Origin: Actinomycetota bacterium
GTDB taxonomy: Bacteria; Actinomycetota; JAUVYG01
DNA: 40,808 bases
Assembly: GCA_030603185.1 (NCBI GenBank)
Contig: JAUVYG010000008.1
Location: 1-40,808 of the forward strand
Reading direction: 5' to 3'
The notes under the pieces were generated by a model, which saw only the letters and a program-made list of their open reading frames with translations, had not been told where the DNA came from and ran no database searches. The translations under genes were made by a program, and so were the position numbers. Below are positions 1 through 40,808 of the stretch, one piece after another (the first letter of the stretch is position 1; the number at the start of each line of letters is the position of its first letter).

Positions 1-11
1 TCCAGGGTTGT

Positions 12-1064
12 TTAGCCCGCTCTCGAGTAGCCGAATCCTTCTGCGACCAGAGATTCAGTAAGATCTTGCATTGAAAGAACCGAAGCCAGACTGGTATCGG
101 GGCTACTAGTTTTCGTTGGGCTGCCCAAAAGTGTTCGTGCGACCAGCACGGATGGAAGCGCGGGGATGTTCAGACCGTCCTTATCGGACGAGATGTAGTC
201 CGCGCGAATCACTCCTTCGGATTTATCAACTAGCTCCACACTGAACTTGCCTTTCATGGTGCCGAATAATCTCGCGCTCGCGAACAAGGGCCGAGCCCAT
301 TTGGCTAAGTTGGCAACGGTTTCTGGGGAAAGTCTTCCGATGAACCTATGTCCCAAGCCCAGAGCCCGTGACCAGATCTTTCTGTCGAAGCCCACCCACA
401 TATGGGTCGGAACACCCTTTGATCCGATCATCAGTGTTCCATCAGGAAACGAGGAGGGAAAGTTCCCGTGGAGCCTCGTGTCACCGTCAGGGTAGGTGTG
501 TGCCTGGAGCCGCGAAAATGACGGTTCGCCAAAACCGTCATCTCTGCCCAGAGGCCCCAAGATTGCATTAACAAAACTCAGAGATATGGGGTTTGCTGAA
601 CCCATAGCCAGAAACACCTCTACCTGGGATATCTCGTCGCTCGACTGAGTATCTTGGATAATCATCTCCACGATTCCCGGAATCGTCGAGGCACCGGTTA
701 TGAAGCGGGGAGAGGCCTCGGTGGCACTCAGGTCAGCAACGAACTTCTGCACCGATTCCACGAATGAGGGACTCTCAGCTATATCGATGTAGTGCGCGTC
801 GTTGGCCGAGCAACCCTCCAACAGAGGACGCGGATCATAGTCGAATGGACCAACTGCGTTGATCACCAAGTCGATTCCCCTCAGCGCTTCGGCGGTTTGT
901 TTGGCGTTGAATATATCAACAATCGTGTGCTTCCCCTCGGCTGGGTGTCGCGACCCAGTAAAGATCTCTGCATTCGGAAGATACTTCTCTGTGAGCGAAA
1001 CGATTCGACCGCCAAGTTCACCTGTCGCCCCAAGAACCATTACCTTGGGTTTGTTGGAATTCAT
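12..1064 (-). CDS. Saccharopine dehydrogenase-like NAD(P)-binding oxidoreductase
   Basis: A 350-residue protein with an N-terminal Rossmann fold: the glycine-rich loop GATGELGG lies near residues 10-17 and is followed by strand-helix repeats (DLVINAVGPF, then HYIDIAE) typical of the saccharopine dehydrogenase / trans-acting enoyl reductase superfamily. The substrate cannot be told from sequence. The frame stays open far upstream, but the ATG at 1064 is preferred because it sits behind an AGGTGG ribosome site and directly before the first Rossmann strand. Its start overlaps the stop of the upstream membrane-protein gene as ATGA, so the two are probably translationally coupled. It is the last gene of the five-gene minus-strand operon headed by the GbsR-like regulator. 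Family call is good; function is unknown. Confidence 0.82.
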   Translation of the reverse strand: MNSNKPKVMVLGATGELGGRIVSLTEKYLPNAEIFTGSRHPAEGKHTIVDIFNAKQTAEALRGIDLVINAVGPFDYDPRPLLEGCSANDAHYIDIAESPSFVESVQKFVADLSATEASPRFITGASTIPGIVEMIIQDTQSSDEISQVEVFLAMGSANPISLSFVNAILGPLGRDDGFGEPSFSRLQAHTYPDGDTRLHGNFPSSFPDGTLMIGSKGVPTHMWVGFDRKIWSRALGLGHRFIGRLSPETVANLAKWARPLFASARLFGTMKGKFSVELVDKSEGVIRADYISSDKDGLNIPALPSVLVARTLLGSPTKTSSPDTSLASVLSMQDLTESLVAEGFGYSRAG

Positions 1065-2053
1065 CGTTGATCCACCTTTCCTAGTATGTAACCGGCTATG
1101 CCTGACAGCGGAAGAAAAATCCATCCGGTCATGAATATAGTCGCGACTGAAATGGCAGGGGGCAGCAGAAGGTATTGTTCGAGGCTTGATGCCGCGACTC
1201 TGGATGAAAGCGTGCCCCCTCCAGCAAACTTCATTACTCCCCCTGTGAGCACCAATAAAAATGGCAGGATAACATATGAGACAAGGGCGATATTGATACC
1301 GGATGCGACGTAAGGTCTTAGGCCTGTGGGCCGCATCTTCATTCGGGACCACATCAGGTGCGTGATGACGGCTGTGGTGGCCGCCATCGGAATAAGGACG
1401 AGCAAGAACTCTACCTCAGTCAATAGGGATCCTCTGAATACCGAGACGATCATGATCGGAGCCAGAATGGTGATGATGGCCGCGAGTATGGGGGCAATAG
1501 TTCTGCTCGGGGCCTTCTGGCCGAGACTTGTGAGTGCAATGGATCCTGGTCGCAGATTCTCTCTGTCTGCCTGCTGTGGATAGATCACTCGTCTATCAAG
1601 CCTCACCATTGTCCAGGCAAGGAACCCAGCCACAGGAAGGGTTATCGGACCAATGAAAAGTAGGCTGATCAATGCGAATTGAAGCCCGGTAGCTATTTCT
1701 GCAATGACAGGAGTAGCCGAGTCTGAAGAGAACACTCCCAGAAGAGTTGGGATGATTCCGAAGCTGAAATGTCCAACCAAAGCCACGGCTAGTCCTACGG
1801 AAATCCCTCTGAGCGCACCGTTCCGTCTGGGCCTGGAAATTAAGAGCCACCAGATCGGTATGGAGGCCATCGCTGATCCCAGTGCGGCCATAGCGATACC
1901 GGGAAGGATTGAGATCAACAACGCAGGATTCAGATCGTAGACAAGTATTAACGGTGTAACGATAAGGGTGTACAGCAGAATAGGTACTATGAGAGCCAGG
2001 ACGGGGCCCAGATAAGTGCTTGGAAGATGTCTTGGTCTGACCTGGTGAGTCAT
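1061..2053 (-). CDS. Multi-pass membrane protein, unknown family
   Basis: A 330-residue hydrophobic protein with about eight predicted membrane segments (roughly residues 14-38, 44-73, 83-105, 120-148, 185-205, 215-232, 252-272 and 300-325) and short Arg-rich loops. I do not recognise the family and see no catalytic motif. The ATG at 2053 was chosen over a longer open frame because GGTGGTGGG stands just upstream and the longer frame would run into the preceding gene. It ends in a 4-base ATGA overlap with the saccharopine-dehydrogenase-like gene and begins 26 bases after the DUF2269 gene. It is therefore part of the same operon and probably acts in the same membrane-associated redox process; that last point is inference. 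Confidence 0.75.
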   Translation of the reverse strand: MTHQVRPRHLPSTYLGPVLALIVPILLYTLIVTPLILVYDLNPALLISILPGIAMAALGSAMASIPIWWLLISRPRRNGALRGISVGLAVALVGHFSFGIIPTLLGVFSSDSATPVIAEIATGLQFALISLLFIGPITLPVAGFLAWTMVRLDRRVIYPQQADRENLRPGSIALTSLGQKAPSRTIAPILAAIITILAPIMIVSVFRGSLLTEVEFLLVLIPMAATTAVITHLMWSRMKMRPTGLRPYVASGINIALVSYVILPFLLVLTGGVMKFAGGGTLSSRVAASSLEQYLLLPPAISVATIFMTGWIFLPLSGIAGYILGKVDQR

Positions 2054-2079
2054 CCCACCACCAGCTACCCTCTTGGCGA

Positions 2080-2559
2080 TCAGAAGGGGAGGGCAAGAGT
2101 TGGCCTGGCCACCATCATGTAGAAAACGACCATGATCGCTGTGAACGCTGGTACCCCGAGCCAGAACCATTGGCGGACCTTAACCGCGTACTCACTGCTT
2201 AGCTCAGTGCCGTCAGTAAGAGCCCGGTCCGAAATATCCCTCATCTGCATCTGTAGCTTGACCACCGGAATCCAACAAGCGCCGGCGACCAGATAGAGGC
2301 CGACCGAAGCAAGGAGCCATGGGCTGGTCCAAGCGAATCCCGCCAGCAGAATCATGGCGATCCCAGATAGGGGTTGAACGATGATCGATGGGGTCGTGAA
2401 CCACCAGTCAGCCACCACAACGTTCCTGTTGGTGAATGCGATGGACGGGATGTCACCGGATTTGTCTGCTCGCCACTTGTAGAATGCGGACCCGAGCCCT
2501 GTGCCAAACAGCAGAGTCGAGCTGACTATGTGGATGTACTTCGCTATCAGGTATTCCAT
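2080..2559 (-). CDS. DUF2269-family integral membrane protein
   Basis: A 159-residue protein with four predicted membrane helices (about residues 5-25, 55-75, 82-102 and 130-150). The N-terminal pattern KYIHIVSSTLLFGTGLGSAF, the central DWWFTTPS and the later WIPVV stretch match the DUF2269 (PF10027) family as I know it. No biochemical function is established for that family. The ATG at 2559 follows AAGGAA at a good distance. It lies 17 bases after the epimerase-DoxX fusion. I recall DUF2269 genes next to SDR and DoxX-like genes in other bacteria, which agrees with the layout here. The role could be in membrane redox balance, but this is inference. Confidence 0.8.
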   Translation of the reverse strand: MEYLIAKYIHIVSSTLLFGTGLGSAFYKWRADKSGDIPSIAFTNRNVVVADWWFTTPSIIVQPLSGIAMILLAGFAWTSPWLLASVGLYLVAGACWIPVVKLQMQMRDISDRALTDGTELSSEYAVKVRQWFWLGVPAFTAIMVVFYMMVARPTLALPF

Positions 2560-2576
2560 CGTGCGAGCTTCCTTTC

Positions 2577-3875
2577 CTAGTCGTTGGCGAGGCTCATCAT
2601 CACTAGAGTTGCTGCGATGATCGGAATGTTCTTGGTGATCGGTCCGAACGGTTCAGCCCACAAGTGCGGGAGGTTGATGGTGATGATGGTCGTGAACCCG
2701 AGAATGAGCGCCAATTGGATCAGCCCGACAAGGCGAACCTTGTAGCCTGCCAGCAAAGATATGCCCAGAAGAATCTCCAGCCCTGATGTACCGTATAGGG
2801 ACAAAGATGCAAGATCACCACTAATACCAGCGTCCGCCAATAAAGCGAAGCTATCCGCGGCTGGAAAGATGAATGCACTGACGATTCCTGTGATGATCCA
2901 TATGAATGCGATGCTTATCCTTAGAAGAGGACCAAGTACTGATAGGAAAGTAGCGTTCTTGTCATTGCGACTGGCCCCCGATGCCGGATGTTCTGTTGCA
3001 AAGGATTTTGGTGTGTGACCGATGACCGATTGCCACTCCTTCGAATCACCGGTGTTGCCTCTCTCAAGCATCTCCATTGCTTCAGAGTTCATCGGGCTAG
3101 AACCGACTCTATCCATCACCTTTGCCGTTAGATTCATCACAAACATCGGGATGGGTAGGGCAAGTCTATTCTTGATGCCAAGCCAACCCCTAAGGGTAAG
3201 AAGCATCTCTTTGAAGCTGATTTGACCAGAACCTACAGCCCTGATGGTCTCGTGATTCCTAATGTTTGCGTCCGTGTCGTTCCCAGCCGCAAGAGCAGTC
3301 ACGCCTTTTACTAGGTCCGAGATGTGAATCGGTTGTAGTTGCTGCTGGCCTTTTCCGATCAGGGGTACTAATGGGAGGGTCGCCATCAAGCGGAACATGG
3401 CCGTACTGGCTCCGCCGGTGCCGAACACCACCGACGGCTGGACGATCACCCAATCTAGGTCGAGGCTTCGAAGGTGGTCGTCGGCTGCCTTCTTGCTGAG
3501 GTGGTAGGCAGCCGTTGCCTGCTCGTCAGCGCCCAGAGCAGATATTTGAACCACTCGGCGAACCCCTGCATTTTTACAGGCATCGAAAAGGGCACTAGGA
3601 GCTTTCGTGTGAAGAGCCTCAAAGGTTGACCGCTTTGACTCGGCGATTATCCCCACAGCATTGATGACGGCATCTACTCCCTGAAGGTGGGGGAGCCAGT
3701 CGACGGCCGAGTGGTCCGACATGAAGTCCACATGAACTGCCTCAGCTTCAGGGTGAGTATCTTTGACCGCCTCCGGACTGCGCACCGCACATCTGACTTG
3801 ATGACCGGCTGCTAGCAATGCAGAGGTTAAGTTGCCTCCAATGAATCCGGTCGCTCCGGTGATCAGTATTCTCAT
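2577..3875 (-). CDS. SDR-family epimerase fused to a DoxX-like membrane domain
   Basis: A 432-residue fusion. Residues 1 to about 290 form an atypical short-chain dehydrogenase / NAD-dependent epimerase-like domain: the cofactor loop GATGFIGG is at residues 7-14, NAVGII and QISALGADE follow, and a YHLSKKAAD segment supplies the Tyr-x-x-x-Lys pair. After a polar linker, the last 125 residues carry four membrane helices of the DoxX-like type, beginning around FLSVLGPLLRISIAFIW. The soluble domain would sit in the cytoplasm, tethered to the membrane. The ATG at 3875 follows AAGGA. It starts 10 bases after the regulator gene. The quinone-like or lipid substrate suggested by the membrane tether is inference. 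Confidence 0.85.
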   Translation of the reverse strand: MRILITGATGFIGGNLTSALLAAGHQVRCAVRSPEAVKDTHPEAEAVHVDFMSDHSAVDWLPHLQGVDAVINAVGIIAESKRSTFEALHTKAPSALFDACKNAGVRRVVQISALGADEQATAAYHLSKKAADDHLRSLDLDWVIVQPSVVFGTGGASTAMFRLMATLPLVPLIGKGQQQLQPIHISDLVKGVTALAAGNDTDANIRNHETIRAVGSGQISFKEMLLTLRGWLGIKNRLALPIPMFVMNLTAKVMDRVGSSPMNSEAMEMLERGNTGDSKEWQSVIGHTPKSFATEHPASGASRNDKNATFLSVLGPLLRISIAFIWIITGIVSAFIFPAADSFALLADAGISGDLASLSLYGTSGLEILLGISLLAGYKVRLVGLIQLALILGFTTIITINLPHLWAEPFGPITKNIPIIAATLVMMSLAND

Positions 3876-3885
3876 CCTGACATCC

Positions 3886-4434
3886 TTACTCGGTAACGGC
3901 TCTCTTCTTCCTAGGAATGTGCTTCAAAACCGGGCAGTTCACGGTCGCGCCTCTAAGCGTCTCCAGAGATAGGACGCTATTGACCATTCGGTTCACTGAC
4001 TTAAGGAATGAGTCCAAATTCTTCAATCGTTTTCTGGCGAACACGACTTCGTTGTCCTTGTTCTTTGGGGGGAGAGATTCGAGGCTCTCTTTGACGGTTT
4101 CGACGGCGAAGTCGAACTCGCGTTTCTGACGCTCGCGGGAGACTCTTCGAACTATCTTCCAGAGGTTGTCCTCTGCCTCGTAGTAGTCGCGACGGTCACC
4201 CTTAAGCCATATCTTGCTCACGAGTCCGAGTCTCTCAGCCTCACGGATGTTGAGACTGACATTTCCCTTGCTCATTGAAAGGCCGGCCGCGATGTCCTCG
4301 AGTGAAGTCGGCCCCTCTTTCAGATAGAGCAATGCGAATACCGAGCCCATACTTTTTTGTAGGCCCCATGACTGAAAGAGCTGCCCGATTCCCTCGGAGA
4401 AACTATCCGAGGCCTGCTCAATGGAGTGATCCAT
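3886..4434 (-). CDS. GbsR/MarR-type winged-helix transcriptional regulator
   Basis: A 182-residue DNA-binding protein. Residues about 20-75 form a winged helix whose recognition region (SLEDIAAGLSMSKGNVSLNI) resembles the GbsR branch of the MarR superfamily, and the following segment (GLVSKIWLKGDRRDYYEAE) fits the wing. The C-terminal half is helical and charged, suited to dimerisation. The ATG at 4434 has AAAGGTTGG upstream. It is the first gene of the minus-strand operon and lies directly behind a promoter with repeated elements, so autoregulation is likely. GbsR relatives in Bacillus respond to choline; nothing here shows a choline link. The family call is solid, the effector is unknown. 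Confidence 0.85.
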   Translation of the reverse strand: MDHSIEQASDSFSEGIGQLFQSWGLQKSMGSVFALLYLKEGPTSLEDIAAGLSMSKGNVSLNIREAERLGLVSKIWLKGDRRDYYEAEDNLWKIVRRVSRERQKREFDFAVETVKESLESLPPKNKDNEVVFARKRLKNLDSFLKSVNRMVNSVLSLETLRGATVNCPVLKHIPRKKRAVTE

Positions 4435-4453
4435 GCAACCAACCTTTAGGAAC

Positions 4454-4481
4454 GTTTAATAGATACTAAACGATACTAACG
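4454..4481 (-). promoter_or_regulatory. Probable operator: tandem and inverted repeats over the -10 region
   Basis: Two head-to-tail 10-base units, GATACTAAAC (4462-4471) and GATACTAACG (4472-4481), cover the -10 box. An imperfect 18-base palindrome with GTTTA and TAAAC arms occupies 4454-4471. The position over the -10 box and transcription start suits repression by the regulator encoded just downstream. Binding by that protein is inferred. Confidence 0.5.
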
Positions 4482-4502
4482 TCCATTTGACCTGAATGTC
4501 AA
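4473..4502 (-). promoter_or_regulatory. Promoter of the GbsR-like regulator operon
   Basis: On the minus strand a perfect -35 box TTGACA (plus 4497-4502) is followed 18 bases later by TAGTAT (plus 4473-4478), a reasonable -10 box. Transcription would start near 4466 and run through the five-gene operon. Confidence 0.65.
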
Positions 4503-4523
4503 TAGAGGTAGATGGGCTAGTGG

Positions 4524-5783
4524 TTAGAAGTTGCGCTCTGAGCCGCGGAAATAGGCATCCCGCAGACTCACCTGTGAGTCCTGGTAAAGGGTGCGCCATG
4601 TGTCTGGGCGATGGTCGAGACTGATCTGCTCTAGGTACTCGCAGTGGATGGCTGGAGTCCCACCCTTTTCCTCCTGGTTCATATTGCTGAATACCGAGCT
4701 TGCGCTCTCGAACTTTTCAATAGCGTTCGCCGCATGGACCGCTGTTAGGGGAGTGGCCATCCGGTCGTTCGAGGTTGCGGGATCGTGGTGGCGATAGACG
4801 GCCTCGATCATTTCATCCGGGAAACCCCATAACCCGAGAAGGCAGCCTCCGACTTGAGCGTGATCGACGCCGAAGATAGCCTTCTCGGCGTCGAGGATCG
4901 GCGCGCGATACTCCCAGGCATAGCTTCGAGCGTCGCCGTACTCATCAGGGAATTTATCCGCTAGGACAAGTCGTCCAATGTCATGAAGGAATCCGGCCAC
5001 ATAGGATACGTCGACCATATCCCTCATCAGACCCTCTTTCAGGGCTATGCTGCGCGCAAGCAGTCCAACGTTAACGCTGTGATCCATCAGAGCATCCGCA
5101 TCCAAGCCAGAAACCGAGAACAAGCTGGTCTTAGAAAAAATCCCACTTGCAAGGACCATACCGGTGATTGTGTTCAGGCCAAGAACAAAGACTGCGTGAC
5201 CTACGTCCATCACTTTTGAGTTGAAGGCGAAGAAGGGGGAGTTGGCCAGCTGGAGAATCTTCGAGGACATCTGGAGGTCTCTGGAAATAATGACTCCCAC
5301 ACGCTCAAGAGAGCCCGAGGGCTTGTTTATCTCAGTGACGATCTCAGAATATAGGGCCGGGAGGCTCGGGATGCTGTCAATTCTGCCCACGATCTCCTGC
5401 AAGGGTTCTGAGTAGATCTCGGTCATCAGTTTTCTCAGTCGATTGACGATCTCCAGAAGCTTCCGGACATCTACTGGCGCAAGAAGGTATTGGTGGACGA
5501 GGATTGTCGGCATGAATATGTCACGGCTCTTAAAGAGATTCTCGGCCATGATTCTGATGGCCCCCGGATTTGTATCCGCCATTAGCTTGAACAGTTTCTC
5601 GGTGGGGTCACCTTGGATCTTTGGCTTGCCGATCATGACATCGATACGGGTAGACGTGATGGCACGCTCAGCATCTAAGAGAGTTTTGCAGCACGTAGTT
5701 GTCCAGGCTGGCGTCAACTCCGAGAGTTGATCCACCAGATGGCGTGCGGCCTGAGTATCGTCATCGATGTAAAGAAGGTGCAT
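4524..5783 (-). CDS. HDOD-domain signalling protein with a degenerate receiver domain
   Basis: A 419-residue protein. Residues 1-115 fold like a response-regulator receiver: the acidic cluster IDDD is at 6-9. However, the phosphorylated Asp position reads IDVMIGKP (Gly52), the conserved Thr/Ser position reads Ala, and the conserved Lys before the cis-Pro is Ala102 (LLAPVD). It is therefore a pseudo-receiver that should not be phosphorylated. Residues about 131-330 are an HDOD domain (SIPSLPALYSEI, AGFLHDIGRL with His-Asp at 267-268, then VDHAQVGG and YRHHDP). HDOD proteins act as scaffolds in motility, biofilm and stress signalling. The ATG at 5783 has only GGAT as a ribosome site. It is transcribed alone, divergently from the sulfotransferase gene. 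Confidence 0.85.
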   Translation of the reverse strand: MHLLYIDDDTQAARHLVDQLSELTPAWTTTCCKTLLDAERAITSTRIDVMIGKPKIQGDPTEKLFKLMADTNPGAIRIMAENLFKSRDIFMPTILVHQYLLAPVDVRKLLEIVNRLRKLMTEIYSEPLQEIVGRIDSIPSLPALYSEIVTEINKPSGSLERVGVIISRDLQMSSKILQLANSPFFAFNSKVMDVGHAVFVLGLNTITGMVLASGIFSKTSLFSVSGLDADALMDHSVNVGLLARSIALKEGLMRDMVDVSYVAGFLHDIGRLVLADKFPDEYGDARSYAWEYRAPILDAEKAIFGVDHAQVGGCLLGLWGFPDEMIEAVYRHHDPATSNDRMATPLTAVHAANAIEKFESASSVFSNMNQEEKGGTPAIHCEYLEQISLDHRPDTWRTLYQDSQVSLRDAYFRGSERNF

Positions 5784-5814
5784 GTATCTTCATCCTTGAA
5801 GCTGCCTCTTACAT

Positions 5815-5820
5815 ATTATA
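5815..5820 (-). promoter_or_regulatory. -10 box upstream of the HDOD gene
   Basis: A perfect TATAAT on the minus strand lies about 32 bases before the HDOD start codon. No good -35 box is visible at the right distance, so an activator or relaxed recognition may be needed. Confidence 0.4.
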
Positions 5821-5923
5821 TCGGCAGGTAGGCCTCGGAAGCGTAGGGGCAGTAGCCTACGTGAGCTAGGTCACACCAGAAGGGTGAGCTGAGACATATT
5901 ATTCGTTGTGGTAGATTCCGTTC

Positions 5924-6550
5924 ATGGGGTTACAGGTTGTCGGAGCAGGACATGGCCGGACAGGCACATACTCCCAGAAGCTGGCTCTTGAAAAGCTTCT
6001 GGTGGCTCCCTGTTATCACATGCGTGAGGTCTTTGGGCGTAAGTCGGACGTTGAAATGTGGCGCCAGGCGGCTGATGGTGTGATGCCCGACTGGAATCAG
6101 TTCTTCGATGGCTATGCGGCCGCGGTCGACTGGCCTGTGGCCCTGTTCTGGGAAGAGATCGCAGCGGCATTTCCCGACGCGCTGGTTCTGCTTTCAGTGC
6201 GTGACGCCGAAGAATGGTGGACCAGTGCATCTAACACCATATTCAATTCCGATAAACAGACCGAAAGCCCTGCCTTCCAGGAAATGGTCTCTGCCATTAC
6301 GGATAACCGCTTCACCCCCGACTATCTGGACAAGGATGCCTCGATAGCCGCATTCAATGCGCACAACCAGAGTGTGCGGGATTCCATCCCGGAGTCGCGG
6401 CTTCTTGAATACTCTGTAGACCAGGGCTGGGAGCCGCTCTGCCATGCCCTCGACCTCCCCATCCCCGATGAACCCTTCCCGGTCTCGAATACCAGTGAAG
6501 AGTGGGGCAAGAAAAAGAAGGGCGCTTTTACATCAGTTACGGATGAGTGA
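5924..6550 (+). CDS. Sulfotransferase-family protein
   Basis: A 208-residue protein of the compact bacterial sulfotransferase type (Sulfotransferase_4-like). The N-terminal GAGHGRTGTYS (residues 7-17) matches the 5'-phosphosulfate loop, KLALEKLL and PCYHM follow as in that family, and DALVLLSVRDAEEWWTSA carries the Arg-Asp that usually contacts the 3'-phosphate. Relatives are often misnamed as epimerases. The acceptor is unknown. No clear ribosome site precedes the ATG. Instead TAGATT stands six bases upstream, which could be the -10 box of a leaderless transcript. The gene is alone on its strand here, followed after 60 bases by the dehydrogenase gene. Family call is good. Confidence 0.8.
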   Translation: MGLQVVGAGHGRTGTYSQKLALEKLLVAPCYHMREVFGRKSDVEMWRQAADGVMPDWNQFFDGYAAAVDWPVALFWEEIAAAFPDALVLLSVRDAEEWWTSASNTIFNSDKQTESPAFQEMVSAITDNRFTPDYLDKDASIAAFNAHNQSVRDSIPESRLLEYSVDQGWEPLCHALDLPIPDEPFPVSNTSEEWGKKKKGAFTSVTDE

Positions 6551-6566
6551 ATGCCGATATGTGGTC

Positions 6567-6572
6567 TATAGT
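6567..6572 (+). promoter_or_regulatory. Candidate -10 box for the dehydrogenase gene
   Basis: TATAGT lies 38 bases before the start codon of the amino acid dehydrogenase. The -35 region inside the end of the preceding gene is weak, so this is a tentative call. Confidence 0.3.
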
Positions 6573-6610
6573 CCGCAAATTACTTACTCCCATGAAGGAG
6601 GAGCAACTCT

Positions 6611-7894
6611 ATGTCCATGCTTGAGAGTGCAAGAGCTCAGTTAGATTCGATCAGAGACCGTATAGACATTAGCGACGAGACCTGGAAGATACTGGATACC
6701 CCCAAGGCGTCCCTTGAGGTCAGCATTCCCGTTCGCCGAACTAACGGCAGCTTGGATCTGTATAAGGGCTATCGTGTTCACCACAACGACAGCCTCGGAC
6801 CGGCAAAAGGGGGAATCAGGTTCCATCCAAGCGTCACCATAGTCGAAGCTCAAGCGTTGGCGTTCCTCATGACCTTCAAATGCTCTCTTCTGGGCCTTCC
6901 ATACGGCGGTGCAAAGGGTGGGGTCCAGGTGGATCCGAAGGAGCTCGACAAGCACGAGCTACACAGCTTGAGCCGCGGCTACATCAGCGCCTTTTACAAC
7001 TTCATCGGGCCGGACATCGATATTCCAGCCCCCGATGTTTACACCAACGAGATGGTGATGGGCTGGATGGTTGATCAGTACGAGAAGATCGCCCGCAGCA
7101 AAGCTCCAGGGGCCCTAACGGGCAAGCCGCTATCTCGTGGAGGTAGCCTTGGTCGTGACGACGCTACTGCCAGGGGCGCCTATTACATCATCTGCGAGAT
7201 GGTCAAAGAAATGGGGAAGAAGCCACCGGAAGTGACTATTGCTGTTCAGGGATTCGGTAACGCCGGGTACAACATCGCGAAGCTACTGTTCATGGACGGA
7301 TTCAAGATTGTCGCCCTTAGTGACTCCAAGGGAGGGACCTTCACATCGTCAGACTCTCTGATTCCAGACGCGATCATGGATGCCAAGCAGCAGCTTGGCA
7401 TCGTGGCCGAGATGTACTGCGAGCAGAGTATCTGCGATGCGGTTGAAGAGAACATCATCTCTAATGAGGAGCTTCTAGAGATGGACGTGGACATCCTGAT
7501 TCCCGCTGCTATCGAGAATCAGATCAACATGGATAACGTGGACAGGATCAAGGCGCGCATGATCGTTGAGCTTGCCAATGGCCCCATCAGCGCTGAGGCC
7601 CACATAGCACTGTCTGACCGCGGAGTGACAGTAGTGCCGGATATTCTCGCAAACGCAGGTGGCGTGGTCGTCAGCTACTTCGAGTGGCTACAGAACAGGT
7701 CATCCTACTACTGGTCCATCGAACGGGTTCACGAGGAGCTAAGAGAGCGTATGTTGGTCGCCTATCATGACCTAAAGGGAGTCCAAAAACGTCATGATGT
7801 CGACCTGCGAGCCGCAGCCTACATTCGGTCCACCCGGCGGTTAGCGGCCTCCATCGAGGCCGGTGGAACCAAAGAGTTCTTCGAGCGCAAATAG
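6611..7894 (+). CDS. Glu/Leu/Phe/Val-type amino acid dehydrogenase, probably glutamate dehydrogenase
   Basis: A 427-residue cytoplasmic enzyme, the usual length of hexameric glutamate dehydrogenase. It would interconvert glutamate with 2-oxoglutarate and ammonia using NAD(P). Key sites are visible: GPAKGGIRFHP (Lys66), the Lys90 region, and PYGGAKGGV with catalytic Lys102. The phrase GKPLSRGGSLGRDDATARG precedes the nucleotide-binding domain, whose Rossmann loop reads QGFGNAGYN. The start at 6611 has an excellent AAGGAGG ribosome site; a second in-frame ATG lies two codons later. It appears to be a single-gene unit. The order GKPLSRGGSLGRDDAT is typical of glutamate rather than leucine or valine dehydrogenases, though substrate is best called probable. 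Confidence 0.9.
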   Translation: MSMLESARAQLDSIRDRIDISDETWKILDTPKASLEVSIPVRRTNGSLDLYKGYRVHHNDSLGPAKGGIRFHPSVTIVEAQALAFLMTFKCSLLGLPYGGAKGGVQVDPKELDKHELHSLSRGYISAFYNFIGPDIDIPAPDVYTNEMVMGWMVDQYEKIARSKAPGALTGKPLSRGGSLGRDDATARGAYYIICEMVKEMGKKPPEVTIAVQGFGNAGYNIAKLLFMDGFKIVALSDSKGGTFTSSDSLIPDAIMDAKQQLGIVAEMYCEQSICDAVEENIISNEELLEMDVDILIPAAIENQINMDNVDRIKARMIVELANGPISAEAHIALSDRGVTVVPDILANAGGVVVSYFEWLQNRSSYYWSIERVHEELRERMLVAYHDLKGVQKRHDVDLRAAAYIRSTRRLAASIEAGGTKEFFERK

Positions 7895-7973
7895 CGGTTA
7901 CTCAATGCCCTTGATTGGACTATGGTTGTAGTTAGTCCGGCGAACACGAGTTCGAATTCACAGAGGTGTGTCG

Positions 7974-9269
7974 GTGTCGCAGATCAAGCTCGGAAAAGAC
8001 CAATCAGCGGTGATGGACGCCATCATCCACTCGGACGAACACTGTTTTATCACTGGTCGCGCCGGCACCGGTAAAACGGTCCTACTCGAAGCATTCAGAG
8101 ATGCATCCACCAAGAAGCTAGTTGTCGTGGCGCCGACGGGGGTCGCAGCGATCAATGTTCGGGGTCAGACCATTCACTCGCTGTTCAGGGTCCCGCCTGG
8201 ATTCCACGGTGACAGGTCTCCTGACATCAATGAGAAACTCAAGACCTTGCTCTCAGCCATCGAGGTGCTGGTTATCGATGAGGTATCAATGGTTAGAGCC
8301 GACTTGTTGGACTTTATCGACAGGTCCCTCCGGATCGCGCGCGGCGCGAAAGATACCCCATTTGGTGGCGTTCAAGTCGTAATGTTCGGGGATCCGTATC
8401 AATTGCCGCCGGTCGTTGAAGGGCCTCAGCTAGAGAGCTACTTTGCGGAAAATCATGGTGGACCTTACTTCTTTAATGCCAATGTTTGGACCGAGTCTGA
8501 TCTAACCGTTTATGAGTTGCGCGAGGTGTTCAGACAAAAGGACGATGCGTTCATTCATCTGCTCGATCGAGTAAGAGTCGGAGAGATTGATTCGCACGAG
8601 ATCAGTGAACTCAACGAGCTTGTCACCGATAAGATGCCATCCGGGGTCACCCTGACCCTGGCTACTACCAACCGCATGGTCAACAAGATCAATCACCTTC
8701 GTCTGGGCGGACTTAAGGGGAGCGCTGGAGAGTTCAAGGCTATCGTCGAGGGAAAGGTCAACGACAAGGCCTTTCCGACTGACCATCTGCTTAAGCTCAA
8801 GAAGGGCGCTCAGATCATGCTGGTGCGCAATGACCCTGAGCGTCGGTGGGTCAATGGAACTATGGGGCTCATTCATTCGCTTGGATACGATCGCATCAAC
8901 GTGGATATTGATGGCTCAGTTCACGCTGTTGAAAAAGAGAGCTGGCAAAGCATTAAGTACAGTTACGAAAAGAAGACGAAGACTGTACGTGAAGAGGTCG
9001 CTGGTTCTTTTGAGCAGTTCCCCTTGCGTCTTGCCTGGGCGGTTACCATTCACAAGTCCCAAGGTCAGACGTTTGACTCTGTGGTGGTCGACACCGAAGG
9101 TGGCGCCTTCGCCAGCGGTCAGCTTTATGTTGCCCTAAGCAGGTGCAAGGATCGAAAAGGTCTACATCTTCGAAGACCACTCACCCAGAGGGACGTGATT
9201 GTGGATCCGATCGTTCGTGATTTCATGAGCCGGCTCGATCAGACAGGGAGCTCTCCAGCCTACCTCTGA
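7974..9269 (+). CDS. PIF1-like / RecD-like DNA helicase
   Basis: A superfamily 1B helicase of 431 residues. Walker A is GRAGTGKT (residues 28-35) and VAPTGVAAINVRGQTIHSLF forms motif Ia. Walker B is VIDEVSM near residue 102, motif III is FGDPYQLPPV, and the C-terminal WAVTIHKSQGQTFDSVVVD and YVALSRCKD are motifs V and VI. PIF1 relatives unwind DNA 5' to 3', often at G-quadruplexes or stalled forks. Two in-frame GTG codons compete. The second (7974) is preferred because AGAGG lies seven bases upstream of it, while it touches the first (7968). The 3' end is overlapped on the opposite strand by a remnant of another helicase. Confidence 0.88.
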   Translation: MSQIKLGKDQSAVMDAIIHSDEHCFITGRAGTGKTVLLEAFRDASTKKLVVVAPTGVAAINVRGQTIHSLFRVPPGFHGDRSPDINEKLKTLLSAIEVLVIDEVSMVRADLLDFIDRSLRIARGAKDTPFGGVQVVMFGDPYQLPPVVEGPQLESYFAENHGGPYFFNANVWTESDLTVYELREVFRQKDDAFIHLLDRVRVGEIDSHEISELNELVTDKMPSGVTLTLATTNRMVNKINHLRLGGLKGSAGEFKAIVEGKVNDKAFPTDHLLKLKKGAQIMLVRNDPERRWVNGTMGLIHSLGYDRINVDIDGSVHAVEKESWQSIKYSYEKKTKTVREEVAGSFEQFPLRLAWAVTIHKSQGQTFDSVVVDTEGGAFASGQLYVALSRCKDRKGLHLRRPLTQRDVIVDPIVRDFMSRLDQTGSSPAYL

Positions 9270-9363
9270 TCCCTTCGTTGGCCAGGATCACCAGTCGATT
9301 ATGAGCCCTTGTCACACCAATATAGAGTAGGTCCTAATCCCGCTCATCCTCGAATCTGTCCAC
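9223..9363 (-). pseudogene. Remnant of the C-terminal end of a UvrD-like superfamily 1 helicase
   Basis: Reading the minus strand from 9360, the frame gives DRFEDERD, a TAG stop (9334-9336), then LLYIGVTRAHNRLVILANEG and a terminal stop at 9223-9225. The second part is a close match to helicase motif VI and the strand after it in UvrD-type C-terminal domains (usually E/D-E-R-x-LLYVxxTRA-x-x-x-L). A full helicase gene is absent, the frame is broken by the stop within the motif region, and the upstream sequence has frame shifts and stops. The last 47 bases lie inside the convergent PIF1-like gene. This reads as the decayed 3' end of a lost gene. Confidence 0.55.
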
Positions 9364-9488
9364 ATCTGGGCAATATCTCGCATTGCTCCAGAATGTCCCG
9401 GATTCCGACAATCTCTTTGGACTTCGAGCCTATCTGTGGCATTCTTCGCATAGTGTTCATGAAATGTACATTAACTCGCGAGGTGACA

Positions 9489-9962
9489 ATGAAAGTTCGG
9501 TTCGTTTTATTGGCTGCATTCATACTGGCTGCGGTCACAATATCCGCTGGTTGCCCAGCTGCTGGAACAAGTGATGCAGACGCAGACGCTCACGCCATGA
9601 TCGACCAGTTGATCGAAGACGGCATCAAGGGTGCGGACAGCGCCAAGCTAGTCGAGTGGAACGATTCAATGCCCGCCAAGCAGTTGATGACCCTACCTTC
9701 AGAGGACTCAGAGGAGACTGACGCTCTAATTGAGGCTTTCGGAGAGGGCGCTGTAGTAGCTGAAGTTGAAATGGGCGGAGAGTTCGGAAAGGTTCAGTTC
9801 CTTGGCTATGAAGAACTGCCTGCTGAAGATCTTAATGCTGACTTCACCGAGGACGATCTAGACCATCCGATGGTTGCTTTCTGGGAGTCCGACGGAGAGG
9901 TCCAGGACGAGAATTACGATGAGATCCTTGCCGAGGAAGAGGACAATCCTTTCCTCGACTAA
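9489..9962 (+). CDS. Acidic lipoprotein, unknown function
   Basis: A 157-residue predicted lipoprotein. A short basic start (MKVRF) is followed by a hydrophobic stretch ending in ISAGCP, with Cys22 as the lipidation site. The mature part is very acidic, with many Glu and Asp, and holds no motif I recognise. The frame is open upstream, but the ATG at 9489 is chosen because GAGGTG precedes it and it gives a proper signal peptide. It is followed by a strong terminator, so it forms its own unit. It is the first of five Gly-Cys lipoproteins within 3.6 kb. The mature protein should be anchored on the outer face of the cytoplasmic membrane. Confidence 0.8.
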   Translation: MKVRFVLLAAFILAAVTISAGCPAAGTSDADADAHAMIDQLIEDGIKGADSAKLVEWNDSMPAKQLMTLPSEDSEETDALIEAFGEGAVVAEVEMGGEFGKVQFLGYEELPAEDLNADFTEDDLDHPMVAFWESDGEVQDENYDEILAEEEDNPFLD

Positions 9963-9997
9963 TCCGGAGAACATTTTCTTAGGATAGTAGTTATTAG

Positions 9998-10034
9998 GAA
10001 CCCCGGCGGATATTCCGCCGGGGTTCTTTGTTTT
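9998..10034 (+). terminator. Strong intrinsic terminator
   Basis: A perfect 13-bp stem (GAACCCCGGCGGA at 9998-10010 paired with 10014-10026), a TAT loop and a T-rich tail TTTGTTTTT follow the acidic lipoprotein gene by 35 bases. Confidence 0.9.
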
Positions 10035-10110
10035 TCGGACATACGGTTTCCATACCGTGTCGAATCGATTACAACTGTTGAATAGAGAATTCGATATAAG
10101 GGGTGGCAGT

Positions 10111-10641
10111 TTGACGAGAGTCAGTAAGTTCATGGGAAATTGGCGACTTATCGCTATGGTGATCGCCCTATTAGCAATTATGATGGTCGCTGCTGGTTGC
10201 CCAGAGGACCAGACTGCAAGCGAAGACTCATCCGAGAGTAGTGAATCAGAGCAGTCAGAGGATAGCAGGTCCGACGACTCTGATGAGGATGTGGACGAAG
10301 AGACCGATGAAGCTGCCGAGGACACCAGCGACGAAGAAGCCAGCGATGAAGAGGATGACTCCGATTCGAGCGAAAGCACTGCAGGTCAGCTATACGATTC
10401 CATCGAGGTAGGGATGACCAGAGAGCAAGTGGAGGAACTTGCGGGCAGGTCGCCTACTATGACGAACGAGCTCGAGACTGAGTCGCTTGGCAAGATCGTC
10501 AATCTTATCTACCAGTCAGGGCCGTCGACACAGCCGGATGTTGTCACCATTTCGCTCGAAGGGGACGAAGTGATGACCGTTGTTCTAGGCGAATGGACAG
10601 ACGGTTCCATCAACACAAAGATCAAGGGTATCGGTCTCTAG
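10111..10641 (+). CDS. Lipoprotein with acidic linker and BamE/SmpA-like domain
   Basis: A 176-residue predicted lipoprotein. The signal peptide ends in MMVAAGCP with Cys30. Residues about 34-95 are a low-complexity Ser/Glu/Asp linker. The C-terminal 85 residues begin with LYDSIEVGMTREQVEELAG, the hallmark opening of small BamE/SmpA/BLIP-like folds. That fold mediates protein contacts; a specific role is unknown. Start choice: TTG at 10111 has AAGGGG seven bases upstream, whereas the ATG at 10132 has no ribosome site and the longer upstream frame has none either. Mature protein faces the cell exterior. The linker suggests the domain is held away from the membrane. Confidence 0.75.
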   Translation: MTRVSKFMGNWRLIAMVIALLAIMMVAAGCPEDQTASEDSSESSESEQSEDSRSDDSDEDVDEETDEAAEDTSDEEASDEEDDSDSSESTAGQLYDSIEVGMTREQVEELAGRSPTMTNELETESLGKIVNLIYQSGPSTQPDVVTISLEGDEVMTVVLGEWTDGSINTKIKGIGL

Positions 10642-10733
10642 AGTCACTGGCTCAGGGGCTCTCTGCCGTTTACCTCAACCTGCATACGGGTACTTTTAAC
10701 TCAGAAGGTACACTTGCTGAATGAGGTTATGTC

Positions 10734-10937
10734 ATGCCAGAAGAACAGCAGGATTACGATCATCCACACGAGGCTCATCATCACCCAAATGAAGAGAACG
10801 ACCACGAGGTAGTCGATAGGCCGGGCTTCTTTGTCGGAGGGCTACTGGGATTCATCGCAGGATCCCTAGTGGTTGTGATCGTCGGGCTACTTGTACTGCT
10901 AGCTACTGGCGTTATTGGGGGCGCAACGGCACCCTAG
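10734..10937 (+). CDS. Small His-rich single-pass membrane protein
   Basis: A 67-residue protein. The first 28 residues are hydrophilic, with seven His, many Glu/Asp and a run HEAHHH. The rest is one long glycine-containing hydrophobic segment (about residues 32-62), enough for one long helix or a tight hairpin. The His/acidic tail could bind a divalent metal, but no family is recognised. The ATG at 10734 follows GAGG at good spacing. It sits alone between lipoprotein genes, 92 bases after the BamE-like lipoprotein, and may share its transcript. Real gene judged likely from ribosome site, start and consistent amphipathic layout. Confidence 0.6.
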   Translation: MPEEQQDYDHPHEAHHHPNEENDHEVVDRPGFFVGGLLGFIAGSLVVVIVGLLVLLATGVIGGATAP

Positions 10938-10953
10938 TCCTAGCAGGGCGCGG

Positions 10954-11151
10954 TTATTGTCCGGGATTGCCTTGAAGCGCGGGGTAGCCTTGGTTTGCTT
11001 GGATTATAGGCGCATCGGCCAGGTACCATTTAATGCCCAGAATGATCGGCATGACGATAACCGAAGGAATAGATTTCCAAATACTGATTCCATGCACAGT
11101 CGAAGTGCCGATTACGTAAAGAACTAGGCCATAGACCGTTGCCAGTCGGCG
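10954..11151 (-). pseudogene. Possible remnant of a small membrane protein gene
   Basis: Between 11151 and 10954 the minus strand is open for 65 codons and encodes a sequence that looks selected. There are two hydrophobic segments (LATVYGLVLYVIGTSTVHGI and SVIVMPIILGIKWYL) with Trp, Tyr and Pro at membrane-edge positions, then a polar tail ending NPGQ. There is no ATG, GTG or TTG near the front; the first GTG would cut into the first segment and has no ribosome site. It starts just after the cytochrome-type lipoprotein gene on the same strand. I read it as a truncated or decayed gene, possibly still expressed from an unusual start. The family is not recognised. Confidence 0.35.
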
Positions 11152-11169
11152 TTATTCCGCCCTAAAAGC

Positions 11170-11655
11170 CTACTCGGATGCTTCCGGCTCGTCTTTGCCG
11201 GTCAGAGTCCTAATGTAGTTCACGAGATTCCAGCGATCTTCAGGAGAGATGCCACCCTTCCATGCAGGCATCGGAGTGCCCTGTCGGCCATTGGTAATGG
11301 TGTCGAAGATCTCCCCATCGGCCTTTTCTTGCGTGAGCTCTGAAGTAAGATTGGCCGGATTGACCACTAGTTCGGTGCTTGCAGAGCCGTCCCCGAGGCC
11401 AGACTCTCCATGGCAGGTAACACAGGTTTTCAGGTATACCTCTTCACCGCGGGCTATGGATTCGATATCTGCGACGACTGGATTGCTGAGCGAGGCTGGG
11501 TCCTCGTCATCAGACGGCTCATCGATCTCTGTCTCGTCAGCGTCCTCTGGGGCCTCGGTGCCTGTGCCCTCAGTGGTATCGCTGGCAGGACAACCGATAG
11601 CCGTAGTGGCTAGGGCTAGGATCGCGATCAGGACGAGTAATATTCTCAGCTGCAT
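11170..11655 (-). CDS. Membrane-anchored c-type cytochrome lipoprotein
   Basis: A 161-residue lipoprotein with a class I cytochrome c domain. The signal peptide ends in TTAIGCP with lipidated Cys22. An acidic Thr/Glu/Asp linker covers residues about 25-55. Haem attachment is CVTCH at 78-82, followed by GxxGLGDG, and the distal Met is probably Met129 in GTPMPAW. Layout and spacing match the cbb3-type cytochrome c domain family. It would carry electrons on the outer face of the membrane, but no oxidase or reductase gene lies nearby to name its partner. The ATG at 11655 has GAAAGG upstream. It lies 61 bases after the duplicated-domain lipoprotein gene and may share its operon. Confidence 0.88.
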   Translation of the reverse strand: MQLRILLVLIAILALATTAIGCPASDTTEGTGTEAPEDADETEIDEPSDDEDPASLSNPVVADIESIARGEEVYLKTCVTCHGESGLGDGSASTELVVNPANLTSELTQEKADGEIFDTITNGRQGTPMPAWKGGISPEDRWNLVNYIRTLTGKDEPEASE

Positions 11656-11716
11656 TCAAAAAACCTTTCATGGCTCAGTCAGAAGTAGATAGAGAGCAGG
11701 ATACTACGTGGGAGGC

Positions 11717-12514
11717 CTAACGCGCTACAGAAGCCCCCTCTTCAATGGTGAACTCCGCTTCCGTCGGCCTTACTTGGTCCGGCTCCAAAGACGCACTCAC
11801 CTCGTACGAACCTTCAGCCCATAACCCACCAGGGGGAGTCAGTAGAAGGATTACGCCAGCCTTCCCTGACTTGACTGCAAGGGATGATTCTCTCACGGTT
11901 CTTCTTTGGTCGTCGTCAACAAGCTCAACGTGCATTTCAACTTTGTCGCCTGGGGTGGAGTTGACCAGGTCAGCAATGATATAGATCTCTGGCTCATCTA
12001 TCCCGTATACATCGGCTGGGACTCCGCATTTAGAGTCGATTAATTCTTCGCAGATGGTTAGTTGAGCTACTGCAGGTGGTCGCTTAGACCGCATACTGAA
12101 TGTGCGACCCACTGATTCCGAATCGGGAGCGTCCAGCTCAGCACTTATCTCATACTCGCCCACAGGCCATTCGCCGATTGGCGGTGCAGGTTTGGGCAGC
12201 TCTACGATCACCCGCTGCGCCTTATTGGATACCTCGACAAAATTGCGGTACACGATGACTCTATCGCCCTCGAGGTGGCGAAGAGTGAGGCGTAGACCCG
12301 TTGTAGGCTCAAAGCCGGTGTGGTCGATTGCAACGAAAATGGAGGAAGCGGCAGAGTCCAGCACATCCTGATCTTCAAGACAGGATAAGTCAGTGGCCTC
12401 CTCGCATACCTCGAGAGAAGTAATCTCTGGGGGCACCGTTGGGCAGCCGGTAGTTATGAGAACGAATATAAATAGAAGTCCAAATGCTGTAGAGCGAACC
12501 AATTGAATTACCAC
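11717..12514 (-). CDS. Lipoprotein with two duplicated Ig-like domains
   Basis: A 265-residue predicted lipoprotein; the signal peptide ends LITTGCP with Cys24. The mature part is an internal tandem duplication. Each copy opens with a Cys-bearing strand (SLEVCEEATDLSCLE; QLTICEELIDSKCGV), has an acidic turn, then an Arg-Val-Glu strand, and closes with the matching ends GEWPVGEYEISAELD and GLWAEGSYEVSASLE. Two Cys per copy could form a disulfide. The beta-rich pattern suggests Ig-like or fibronectin-like modules. The start is GTG at 12514 with AGGGG five bases upstream; a TTG four codons later with GAGGTGG upstream is a fair alternative. Function is unknown; it is probably a surface binding or adhesion protein. 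Confidence 0.75.
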   Translation of the reverse strand: MVIQLVRSTAFGLLFIFVLITTGCPTVPPEITSLEVCEEATDLSCLEDQDVLDSAASSIFVAIDHTGFEPTTGLRLTLRHLEGDRVIVYRNFVEVSNKAQRVIVELPKPAPPIGEWPVGEYEISAELDAPDSESVGRTFSMRSKRPPAVAQLTICEELIDSKCGVPADVYGIDEPEIYIIADLVNSTPGDKVEMHVELVDDDQRRTVRESSLAVKSGKAGVILLLTPPGGLWAEGSYEVSASLEPDQVRPTEAEFTIEEGASVAR

Positions 12515-12653
12515 CTCAACCCCTAACTTTACCCGATGCTGGGGAGGTATTGCTGCAAATTCTAGACGTCGTGAGGAGCGTCACATGGTATGGGCTACGG
12601 GAGGAGGGTGACTCGCAGTGTCATGCTTTCCCCCTTGGTGATAAGGTGCGCAA

Positions 12654-13070
12654 ATGACGAACAACCCTCATAGCCGGAGAATTCAGAATATCTTACTGAT
12701 GGGCTTGATGTCAGCTGTGTGGCTAGTTGTTGCCGCCGGGTGCTCTGCTCCCGCAGAGCGAGATCATGCGCGAGAGCTCGCGCAATTCGACATTGCCGAT
12801 CCATCCAAGAGCGAAATACAGGACTATCAGGTCTACATTGATTCCTTTCTCGAGAGGACCTCTAGCTCAGAGGACGAGATATTCGATGCGCTTGTTTTTA
12901 CTCACATCAACGCCAGAAAGCTTCCTACAGATCTCGCCATGATCGAGGTGCTCGTGGGTATTGAGGAGTACTTGACCGAAACTGAAGAAGAGAACAACCG
13001 GCGTCAGCTCGTCCAAGACGTGGATTTTATCACCGTCTCGACGAAGTGGCTGACGCTCAGGGCAGAGTAA
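12654..13070 (+). CDS. Small lipoprotein, unknown function
   Basis: A 138-residue predicted lipoprotein. A basic N-terminus (HSRR) precedes a hydrophobic segment ending LVVAAGCS, with Cys30 as lipidation site. The mature part is charged and largely helical by composition, with the acidic stretch TETEEENNRRQ near residue 112; no motif is recognised. The ATG at 12654 has AAGGTG upstream at good spacing. It is transcribed divergently from the duplicated-domain lipoprotein and converges, after 10 bases, on the membrane protein gene downstream. It is the fifth lipoprotein in this cluster. Confidence 0.72.
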   Translation: MTNNPHSRRIQNILLMGLMSAVWLVVAAGCSAPAERDHARELAQFDIADPSKSEIQDYQVYIDSFLERTSSSEDEIFDALVFTHINARKLPTDLAMIEVLVGIEEYLTETEEENNRRQLVQDVDFITVSTKWLTLRAE

Positions 13071-13080
13071 CCACACTGGG

Positions 13081-14124
13081 CTACGTTTGGTCAGGGAGCT
13101 TAGCGCGTAGCAGTACTTCGAAGGCCCAGATCATGGCGGGAAGAATGAGTAGCAGCTCTTTGTACTCAGTGTTCTGCCAGAGTCTTAGCATGATATGGCC
13201 CTGATGGAGCAGGATCGCCTGGATCGCAATCACACCCACGAATGCCACGGCCATCATGGCTAGCTCGAACGTCAGGGCCTTCGAGCGAATCGCTTCCAGG
13301 GTGTAGAAACCGAGGATCAGTACGGTCACGAAGATGGCAATCTGAGTGGGTATCTGGTCCCATTCTCCGTAGTTGAATGCCACTGCCGGAGCCATCAGGA
13401 ATATGAAGGCTCTGCTTGGAATGACCGCCTTCAGCCAGGGAAGTGACCTCAACCAGTTCGTTCTGTCGGCAATGAAAGCCAGAAGGACGAACCAGATAAA
13501 ACTCCCGAAGTAGAAGAGGATCTCAGACTGATTGGTCACAAAGTTGTGAAGGTTGGTTTCTCCCTGCAAGTTCTGCCCGAAGTGACCCGTTGTCTCAAAA
13601 CCGAACAAGCGTTGACCCCAGGATATCTCCTCTAACGCGACTATTAGAAATCCGATCGCGGGAAGGGCGATGACGGCAAGGGTGGCGAGCGACTTTCGCC
13701 TCAACCTACTTCGAATCAGCGCGATCGCCATCGCTGCTGCGCCAGCTGCGAGCATCCAAAACTCAGAAGCCTCAATGAACGAGTCCTCGCGAGCAAACCA
13801 TCCGAACAGTATCGGGCTGTAATGAAAGAGGCCGATAAAGTAGACGGCTATACCGACCACCAGGGGAACTAGAGCGTACGACCAAGAGGGTGATGACCCT
13901 TCTGGTGGCCAACCATGCCCTCGTGGGTTAGTCCGAAGGATGTACGAGACGATGAGCGCCGAGGCGACTAGTATAGCTAGGGACCTAAGGTTGAAGACGA
14001 GGGTGAGCTCGGGGTGCCCCTTCTGGGAGAAGATCCGGTCGAATACGACCAGATCCACCAGGGCGATCAGGCTGATGATCGTCACCGCGATCACTAGCCT
14101 TTTATGCGAGTTAAGCTTTAACAT
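13081..14124 (-). CDS. Polytopic membrane protein with an EEISWGQR motif
   Basis: A 347-residue protein with nine or ten predicted membrane helices (for example 10-28, 44-62, 83-103, 120-140, 147-165, 203-222, 232-277 and 285-340). The central loop has ALEEISWGQRLFGF, followed by QNLQGETNLHN. I recall this Glu-Glu-x-Ser-Trp-Gly-Gln-Arg pattern, with the following Gln-x-Glu-x-Asn-Leu-His-Asn, from a widespread group of uncharacterised bacterial membrane proteins. The strictly polar residues inside a membrane context suggest an enzymatic or transport site. The ATG at 14124 precedes a short basic N-terminus. Family membership is likely; function is unknown. Confidence 0.7.
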   Translation of the reverse strand: MLKLNSHKRLVIAVTIISLIALVDLVVFDRIFSQKGHPELTLVFNLRSLAILVASALIVSYILRTNPRGHGWPPEGSSPSWSYALVPLVVGIAVYFIGLFHYSPILFGWFAREDSFIEASEFWMLAAGAAAMAIALIRSRLRRKSLATLAVIALPAIGFLIVALEEISWGQRLFGFETTGHFGQNLQGETNLHNFVTNQSEILFYFGSFIWFVLLAFIADRTNWLRSLPWLKAVIPSRAFIFLMAPAVAFNYGEWDQIPTQIAIFVTVLILGFYTLEAIRSKALTFELAMMAVAFVGVIAIQAILLHQGHIMLRLWQNTEYKELLLILPAMIWAFEVLLRAKLPDQT

Positions 14125-14151
14125 TTGTTCGATATTAGCAGCTAAAGATGG

Positions 14152-14380
14152 TCAGTCGAGCAATACGCTATCCGGATGGAAGTCGCTCCGTGCGAACCAG
14201 AATGCTTGAGTGGCGGTCAACTCGATCAGAACAGAACCTGAAAGTGACCCATGTGGCCGCTCCGGTAATCGTGGACCAGGTGGAACCTGTTTCGACATCT
14301 TTCATGACGAACCTGTCATGAGTCTGGAATGTTAGCTCTTCACCTTTGGACGTCGCGATGAATGCATCTCCACCTTGTAG
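14152..14380 (-). pseudogene. Frameshifted remnant of a DUF3179-family protein
   Basis: The space between two minus-strand genes (14125-14418) has no intact gene but holds a decayed one. From 14380 one frame reads GDAFIATSKGEELTFQ and then VETGSTW, and stays open to a stop about 190 bases later. Near 14260 the family match shifts to another frame, which reads GSLSGSVLIELTATQAFWF and ends FARSDFHPDSVLLD followed by TGA at 14152-14154. Both parts match the end of DUF3179 proteins as I recall them (x-GxELTF, TGSTW, SGxxL, FWFAxxxFxPDT). The frame change and missing N-terminal two thirds make it a pseudogene; its front was probably lost against the V-ATPase subunit gene. Confidence 0.75.
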
Positions 14381-14418
14381 TTAGCCGCGAATCCATAGCA
14401 CTATTTGGATGCAGACGG

Positions 14419-16371
14419 TCAGGACGAGGGATCCCCAAGGCGGTGGAAAGGCGCGAATGTCCTTCCACCTCCCTCATAGAAGGTGCTGAAGAACTCAAGC
14501 ATGTTCAGTCGAAGCGAGTGAAGGGTTGGACTGAATGCTGACATCACAAGGTTTAAGGAATGGATCGTGATGGCGATCAGTGCGGCGTAGAGGACGTTGT
14601 CTGTCATTCCGGCCATCTCATTGGCAACCAAGGCGAGGAAGGCGCTGGCAAGCCCAAGAGCCATCAGCCTGGTGTAGCTTGCGATGTTTCGAATCGTGTC
14701 TACAAGCTTCATTAGGAACATGGTCGGACCACTGCTGACCGCGACAACAAGAACACCCACAGCAAGTATCCCCCAACCGGATTCTGACACGAACGGTGCG
14801 GAGCCTCCGCTCAGTACCCAACCTCCAAGAACAGCTAGGCCCGTGATCACAAGAAGATCCCCAGCGTTTGCTAAGCGTCTGCCTTTGTCCCCGAATCTGT
14901 ACGAATTAATGATCCCCATGATCAAACCCAGAATGAGATGCATCACGCCGATGGAAAGGCTGATGACCAAGAGCGGGATCACCATATTCGCGCTTGTGCG
15001 ATGGATGGTGACGGGTAAAACTTCAGCCACCAGACGATTGGGCCCGAAGAACTCACCGTAGAGTAGCCCAAAAATGACAGCAGTCAGGCCAGCCATGATT
15101 AATATTTGAGCCCCTGCCCTGATACCGGGCCTACCTCGATAGCGGTACCAGATGGCGCTGGATATCAGGGCAATAAGCAACCCATAGCCAGCATCGCCGA
15201 CAATGAATCCAAAGAAGAACAGGAAGAACAGTGAGAGGAATGGGGTAGGGTCGATCCCTCCGTATCTGGGCATCTCAAAGAGTGGTAGAAGGGCCTCGAA
15301 CGGCTTGAATAGCCATGAATTGTGCAAGGATACCGGAACAGAGGATAGCTCCCATGATTCTATTGGGTGCTCCTCGAGGATCAACTGACCACCTAGCTGA
15401 GCATCTAGCGTTTGCCGAGCCGAGCTAATTTCATGTCTGGGCATCCAACCTTTGATCACAAACGTCAAGTCAGTCTGCCCTAGGGTCGATATTCCATGCA
15501 GTTCTTCTAGGCGATCCTGAACAGTATCTCTGAGCCGCCTCAGCGCGGGTCCGTGAGCTTCGCCGATTTGTTTCAGCTCCGCCTCTTTAGCGTCGATGGC
15601 GTCGGGGAGTGTCAAGATAAGGGCCTGGATCTCGGTGGACATATCATCGTATGAGCTGTGGGCTGTTGTCTTCGGTAGGCGGATCTCTTCGATCTCATCA
15701 GTCCAGATGAGCTTATGGATCTCTGGCGAGTAGATGCGTTTGAATATAATGACGGCAGCAATGGTGGTGGAGCCGACAGGGGCGGTGGTCAAGATTACAT
15801 TTCCCTGGGTCACAGAGCCTAACTCTGCCTCGATATCGTCCAGCAGGTCCGAGTATCTGCGATTGATCAGAAGGGCTATGGTCTCGTAACCCGTGACAGG
15901 GCTGTATCGTCTCAGCAGGGGCGAGAATGTAGTCAGTACGGAAGAGTACTTTTGAGCCTGTGATAACTGTCTATGTAAACCCCTGAGCGCGACTTCAAGC
16001 CCGTCGATTCTGGGGCTTAGATCATCAAGTGTTTCATTGGACGTGATCAATAGTCGATCGTTCGAGATCGTTTGGTTTACTAGGCCAGGGTCAGGCAGGT
16101 CATTCAGACGCTCAGGCTCATAGTGCTCGAGTGAGGAAATCGCTTGGTTAAGACGCGTAACGGTGGCTTCCAGATTTCTGCGTAGGATATCGGACTTTCT
16201 GTCCAGGGTCATTCGGGAGTAGAGCGGGGGCGCCCCGTCGGGGCGCGCCTTCACAGCCTCGTTATACGCATCTTCAAGGTGGACAGCTCCGAGGTCGTGG
16301 ACAGCACTGATGGTTGCGTGCACATGCTGCTTCGGTCCGATTATGGAAACCTTGCACATTCTCACTATCAA
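14419..16371 (-). CDS. V-type ATPase subunit I (subunit a homologue), orphan
   Basis: A 650-residue protein, the full family length. The N-terminal half is cytoplasmic with coiled-coil stretches. From about residue 370 there are eight membrane helices, starting with FLSLFFLFFFGFIVGDAGYG. The conserved proton-path helix contains SYTRLMALGLA with its essential Arg, and the C-terminus has LHSLRLNMLEFFSTFYEGGG. In V/A-type ATPases this subunit forms the half-channels facing the proteolipid ring. TTG at 16371 is chosen because the resulting MIVRMCKVSIIG aligns with the usual start of the family and GGGGG lies upstream. No other V-ATPase subunit gene is found within the window. It follows a 57-residue membrane protein on the same strand. 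Confidence 0.9.
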   Translation of the reverse strand: MIVRMCKVSIIGPKQHVHATISAVHDLGAVHLEDAYNEAVKARPDGAPPLYSRMTLDRKSDILRRNLEATVTRLNQAISSLEHYEPERLNDLPDPGLVNQTISNDRLLITSNETLDDLSPRIDGLEVALRGLHRQLSQAQKYSSVLTTFSPLLRRYSPVTGYETIALLINRRYSDLLDDIEAELGSVTQGNVILTTAPVGSTTIAAVIIFKRIYSPEIHKLIWTDEIEEIRLPKTTAHSSYDDMSTEIQALILTLPDAIDAKEAELKQIGEAHGPALRRLRDTVQDRLEELHGISTLGQTDLTFVIKGWMPRHEISSARQTLDAQLGGQLILEEHPIESWELSSVPVSLHNSWLFKPFEALLPLFEMPRYGGIDPTPFLSLFFLFFFGFIVGDAGYGLLIALISSAIWYRYRGRPGIRAGAQILIMAGLTAVIFGLLYGEFFGPNRLVAEVLPVTIHRTSANMVIPLLVISLSIGVMHLILGLIMGIINSYRFGDKGRRLANAGDLLVITGLAVLGGWVLSGGSAPFVSESGWGILAVGVLVVAVSSGPTMFLMKLVDTIRNIASYTRLMALGLASAFLALVANEMAGMTDNVLYAALIAITIHSLNLVMSAFSPTLHSLRLNMLEFFSTFYEGGGRTFAPFHRLGDPSS

Positions 16372-16381
16372 CTGAATGGCC

Positions 16382-16441
16382 CCCTTCGCACTGTTACCAT
16401 CCCCAATTGCGCGAAGGGTCTAACCTGCTCTAGGCAGCAGG
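16382..16441 (-). other. Two hairpins between the small membrane protein and subunit I genes
   Basis: The 71-base gap holds two inverted repeats. CCTGCT/AGCAGG (16424-16429 with 16436-16441, six-base loop) lies right after the stop codon, and an 8-bp pair CCCTTCGC/GCGAAGGG (16382-16389 with 16411-16418) lies just before the TTG start. Neither is followed by a U run, so they look like RNA structures affecting stability or translation rather than terminators. Confidence 0.4.
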
Positions 16442-16442
16442 C

Positions 16443-16616
16443 CTAGTGGTCTGAGCGGAGCACGGCGGAATGCTCGGTGGCGGGGGAGTGATCAGGGGCC
16501 GAATCGTGTTCCAATCCGCTGTTGACGACCCAAGCCAGAACCAATATCACGATGACGGTTATTATGCTAAGTATTATGGCGCCTGGGTCGACACCGGATG
16601 AACCTCCACCACTCAT
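16443..16616 (-). CDS. 57-residue single-pass membrane protein upstream of V-ATPase subunit I
   Basis: A short gene that is easily missed. It begins at ATG 16616 behind AAGGAG nine bases upstream and ends with TAG at 16443-16445. The N-terminus is Gly/Ser-rich (SGGGSSGVDPG), then comes one membrane helix (about residues 13-33, AIILSIITVIVILVLAWVV), then a His/Asp/Ser-rich tail. No Walker or proteolipid motif is seen, and it is too short for the usual two-helix subunit K, so it is not simply that subunit. It is 71 bases upstream of the orphan subunit I gene and probably co-transcribed. A partner role for subunit I is inference. Confidence 0.65.
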   Translation of the reverse strand: MSGGGSSGVDPGAIILSIITVIVILVLAWVVNSGLEHDSAPDHSPATEHSAVLRSDH

Positions 16617-16684
16617 TGGTCGGTGACTCCTTGCTAGTTGTCGAATAGAGTAATGCCAAGGATTTTAACACTGAGGAGTCACGG

Positions 16685-17281
16685 TTGAGAGTTGTTGTGT
16701 TCGGTGCCAGCGGTAGGGTCGGTAGTGCGTTTTGTGAATACGCAGCTCGTTGGTATGAAGTGGTTCCTATCAAAAGGCCCGAGTCTGATGTTCTGAGCGA
16801 GGGGGACGTCGCTGCAGCTGTTTCAGGGGCTGATGCTGTCTGTGTGGCTCTGGGCGTGCGTGGTTTTGCTGACTCTTCTGGCACTTTCGTGGATGCGATC
16901 AAATCGATCGTAGAGAAATCCGTTGAGGCAGGCGTAAGCCGCTTAGTGACAGTCGCTCTGTCCGGTATCCTGCCGGCGGGCGATCCCAACGCAGGCGGCA
17001 ATGGCCTGAGGATGGATCAAGAGGGTTACCCCGAGGTCTTCCTGGAGTCTTCACGCCAGCACTTAGAGGCGTATGAGGCCATTCGAGACAGTGGGCTTGA
17101 TTACACCGTGATCTGTCCTCCTCATATGCCGCATGGCGAGAGGACGGGGGAATATCGCGTAGCCGACGAATCTCGACCCGACAATACGACTCAGATATCT
17201 GTGGAGGATGTAGCAGATCTCATGTTGGCCAGTCTCGATAGCACGGCTCACAGCATGAAAAGGGTCGGGGTCTCGTACTAG
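16685..17281 (+). CDS. NAD(P)H-binding Rossmann protein of the NmrA/YwnB type
   Basis: A 198-residue single-domain atypical short-chain dehydrogenase. The cofactor loop is FGASGRVGSAF (residues 6-16), followed by SDVLSEGDVAAAVSGADAV and CVALGV at the second nucleotide contact, then RLVTVALSGI and YTVICPP as in NAD(P)-binding YwnB-like proteins. There is no Tyr-x-x-x-Lys pair, so it may be a redox sensor or reductase of unknown substrate. TTG at 16685 is favoured by GAGGAG upstream and by the immediate beta strand. It is divergent from the 57-residue membrane protein, and its 3' end overlaps the convergent dioxygenase gene by four bases. Confidence 0.82.
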   Translation: MRVVVFGASGRVGSAFCEYAARWYEVVPIKRPESDVLSEGDVAAAVSGADAVCVALGVRGFADSSGTFVDAIKSIVEKSVEAGVSRLVTVALSGILPAGDPNAGGNGLRMDQEGYPEVFLESSRQHLEAYEAIRDSGLDYTVICPPHMPHGERTGEYRVADESRPDNTTQISVEDVADLMLASLDSTAHSMKRVGVSY

Positions 17282-18063
17282 TTCGCTGCTTCGACCACCA
17301 ATGAGCGCATAGAAACCGAACCGTGCTGAAAGCCCTCGTGTGGGTATCGCACTCGCTCGTTCTCTTGCTGCATTCCTAGTATGCAAAGCAGAGGAAGGTA
17401 ATGTTCATTCGTCGGCACGCAAAGATCTGCTTGTTTGGTGATCTCCTGATAATCGATCAGGGCCTTGTGATCCTTGTGGTCGATCAATGACTTCACCTTT
17501 GAGTCGAATTCAACAGCCCATTCAACAGGTTCGGCCTCTTGATCAGGGTTTACGCGACCAAGGTTGTGCACGATGTTGCCGCTGCCGACGAAGAGGACTC
17601 CCTCAGAGCGCAGAGGTGCTAGATATCGACCGATCTCATAATGCTGTTTCGGGTGTTTTGTGAAGTCGAGCGAGACCTGTGTGACAGGTATGTCAGAGTC
17701 GGGAAATAGATGAGTGAGAACCACCCAGCTTCCGTGGTCGAACCCCCATGAACCACATGCATCAGCAGTATTTCCGCTTAGGAGTTTGCTGATCGTCCCT
17801 GCTACCTCAGTCGCGCCATCCGCCGGATACTTCAGGTTATACAACTCAGGCGGGAATCCGTAGAAATCATAGAGGGTTCTAGGGCGCTCATTACACAGCA
17901 CGAGGGTCTCAGGGGCCTGCCAGTGGGCGCTGAAGACCACAATTGCCTTGGGGGGCTCAAGGTCAGCGCCGACCTCATGCATAGCCCGAGTTGCGGGATT
18001 ATCCTGCAAAGCATTCATGGGCGAGCCATGGCCCACGAACAATGCTGGAGTTAGCTGAGACAA
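17278..18063 (-). CDS. ygiD: YgiD-type DODA family extradiol dioxygenase
   Basis: A 261-residue enzyme of the class III extradiol dioxygenase family, close to Escherichia coli YgiD (4,5-DOPA dioxygenase) in length. Metal-binding residues are visible: His12 in VGHGSPM, His47 in FSAHW, a likely His in FDHGSWVVL and the conserved TNEHYLPLL region. FVGSGNIVHNLG is the family signature. Members open aromatic catechol rings such as DOPA with molecular oxygen; the native substrate here is unknown. The ATG at 18063 opens SQLTPALFVGHGSPM, as in the family. It is divergent from the ku gene and convergent with the NAD(P)H-binding gene. Confidence 0.88.
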   Translation of the reverse strand: MSQLTPALFVGHGSPMNALQDNPATRAMHEVGADLEPPKAIVVFSAHWQAPETLVLCNERPRTLYDFYGFPPELYNLKYPADGATEVAGTISKLLSGNTADACGSWGFDHGSWVVLTHLFPDSDIPVTQVSLDFTKHPKQHYEIGRYLAPLRSEGVLFVGSGNIVHNLGRVNPDQEAEPVEWAVEFDSKVKSLIDHKDHKALIDYQEITKQADLCVPTNEHYLPLLCILGMQQENERVRYPHEGFQHGSVSMRSLVVEAAN

Positions 18064-18119
18064 ATCGGCTCCTATCTAAACCATTCTGGAAGCCATATTA
18101 CAGCGTATTGTCGGGTATC

Positions 18120-18125
18120 TATATT
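18120..18125 (+). promoter_or_regulatory. Candidate -10 box for the end-joining operon
   Basis: TATATT lies 37 bases before the ku start codon, in the gap between divergent genes. The -35 region (around ATTACA) is weak. Placement relative to the ribosome site is sensible. Confidence 0.35.
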
Positions 18126-18162
18126 TTGCCTGTTAAATAGCGGGACAGAAGGAGTGCGAGTA

Positions 18163-18954
18163 ATGCCACAGACGATCTGGAAGGGCGCCCTAGGGTTCGG
18201 ACTGGTGAATATTCCAGTCAGGGTGGTAGCCGCAACTCACTCAGAGGATGTTCATTTTCATTTTCTTCACGGTGAAGACAGTGGCCCGATCAAACAGCTT
18301 CGGCGATGTACCATCTGTGGCGAAGAGGTTCCCTACTCTGATCTGGTTAAGGGCTACGAGTACGAAAAGGGAAGTTATGTGGTGATCGGTGAGGAAGACC
18401 TCTCTGCAGTCCCTCTCAGCACGACTAAGGTTATCGAGATCGTCTCCTTCATCCCAGTCGGACAAGTGGACCCGATCTATTACGACAAGAGCTACTTTCT
18501 GGCCCCCGAAAAGAATGCCGTCAAACCGTACGCTCTTTTAGGACAGGCGATGGAGGCAACAGGGAAGGTGGCACTGGCTAAAGTCTCGCTTCGCCAGAAA
18601 GAGAGAATGGCGGTCGTCAGGCCATACATGGATGCGTTCATGATGGAGACCATGCATTATCCAGATGAGGTAAGGGAGCCTGCGTTCCCTGAGCTTGATG
18701 ACACTGCCGGAAGCGACGCTGTGCAAGCCGAGGTCGACATGGCCGTTCAGCTCATTGAAGGTCTTGCCGGAGACTTCTCGCCCGGGGAGCACCACGACAG
18801 ATACCGCGAGGCACTTCTAGGAGTAATTGATAAGAAGATCGCCGGCGAAGAGATAGTCGCGCCCCAGATAAAAGAGGAAGGCAAAGTAGTCGACCTTATG
18901 GCGGCACTCAAAGAGAGTGTTGCCCGTATCCGGGCCGACGAGAAGACCGGATAG
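18163..18954 (+). CDS. ku: Non-homologous end-joining protein Ku
   Basis: A 263-residue bacterial Ku, which homodimerises as a ring on broken DNA ends and recruits LigD. The opening TIWKGALGFGLVNIPVRV and the following HFHFLH are diagnostic, as are CTICGEEVPYSDLVKGYEY and FLAPEKNAVKPYALL. The C-terminal tail is short and lacks the Lys-rich extension seen in some mycobacterial and streptomycete Ku proteins. ATG at 18163 is chosen, with GAAGGAG eight bases upstream; an earlier in-frame GTG at 18154 lies inside that ribosome site. It heads a same-strand series with the LigD polymerase (18 bases downstream), the ligase and a GyrI-like gene. Confidence 0.95.
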   Translation: MPQTIWKGALGFGLVNIPVRVVAATHSEDVHFHFLHGEDSGPIKQLRRCTICGEEVPYSDLVKGYEYEKGSYVVIGEEDLSAVPLSTTKVIEIVSFIPVGQVDPIYYDKSYFLAPEKNAVKPYALLGQAMEATGKVALAKVSLRQKERMAVVRPYMDAFMMETMHYPDEVREPAFPELDDTAGSDAVQAEVDMAVQLIEGLAGDFSPGEHHDRYREALLGVIDKKIAGEEIVAPQIKEEGKVVDLMAALKESVARIRADEKTG

Positions 18955-18972
18955 CAGGAGAAAAGGCGCACC

Positions 18973-19893
18973 ATGGCTGAAGAGGGCGTAATCGTAGATG
19001 TTGAAGGCAGACGATTACGCCTGAAGAAGTTGGACAAGATCCTGTGGCCAGACGAGGGGTATACCAAGGCCGATCTATACGAGTACTACACGCTTGTCGG
19101 GCCGTACATGCTGCCACACCTCAAAGATCGGCCGGTCACTCTTCATCGGCACCCTCATGGTATTCATGGTGAGGAGTTCTATCAGAAGGACGCTCCCCCG
19201 GGGAAACCTGATTGGGTGGATACATGGCGACATCACTTCAAGGATGTCGACCGCGATGCGGATCTGATCTTGGTCAATGATCTAGCATCTCTAGTGTGGG
19301 TAGTGAGTCTAGCTAGTATTGAGATCCACACCTGGCTGTCGAGAGCCACTGCCATTAAATCTCCTGATTATGCAGTGTTCGACTTGGATCCGGCGCAGCC
19401 TGCCGGATTCAAAGAAGCTTTCGAAGTCGCTCAGGTCATTAGGGCCGCTATCGCGGAATTCGACCTGACAGCATTACCTAAGACCAGTGGAAGCAAAGGG
19501 CTACAGCTGTTCGTGCCGGTGGGGGAGGGTTACAGCTACAAGCAGATTCGTGACTTTGTGGAATTCATCGGGAGAGCGGTCGGGAAAGCGATGCCGGATC
19601 TGGTGACTTGGGAATGGGCGGTAGCCGCGAGGTCAGGGAAGGTGCGGATCGACTACACCCAGAACGTGTTCGGTAAGACCATGGTGGCCCCGTACAGCGC
19701 ACGCCCGGTACCGGGCGCAAAAGTGTCCACACCTGTCACCTGGGATGAGCTTGCGGCTGGAGTCACCAACCACGATTTTGATATCAAGAATGTGCCCCAG
19801 AGACTCAGAGAAGTCGGGGATCTATTCGCTCCGCTTCTTTTGGGTGGGCAGAGTCTGGCACAGGTTTTGGAGGTTATCGATGGGAACCCATGA
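18973..19893 (+). CDS. ligD: LigD-type DNA polymerase/primase domain protein
   Basis: A stand-alone 306-residue polymerase domain of the LigD family (archaeo-eukaryotic primase fold), used to fill gaps or add bases at broken ends. Visible motifs are LDKILWPDEGYTKADLYEYY at the start, the catalytic Asp pair in AVFDLDPA near residue 138, TSGSKGLQLFVP near 170 and the basic RKVRIDY-like stretch GKVRIDYTQN. Length equals the isolated Pol domain, so ligase and phosphoesterase parts are not fused. The ATG at 18973 has AGGAG upstream. It overlaps the ligase gene by 14 bases. The symbol is given in the sense of the domain family. Confidence 0.92.
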   Translation: MAEEGVIVDVEGRRLRLKKLDKILWPDEGYTKADLYEYYTLVGPYMLPHLKDRPVTLHRHPHGIHGEEFYQKDAPPGKPDWVDTWRHHFKDVDRDADLILVNDLASLVWVVSLASIEIHTWLSRATAIKSPDYAVFDLDPAQPAGFKEAFEVAQVIRAAIAEFDLTALPKTSGSKGLQLFVPVGEGYSYKQIRDFVEFIGRAVGKAMPDLVTWEWAVAARSGKVRIDYTQNVFGKTMVAPYSARPVPGAKVSTPVTWDELAAGVTNHDFDIKNVPQRLREVGDLFAPLLLGGQSLAQVLEVIDGNP

Positions 19894-20905
19894 GTTCTTA
19901 CCTCCCATGCTTGCCACGCTGGGGGCCGAAGCATTCGACTCAGAAGAGTTTTGGTTCGAACCAAAATGGGATGGAATGCGAGTGCTCCTGGTGCTCGCAG
20001 AAGGCGAAGTCAGACTTTACTCGCGCAACGGCAATGACGTCACGATCGGTTTTCCCGAGTTCAAAACCTCGGTCGAGTCCCATGGGACCGATTTTCAGGG
20101 TGTGACCATTTTAGATGGCGAGATTATTCTGATGGGCCCCGACGGGCTTCCAGACTTCGAGCTTCTTTCTAACCGATTCGGAGTTTCATCCGGCTCCGTC
20201 GCCCTACGACTTGCCGCTGACTCACCTTGCAACCTGGTTCTGTTCGACTGTCTCGTTTCGGGTGGTGCGGACATCACGACCCGACCTCTGACCGACAGAA
20301 GGGTCACTCTTGAGAATATTCATCGCACTCACTTCCGCGACGATCCCCGAGTAGTGCTTTCCGAGATCACCAGAGGTACGGGCAGGGCCCTGTTCGCCGC
20401 GGTAAGCCAGTTGGGGATGGAGGGGGTAGTAGCCAAGCGTACCGCCAGCAGATATCAGCCTGGGGTACGAAGTCAGGACTGGGTAAAGATCAAGGTGGTC
20501 CGTGAGGACGACTTTATTGTGATCGGGTGGACAGAAGGGAAGGGAGCGCGCTCAGGCGGGCTAGGCGCGCTGATCCTCGGTAGCTGGGATGACAACGACA
20601 TACGTTGCGTCGGATCAGTCGGCACCGGATTTGATCAAGTGAAGATGAGGTCGCTGCTGTCCACTCTGAGCGACATCGCGGTAGAAGAGCCTGACCAGGC
20701 GATCATTTGCGAGTCTATTGCGGAATACGACCCCGACCCGGTATCTCATTGGGTCGAACCGAAAATCGTCGTAACCGTTGCGTTCTCGCAATTCACTCGA
20801 GGTGCCAGGTTGCGACACCCTTCTTATAAGACTGTACGCATAGACAAGAATCCTCGCGACTGTCGGTTGGACCCAACCTTCATGGGGAAGAATCCGGACA
20901 AATAG
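19880..20905 (+). CDS. ligD: ATP-dependent DNA ligase (LigD ligase-domain type)
   Basis: A 341-residue ATP-dependent ligase. The adenylated lysine is Lys29 in FEPKWDGMRV. TILDGEIILM and GVVAKRTASRY form later nucleotidyltransferase motifs, and DWVKIKVVREDDFIVIGWTEG joins the catalytic core to the OB-fold (motif V Lys-x-Lys). It seals the ends handled by Ku and the polymerase protein. The frame is open upstream, but the ATG at 19880 has GGAGG seven bases before it and starts just inside the end of the polymerase gene. No 3'-phosphoesterase domain is fused here or found next to it. Confidence 0.92.
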   Translation: MGTHEFLPPMLATLGAEAFDSEEFWFEPKWDGMRVLLVLAEGEVRLYSRNGNDVTIGFPEFKTSVESHGTDFQGVTILDGEIILMGPDGLPDFELLSNRFGVSSGSVALRLAADSPCNLVLFDCLVSGGADITTRPLTDRRVTLENIHRTHFRDDPRVVLSEITRGTGRALFAAVSQLGMEGVVAKRTASRYQPGVRSQDWVKIKVVREDDFIVIGWTEGKGARSGGLGALILGSWDDNDIRCVGSVGTGFDQVKMRSLLSTLSDIAVEEPDQAIICESIAEYDPDPVSHWVEPKIVVTVAFSQFTRGARLRHPSYKTVRIDKNPRDCRLDPTFMGKNPDK

Positions 20906-20928
20906 TAAGCGATCAGGGAGGTGTTGAA

Positions 20929-21543
20929 ATGGTTCAGCAGATCAGTGAGATGCGTCGCATCGACTTTCAAAAGGACCTCAAAGAATTATACTCCGCGAAT
21001 TTCAAGGGTATACGTCAAGTAGTGGTACAGGGCGGACAGTTTCTTAAGTATCGGGCGACAGGATCACCGGGTGGGCCAGAGTTCACAGAGGGTATTGGTC
21101 AGCTGTATACCGCAGCATACACACTCAAGTTCATGCTCAAAGAAGAGGGAATCGATTACAAGGTGTCGAAACTAGAATGCGTATACGAGATAGCCGATCC
21201 GACCACCCTAAAGATGGAGGAATGGACTTGGGACCTGCTGATCAGAATCCCAGACCGGGTAGATGAAGAGCGCCTAGCTCAGGCAATCAAAGCTGCCGAG
21301 GCCCGGGGAAAATCAGCCCACAATGTCTCTCTTGCCGAGGTGAGCGAAGGAACCTGCATTCAAAAAATACACCTGGGTCCGTATGACACTATCGGAGGTT
21401 CCTATGGGGAGCTTGACGGATACATGGCCGACAACGAATTGATGGCCAGTGGGCCCGCTCATGAGATTTATATATCAGATCCCGGTAGGACCGCCCCAGA
21501 ACGACTCAAGACTCTTGCGAGAATGCCCGTCAGCAAACATTGA
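20929..21543 (+). CDS. GyrI-like small-molecule-binding protein
   Basis: A 204-residue protein resembling GyrI-like (AraC effector-binding) domain proteins of the COG4832 type. The N-terminal DFQKDLKELYSANFKGIRQV and VVQGGQFLKYRATGSPGGPEF are typical, then YTLKFMLKEEGIDYKVSKLE and EEWTWDLLIRIPD, and the second half has CIQKIHLGPYDTIGGSY and GPAHEIYISDPGR. Such domains bind hydrophobic or cationic small molecules; some hydrolyse cyclopropanoids. There is no DNA-binding domain. The ATG at 20929 follows GGGAGGTG. It sits 23 bases after the ligase gene on the same strand, so it is probably co-transcribed, but a repair role is not indicated by sequence. Confidence 0.82.
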   Translation: MVQQISEMRRIDFQKDLKELYSANFKGIRQVVVQGGQFLKYRATGSPGGPEFTEGIGQLYTAAYTLKFMLKEEGIDYKVSKLECVYEIADPTTLKMEEWTWDLLIRIPDRVDEERLAQAIKAAEARGKSAHNVSLAEVSEGTCIQKIHLGPYDTIGGSYGELDGYMADNELMASGPAHEIYISDPGRTAPERLKTLARMPVSKH

Positions 21544-21553
21544 TAGAAGCAGT

Positions 21554-21582
21554 TTGTGGGCGCATAATATCTCCTCTATAGT
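21554..21582 (+). promoter_or_regulatory. Promoter of the kinase-phosphatase signalling pair
   Basis: TTGTGG (21554-21559) and TATAGT (21577-21582) are 17 bases apart, just upstream of the histidine kinase gene. A start near 21589 leaves a short leader containing the GGGGGGTGA ribosome site. Confidence 0.5.
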
Positions 21583-21604
21583 CGTGCGGGTCGGGGGGTG
21601 AAGT

Positions 21605-23107
21605 TTGCATCAAATACGGGTTTTTATAGCCGCTTTCGCTGTAGCAATCGCAGTGGTGATTCTCGGTGGGGCGTTTATTCAAAACGATAGCCAACAACGC
21701 TCTGACAGCGAACGAGGGAGCGTCCAAAGCCTGGCGGACTCCCAAGCTTTTGTGGTGCAAAGCCAGCTGGACACTTCACTCTCTGCCACTTATGCCTTGG
21801 CCAGTCTGATCAGACTACACGGCGGGACTGTCGACAGCTTCGATGAGATCGCTGCCGACATGATCGACACTTATGGTGGGATCAGCAGCCTGCAGCTGGC
21901 TCCTGGAGCGGTAATGACAAACGTATACCCCCTTGCCGGGAATGAAGAAGCCATCGGACATGACCTACTTAATGATCCTGATCGGCGGACCGAAACGCTC
22001 AAGACCATCGAGAGTAAAGAGCTGACTCTAGCGGGGCCGTTCGAACTGATTCAGGGGGGCGTAGCTGTAATCGGAAGATTGCCAGTCTTTACCGATGACG
22101 CTCCCCGACCAGATGGTTTTTGGGGGCTCGCCATTGCGTTGATTCGAATGGACACGTTTCAGGAGTCAGTCAGTCTTTCCTCGCTTGAAAGCGACGGCTA
22201 TGACTACCAGCTATGGAGGATACATCCCGACTCCGGAGAGAAACATGTGTTTCTCGGTATGACTGAGGACGAGCTAGTTGACCCAGTTACCTCCACAGTC
22301 CTCATACCTAACGGGGAATGGCAGCTTTCGGTGGCCCCGACCGAAGGGTGGGATGAGTTCTCTCTCTTGTACGAATGGGTCGGAACCGCGCTTGCAGGTG
22401 GCCTCTCATTTATTCTGGTGTTCATGTACGGATCTCAGCAGGAAGTCTTGCGTAAGAGGGTTGACGAGGCGACGTCTGACCTCAAGGGGCTAGTCGAGCA
22501 AAAAGACGTTCTACTTCGTGAGGTCAATCACCGTGTTAAGAACAATCTTCAACTTGTGTACAGCATGCTCAGCCTCTCGAGTGACTCCAATATGACAGCG
22601 GAAACAGAGGCGGTCCTGAAGAACAGTCAGAACCGTGTCAAATCTATGGCGCTGCTACATGACAAGTTGTACTCATCTCAAGTGAGTGGCGGTCAGGTCG
22701 ATTTCGTGAAGTACGCTAGTGATCTATCCGAGCACCTGAAGAGGTCTTTCAGGGGGTCGTTGGGGGGCCAGCGAACAATAATCTTGGAGTTCACAGAAGC
22801 TACTCTAGACATAGACCGTGCGATGCTTGCGGGCCTTATCATGAACGAACTCGTCACCAACTCGTTCACACACGCTTTTCCTGAACGATCGAACGGGAAG
22901 ATCACCATTAGATTCTTCCCCGACCAAGACTCCAACGGATATGTTCTAGAAGTGGCTGATGATGGAGTCGGAATCAGTGACTCTAGGAACAATATAGAAC
23001 ATTCCGGTGTCGGACTCGAGATAGTAGAAACACTCGTGCGGCAGTTGAAGGGTGAATTCGTAATGGACACTTCTGAGGCTGGGACCAGCGCTAAGGTGAG
23101 GTTCTAG
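21605..23107 (+). CDS. CHASE-domain sensor histidine kinase (HisKA_2 type)
   Basis: A 500-residue membrane kinase. A membrane helix (about residues 5-26) precedes an extracytoplasmic CHASE-like sensor domain (about 45-220, with GGISSLQLAPGAV and LTLAGPFELIQGGVAV), and a second helix lies near 257-278. A HisKA_2 dimerisation domain with the phosphorylated His near 309 in LREVNHRVKNNLQLVYSML is followed by an ATPase domain (ELVTNSFTHAFPE, VADDGVGI, GVGLEIVETLV). CHASE domains sense small external ligands. TTG at 21605 is supported by GGGGGGTGA upstream. Its TAG stop shares one base with the GTG start of the receiver-phosphatase gene, a clear sign the two are coupled partners. Confidence 0.92.
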   Translation: MHQIRVFIAAFAVAIAVVILGGAFIQNDSQQRSDSERGSVQSLADSQAFVVQSQLDTSLSATYALASLIRLHGGTVDSFDEIAADMIDTYGGISSLQLAPGAVMTNVYPLAGNEEAIGHDLLNDPDRRTETLKTIESKELTLAGPFELIQGGVAVIGRLPVFTDDAPRPDGFWGLAIALIRMDTFQESVSLSSLESDGYDYQLWRIHPDSGEKHVFLGMTEDELVDPVTSTVLIPNGEWQLSVAPTEGWDEFSLLYEWVGTALAGGLSFILVFMYGSQQEVLRKRVDEATSDLKGLVEQKDVLLREVNHRVKNNLQLVYSMLSLSSDSNMTAETEAVLKNSQNRVKSMALLHDKLYSSQVSGGQVDFVKYASDLSEHLKRSFRGSLGGQRTIILEFTEATLDIDRAMLAGLIMNELVTNSFTHAFPERSNGKITIRFFPDQDSNGYVLEVADDGVGISDSRNNIEHSGVGLEIVETLVRQLKGEFVMDTSEAGTSAKVRF

Positions 23108-25029
23108 TGGCAAAGGGATCAGTTTTGATCGTCGAGGATGAAGGGCTAGTAGCTCTCGATGTGAGTCGGCGACTAAAGAAGCTCGGCTATACCGTCGCGG
23201 GGGTCGCCGCGGATGGGGCAACCGCGATTGATTGCGCACGGGATCAATCGCCTGACGTCGTGATGATGGACATCAAGATCGAGGGTGATAGGGACGGCGT
23301 GGATGTGGCAACGGACATCACCCGGCTATTCAATATCCCGGTGGTCTACTTGACCGCATTCTCGGACGAGAAGACCATGGAGCGGGCTCGGGAGGCAGCC
23401 CCATACGGCTACTTGGTCAAACCAATCAACGATCAAGAGATGGACACAGCCCTTGAGATCGCTACCTATAGGCATCGGCTAGAACAAAGCCTAATGAATT
23501 CTCGTCAGCGTTTCTTGGATCTGGTCGAATCGACCGACGACTGGGTGTGGGAGATAGATCATGACCATAAGATCATTTACTCCAGTCCACAGTCTGTCGT
23601 TATTACTGGCCTGGAGCCCTCAGGAATTCTCGGAAGGCGGCTTTCCAGCCTGCTGCGTGATACTAGCGGCGCGGAATTCGAGGTGCTGCTCGACCAGCTA
23701 GGGCCTGAAGGCAGACTGGATGCTTTGGTCTCTTGGATCGACACGTCCGAGGGCGAAAATGCTGTAGAGACGAACGCCAATCCCATCGTGGAACGTGACG
23801 ACATCGTTGGCTGGCGAGGAATAAGCAGGGATATCACAGAGAGAGTCAGGTTTGAGAATGAGCTCAAAAGACTCCTGGGAGAGAGAGATCTGCTTGCGCG
23901 GTCTCTTGAGAGTTTGTCGAGAGGGTTAAGGTGCGATGAAGTGATCAACGCGCTTTTAGAAAATGTGACTCGCCTCGACCCCGTGGACCTCAGCGTCATT
24001 TGCTGTGAGCAGTATCGATCCAAGCCATATATTCACGGAGCTCAATCGGATGCCGACCTTGGAAAGCTGCTCGAGGAATGTACGGACTCACAAGAAGTGG
24101 TCCGAATCCTTTCCGAGCGCGACCGCACCGCCAAGGTGTTTCCGTTGATGTCGGGAGAAGATCTTGTCGCTGTTCTTATTGTCTCTCCGATTGTGGACGG
24201 TCAAGAATTTGATGAATCATCTCAGCGAATCGTGAAGTTGTTCTGCACTCAGGCGGCAGTAGCTCTACAGAATGCTTTGGCGTACGAACATCAGCTGAGG
24301 ATATCGACGACCCTACAAGAGTCTTTGCGACCAGAGCTAGTAGACGAAGAGCGATTCCACGCGGCAAGCGCCTATGAGTCAGCCACAAAGGGAGCACTGG
24401 TCGGCGGCGACTTCATGGACCTTACGACCCTGGCCAATGGAGACGTTGGGATCTTTGTGGGTGATGTTTCAGGGAAGGGGCTTGAAGCCTCCCTTGATAC
24501 GGCAAGTTTACAATATGCCCTCCGCGCCTTGCTTGGGCTAGCAGACAGTCCAGGGCAGGCCTTGACGCTTCTCAACGAAACAGTCGGGCCCAGGTTCAAG
24601 AACGGTCGGTTCTCTACCCTTTTTGTCGGGACAATCAGTAAGTCCGAAGGCACCCTCGCATTTGCTAGCGCTGGTCACCCAAACCAGTTGATCCTCACAG
24701 AGGAAGGGGACGTCAGTGAAGTAGGAACTACTCGAGGGCCTGCGATCGGGATGTTCAGGGATGTGACCTACGCGGACGGTCTAGTAGAGTTCAGCAGTGG
24801 AGACACCCTCTGGCTATTCACAGACGGAGTTCTTGAGGCCCGAGACCCGAGCGCAGAGATGGCGCAGGGTATGTTCGGTATCGATAGGCTAAAAGAGCTC
24901 ATCTCGGCTGAGGTCGGATTGAATGTCGAAGAGCAGGTAGAGAATGTGCTACGTGGCATAAAGCGGCATACTGGTGGCCATTTCACCGATGATGTGGCGC
25001 TACTTGCCTTCAGCTTCAAGCATGCTTAG
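23107..25029 (+). CDS. Response regulator with PAS, GAF and PP2C-type phosphatase (RsbU-like) domains
   Basis: A 640-residue cytoplasmic effector. The receiver (residues 5-120) has the acidic patch VEDE at 9-12, phospho-acceptor Asp55 in VVMMDIKIEGD, Thr83 and Lys105 in YLVKPIND, so it should be active. A PAS domain follows (about 130-255, with ESTDDWVWEIDHDHKIIYSS and a closing RDITERV), then a GAF-like domain (about 270-400), then a SpoIIE/RsbU-type PP2C phosphatase (about 415-638) with GGDFMDL, GIFVGDVSGKGLEASL, FASAGHPN, LFTDGVLEAR and HFTDDVALLAF. GTG at 23107 overlaps the kinase stop by one base. It probably acts in a partner-switching pathway; no antagonist or sigma factor gene is nearby. 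Confidence 0.93.
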   Translation: MAKGSVLIVEDEGLVALDVSRRLKKLGYTVAGVAADGATAIDCARDQSPDVVMMDIKIEGDRDGVDVATDITRLFNIPVVYLTAFSDEKTMERAREAAPYGYLVKPINDQEMDTALEIATYRHRLEQSLMNSRQRFLDLVESTDDWVWEIDHDHKIIYSSPQSVVITGLEPSGILGRRLSSLLRDTSGAEFEVLLDQLGPEGRLDALVSWIDTSEGENAVETNANPIVERDDIVGWRGISRDITERVRFENELKRLLGERDLLARSLESLSRGLRCDEVINALLENVTRLDPVDLSVICCEQYRSKPYIHGAQSDADLGKLLEECTDSQEVVRILSERDRTAKVFPLMSGEDLVAVLIVSPIVDGQEFDESSQRIVKLFCTQAAVALQNALAYEHQLRISTTLQESLRPELVDEERFHAASAYESATKGALVGGDFMDLTTLANGDVGIFVGDVSGKGLEASLDTASLQYALRALLGLADSPGQALTLLNETVGPRFKNGRFSTLFVGTISKSEGTLAFASAGHPNQLILTEEGDVSEVGTTRGPAIGMFRDVTYADGLVEFSSGDTLWLFTDGVLEARDPSAEMAQGMFGIDRLKELISAEVGLNVEEQVENVLRGIKRHTGGHFTDDVALLAFSFKHA

Positions 25030-25067
25030 TTTTTGCAGCTTATCTGAATGCCTGAATAGGGCACTTT

Positions 25068-25083
25068 ACACAGGGAACTGTGT
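25068..25083. repeat. Short perfect inverted repeat upstream of the DsbA-like gene
   Basis: ACACAG and CTGTGT flank a GGAA centre. There is no U run, so it is more likely a protein-binding site than a terminator. It lies 54 bases before the DsbA-like start codon. Confidence 0.3.
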
Positions 25084-25136
25084 GCAAATATCTGATACAT
25101 TCCTACTGGCTAAATAATGTGCGATCGGAGGGTGCT

Positions 25137-25796
25137 GTGGGTCAGAGTATATTCAGTGACAAGGCTAAGTTGATTCGAGTCGTAGGCGGGATCGTTGGTG
25201 TAGTCGCGGTGATAGCGGTTGCCGTACTGCTGGCCACCAGTGTTCAGACTGGTGAGGAAGAGGTCGCATCCACTTTCAGTGACGATCTTGATCCGATCAA
25301 AGGTCCTGCTGACGCATCAGTAGTGATTCAAGAATTCGCTGACTTCCAGTGCCCGGCATGCAAGGCGTCACAGATCTCGGTAGCTCAACTATTTATGGAG
25401 TTTGGGGATGAGATCAAGGTCGAGTACGAGAATCTGCCGCTGCCCGATCATCATATGGCGATTCCTACTGCTCTGGCGGGAGAGTGCGCATTCGAACAAT
25501 CTTCGGACCTGTTTTGGTCGTTGGGGGACTCCTTTTTCGACGACCAAGAAGAGTGGTCCTCAGCTACCTCGGATGCATTTCTGTTTGATGCCGCTGAGGA
25601 GACTGGGGTAGAGATGGGGGCCTTCCGTAAGTGCATGGTCTCAGAAGAAGCTCTAAGTAAAGTTCAGGCCGATGTGGACGAAGCTTCTGCGCTCGCGATC
25701 AGTTCCACCCCGACCTTCTTCGTGAATGGGAAGCGTTTCGTGGGAGGCAGTTACCCTGAGCTCAGCAGCATGGTCAGGGATGCGATCGATGAGTAG
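25137..25796 (+). CDS. DsbA-family membrane-anchored thiol-disulfide protein
   Basis: A 219-residue thioredoxin-fold protein. One membrane helix (about residues 13-34, VVGGIVGVVAVIAVAVLLAT) anchors it, with the catalytic domain outside. The active site is FADFQCPACKASQ with Cys72 and Cys75. The inserted helical part carries another Cys in FRKCMVSEEAL, and the cis-Pro loop reads STPTFFVNGKRFVGG. It would oxidise or isomerise disulfides in exported proteins. GTG at 25137 is chosen for its GGAGGG ribosome site; the frame is open further upstream without one. Its stop lies inside the start of the MauE-like gene (8-base overlap), pointing to coupled expression of both. Confidence 0.88.
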   Translation: MGQSIFSDKAKLIRVVGGIVGVVAVIAVAVLLATSVQTGEEEVASTFSDDLDPIKGPADASVVIQEFADFQCPACKASQISVAQLFMEFGDEIKVEYENLPLPDHHMAIPTALAGECAFEQSSDLFWSLGDSFFDDQEEWSSATSDAFLFDAAEETGVEMGAFRKCMVSEEALSKVQADVDEASALAISSTPTFFVNGKRFVGGSYPELSSMVRDAIDE

Positions 25797-26232
25797 GTTG
25801 GATAATCGGTATCTTCTGCTTGCGTTGAGAATAGTCATCGGCGGGTTTTTCGCTTTTGCCGGATTCATGAAGGTGATCAGGCCTTGGCAGGAGTTTGCCG
25901 CTCAGGTCAGAGGTTACGAGATCGTAGGCGGTGTCTACGCTGATCTCATCGCGCAGGTACTTCCTTGGTTTCAGCTGATCTTCGGCCTTTTTCTATTGGT
26001 CGGTTTTCTTCCTCGCATCTCTTTGGCTGTGGCAACAGGCCAGCTTCTATTCTTCATCCCAGTTGTTGCATCCGTGATCATCAGAGGGATCCCGCTGGAC
26101 GACTGTGGCTGTTTTGGTTCGATAGGGATTCAGGAGACTCCGCCTGTAGTCCTGGTCAGGGACACTGTTCTCTTGGTCCTGTCTATTCCGCTTTGGCTAC
26201 ACCACCTAAGAGACTCAAGGGCTACAGAGTAG
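25789..26232 (+). CDS. MauE/DoxX-family membrane redox protein
   Basis: A 147-residue protein with four membrane helices (about 8-28, 55-74, 76-98 and 119-139), the size of MauE and DoxX relatives. It has ALRIVIGGFFAFAGFMKVI at the start and a Cys-x-Cys pair, Cys106 and Cys108, in LDDCGCFGS just after the third helix, a typical MauE feature. MauE is needed for disulfide formation in methylamine dehydrogenase. The overlap with a DsbA-like gene suggests that this protein passes electrons to or from that thiol protein. The ATG at 25789 has AGGGA upstream; longer upstream reading would lie inside the DsbA gene. No methylamine dehydrogenase genes are present. Confidence 0.85.
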   Translation: MSRLDNRYLLLALRIVIGGFFAFAGFMKVIRPWQEFAAQVRGYEIVGGVYADLIAQVLPWFQLIFGLFLLVGFLPRISLAVATGQLLFFIPVVASVIIRGIPLDDCGCFGSIGIQETPPVVLVRDTVLLVLSIPLWLHHLRDSRATE

Positions 26233-26284
26233 AATCCTTATTTTTGGTTTACCGATGGAGTAGCGCGGGTACGTACAGTTTGTT

Positions 26285-26510
26285 GTAAGACCGAGATGAT
26301 TCTCGGTCAAATGTCCAGACAGGAGGCCTCTATGGATAGTCCGCCTGAGCAGACAGGCCGAATCTGAGTTAAGTGCGAAACCCTCAGATTGGGTCTAAGA
26401 CGGTCGGTAAGTAAGAATGTAGACCGTAATCTGGAGAGAGGTGGAAAGTGAGTCCACCAGACACATAAGGGCGCCGTTAGAGCGTTCGAATGAAATGAAA
26501 ATCAAAGATG
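26285..26510 (+). ncRNA. Unassigned structured RNA upstream of tadA
   Basis: The 341-base gap 26233-26573 has no reading frame of note but a chain of stable hairpins on the plus strand. Perfect 7-bp 26289-26295/26302-26308; 6 of 7 pairs 26320-26326/26341-26347 with one A-G mismatch; perfect 8-bp 26361-26368/26383-26390 with a 14-base loop including GTGCGAAAC; perfect 6-bp 26400-26405/26422-26427; perfect 6-bp 26440-26445/26453-26458. A strong terminator follows. Linkers are purine-rich. I cannot match it to RNase P, tmRNA, SRP RNA, 6S RNA, T-box, TPP, FMN, cobalamin or c-di-AMP classes by their conserved cores. It could be a free RNA or a terminator-controlled leader of tadA. The 5' end is a guess from the first hairpin; the strand is favoured by the T-rich tail. 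Confidence 0.55.
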
Positions 26511-26557
26511 CAGACCCCCCGGGAGCTGAGGCTCCCGGGGGGTCTGTTTAATTTATT
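26511..26557 (+). terminator. Very strong intrinsic terminator before tadA
   Basis: A perfect 16-bp stem (26511-26526 with 26531-26546) closes a TGAG tetraloop and is followed by TTTAATTTATT. It ends the structured RNA 17 bases before the tadA start. The opposite strand also has a T-rich flank, so it could work both ways. Confidence 0.9.
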
Positions 26558-26573
26558 GTGATAGGTTCAGCTA

Positions 26574-27023
26574 ATGCCATACGAAACATTCATGAAAGAA
26601 GCACTCACAGAGGCAAATATAGCTTGGGACTCAGGTGAGGTACCGATTGGGGCAGTTGTCGTTGATGGTGAAGGCAACATCATCTCGAGAGCGCACAATC
26701 AGCGAGAGTCGCAGTCCGATCCTACCGCCCACGCCGAGATACAGGCACTTCGAACAGCGGGGAAGGCCAGAGGAAAATGGCGAATGGAGGGACTAACTCT
26801 ATTTGTTACCCTCGAGCCCTGTCCGATGTGTGCCGGAGCCATCGTTCAATCCCGCATTAAGAAGGTTGTGTATGGATGCGATGACCCAAAAGCTGGAGCA
26901 TGCGGTACTCTGATGAATATCACTGCTGATAGTAGACTGAATCACCAGGTAGAAACGGTGGGCGGGGTTCTTGAGGCGGAGTGCAAGCAATTAATGACAA
27001 TGTTCTTCAAAGAACGACGATAG
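26574..27023 (+). CDS. tadA: tRNA-specific adenosine deaminase TadA
   Basis: A 149-residue enzyme that converts A34 to inosine in tRNA-Arg(ACG). The zinc and catalytic sites are TAHAEIQAL (His53, Glu55) and EPCPMCAGAI (Cys83, Cys86). DDPKAGACGTLMN near the C-terminal half is also typical of TadA rather than other deaminases. Length is normal. The ATG at 26574 has only a weak AGG upstream. TAGGTT stands six bases before it, so the message could be leaderless with a start right at the ATG, downstream of the strong terminator. The gene may also be reached by read-through. thiM follows after 22 bases. Confidence 0.93.
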   Translation: MPYETFMKEALTEANIAWDSGEVPIGAVVVDGEGNIISRAHNQRESQSDPTAHAEIQALRTAGKARGKWRMEGLTLFVTLEPCPMCAGAIVQSRIKKVVYGCDDPKAGACGTLMNITADSRLNHQVETVGGVLEAECKQLMTMFFKERR

Positions 27024-27045
27024 TGCCCTCGGGCAGGAGGATTGA

Positions 27046-27867
27046 ATGAGCCAGGAAAGTTTTCTTTCAGAAGTTGCCTCGAATCTTGAGACACTGCGAG
27101 AAAAGGGCCCACTGATCCACCAGATCACCAATTACGTGGTCATGAACGAAACGGCCAATATCACTCTTGCCATGGGAGGATCTCCGGTCATGGCGCACGC
27201 CCCCGAGGAGGTCGAAGAGATGGTCGGGTTTGCCGGAGCTTTGGTGCTCAACATCGGTACTCTCGAAAGCGCCTGGATAGATAGCATGGTTATCGCCGGC
27301 AAGGCAGCTAATGCAAAGGGTATTCCCGTGGTACTTGATCCAGTGGGTGTCGGCGCGACACGGCTTAGGACAGAGGCCGCCGGAAGAATCCTCGATGAGG
27401 TCGACGTGACAGTGCTCCGAGGGAACGCAGCCGAGGTGTCGGTGCTAGCGGGTGCCGAAGCTGAAATTAAGGGTGTTGACGCCGTGGGTGAATTTGCAGC
27501 TCTAGAGAAGGACGCCAAGAATATGTCCCGATCCCTGGGATGTGTTGTCGCGATCACCGGTGCGAATGATGTGATATCCGACACTGAACGCACGATAGTA
27601 GTCTCCAACGGAGATCCGATGATGGCCAAGATCACCGGTACAGGTTGTATGTCCAGTGCCCTTGTCGGTTGCTTCCTGGCTGTGAACAGCGACCCTGTCC
27701 TTGCGGCAGCAGGGGGATTGACCGCATTCGGTATTGCGGGGCAGAAAGCCGCCGCTATATCGGGGAATCGTCCCGGAACATTTCACGTGGCGCTATATGA
27801 CGAAGTCGCTGAATTGAACGCTGACGCGATCACCTCCCTTGGTAAGGCCACTTTTATTGGAACCTGA
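27046..27867 (+). CDS. thiM: Hydroxyethylthiazole kinase ThiM
   Basis: A 273-residue kinase that phosphorylates 4-methyl-5-hydroxyethylthiazole, salvaging the thiazole half of thiamine. Family features are PLIHQITNYVVMNETANITLA at the substrate site, GGSPVMAHAPEEVEEM, VLDPVGVGATRLRTE, LRGNAAEVSVLAG and the phosphate-binding KITGTGCMSSALVG, in which the Cys lies at the catalytic position. The ATG at 27046 has GGAGG upstream. It opens a run of five overlapping thiamine genes; the next gene, thiE, starts inside its last codons. Without ThiG in the window, thiazole is probably salvaged or made elsewhere. Confidence 0.94.
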   Translation: MSQESFLSEVASNLETLREKGPLIHQITNYVVMNETANITLAMGGSPVMAHAPEEVEEMVGFAGALVLNIGTLESAWIDSMVIAGKAANAKGIPVVLDPVGVGATRLRTEAAGRILDEVDVTVLRGNAAEVSVLAGAEAEIKGVDAVGEFAALEKDAKNMSRSLGCVVAITGANDVISDTERTIVVSNGDPMMAKITGTGCMSSALVGCFLAVNSDPVLAAAGGLTAFGIAGQKAAAISGNRPGTFHVALYDEVAELNADAITSLGKATFIGT

Positions 27868-28504
27868 TCGACTAGGCGTATATTTCGTTCTTCCTGACAT
27901 CGAGGTCTCTGAGCAGATCGCGCTTGCACTGAGCGCCCTTAAAGGAGGCGCTCGTACGATTCAGCTTAGGACGAAGGGCGCTTCCACCAGAACTACAGTA
28001 GAGACCGCCACGCGCCTGAAGACCCTTTGCGCCCAGCACGAAGCAGTACTGATCATCAACGATCGCTTGGACATTGCTCTTGCGAGTGGAGCAGACGGTG
28101 TACATCTCGGCCAGGACGATTTGCCCGTCGACATGGCCCGTAGGCTCGCAGGGGAAGACATCATCATCGGCGCGTCGGTCTCTTCACCAGCGCAAGCATC
28201 CGAGGCTGTACGACTCGGGTCAGACTATGTAGCTGTTAGCCCAGTTTTCGATACCCCCACAAAGAGCGATACCGGTCCTGCGCTTGGGCTCGACGGCACG
28301 CGCGCTATTTGCGAGTCTGTGAGCGTGCCCGTCGTCGGTATTGGGGGTATAAAGAATAAACATGTACGTTCGCTCGTTCAGGCGGGCATAACTAGCATTG
28401 CGGTCGTGTCCGAGATCGCCTCAGCCAATGACCCAGAGACGGCCACTGCCACTCTGGCGAAAGAGTTGCGGTTGTCACTTGTGCAGATTGGGTTGAGTAA
28501 TTGA
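27857..28504 (+). CDS. thiE: Thiamine-phosphate synthase ThiE
   Basis: A 215-residue TIM-barrel enzyme that joins HMP diphosphate and thiazole phosphate. Seen are the opening strand GVYFVLPD, IQLRTKGASTRTTVE, LIINDRLDIALASGADGVHLGQ, IIGASVSSPAQA, SDYVAVSPVFDTPTKSD and VVGIGGIKNKHVRSLVQAG for diphosphate binding. TTG at 27857 is chosen because it gives MEPDRLGVYF, near the usual start. A TTG six codons earlier is the alternative; neither has a perfect ribosome site, fitting translational coupling to thiM, which it overlaps by 11 bases. It overlaps thiC by four bases. Confidence 0.92.
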   Translation: MEPDRLGVYFVLPDIEVSEQIALALSALKGGARTIQLRTKGASTRTTVETATRLKTLCAQHEAVLIINDRLDIALASGADGVHLGQDDLPVDMARRLAGEDIIIGASVSSPAQASEAVRLGSDYVAVSPVFDTPTKSDTGPALGLDGTRAICESVSVPVVGIGGIKNKHVRSLVQAGITSIAVVSEIASANDPETATATLAKELRLSLVQIGLSN

Positions 28505-29802
28505 GTCTCATAGATGATCTAAAGTCCGGTATTGTCCCGGATTGGATCGAGTCGATAGTGCGTGATGAACCCATTACAAATCGCGAACTCATCGATGGAA
28601 TAGTATCTGGAAACATCGTTGCGCCCAGGAACATCCTGCGCCAGATGTCTTCCCCCCGAGCAGTTGGACGTGGTCTTAGAACCAAGGTCAACGCCAATAT
28701 TGGAACCTCAGAGGATATCTCCCTTGTGGAGGAAGAGATCGAGAAGCTCAGAGTGGCCTGCGCGTCTGGGGCGGATGCGATTATGGACCTGAGCACAGGA
28801 GGCGACATTCCTGCGATCAGAAAGCGCTTGATTGCCGAGTGCCCAGTTCCCTTCGGTACCGTTCCGATATACCAGGCTGCCGCCGAGGCGCATAAACGCG
28901 GAGCCGCCATCACAGAGCTTACGCCAGACGAGATCATAGGAGCCGTTGAGGCCCACGCCAAAGATGGCGTGGACTTCGTGACAGTGCACACTGGTATCAC
29001 ACGACGGTCCATTGACGCCTTGAAGCGCCAGCCGAGGGTGATGGATGTTGTTAGTCGAGGTGGTGCTTTGCTGGTCGGATGGATTATCGCAAACCAGCAA
29101 GAGAATCCACTCTTCGAGCGCTACGATGAACTTATCGAAATATGCAGAGAGTACGAAGTCACGCTCTCTCTCGGAGACGGAATGAGGCCTGGTTGCCTGA
29201 ATGACGCCGGTGATGCAGCTCAGATCGAGGAGCTCAAGATTTTGGGCGAACTACGAGAGCGAGCATTATCTGCTGGCGTTCAAGTGATGATCGAAGGTCC
29301 CGGACATGTACCGTTGAACGAGATCGAAGACCAGATCAGGATGGAAAAAGAGCTCTGCAATGGAGCACCCTTCTATGTCCTGGGGCCATTAGTGACTGAT
29401 ATTGGCGCAGGTAGAGACCACATAGTCGCAGCCATTGGCGGCGCAGTGGCTTCCATGGCCGGAGCTGACTTCCTCTGTTATGTGACCCCAAGAGAGCACC
29501 TGGGTCTTCCGACCGTCGAAGACGTGCGCGAGGGTGTTGAGACCCTAAAGATAGCGGCTCATGCCGGGGATATCGGCAAAGGGCTTCCTGGGGCAGCCGA
29601 TCGCGATCTCGAGATGTCTAAAGCCAGAAAATCTCTGGACTGGTCCAAGCAGATCAGCCTGGCCTTGGATCCAACCACCGCAAAAAGGATGCATGCTGAG
29701 AGAAGCGGCGATCGTGTGGATGCCTGCTCGATGTGCGGCGACTTATGCGCCATGAAGGTGGCCTCCGAGGCCCTGGGGATTGAGAATCCAGTCAGTTGCT
29801 AG
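28501..29802 (+). CDS. thiC: Phosphomethylpyrimidine synthase ThiC, short form
   Basis: A 433-residue radical SAM enzyme converting aminoimidazole ribotide to HMP phosphate. Features include NANIGTS near residue 65, the Asp-Leu-Ser-Thr-Gly-Gly site DLSTGGDIPAIR, VPFGTVPIYQA, FVTVHTGI, EGPGHVPLNEI, YVLGPLVTDIGAG and YVTPREHLGLP. The C-terminal Fe-S motif reads CSMCGDLC, i.e. Cys-x2-Cys-x3-Cys. The long Escherichia coli form has Cys-x2-Cys-x4-Cys; the shorter spacing and length resemble the archaeal and clostridial type. TTG at 28501 overlaps the thiE stop as TTGA. It ends seven bases into thiL. Confidence 0.95.
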   Translation: MSLIDDLKSGIVPDWIESIVRDEPITNRELIDGIVSGNIVAPRNILRQMSSPRAVGRGLRTKVNANIGTSEDISLVEEEIEKLRVACASGADAIMDLSTGGDIPAIRKRLIAECPVPFGTVPIYQAAAEAHKRGAAITELTPDEIIGAVEAHAKDGVDFVTVHTGITRRSIDALKRQPRVMDVVSRGGALLVGWIIANQQENPLFERYDELIEICREYEVTLSLGDGMRPGCLNDAGDAAQIEELKILGELRERALSAGVQVMIEGPGHVPLNEIEDQIRMEKELCNGAPFYVLGPLVTDIGAGRDHIVAAIGGAVASMAGADFLCYVTPREHLGLPTVEDVREGVETLKIAAHAGDIGKGLPGAADRDLEMSKARKSLDWSKQISLALDPTTAKRMHAERSGDRVDACSMCGDLCAMKVASEALGIENPVSC

Positions 29803-30823
29803 AGCGAATCAAGGGAACAGGGGAGTTCGCCTTCCTTGAGTCCTTGTTGGCCGAACAGGGGAGCGCGGTCGGGAATGACGTACTCATCGGTCCCGGCGAC
29901 GACTGTGCAGTCCTAGACTTTGGTGCTGATAGCTCCCTCAAAATGCTCATGGCAACAGATGCCATCATCGAGGATGTTCACTTCACACGCTCCGCCTACT
30001 CCTACTCAGAAATCGGCCGTAAGGCTTTGATCGTCAATCTAAGTGATATCGCCGCTATGGGTGGGACCCCACTTTTCGCCACGATCTCAGCTGCTGTACC
30101 TGCGGATATGGATCAGTCTGATCTATCCACGATGATGTCGGCTGTAGACAGTTGCGCCAGCGAGTATAGCGTGAAACTCGTAGGGGGGGACTTGACCAGG
30201 AGCGACAAGATATCCCTTTCCGTATCCATCGTAGGATCATGCTCAGAGGGCTCTGTACTCTCACGAGGTGGGGCTGCCGATACCGACATGATAATGGTGA
30301 CCGGTACGATGGGTGACTCCAAGGGTGGCCTTGACCTAATAGCTCAGGGGCACATGGATGGCCATCTTCAGAGCGTCCACCGGAACCCCATCCCGCGTAT
30401 AACCGAAGGGCGGGCTCTTGCCGCAATGGGAGCCACTTCCATGATAGATATCAGCGACGGTCTATTACAGGACGTGGGTCACCTATGCGAGGCAAGTGGG
30501 ACTAAGGCATTCATCAACGAGATGTCCGTTCCGGTGTCCGATGAACTACGCTCTGAATTTCCCGAGACCTATTCCACTCTTGCCGTATCAGGCGGCGAGG
30601 ATTATGAGCTCGCATTTACCGTACCCAAGGGATTTCCACGTGACCGGTTGGTCGAGTTCACGGAACTTACCGGAACTACGATTTCTGTGATCGGCAGAAT
30701 GTTTGACAGTGTGGCATCTCCGGCCCCCGGCGTGCCTCGACTTACCGGGGGAAGCGTCGAACTTCGTGGCCCCACGGTCGACGGCCCCCTTGGGTGGGAC
30801 TCCTTTACCTCGGGATCTGGCGA

Positions 30824-30827
<4 letters not shown>
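29796..30827 (+). CDS. thiL: Thiamine-monophosphate kinase ThiL
   Basis: A 343-residue kinase that converts thiamine phosphate to the active diphosphate. PurM-type features are visible: LIGPGDDCAVL with metal-binding Asp pair, ATDAIIEDVHFTRSAYSYSE, IGRKALIVNLSDIAAMGGTP and VGGDLTRSD for nucleotide and Mg. Then come TGTMGDSKGGLDLI, MIDISDGLLQDVGHLCEAS and VSGGEDYELAF near the C-terminus. TTG at 29796 overlaps the end of thiC by seven bases. The 3' end overlaps thiD by four bases as ATGA. Family length is normal, perhaps 20 residues longer than average. Confidence 0.94.
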
Positions 30828-33647
<2,820 letters not shown>

Positions 33648-33655
33648 AACTCACG

Positions 33656-33684
33656 TTGCCATGACAGCCATTCTTCGGGATAAT
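33656..33684 (+). promoter_or_regulatory. Promoter of the gatC-gatA-nad operon, with a palindrome over its -10 box
   Basis: TTGCCA (33656-33661) and GATAAT (33679-33684) are 17 bases apart, each one base off consensus. The -10 box sits inside the perfect palindrome CGGGA-TAA-TCCCG (33676-33688), a possible operator. A start near 33691 leaves about 29 bases before gatC. Confidence 0.7.
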
Positions 33685-33719
33685 CCCGTGTAATCGGTTA
33701 GCCACCTTAAGGATGATTT

Positions 33720-34004
33720 TTGAGTATTAGCAGAGATGACGTCGTCCACGTCGCCAAGCTCGCCCGACTCGGACTTTCAGAGGATGAGATAGTAACGTTT
33801 GCTGAGCAACTAAGCGCAGTGGTCGGTTACGTCGACCAGATAGCTAAGCTTGATCTAAATGATGTGCCTCCCACAGCCCACCCTGTCGAGCTTACCAACG
33901 TCTTCCGAGAGGATATCGTCAAGCCTTCACTATCACAGGCAGAAGTCCTCGCTAATGCTCCCGAACAAGAAGACGGGGCCTTCGTGGTTCCGAAGATAGT
34001 GTAG
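33720..34004 (+). CDS. gatC: Glu-tRNA(Gln)/Asp-tRNA(Asn) amidotransferase subunit C
   Basis: The 94-residue small subunit that links and stabilises GatA and GatB. The start VVHVAKLARLGLSEDEIVTF and the central EQLSAVVGYVDQIAKLDLNDV are typical, followed by PPTAHPVELTNVFREDIVKPSL, which wraps across the interface. TTG at 33720 has AAGGA seven bases upstream. It is first in its operon, six bases before gatA, behind a good promoter. Confidence 0.95.
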   Translation: MSISRDDVVHVAKLARLGLSEDEIVTFAEQLSAVVGYVDQIAKLDLNDVPPTAHPVELTNVFREDIVKPSLSQAEVLANAPEQEDGAFVVPKIV

Positions 34005-34010
34005 TCGAGT

Positions 34011-35477
34011 ATGGAGCTACACCAGCGTACCGCCCACGAGTTGGGCGATCTACTCGCAAATAAAGAACTATCCTCCGCAGAGCTGACCGCATCAGTGCTT
34101 GCGAGAGTGGCTGAGGTTGAAGAGCAGGTCTCCTCGTATATCACCCTTACCCCCGAGCTTGCCATGGAGCAAGCCCGAGCGGTTGACCAAGCCAGAGCGG
34201 ACGGAAAAGAGCTAGGACCACTGGCGGGCATCCCGATGGGGATCAAGGACAACATGTCCACCACCGGCACTCAGACGACTTGTGCTTCCTCGATCCTCAA
34301 GGGCTATAAGCCGGTCTATGATGCGACCGTTGTTTCTAGGCTGAGAGACGCAGGCGGGGTTTTCATCGGCAAGACTAACCTCGATGAGTTTGCTTTTGGC
34401 TCGTCTACCGAGAACTCGGCCTTTGGCGCATCAAAGAATCCTTGGGATACCGAACGAGTACCTGGTGGCTCATCCGGCGGATCAGCAGCGTGTGTTGCTG
34501 CTGGTGAGGCTGTAATTGCGGTTGGATCTGATACTGGCGGCTCGATTCGTCAGCCGGCGTCGCTGTGTGGTGTCGTCGGGGTCAAACCCACCTACGGAAG
34601 AGTTTCCCGATATGGACTGGTGGCCTTTGCCTCTTCGCTTGACCAGATCGGCCCCCTCGCTCGTGACGTCAAAGACGCTGCGATAATGATGAATGCTATT
34701 TGCGGTCCGGACGAGATGGACAATACATGTCTTCCGAACTCAGTACCGGACATGGCTGCTGATCTGACCGGGGACATTTCCGGTATGAAGATAGGCATAG
34801 TCAAGGAACTTACGTCAGAAGGTCTTGAGGCCGGCGTAGAAGAGTCATTTAACAATGCTGTGAAAGTGTTTGAGGATGCTGGGGCAGTCTGTGAAGTGGT
34901 CTCTCTTCCAAGCGTTAAATATTCGCTTCCGGTCTATTACCTTATCGCTTCCTCTGAAGCCAGCTCGAATCTATCTCGCTTCGATGCGGTGCGATACGGA
35001 GTCAGAGCCGAAAAGTATGAAAACATCCTAGAGATGTACACCAACAGTAGAGGCGAGGGTTTTGGAGCTGAGACCAAGCGCCGGGTAATGCTTGGTACTT
35101 ACGCACTTTCAGCAGGTTACTACGATGCCTACTACGGTAAGGCGCTTAAGGTTCGGACTCTCATTCGACGAGATTTCGACGCGGCGTTCACAAAGTACGA
35201 TGCGCTGATCTCTCCGACCTCGCCTTGTGTCGCGTTCAAGATGGGGGAGAAGACCGAGGATCCATTGCAGATGTACTTGAGTGATGTCTGTACAGTTCCA
35301 GCCAATCTCGCTGGACTTCCAGCCGTATCCCTTCCCTGTGGACTTTCAGAGGGCATGCCGGTTGGTCTTCAGGTCATTGCGCCTGCTCTCGAAGAGTCCA
35401 GGATGCTCAAAATTGCCGATGCATTCGAGCGCCGCTTCGAGGGTATAGGTGTTCCAACCGTCGCAGAAGGGGTCTGA
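34011..35477 (+). CDS. gatA: Glu-tRNA(Gln)/Asp-tRNA(Asn) amidotransferase subunit A
   Basis: The 488-residue amidase subunit that frees ammonia from glutamine for transamidation of Glu-tRNA(Gln). The Ser-cisSer-Lys triad is Lys79 (GIKDNMS), a Ser at 154 in PGGSSGGSAA and Ser178 in DTGGSIRQP, as in characterised GatA proteins. KPTYGRVSRYGL and AFASSLDQIGP follow as in the family. No strong ribosome site precedes the ATG at 34011, consistent with coupling to gatC six bases upstream. Its stop shares one base with the nadA start. gatB is separated from it by the three nad genes and a membrane protein gene. Confidence 0.97.
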   Translation: MELHQRTAHELGDLLANKELSSAELTASVLARVAEVEEQVSSYITLTPELAMEQARAVDQARADGKELGPLAGIPMGIKDNMSTTGTQTTCASSILKGYKPVYDATVVSRLRDAGGVFIGKTNLDEFAFGSSTENSAFGASKNPWDTERVPGGSSGGSAACVAAGEAVIAVGSDTGGSIRQPASLCGVVGVKPTYGRVSRYGLVAFASSLDQIGPLARDVKDAAIMMNAICGPDEMDNTCLPNSVPDMAADLTGDISGMKIGIVKELTSEGLEAGVEESFNNAVKVFEDAGAVCEVVSLPSVKYSLPVYYLIASSEASSNLSRFDAVRYGVRAEKYENILEMYTNSRGEGFGAETKRRVMLGTYALSAGYYDAYYGKALKVRTLIRRDFDAAFTKYDALISPTSPCVAFKMGEKTEDPLQMYLSDVCTVPANLAGLPAVSLPCGLSEGMPVGLQVIAPALEESRMLKIADAFERRFEGIGVPTVAEGV

Positions 35478-36409
35478 TGACAGCAGAGATCACTGAGCGG
35501 ATTAGGACTTTACAGCGAGAGAAGAACGCCGTGATCCTCGCTCATAACTACCAGATCGCCGAAGTGCAGGATGTCGCCGACTATGTCGGAGATTCTCTGG
35601 GACTGGCCCAACAGGCTGCACAGACTGATGCGGACGTGATCGTGTTTGCAGGCGTCCATTTCATGGCAGAGACAGCCGCTATTCTGAGTCCGGACAAGAC
35701 GGTTTTGCTTACAGATGTAGATGCCGGATGCCCGATGGCGGACATGATCACAGGCGATCAACTAAGGCAGTTCAAGTCCGAGCACCCAGGAGTCCCAGTC
35801 GTCACCTACGTGAACTCCTCCGCCGACGTTAAGGCTGAATCTGACTGGTGCTGTACCTCCTCGAACGCGGTCAACGTGGTCGAGGCCGTACCGTCCGATG
35901 AGGTACTGTTCGTACCCGACAAGTACCTCGGTCACTACGTGTCCACCAAAACTGAGAAAAAAGTCACCACCTGGAATGGTTACTGCCCGACCCACTCATG
36001 GCTATCACCAGAGGATATCGAGCTGGCCAGGTCAGAGCATCCCAATGCTGAAGTCTTGGTTCATCCCGAGTGCCGACCCGAGGTTGTCGCGGTTTCTGAT
36101 CACGCCCTGAGTACTGGACAGATGATCGACTACGCAACCAAAAGCTCCACATCAGAGTTCATTATCGGCACTGAAATTGGGATCATCCATCAGCTCGAGA
36201 CCAAGAATCCCCAAAAGAGCTTTTTCATTGCCAGCCGCAGGCTGGTTTGTCCCAACATGAAGCGGACTACGCTTGAGAAGGTGCTATGGTCGCTTGAGGA
36301 CATGAGCACCCATATCACCGTCGACCCAGAAATTGCGGGCCGCTCGAGACTAGCGATCCAGAGGATGCTAGATGTTTCTGCTCACACTGTGAAGGCAGGT
36401 AACGGATAG
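35477..36409 (+). CDS. nadA: Quinolinate synthase A
   Basis: A 310-residue enzyme that condenses iminoaspartate with dihydroxyacetone phosphate to quinolinate, using a 4Fe-4S cluster. The three likely cluster Cys are Cys85 (DAGCPMAD), Cys170 (WNGYCPTH) and Cys258 (RLVCPNMK). AHNYQIAEVQDVADYVGDSL and YVNSSADVKAESD are the substrate regions, and GTEIGIIHQL is also conserved. The compact form lacks the N-terminal extension of the Escherichia coli enzyme. ATG at 35477 overlaps the gatA stop (TGATG). nadB follows after 44 bases. Confidence 0.96.
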   Translation: MTAEITERIRTLQREKNAVILAHNYQIAEVQDVADYVGDSLGLAQQAAQTDADVIVFAGVHFMAETAAILSPDKTVLLTDVDAGCPMADMITGDQLRQFKSEHPGVPVVTYVNSSADVKAESDWCCTSSNAVNVVEAVPSDEVLFVPDKYLGHYVSTKTEKKVTTWNGYCPTHSWLSPEDIELARSEHPNAEVLVHPECRPEVVAVSDHALSTGQMIDYATKSSTSEFIIGTEIGIIHQLETKNPQKSFFIASRRLVCPNMKRTTLEKVLWSLEDMSTHITVDPEIAGRSRLAIQRMLDVSAHTVKAGNG

Positions 36410-36453
36410 ACCACCCGAGACATCTCGTAGATCCTAGCTCCTCAAAGACCGTC

Positions 36454-38076
36454 GTGCAGACGGATCTGGTAATTGTAGGCAGCGGAATAGCAGGGATGAT
36501 CGCAGCACTCAAAGCCAGCCGGTTCTGCCGGGTATCCCTGGTCACAAAATCCGAACTCAGTGAAGGGGCGACTAGGTACGCCCAAGGTGGTGTTGCCATC
36601 GCGGTCGGAAAGGGCGACTCCCCAAAACTCCACATGGAAGACACCATGCGCGCCGGTGCCGGATTATGCGACGAAGGGCCGGTCCGGGTGTTGGTTACCG
36701 AAGGACCAAAGGCGTTTGATGAACTGATTGATATCGGGGCGCGATTCGATACCAACAGCGGAGAGGTGAGCCTAAGGCGCGAAGGGGGTCACAGTGTAGC
36801 GAGGGTCGTTCATTCTGGGGACACCACTGGGAGTGAGATCGAAAGGGCTCTCTCGACCTCGCTTAAAGAGAACGAGAACATCGATATCTACGAGCATGGG
36901 TTCCTGGTTGATGTTCTAACTGATGTTGATGGTTCGTGCACCGGTGTTACGGTTTGGGCCGGTAACGAGCTGGTGCGGTTTAATGCTCGGTCAGTATTCC
37001 TTGCTACCGGTGGGGCCGGGCAAATATTCTCAGGCACTACGAATCCTCTGATCTCGACCGGTGATGGGATATCTGCGGCCTATCGGGCAGGGGCCCGCGT
37101 GGCAGATATGGAATTCGTTCAGTTCCACCCGACCGCTCTATATGGGCACGAGAATCCGATGTTCCTACTCAGCGAGGCATTGCGCGGTGAGGGCGCCTAT
37201 ATCGTTGACAAGGACGGACACAGGTTCATGGAAGGGGTTCACCCGCTAGCGGAACTCGCTCCAAGGGACGTAGTAGTCCGAGCGATGGCCGAGAAAATGA
37301 GAGAAGCTGGCGCCCCCAATCTATTCTTGGATCTCAGACATCTGGATCAGGCGGAGCTTGAAGATGGATTCCCGTCGATCCTGGGACGCATCCGGTCAGA
37401 AGGCTATGATCCCGCTGTGACCCTCGTTCCGGTGACTTTTGCCGCTCACTATCTGGTGGGGGGCATTGCGACCGATGAGTTCGGAAGAACGAGCATCAAG
37501 GGTCTGTACGCAAGCGGCGAAACAGCTTGCACCGGTATTCACGGAGCCAATCGGTTGGCCAGCAATTCTCTGCTCGAAGGGCTGGTGTTCAGCAGAAGGG
37601 CCGTACGCGACCTAGAAGGATTCCTTGAGTCACAAGGATCTGCAGATACTGATGAGGATTTGACTAGCTCTGGCACCCATGATCTTGAGGGCGTGCCGGA
37701 CGATTACGGTTCGGGTATGTCCGAAACGATCAGAGCGGTCACAGACAGGTTCCGGACCAGCGCGACGCTTGGTATAGGTCAACTCCGGACCCCGGATGGT
37801 TTAGGCGAATTCATCGATGTGGCATGCAGAGTCATGGATGAGAAGAGCCATGTTGAACCTACTCAAAAAGACAGTGTGCATCAGTGGGAGCTATTCAATA
37901 TGGCCCAGATCGGTAGCTTGATCGCCAAGGCTGCTCTCCATAGATCGGAAAGCCGTGGGACGCACCTAAGGTCAGACTTTCCCGAGCCGGATGAGTCATG
38001 GGCTCATCGCCATGTTCTTATGACAAAGGACAAAGTGTCGTTCGAAGACAGAGTCGCCGTGGGCATCGAATGGTAG
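36454..38076 (+). CDS. nadB: L-aspartate oxidase
   Basis: A 540-residue flavoprotein that oxidises aspartate to iminoaspartate, the substrate of NadA. FAD binding is seen at LVIVGSGIAGMIAAL and later at LASNSLLEGLVFSRRA. The succinate-dehydrogenase-like core has TRYAQGGVAIAV, GGHSVARVVHSGDTTG, FLATGGAGQIF, DMEFVQFHPTALY, RGEGAYIVD and AHYLVGGIATDEFGRT. The helical C-terminal part is typical but slightly divergent. GTG at 36454 precedes the first beta strand directly; the ribosome site is weak. It overlaps nadC by seven bases. Confidence 0.96.
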   Translation: MQTDLVIVGSGIAGMIAALKASRFCRVSLVTKSELSEGATRYAQGGVAIAVGKGDSPKLHMEDTMRAGAGLCDEGPVRVLVTEGPKAFDELIDIGARFDTNSGEVSLRREGGHSVARVVHSGDTTGSEIERALSTSLKENENIDIYEHGFLVDVLTDVDGSCTGVTVWAGNELVRFNARSVFLATGGAGQIFSGTTNPLISTGDGISAAYRAGARVADMEFVQFHPTALYGHENPMFLLSEALRGEGAYIVDKDGHRFMEGVHPLAELAPRDVVVRAMAEKMREAGAPNLFLDLRHLDQAELEDGFPSILGRIRSEGYDPAVTLVPVTFAAHYLVGGIATDEFGRTSIKGLYASGETACTGIHGANRLASNSLLEGLVFSRRAVRDLEGFLESQGSADTDEDLTSSGTHDLEGVPDDYGSGMSETIRAVTDRFRTSATLGIGQLRTPDGLGEFIDVACRVMDEKSHVEPTQKDSVHQWELFNMAQIGSLIAKAALHRSESRGTHLRSDFPEPDESWAHRHVLMTKDKVSFEDRVAVGIEW

Positions 38077-38945
38077 TTGGAACCAGCGATCCTGATATTG
38101 CCAGACTGGTTCTCTACGCACTTCAGGAAGATCTCGGAGGCAGTGTGAACGCGGCCGCCGACGTTTCGTCTGCGGCTTGTATTCCTGAGGACCTTGTATC
38201 AACCGCCGAGATCAAGGCCAAAGAAGCGGGGACGCTTTCAGGCTCTAAGGTCGCACACGAGGTATTCCATCAGCTCGGTGATTTCACCAGCATTGATCAG
38301 CTCAAGGGTGACGGGGATACCGTAAAGTCTGGGGATACCGTCATGCGACTAACTGGATCCACTCGATTGATCCTGATTGGCGAGAGGACGGCCTTGAACT
38401 TCATGCAGCATCTATCTGGGATTGCGTCCCTTACTGCCTCTTTCGTTGCAGCAGTTAAAGGCACTACAGCCAAGATTGTAGACACCAGGAAGACTATTCC
38501 AGGTCTACGTAAGATCGAGAAGGCAGCAGTGCTGGATGGGGGTGGGGCCAATCATCGCATGGGGCTGTTCGATGCCGTACTTCTTAAAGACAATCACATC
38601 TCTGCTGCTGGTGGCGTCACGAATGCGGTAGCCAGGGCCAAAGCCCGATCCGACCTATCGGTTCAGGTGGAGGTTGAGACAGAAGCTCAATTGGTGGAGG
38701 CAATCAACGCTGGAGCCGACTCTTTGCTTTTGGATAATCGCTCTCCCGATGAACTTACCTCTCTTGTCCAGACATCCCGCTCGGTCAACTCTTCAGTTGT
38801 TTTAGAGGCATCAGGGGGAATCACCTTAGACACAGTGGCAGCGTACGCTCGGACAGGTGTGGACAGGATCTCGATTGGGGCACTCACTCACTCTGCTCCG
38901 GCGCTTGACCTGTCACTCAAGCTAATAGAATCAAGATCACGATGA
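38070..38945 (+). CDS. nadC: Nicotinate-nucleotide diphosphorylase (carboxylating)
   Basis: A 291-residue enzyme making nicotinate mononucleotide from quinolinate and PRPP. Seen are ALQEDLGGSVNAAADVSS at the N-terminus, ERTALNFMQHLSGIA, VDTRKTIPGLRKIEKAAV, GGGANHRMGLFDAVLLKDNHI, VQVEVETEAQ, LLLDNRSPDEL and VVLEASGGI. The ATG at 38070 is chosen because the family starts here; the longer frame lies inside nadB. Overlap of seven bases with nadB and four (ATGA) with the next gene. With nadA and nadB it completes de novo NAD synthesis from aspartate. Confidence 0.96.
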   Translation: MVVGTSDPDIARLVLYALQEDLGGSVNAAADVSSAACIPEDLVSTAEIKAKEAGTLSGSKVAHEVFHQLGDFTSIDQLKGDGDTVKSGDTVMRLTGSTRLILIGERTALNFMQHLSGIASLTASFVAAVKGTTAKIVDTRKTIPGLRKIEKAAVLDGGGANHRMGLFDAVLLKDNHISAAGGVTNAVARAKARSDLSVQVEVETEAQLVEAINAGADSLLLDNRSPDELTSLVQTSRSVNSSVVLEASGGITLDTVAAYARTGVDRISIGALTHSAPALDLSLKLIESRSR

Positions 38946-39922
38946 AGGAAAAGATTTCCTCAGCATGGCTGGCCCTCAAACAGTTCATTGATCGCGACCC
39001 GAACAGGAATACAGACCACGATCGCAAGATCGCAGCGTTGCTCATCGCAGGCATCGTTCTTGTTGTGTATTTGGGTTTTGGGTTGATGCGCGACGCCCTG
39101 ACCCCTGGCGACAATCCATCCAATGAAGGACCTATTCTTGCAGACGATGAGGGAGGGATAGCCAATAGGGATGCCATTCTCACCGACGATACGCAACCTG
39201 AGCTTGCTATCCTGACCGGGGATGCCCAGGGTGGGCTCGAAAAAGAAACTGAGACCACTGTTGGATTCGAACCTGATATTCCACTGGATGCCACTCGCGA
39301 TGTAGCCCCCGAGGTAGGCCCCAATGGACCTGGTCTGGTGTCGCCTGGTAGTGGTTCGACAGTAAGAGCGCTTGCGCCTGAGCTGAAATGGTCGATGCAA
39401 CCCGGGGTGACCTCCTATCACTTGGAAATGTCCAGATCGACTGCCACTGACGCAGATGGATACTTCGCCGATCCGGTAGTGACTATGCCCCTGCTTAGTT
39501 CGACTTCCATCAGGCCCCCTGCCATTCGAGAGAGCGGGACCTATTATTGGCATATTGGCGTTGGTGTGAAGGGTAAGTATGCGATTCGTTTCTCGTCGAC
39601 CGCATCTGTGAAAGTCAACGCTGATCCGGTCGTGGTGAGCCCTACCGGGACACCGACCATCAAGAGATCTGAGTTTGCTTTGACCTGGAAGGCCTTGGCT
39701 GGGGCCACGTCATATCAGGTAGAGATATCCAAGACAAGCTCAGGGGGCGCGGAAAAGGGTTATGACCAGGCCGTATTCAGACAGTCCTACATTGAGAGTG
39801 TAGTTTTCACTCCAAAGAACATTCCTGCGGCAGGAACCTATTTTTGGCATGTACGAGGTATCGACTCTACCAACTCAAGGGGACCCTTCGGGCAAAGTCA
39901 CAAGTTCATTCTGGTAGATTGA
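38942..39922 (+). CDS. Single-pass membrane protein with two fibronectin-like repeats
   Basis: A 326-residue protein. Residues 1-30 are charged, one membrane helix spans about 31-50 (IAALLIAGIVLVVYLGFGLM), and an acidic linker follows to about 125. Two similar beta modules make up the rest: ELKWSMQPGVTSYHLEMSR to GTYYWHIGV, and ALTWKALAGATSYQVEISK to GTYFWHVRGID. The Leu-Thr/Lys-Trp, Ala-Thr-Ser-Tyr and Tyr-x-Trp-His positions match each other and fit fibronectin type III-like folds. The modules should lie outside the cell. ATGA overlap with nadC ties it to the operon, between nadC and gatB, which is an unexpected place for a surface protein. Function unknown. Confidence 0.8.
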   Translation: MKEKISSAWLALKQFIDRDPNRNTDHDRKIAALLIAGIVLVVYLGFGLMRDALTPGDNPSNEGPILADDEGGIANRDAILTDDTQPELAILTGDAQGGLEKETETTVGFEPDIPLDATRDVAPEVGPNGPGLVSPGSGSTVRALAPELKWSMQPGVTSYHLEMSRSTATDADGYFADPVVTMPLLSSTSIRPPAIRESGTYYWHIGVGVKGKYAIRFSSTASVKVNADPVVVSPTGTPTIKRSEFALTWKALAGATSYQVEISKTSSGGAEKGYDQAVFRQSYIESVVFTPKNIPAAGTYFWHVRGIDSTNSRGPFGQSHKFILVD

Positions 39923-39962
39923 CCTTGACCATAGTCGAGGTCGGACTTAACCTTTGTAAATC

Positions 39963-40808
39963 ATGAATGAAACTACCGCCCTTACCACGGATTACGAGGT
40001 TGTCATCGGCCTCGAAATACATGTCGAGTTATCCACAGAATCCAAGATGTTCTGTGGGTGCAAAGTAGATTTTGGCGGCACGCCCAACACGAGGGTCTGC
40101 CCTGTATGTCTCGGACTACCTGGCTCATTGCCTGTCCCCAATCGACTTGCCGTCGAGAGAACGGTCCTTATCGGACTTGCGGTTGGTTGCGGGATAACCG
40201 AAAGATCGCAGTTCCACAGAAAGAACTATTTCTATCCCGACATGCCAAAGGATTATCAGATATCCCAGTTCGATCTACCTTTCTGCGTTGATGGAAAGGT
40301 AGACATCGAGGTGGATGGCGAGGCCGCTACCATCGGTGTGACCCGAGTCCACCTCGAGGAAGATACTGGGAAGATGGTCCACGTGGGTGAGTCCGGTAGG
40401 ATCCATGGGGCAGATTACAGCCTCGTTGATTTCAATCGTGCAGGTACCCCGCTGGTCGAAATAGTTTCTGAGCCCGATATTGCCAGTCCAGAGCAGGCAA
40501 AGGCTTATGTGCAAAAGATAAGGTCCCTTCTTCTCTACCTTGATGTCTCGGACTGCAACATGGAAGAAGGGTCGATGAGGGCCGATGCAAATATCTCGCT
40601 TCGACCCAAAGGGCAGACCGAACTGGGGACCAAGACCGAGATAAAGAATATGAATAGCCTCAGGGGCATACAGAGGGCTCTTACGTATGAGATTGAGCGT
40701 CAGGACAAGGTTCTATCAGGGGGTGGCCGGGTCACTCAAGAGACTCGTCATTGGGATGCCGTTGGCCAGCGCACCTCACCGACTCGTTCAAAAGAAGAGG
40801 CCCATGAC
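39963..40808 (+). CDS. gatB: Glu-tRNA(Gln)/Asp-tRNA(Asn) amidotransferase subunit B (partial, cut by window end)
   Basis: The first 282 codons of GatB, open to the last base of the window; the full protein is usually near 480 residues. It binds and phosphorylates Glu-tRNA(Gln). Seen are [20 protein letters not shown], the zinc site FCGCKVDF with [46 protein letters not shown]-like [40 protein letters not shown] and [11 protein letters not shown]. The ATG at 39963 has a weak ribosome site, 40 bases after the fibronectin-like gene. The tail domain lies beyond the window. Confidence 0.95.

Follow-up and report, generated by a model that had tools for sequence, protein, structure and literature searches.

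A strongly folded, terminator-bearing element upstream of tadA and a run of thiamine genes: a possible attenuator leader with two mini-ORFs

The stretch of DNA analysed here (40,808 nt, hereafter the window) carries, at 26285-26557, a 273-base element between genes of the same strand. Upstream, genes for a DsbA-like thioredoxin and a MauE/DoxX protein end at 26232, and downstream tadA is the first gene of a tadA-thiM-thiE-thiC-thiL-thiD run, with ligA next. The main features at the downstream end are as follows.

26510 to 26557, plus strand: intrinsic terminator, 16 perfect pairs plus a G-U (17), loop TGAG, T-rich tail (z -7.8)
26574 to 27023, plus strand: tadA (tRNA adenosine deaminase), from matches to Pfam deaminase families, its best homologues in the phylum being 51-60% identical
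27046 to 31639, plus strand: thiM, thiE, thiC, thiL and thiD, on the same strand as tadA and tightly packed or overlapping

Elsewhere in the window, at 18154-20905, Ku-like and LigD-like (polymerase, ligase) frames adjoin one another as judged by eye, likely representing a bacterial end-joining locus.

The perfect 16-bp terminator that the earlier note had placed before tadA was confirmed, with 26511-26526 pairing with 26531-26546 (17 pairs when the G-U is counted) ahead of the tail TTTAATTTATT. It ends 26 nt before the tadA start, a spacing that makes a complete promoter between the two unlikely, so that transcription of tadA would depend either on read-through or on a promoter concealed in the tail of the terminator, where only weak candidates occur (such as the -10-like TAATTT). 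Intrinsic terminators of this strength number just two in the 40.8-kb window, the other lying near 9996; this second very strong hairpin (9996-10028, AGGAACCCCGGCGGAT...TTCTT) is located between two predicted genes and folds well on both strands.

The plus strand of the element has a minimum free energy (MFE) of -116.7 kcal/mol against a mean of -76.6 for its dinucleotide shuffles (z -8.64, with 0 of 200 shuffles equalling it), and the lowest-z tile of the whole window, tiled on both strands in 225-nt steps, falls on it. The terminator alone supplies much of this energy, but the body without it (26285-26509) is still far more folded than its shuffles (-75.8 versus a mean of -55.5, z -4.34), and the structured-RNA candidate proposed before tadA is thus borne out with and without its terminator. 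Folding is likewise strong on the minus strand (z -8.0), as expected from the inverted repeats, but the T tract there is poorer. Four helices (P1, P4, P5 and P6) are well supported, with pair probabilities of 0.95-1.0, while an alternative fold competes with P2 and P3; in the MFE fold, P2, P3, P4 and P5 form a possible four-way junction.

26289 to 26308, plus strand: P1, 8-bp hairpin GACCGAGA-TGAT-TCTCGGTC, pair probability 1.0
26314 to 26435, plus strand: P2 (26314-26319 with 26430-26435), closing the possible four-way junction around P3, P4 and P5 in the MFE folds of 26285-26509 and 26310-26465, probability about 0.4 in the full RNA
26320 to 26347, plus strand: P3, hairpin sequestering the AGGAGG Shine-Dalgarno of mini-ORF L1, probability about 0.4
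26355 to 26396, plus strand: P4, 13-bp hairpin with one mismatch, with its 5' arm containing the final codons and the stop codon of L1, pair probability 1.0
26400 to 26427, plus strand: P5, 6-bp stem ACGGTC/GACCGT with a 16-nt loop, pair probability 1.0
26440 to 26458, plus strand: P6, hairpin GGTGGA/TCCACC, pairing part of the L2 Shine-Dalgarno, pair probability 0.95

The element had been described as about 270 bases without a reading frame, and this holds for ORFs of conventional length; however, two mini-ORFs of 11 and 6 codons, both with a strong Shine-Dalgarno sequence, had been overlooked. The idea of a protein-coding remnant was rejected, the stop-to-stop frames inside the element being short. 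Read directly from the sequence, the mini-ORFs and their ribosome-binding sites are:

26321 to 26326, plus strand: Shine-Dalgarno AGGAGG of L1, 5 nt before the ATG
26332 to 26367, plus strand: mini-ORF L1, MDSPPEQTGRI*, 11 codons
26438 to 26443, plus strand: Shine-Dalgarno-like GAGGTG of L2, 4 nt before the GTG
26448 to 26468, plus strand: mini-ORF L2, VSPPDT*, GTG start, 6 codons

Both ribosome-binding sites are near-perfect relative to the consensus, and each mini-ORF starts inside a hairpin in which the Shine-Dalgarno sequence makes up the 5' arm and the Ser-Pro-Pro codons lie in the 3' arm. Both peptides also carry a Pro-Pro-acidic motif near their start. Motifs listed as EF-P-dependent pause sites include Pro-Pro-Asp and Pro-Pro-Glu (PMC4140641), and in E. 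coli polyproline stalls upstream of an intrinsic terminator alter its termination and read-through (PMC5021804). The two mini-ORFs fall within a single 343-nt gap, mini-ORFs of equal quality occurring about once per 2.5 kb on the same strand (16 in 40.8 kb), and both encode Pro-Pro-Asp/Glu compared with 11 of the 408 in a larger sample, although these statistics are post hoc, the pattern having been noticed after looking. In addition, the Ser-Pro-Pro stretches arise in part because the hairpin arms pair with Shine-Dalgarno sequences. An antiterminator was also sought and none was found: for the terminator arms, the best pairing with the body did not exceed what shuffling gives (274 and 168 of 300 shuffled bodies were as good), and when the fold was opened in silico at L1 or L2 the terminator stayed intact. 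Given the post hoc pattern, the pairing bias towards Ser-Pro-Pro and the lack of an antiterminator, the new observation of two mini-ORFs in Shine-Dalgarno-pairing hairpins before the tadA terminator is offered as a lead and not as a result.

Tentatively (probability about 0.38), we read 26285-26557 as a transcribed, folded leader, possibly intercistronic, that acts in cis as a transcription attenuator of the tadA-thiM-thiE-thiC-thiL-thiD run. The fold, terminator, 26-nt spacing and same-strand gene run are observed, as is the lack of an Rfam or TPP riboswitch match described below; transcription of the element, regulation of read-through at its terminator and a trigger in the translation state of the two mini-ORFs are inferred. 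The terminator directly before tadA would stop most transcripts, leaving the operon to be expressed through read-through, while ribosomes would disrupt P3 and P4 when on L1, and P6 when on L2. Translation of the mini-ORFs would be the likeliest input to the terminator, and the attenuator perhaps senses translation. The earlier note had left the choice between a free regulatory RNA and a ligand- or protein-controlled leader, but given the overlooked mini-ORFs with their good ribosome-binding sites, a leader that senses translation is no less likely than one that binds a ligand. A more specific version is a long shot: in a bacterial class with almost no sampled genomes, a new class of leader RNA would use two hairpins, which sequester Shine-Dalgarno sequences and encode Ser-Pro-Pro-acidic mini-peptides, to signal the state of the ribosome or of EF-P to the terminator that would govern tadA and thiamine synthesis jointly. 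Against the leader reading stand the missing antiterminator, the weak TAATTT, which could serve tadA alone, and the lack of any homologue and hence of covariation.

The source genome is the sole member of its class among the genomes examined, its next relatives sharing only the phylum. DNA searches of 60 phylum genomes, phages and plasmids, together with an exact-pattern scan of viral contigs, returned no credible homologue. A search upstream of tadA in relatives, which had been suggested as a check, was negative: the element was present in none of 89 same-phylum tadA upstream regions, only one of which (L176) had a terminator within about 60 nt. Similarly, no match was found at 80 thiM loci. 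A single-sequence covariance model (R1), which detects only fairly close homologues and may miss distant ones, gave no convincing match in 397 phylum genomes and none as a free gene. The best foreign match had an E-value of 0.009 per genome, of which a few are expected by chance, and fell on a rod-like RNA of another family, whose own covariance model matches only the terminator stem in the window. The element is thus probably a lineage-specific control element.

The rod-like RNA is a candidate new RNA family, unrelated to the RNA in the window. It is about 140 nt long, is conserved in family f21 of the same phylum (L219-L226 and L231-L237; for example G311:C37:17965-18099:-) and has 22 consensus pairs, six with compensatory changes; the loci scanned matched no Rfam family at E<=1. 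The G311 copy adjoins a gene for a 947-aa multipass membrane protein (UPF0182-like by eye).

Among the alternatives to the leader, the one that survives best, although less likely than the leader, is that the element belongs as a long 3' end to the pair of dsbA-like and mauE-like genes upstream, with a strong terminator after a spacer that folds without a regulatory role. The gene pair lies on the same strand, no recognisable promoter was found between its end at 26232 and 26285, and both the failure to find the leader in relatives and the lack of an antiterminator fit such a 3' end. However, the terminator lies 278 nt beyond the upstream stop, and the body without the terminator still folds far better than its shuffles (z -4.3).

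Somewhat less probable again is an independent small RNA acting in trans, about 270 nt long and transcribed from a promoter of its own near 26280 up to the terminator, in whose tail tadA would have a separate start. Its anatomy is discrete, the presumed 5' end being marked by a hairpin and the 3' end by the strong terminator, and TANNNT elements occur at 26274 and 26549. The first of these is the only promoter-like feature noted at the upstream edge:

26274 to 26279, plus strand: possible -10 hexamer TACAGT, weak and without a good -35, a pattern match only, which would set the RNA 5' end near 26285

In contrast, a sigma-70 promoter scan upstream of the element found no consensus promoter, with -35 matches of at most 3/6, the R1 search yielded no free-gene homologue in the 397 phylum genomes, and the four housekeeping RNAs tested are encoded elsewhere in the genome. 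A CsrA sponge of the CsrB type was also considered and, on a count by eye, set aside: the genome encodes a clear CsrA (G000:C101:1530-1682, 75 bits), and the element contains about five GGA motifs, roughly the chance number, with no enrichment seen.

The claim that the cores of known RNA classes are absent was supported by the covariance search, in which Rfam 15 gave no match at gathering cut-offs anywhere in the window and the best matches at E<=10 (His_leader, below its cut-off) rested on the terminator hairpin. The element has no Rfam match, and the claim of novelty survives this test. Several of the classes listed as absent (RNase P, tmRNA, 6S, SRP and TPP) were indeed found elsewhere in the genome, and a disguised RNase P, tmRNA, 6S or SRP RNA was rejected because the genome's copies lie elsewhere (RNase P on C31, tmRNA on C116, 6S RNA on C67 and the large SRP RNA on C62). 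The RNase P RNA itself (G000:C31, L031:1505-1808) is divergent, falling below the Rfam cut-off in both classes and scoring 81 bits for class B versus 65 for class A.

The suggested link to the thiamine genes could be sharpened. The TPP riboswitch model (RF00059) has no match in the window, and none in the leader even at E<=10, and a TPP riboswitch at the leader was rejected on this basis. The single TPP riboswitch above threshold in the genome (L153, G000:C14:1342-1464) precedes a gene for a Thi4-like FAD-dependent protein (named by eye), leaving the thiM-thiE-thiC-thiL-thiD cluster without one. This arrangement accords with the leader reading, and also with a metabolite riboswitch of an undescribed class, in which a four-way-junction aptamer and the terminator would control the thiamine genes, perhaps by reading a thiamine precursor. 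Precedent for a second thiamine riboswitch exists in HMP-PP/thiS (PMC6478431), and the MFE fold contains a four-way junction. However, P2, the helix closing the junction, forms in only about 40% of the ensemble, no other thiM locus gave a match, no alternative pairing to switch the terminator was seen and the first gene is tadA rather than a thi gene. Such a riboswitch is improbable, and less likely than a leader, a small RNA or a long 3' end. Autoregulation by TadA, in which a ribosome stalled at the L1 CGA codon (two codons before the stop, within the P4 5' arm) would turn tadA on because this codon is read by the TadA-made inosine tRNA-Arg, which decodes CGU, CGC and CGA (PMC3711424), is the most doubtful of all, as CGA is not a rare codon in the genome (8.8 per thousand among genes of the window, a 10-codon peptide containing one by chance with P ~0.08), no antiterminator was found and the literature search yielded no description of such control.

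As far as the literature searched shows, a true attenuator here would be the first regulatory element reported for the essential gene tadA, and it would link tRNA editing with the making of thiamine in a lineage of which very few genomes exist. A terminator that merely follows a folded spacer would be commonplace.

Compared with known systems, the element resembles raiA, Ms1, 6S, T-box and other Rfam RNAs in being a structured bacterial RNA of 150-300 nt, but it scores below their gathering thresholds and its better lax matches rest on the terminator hairpin. It shares with the HMP-PP (thiS motif) and TPP riboswitches the arrangement of a terminator-bearing RNA before thiamine genes, yet its leader has no TPP match at E<=10. 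The HMP-PP riboswitch has its aptamer embedded in the terminator, whose lower stem can pair alternatively. In the element, pairing of the terminator arms with the body, through which the two were compared, was no better than with shuffled bodies, and no pairing able to open the lower stem was found. From the ribosome-mediated attenuators (the his, pyrBI and mgt leaders) it differs in the genes concerned (tadA and thiamine synthesis), in having no run of one regulatory codon and in lacking a mutually exclusive antiterminator, as judged by pairing against shuffled bodies. It is like them in its short ORFs with ribosome-binding sites and in its folded leader with a terminator before an operon, and by its sequence a putatively translatable leader ORF lies upstream of the intrinsic terminator.
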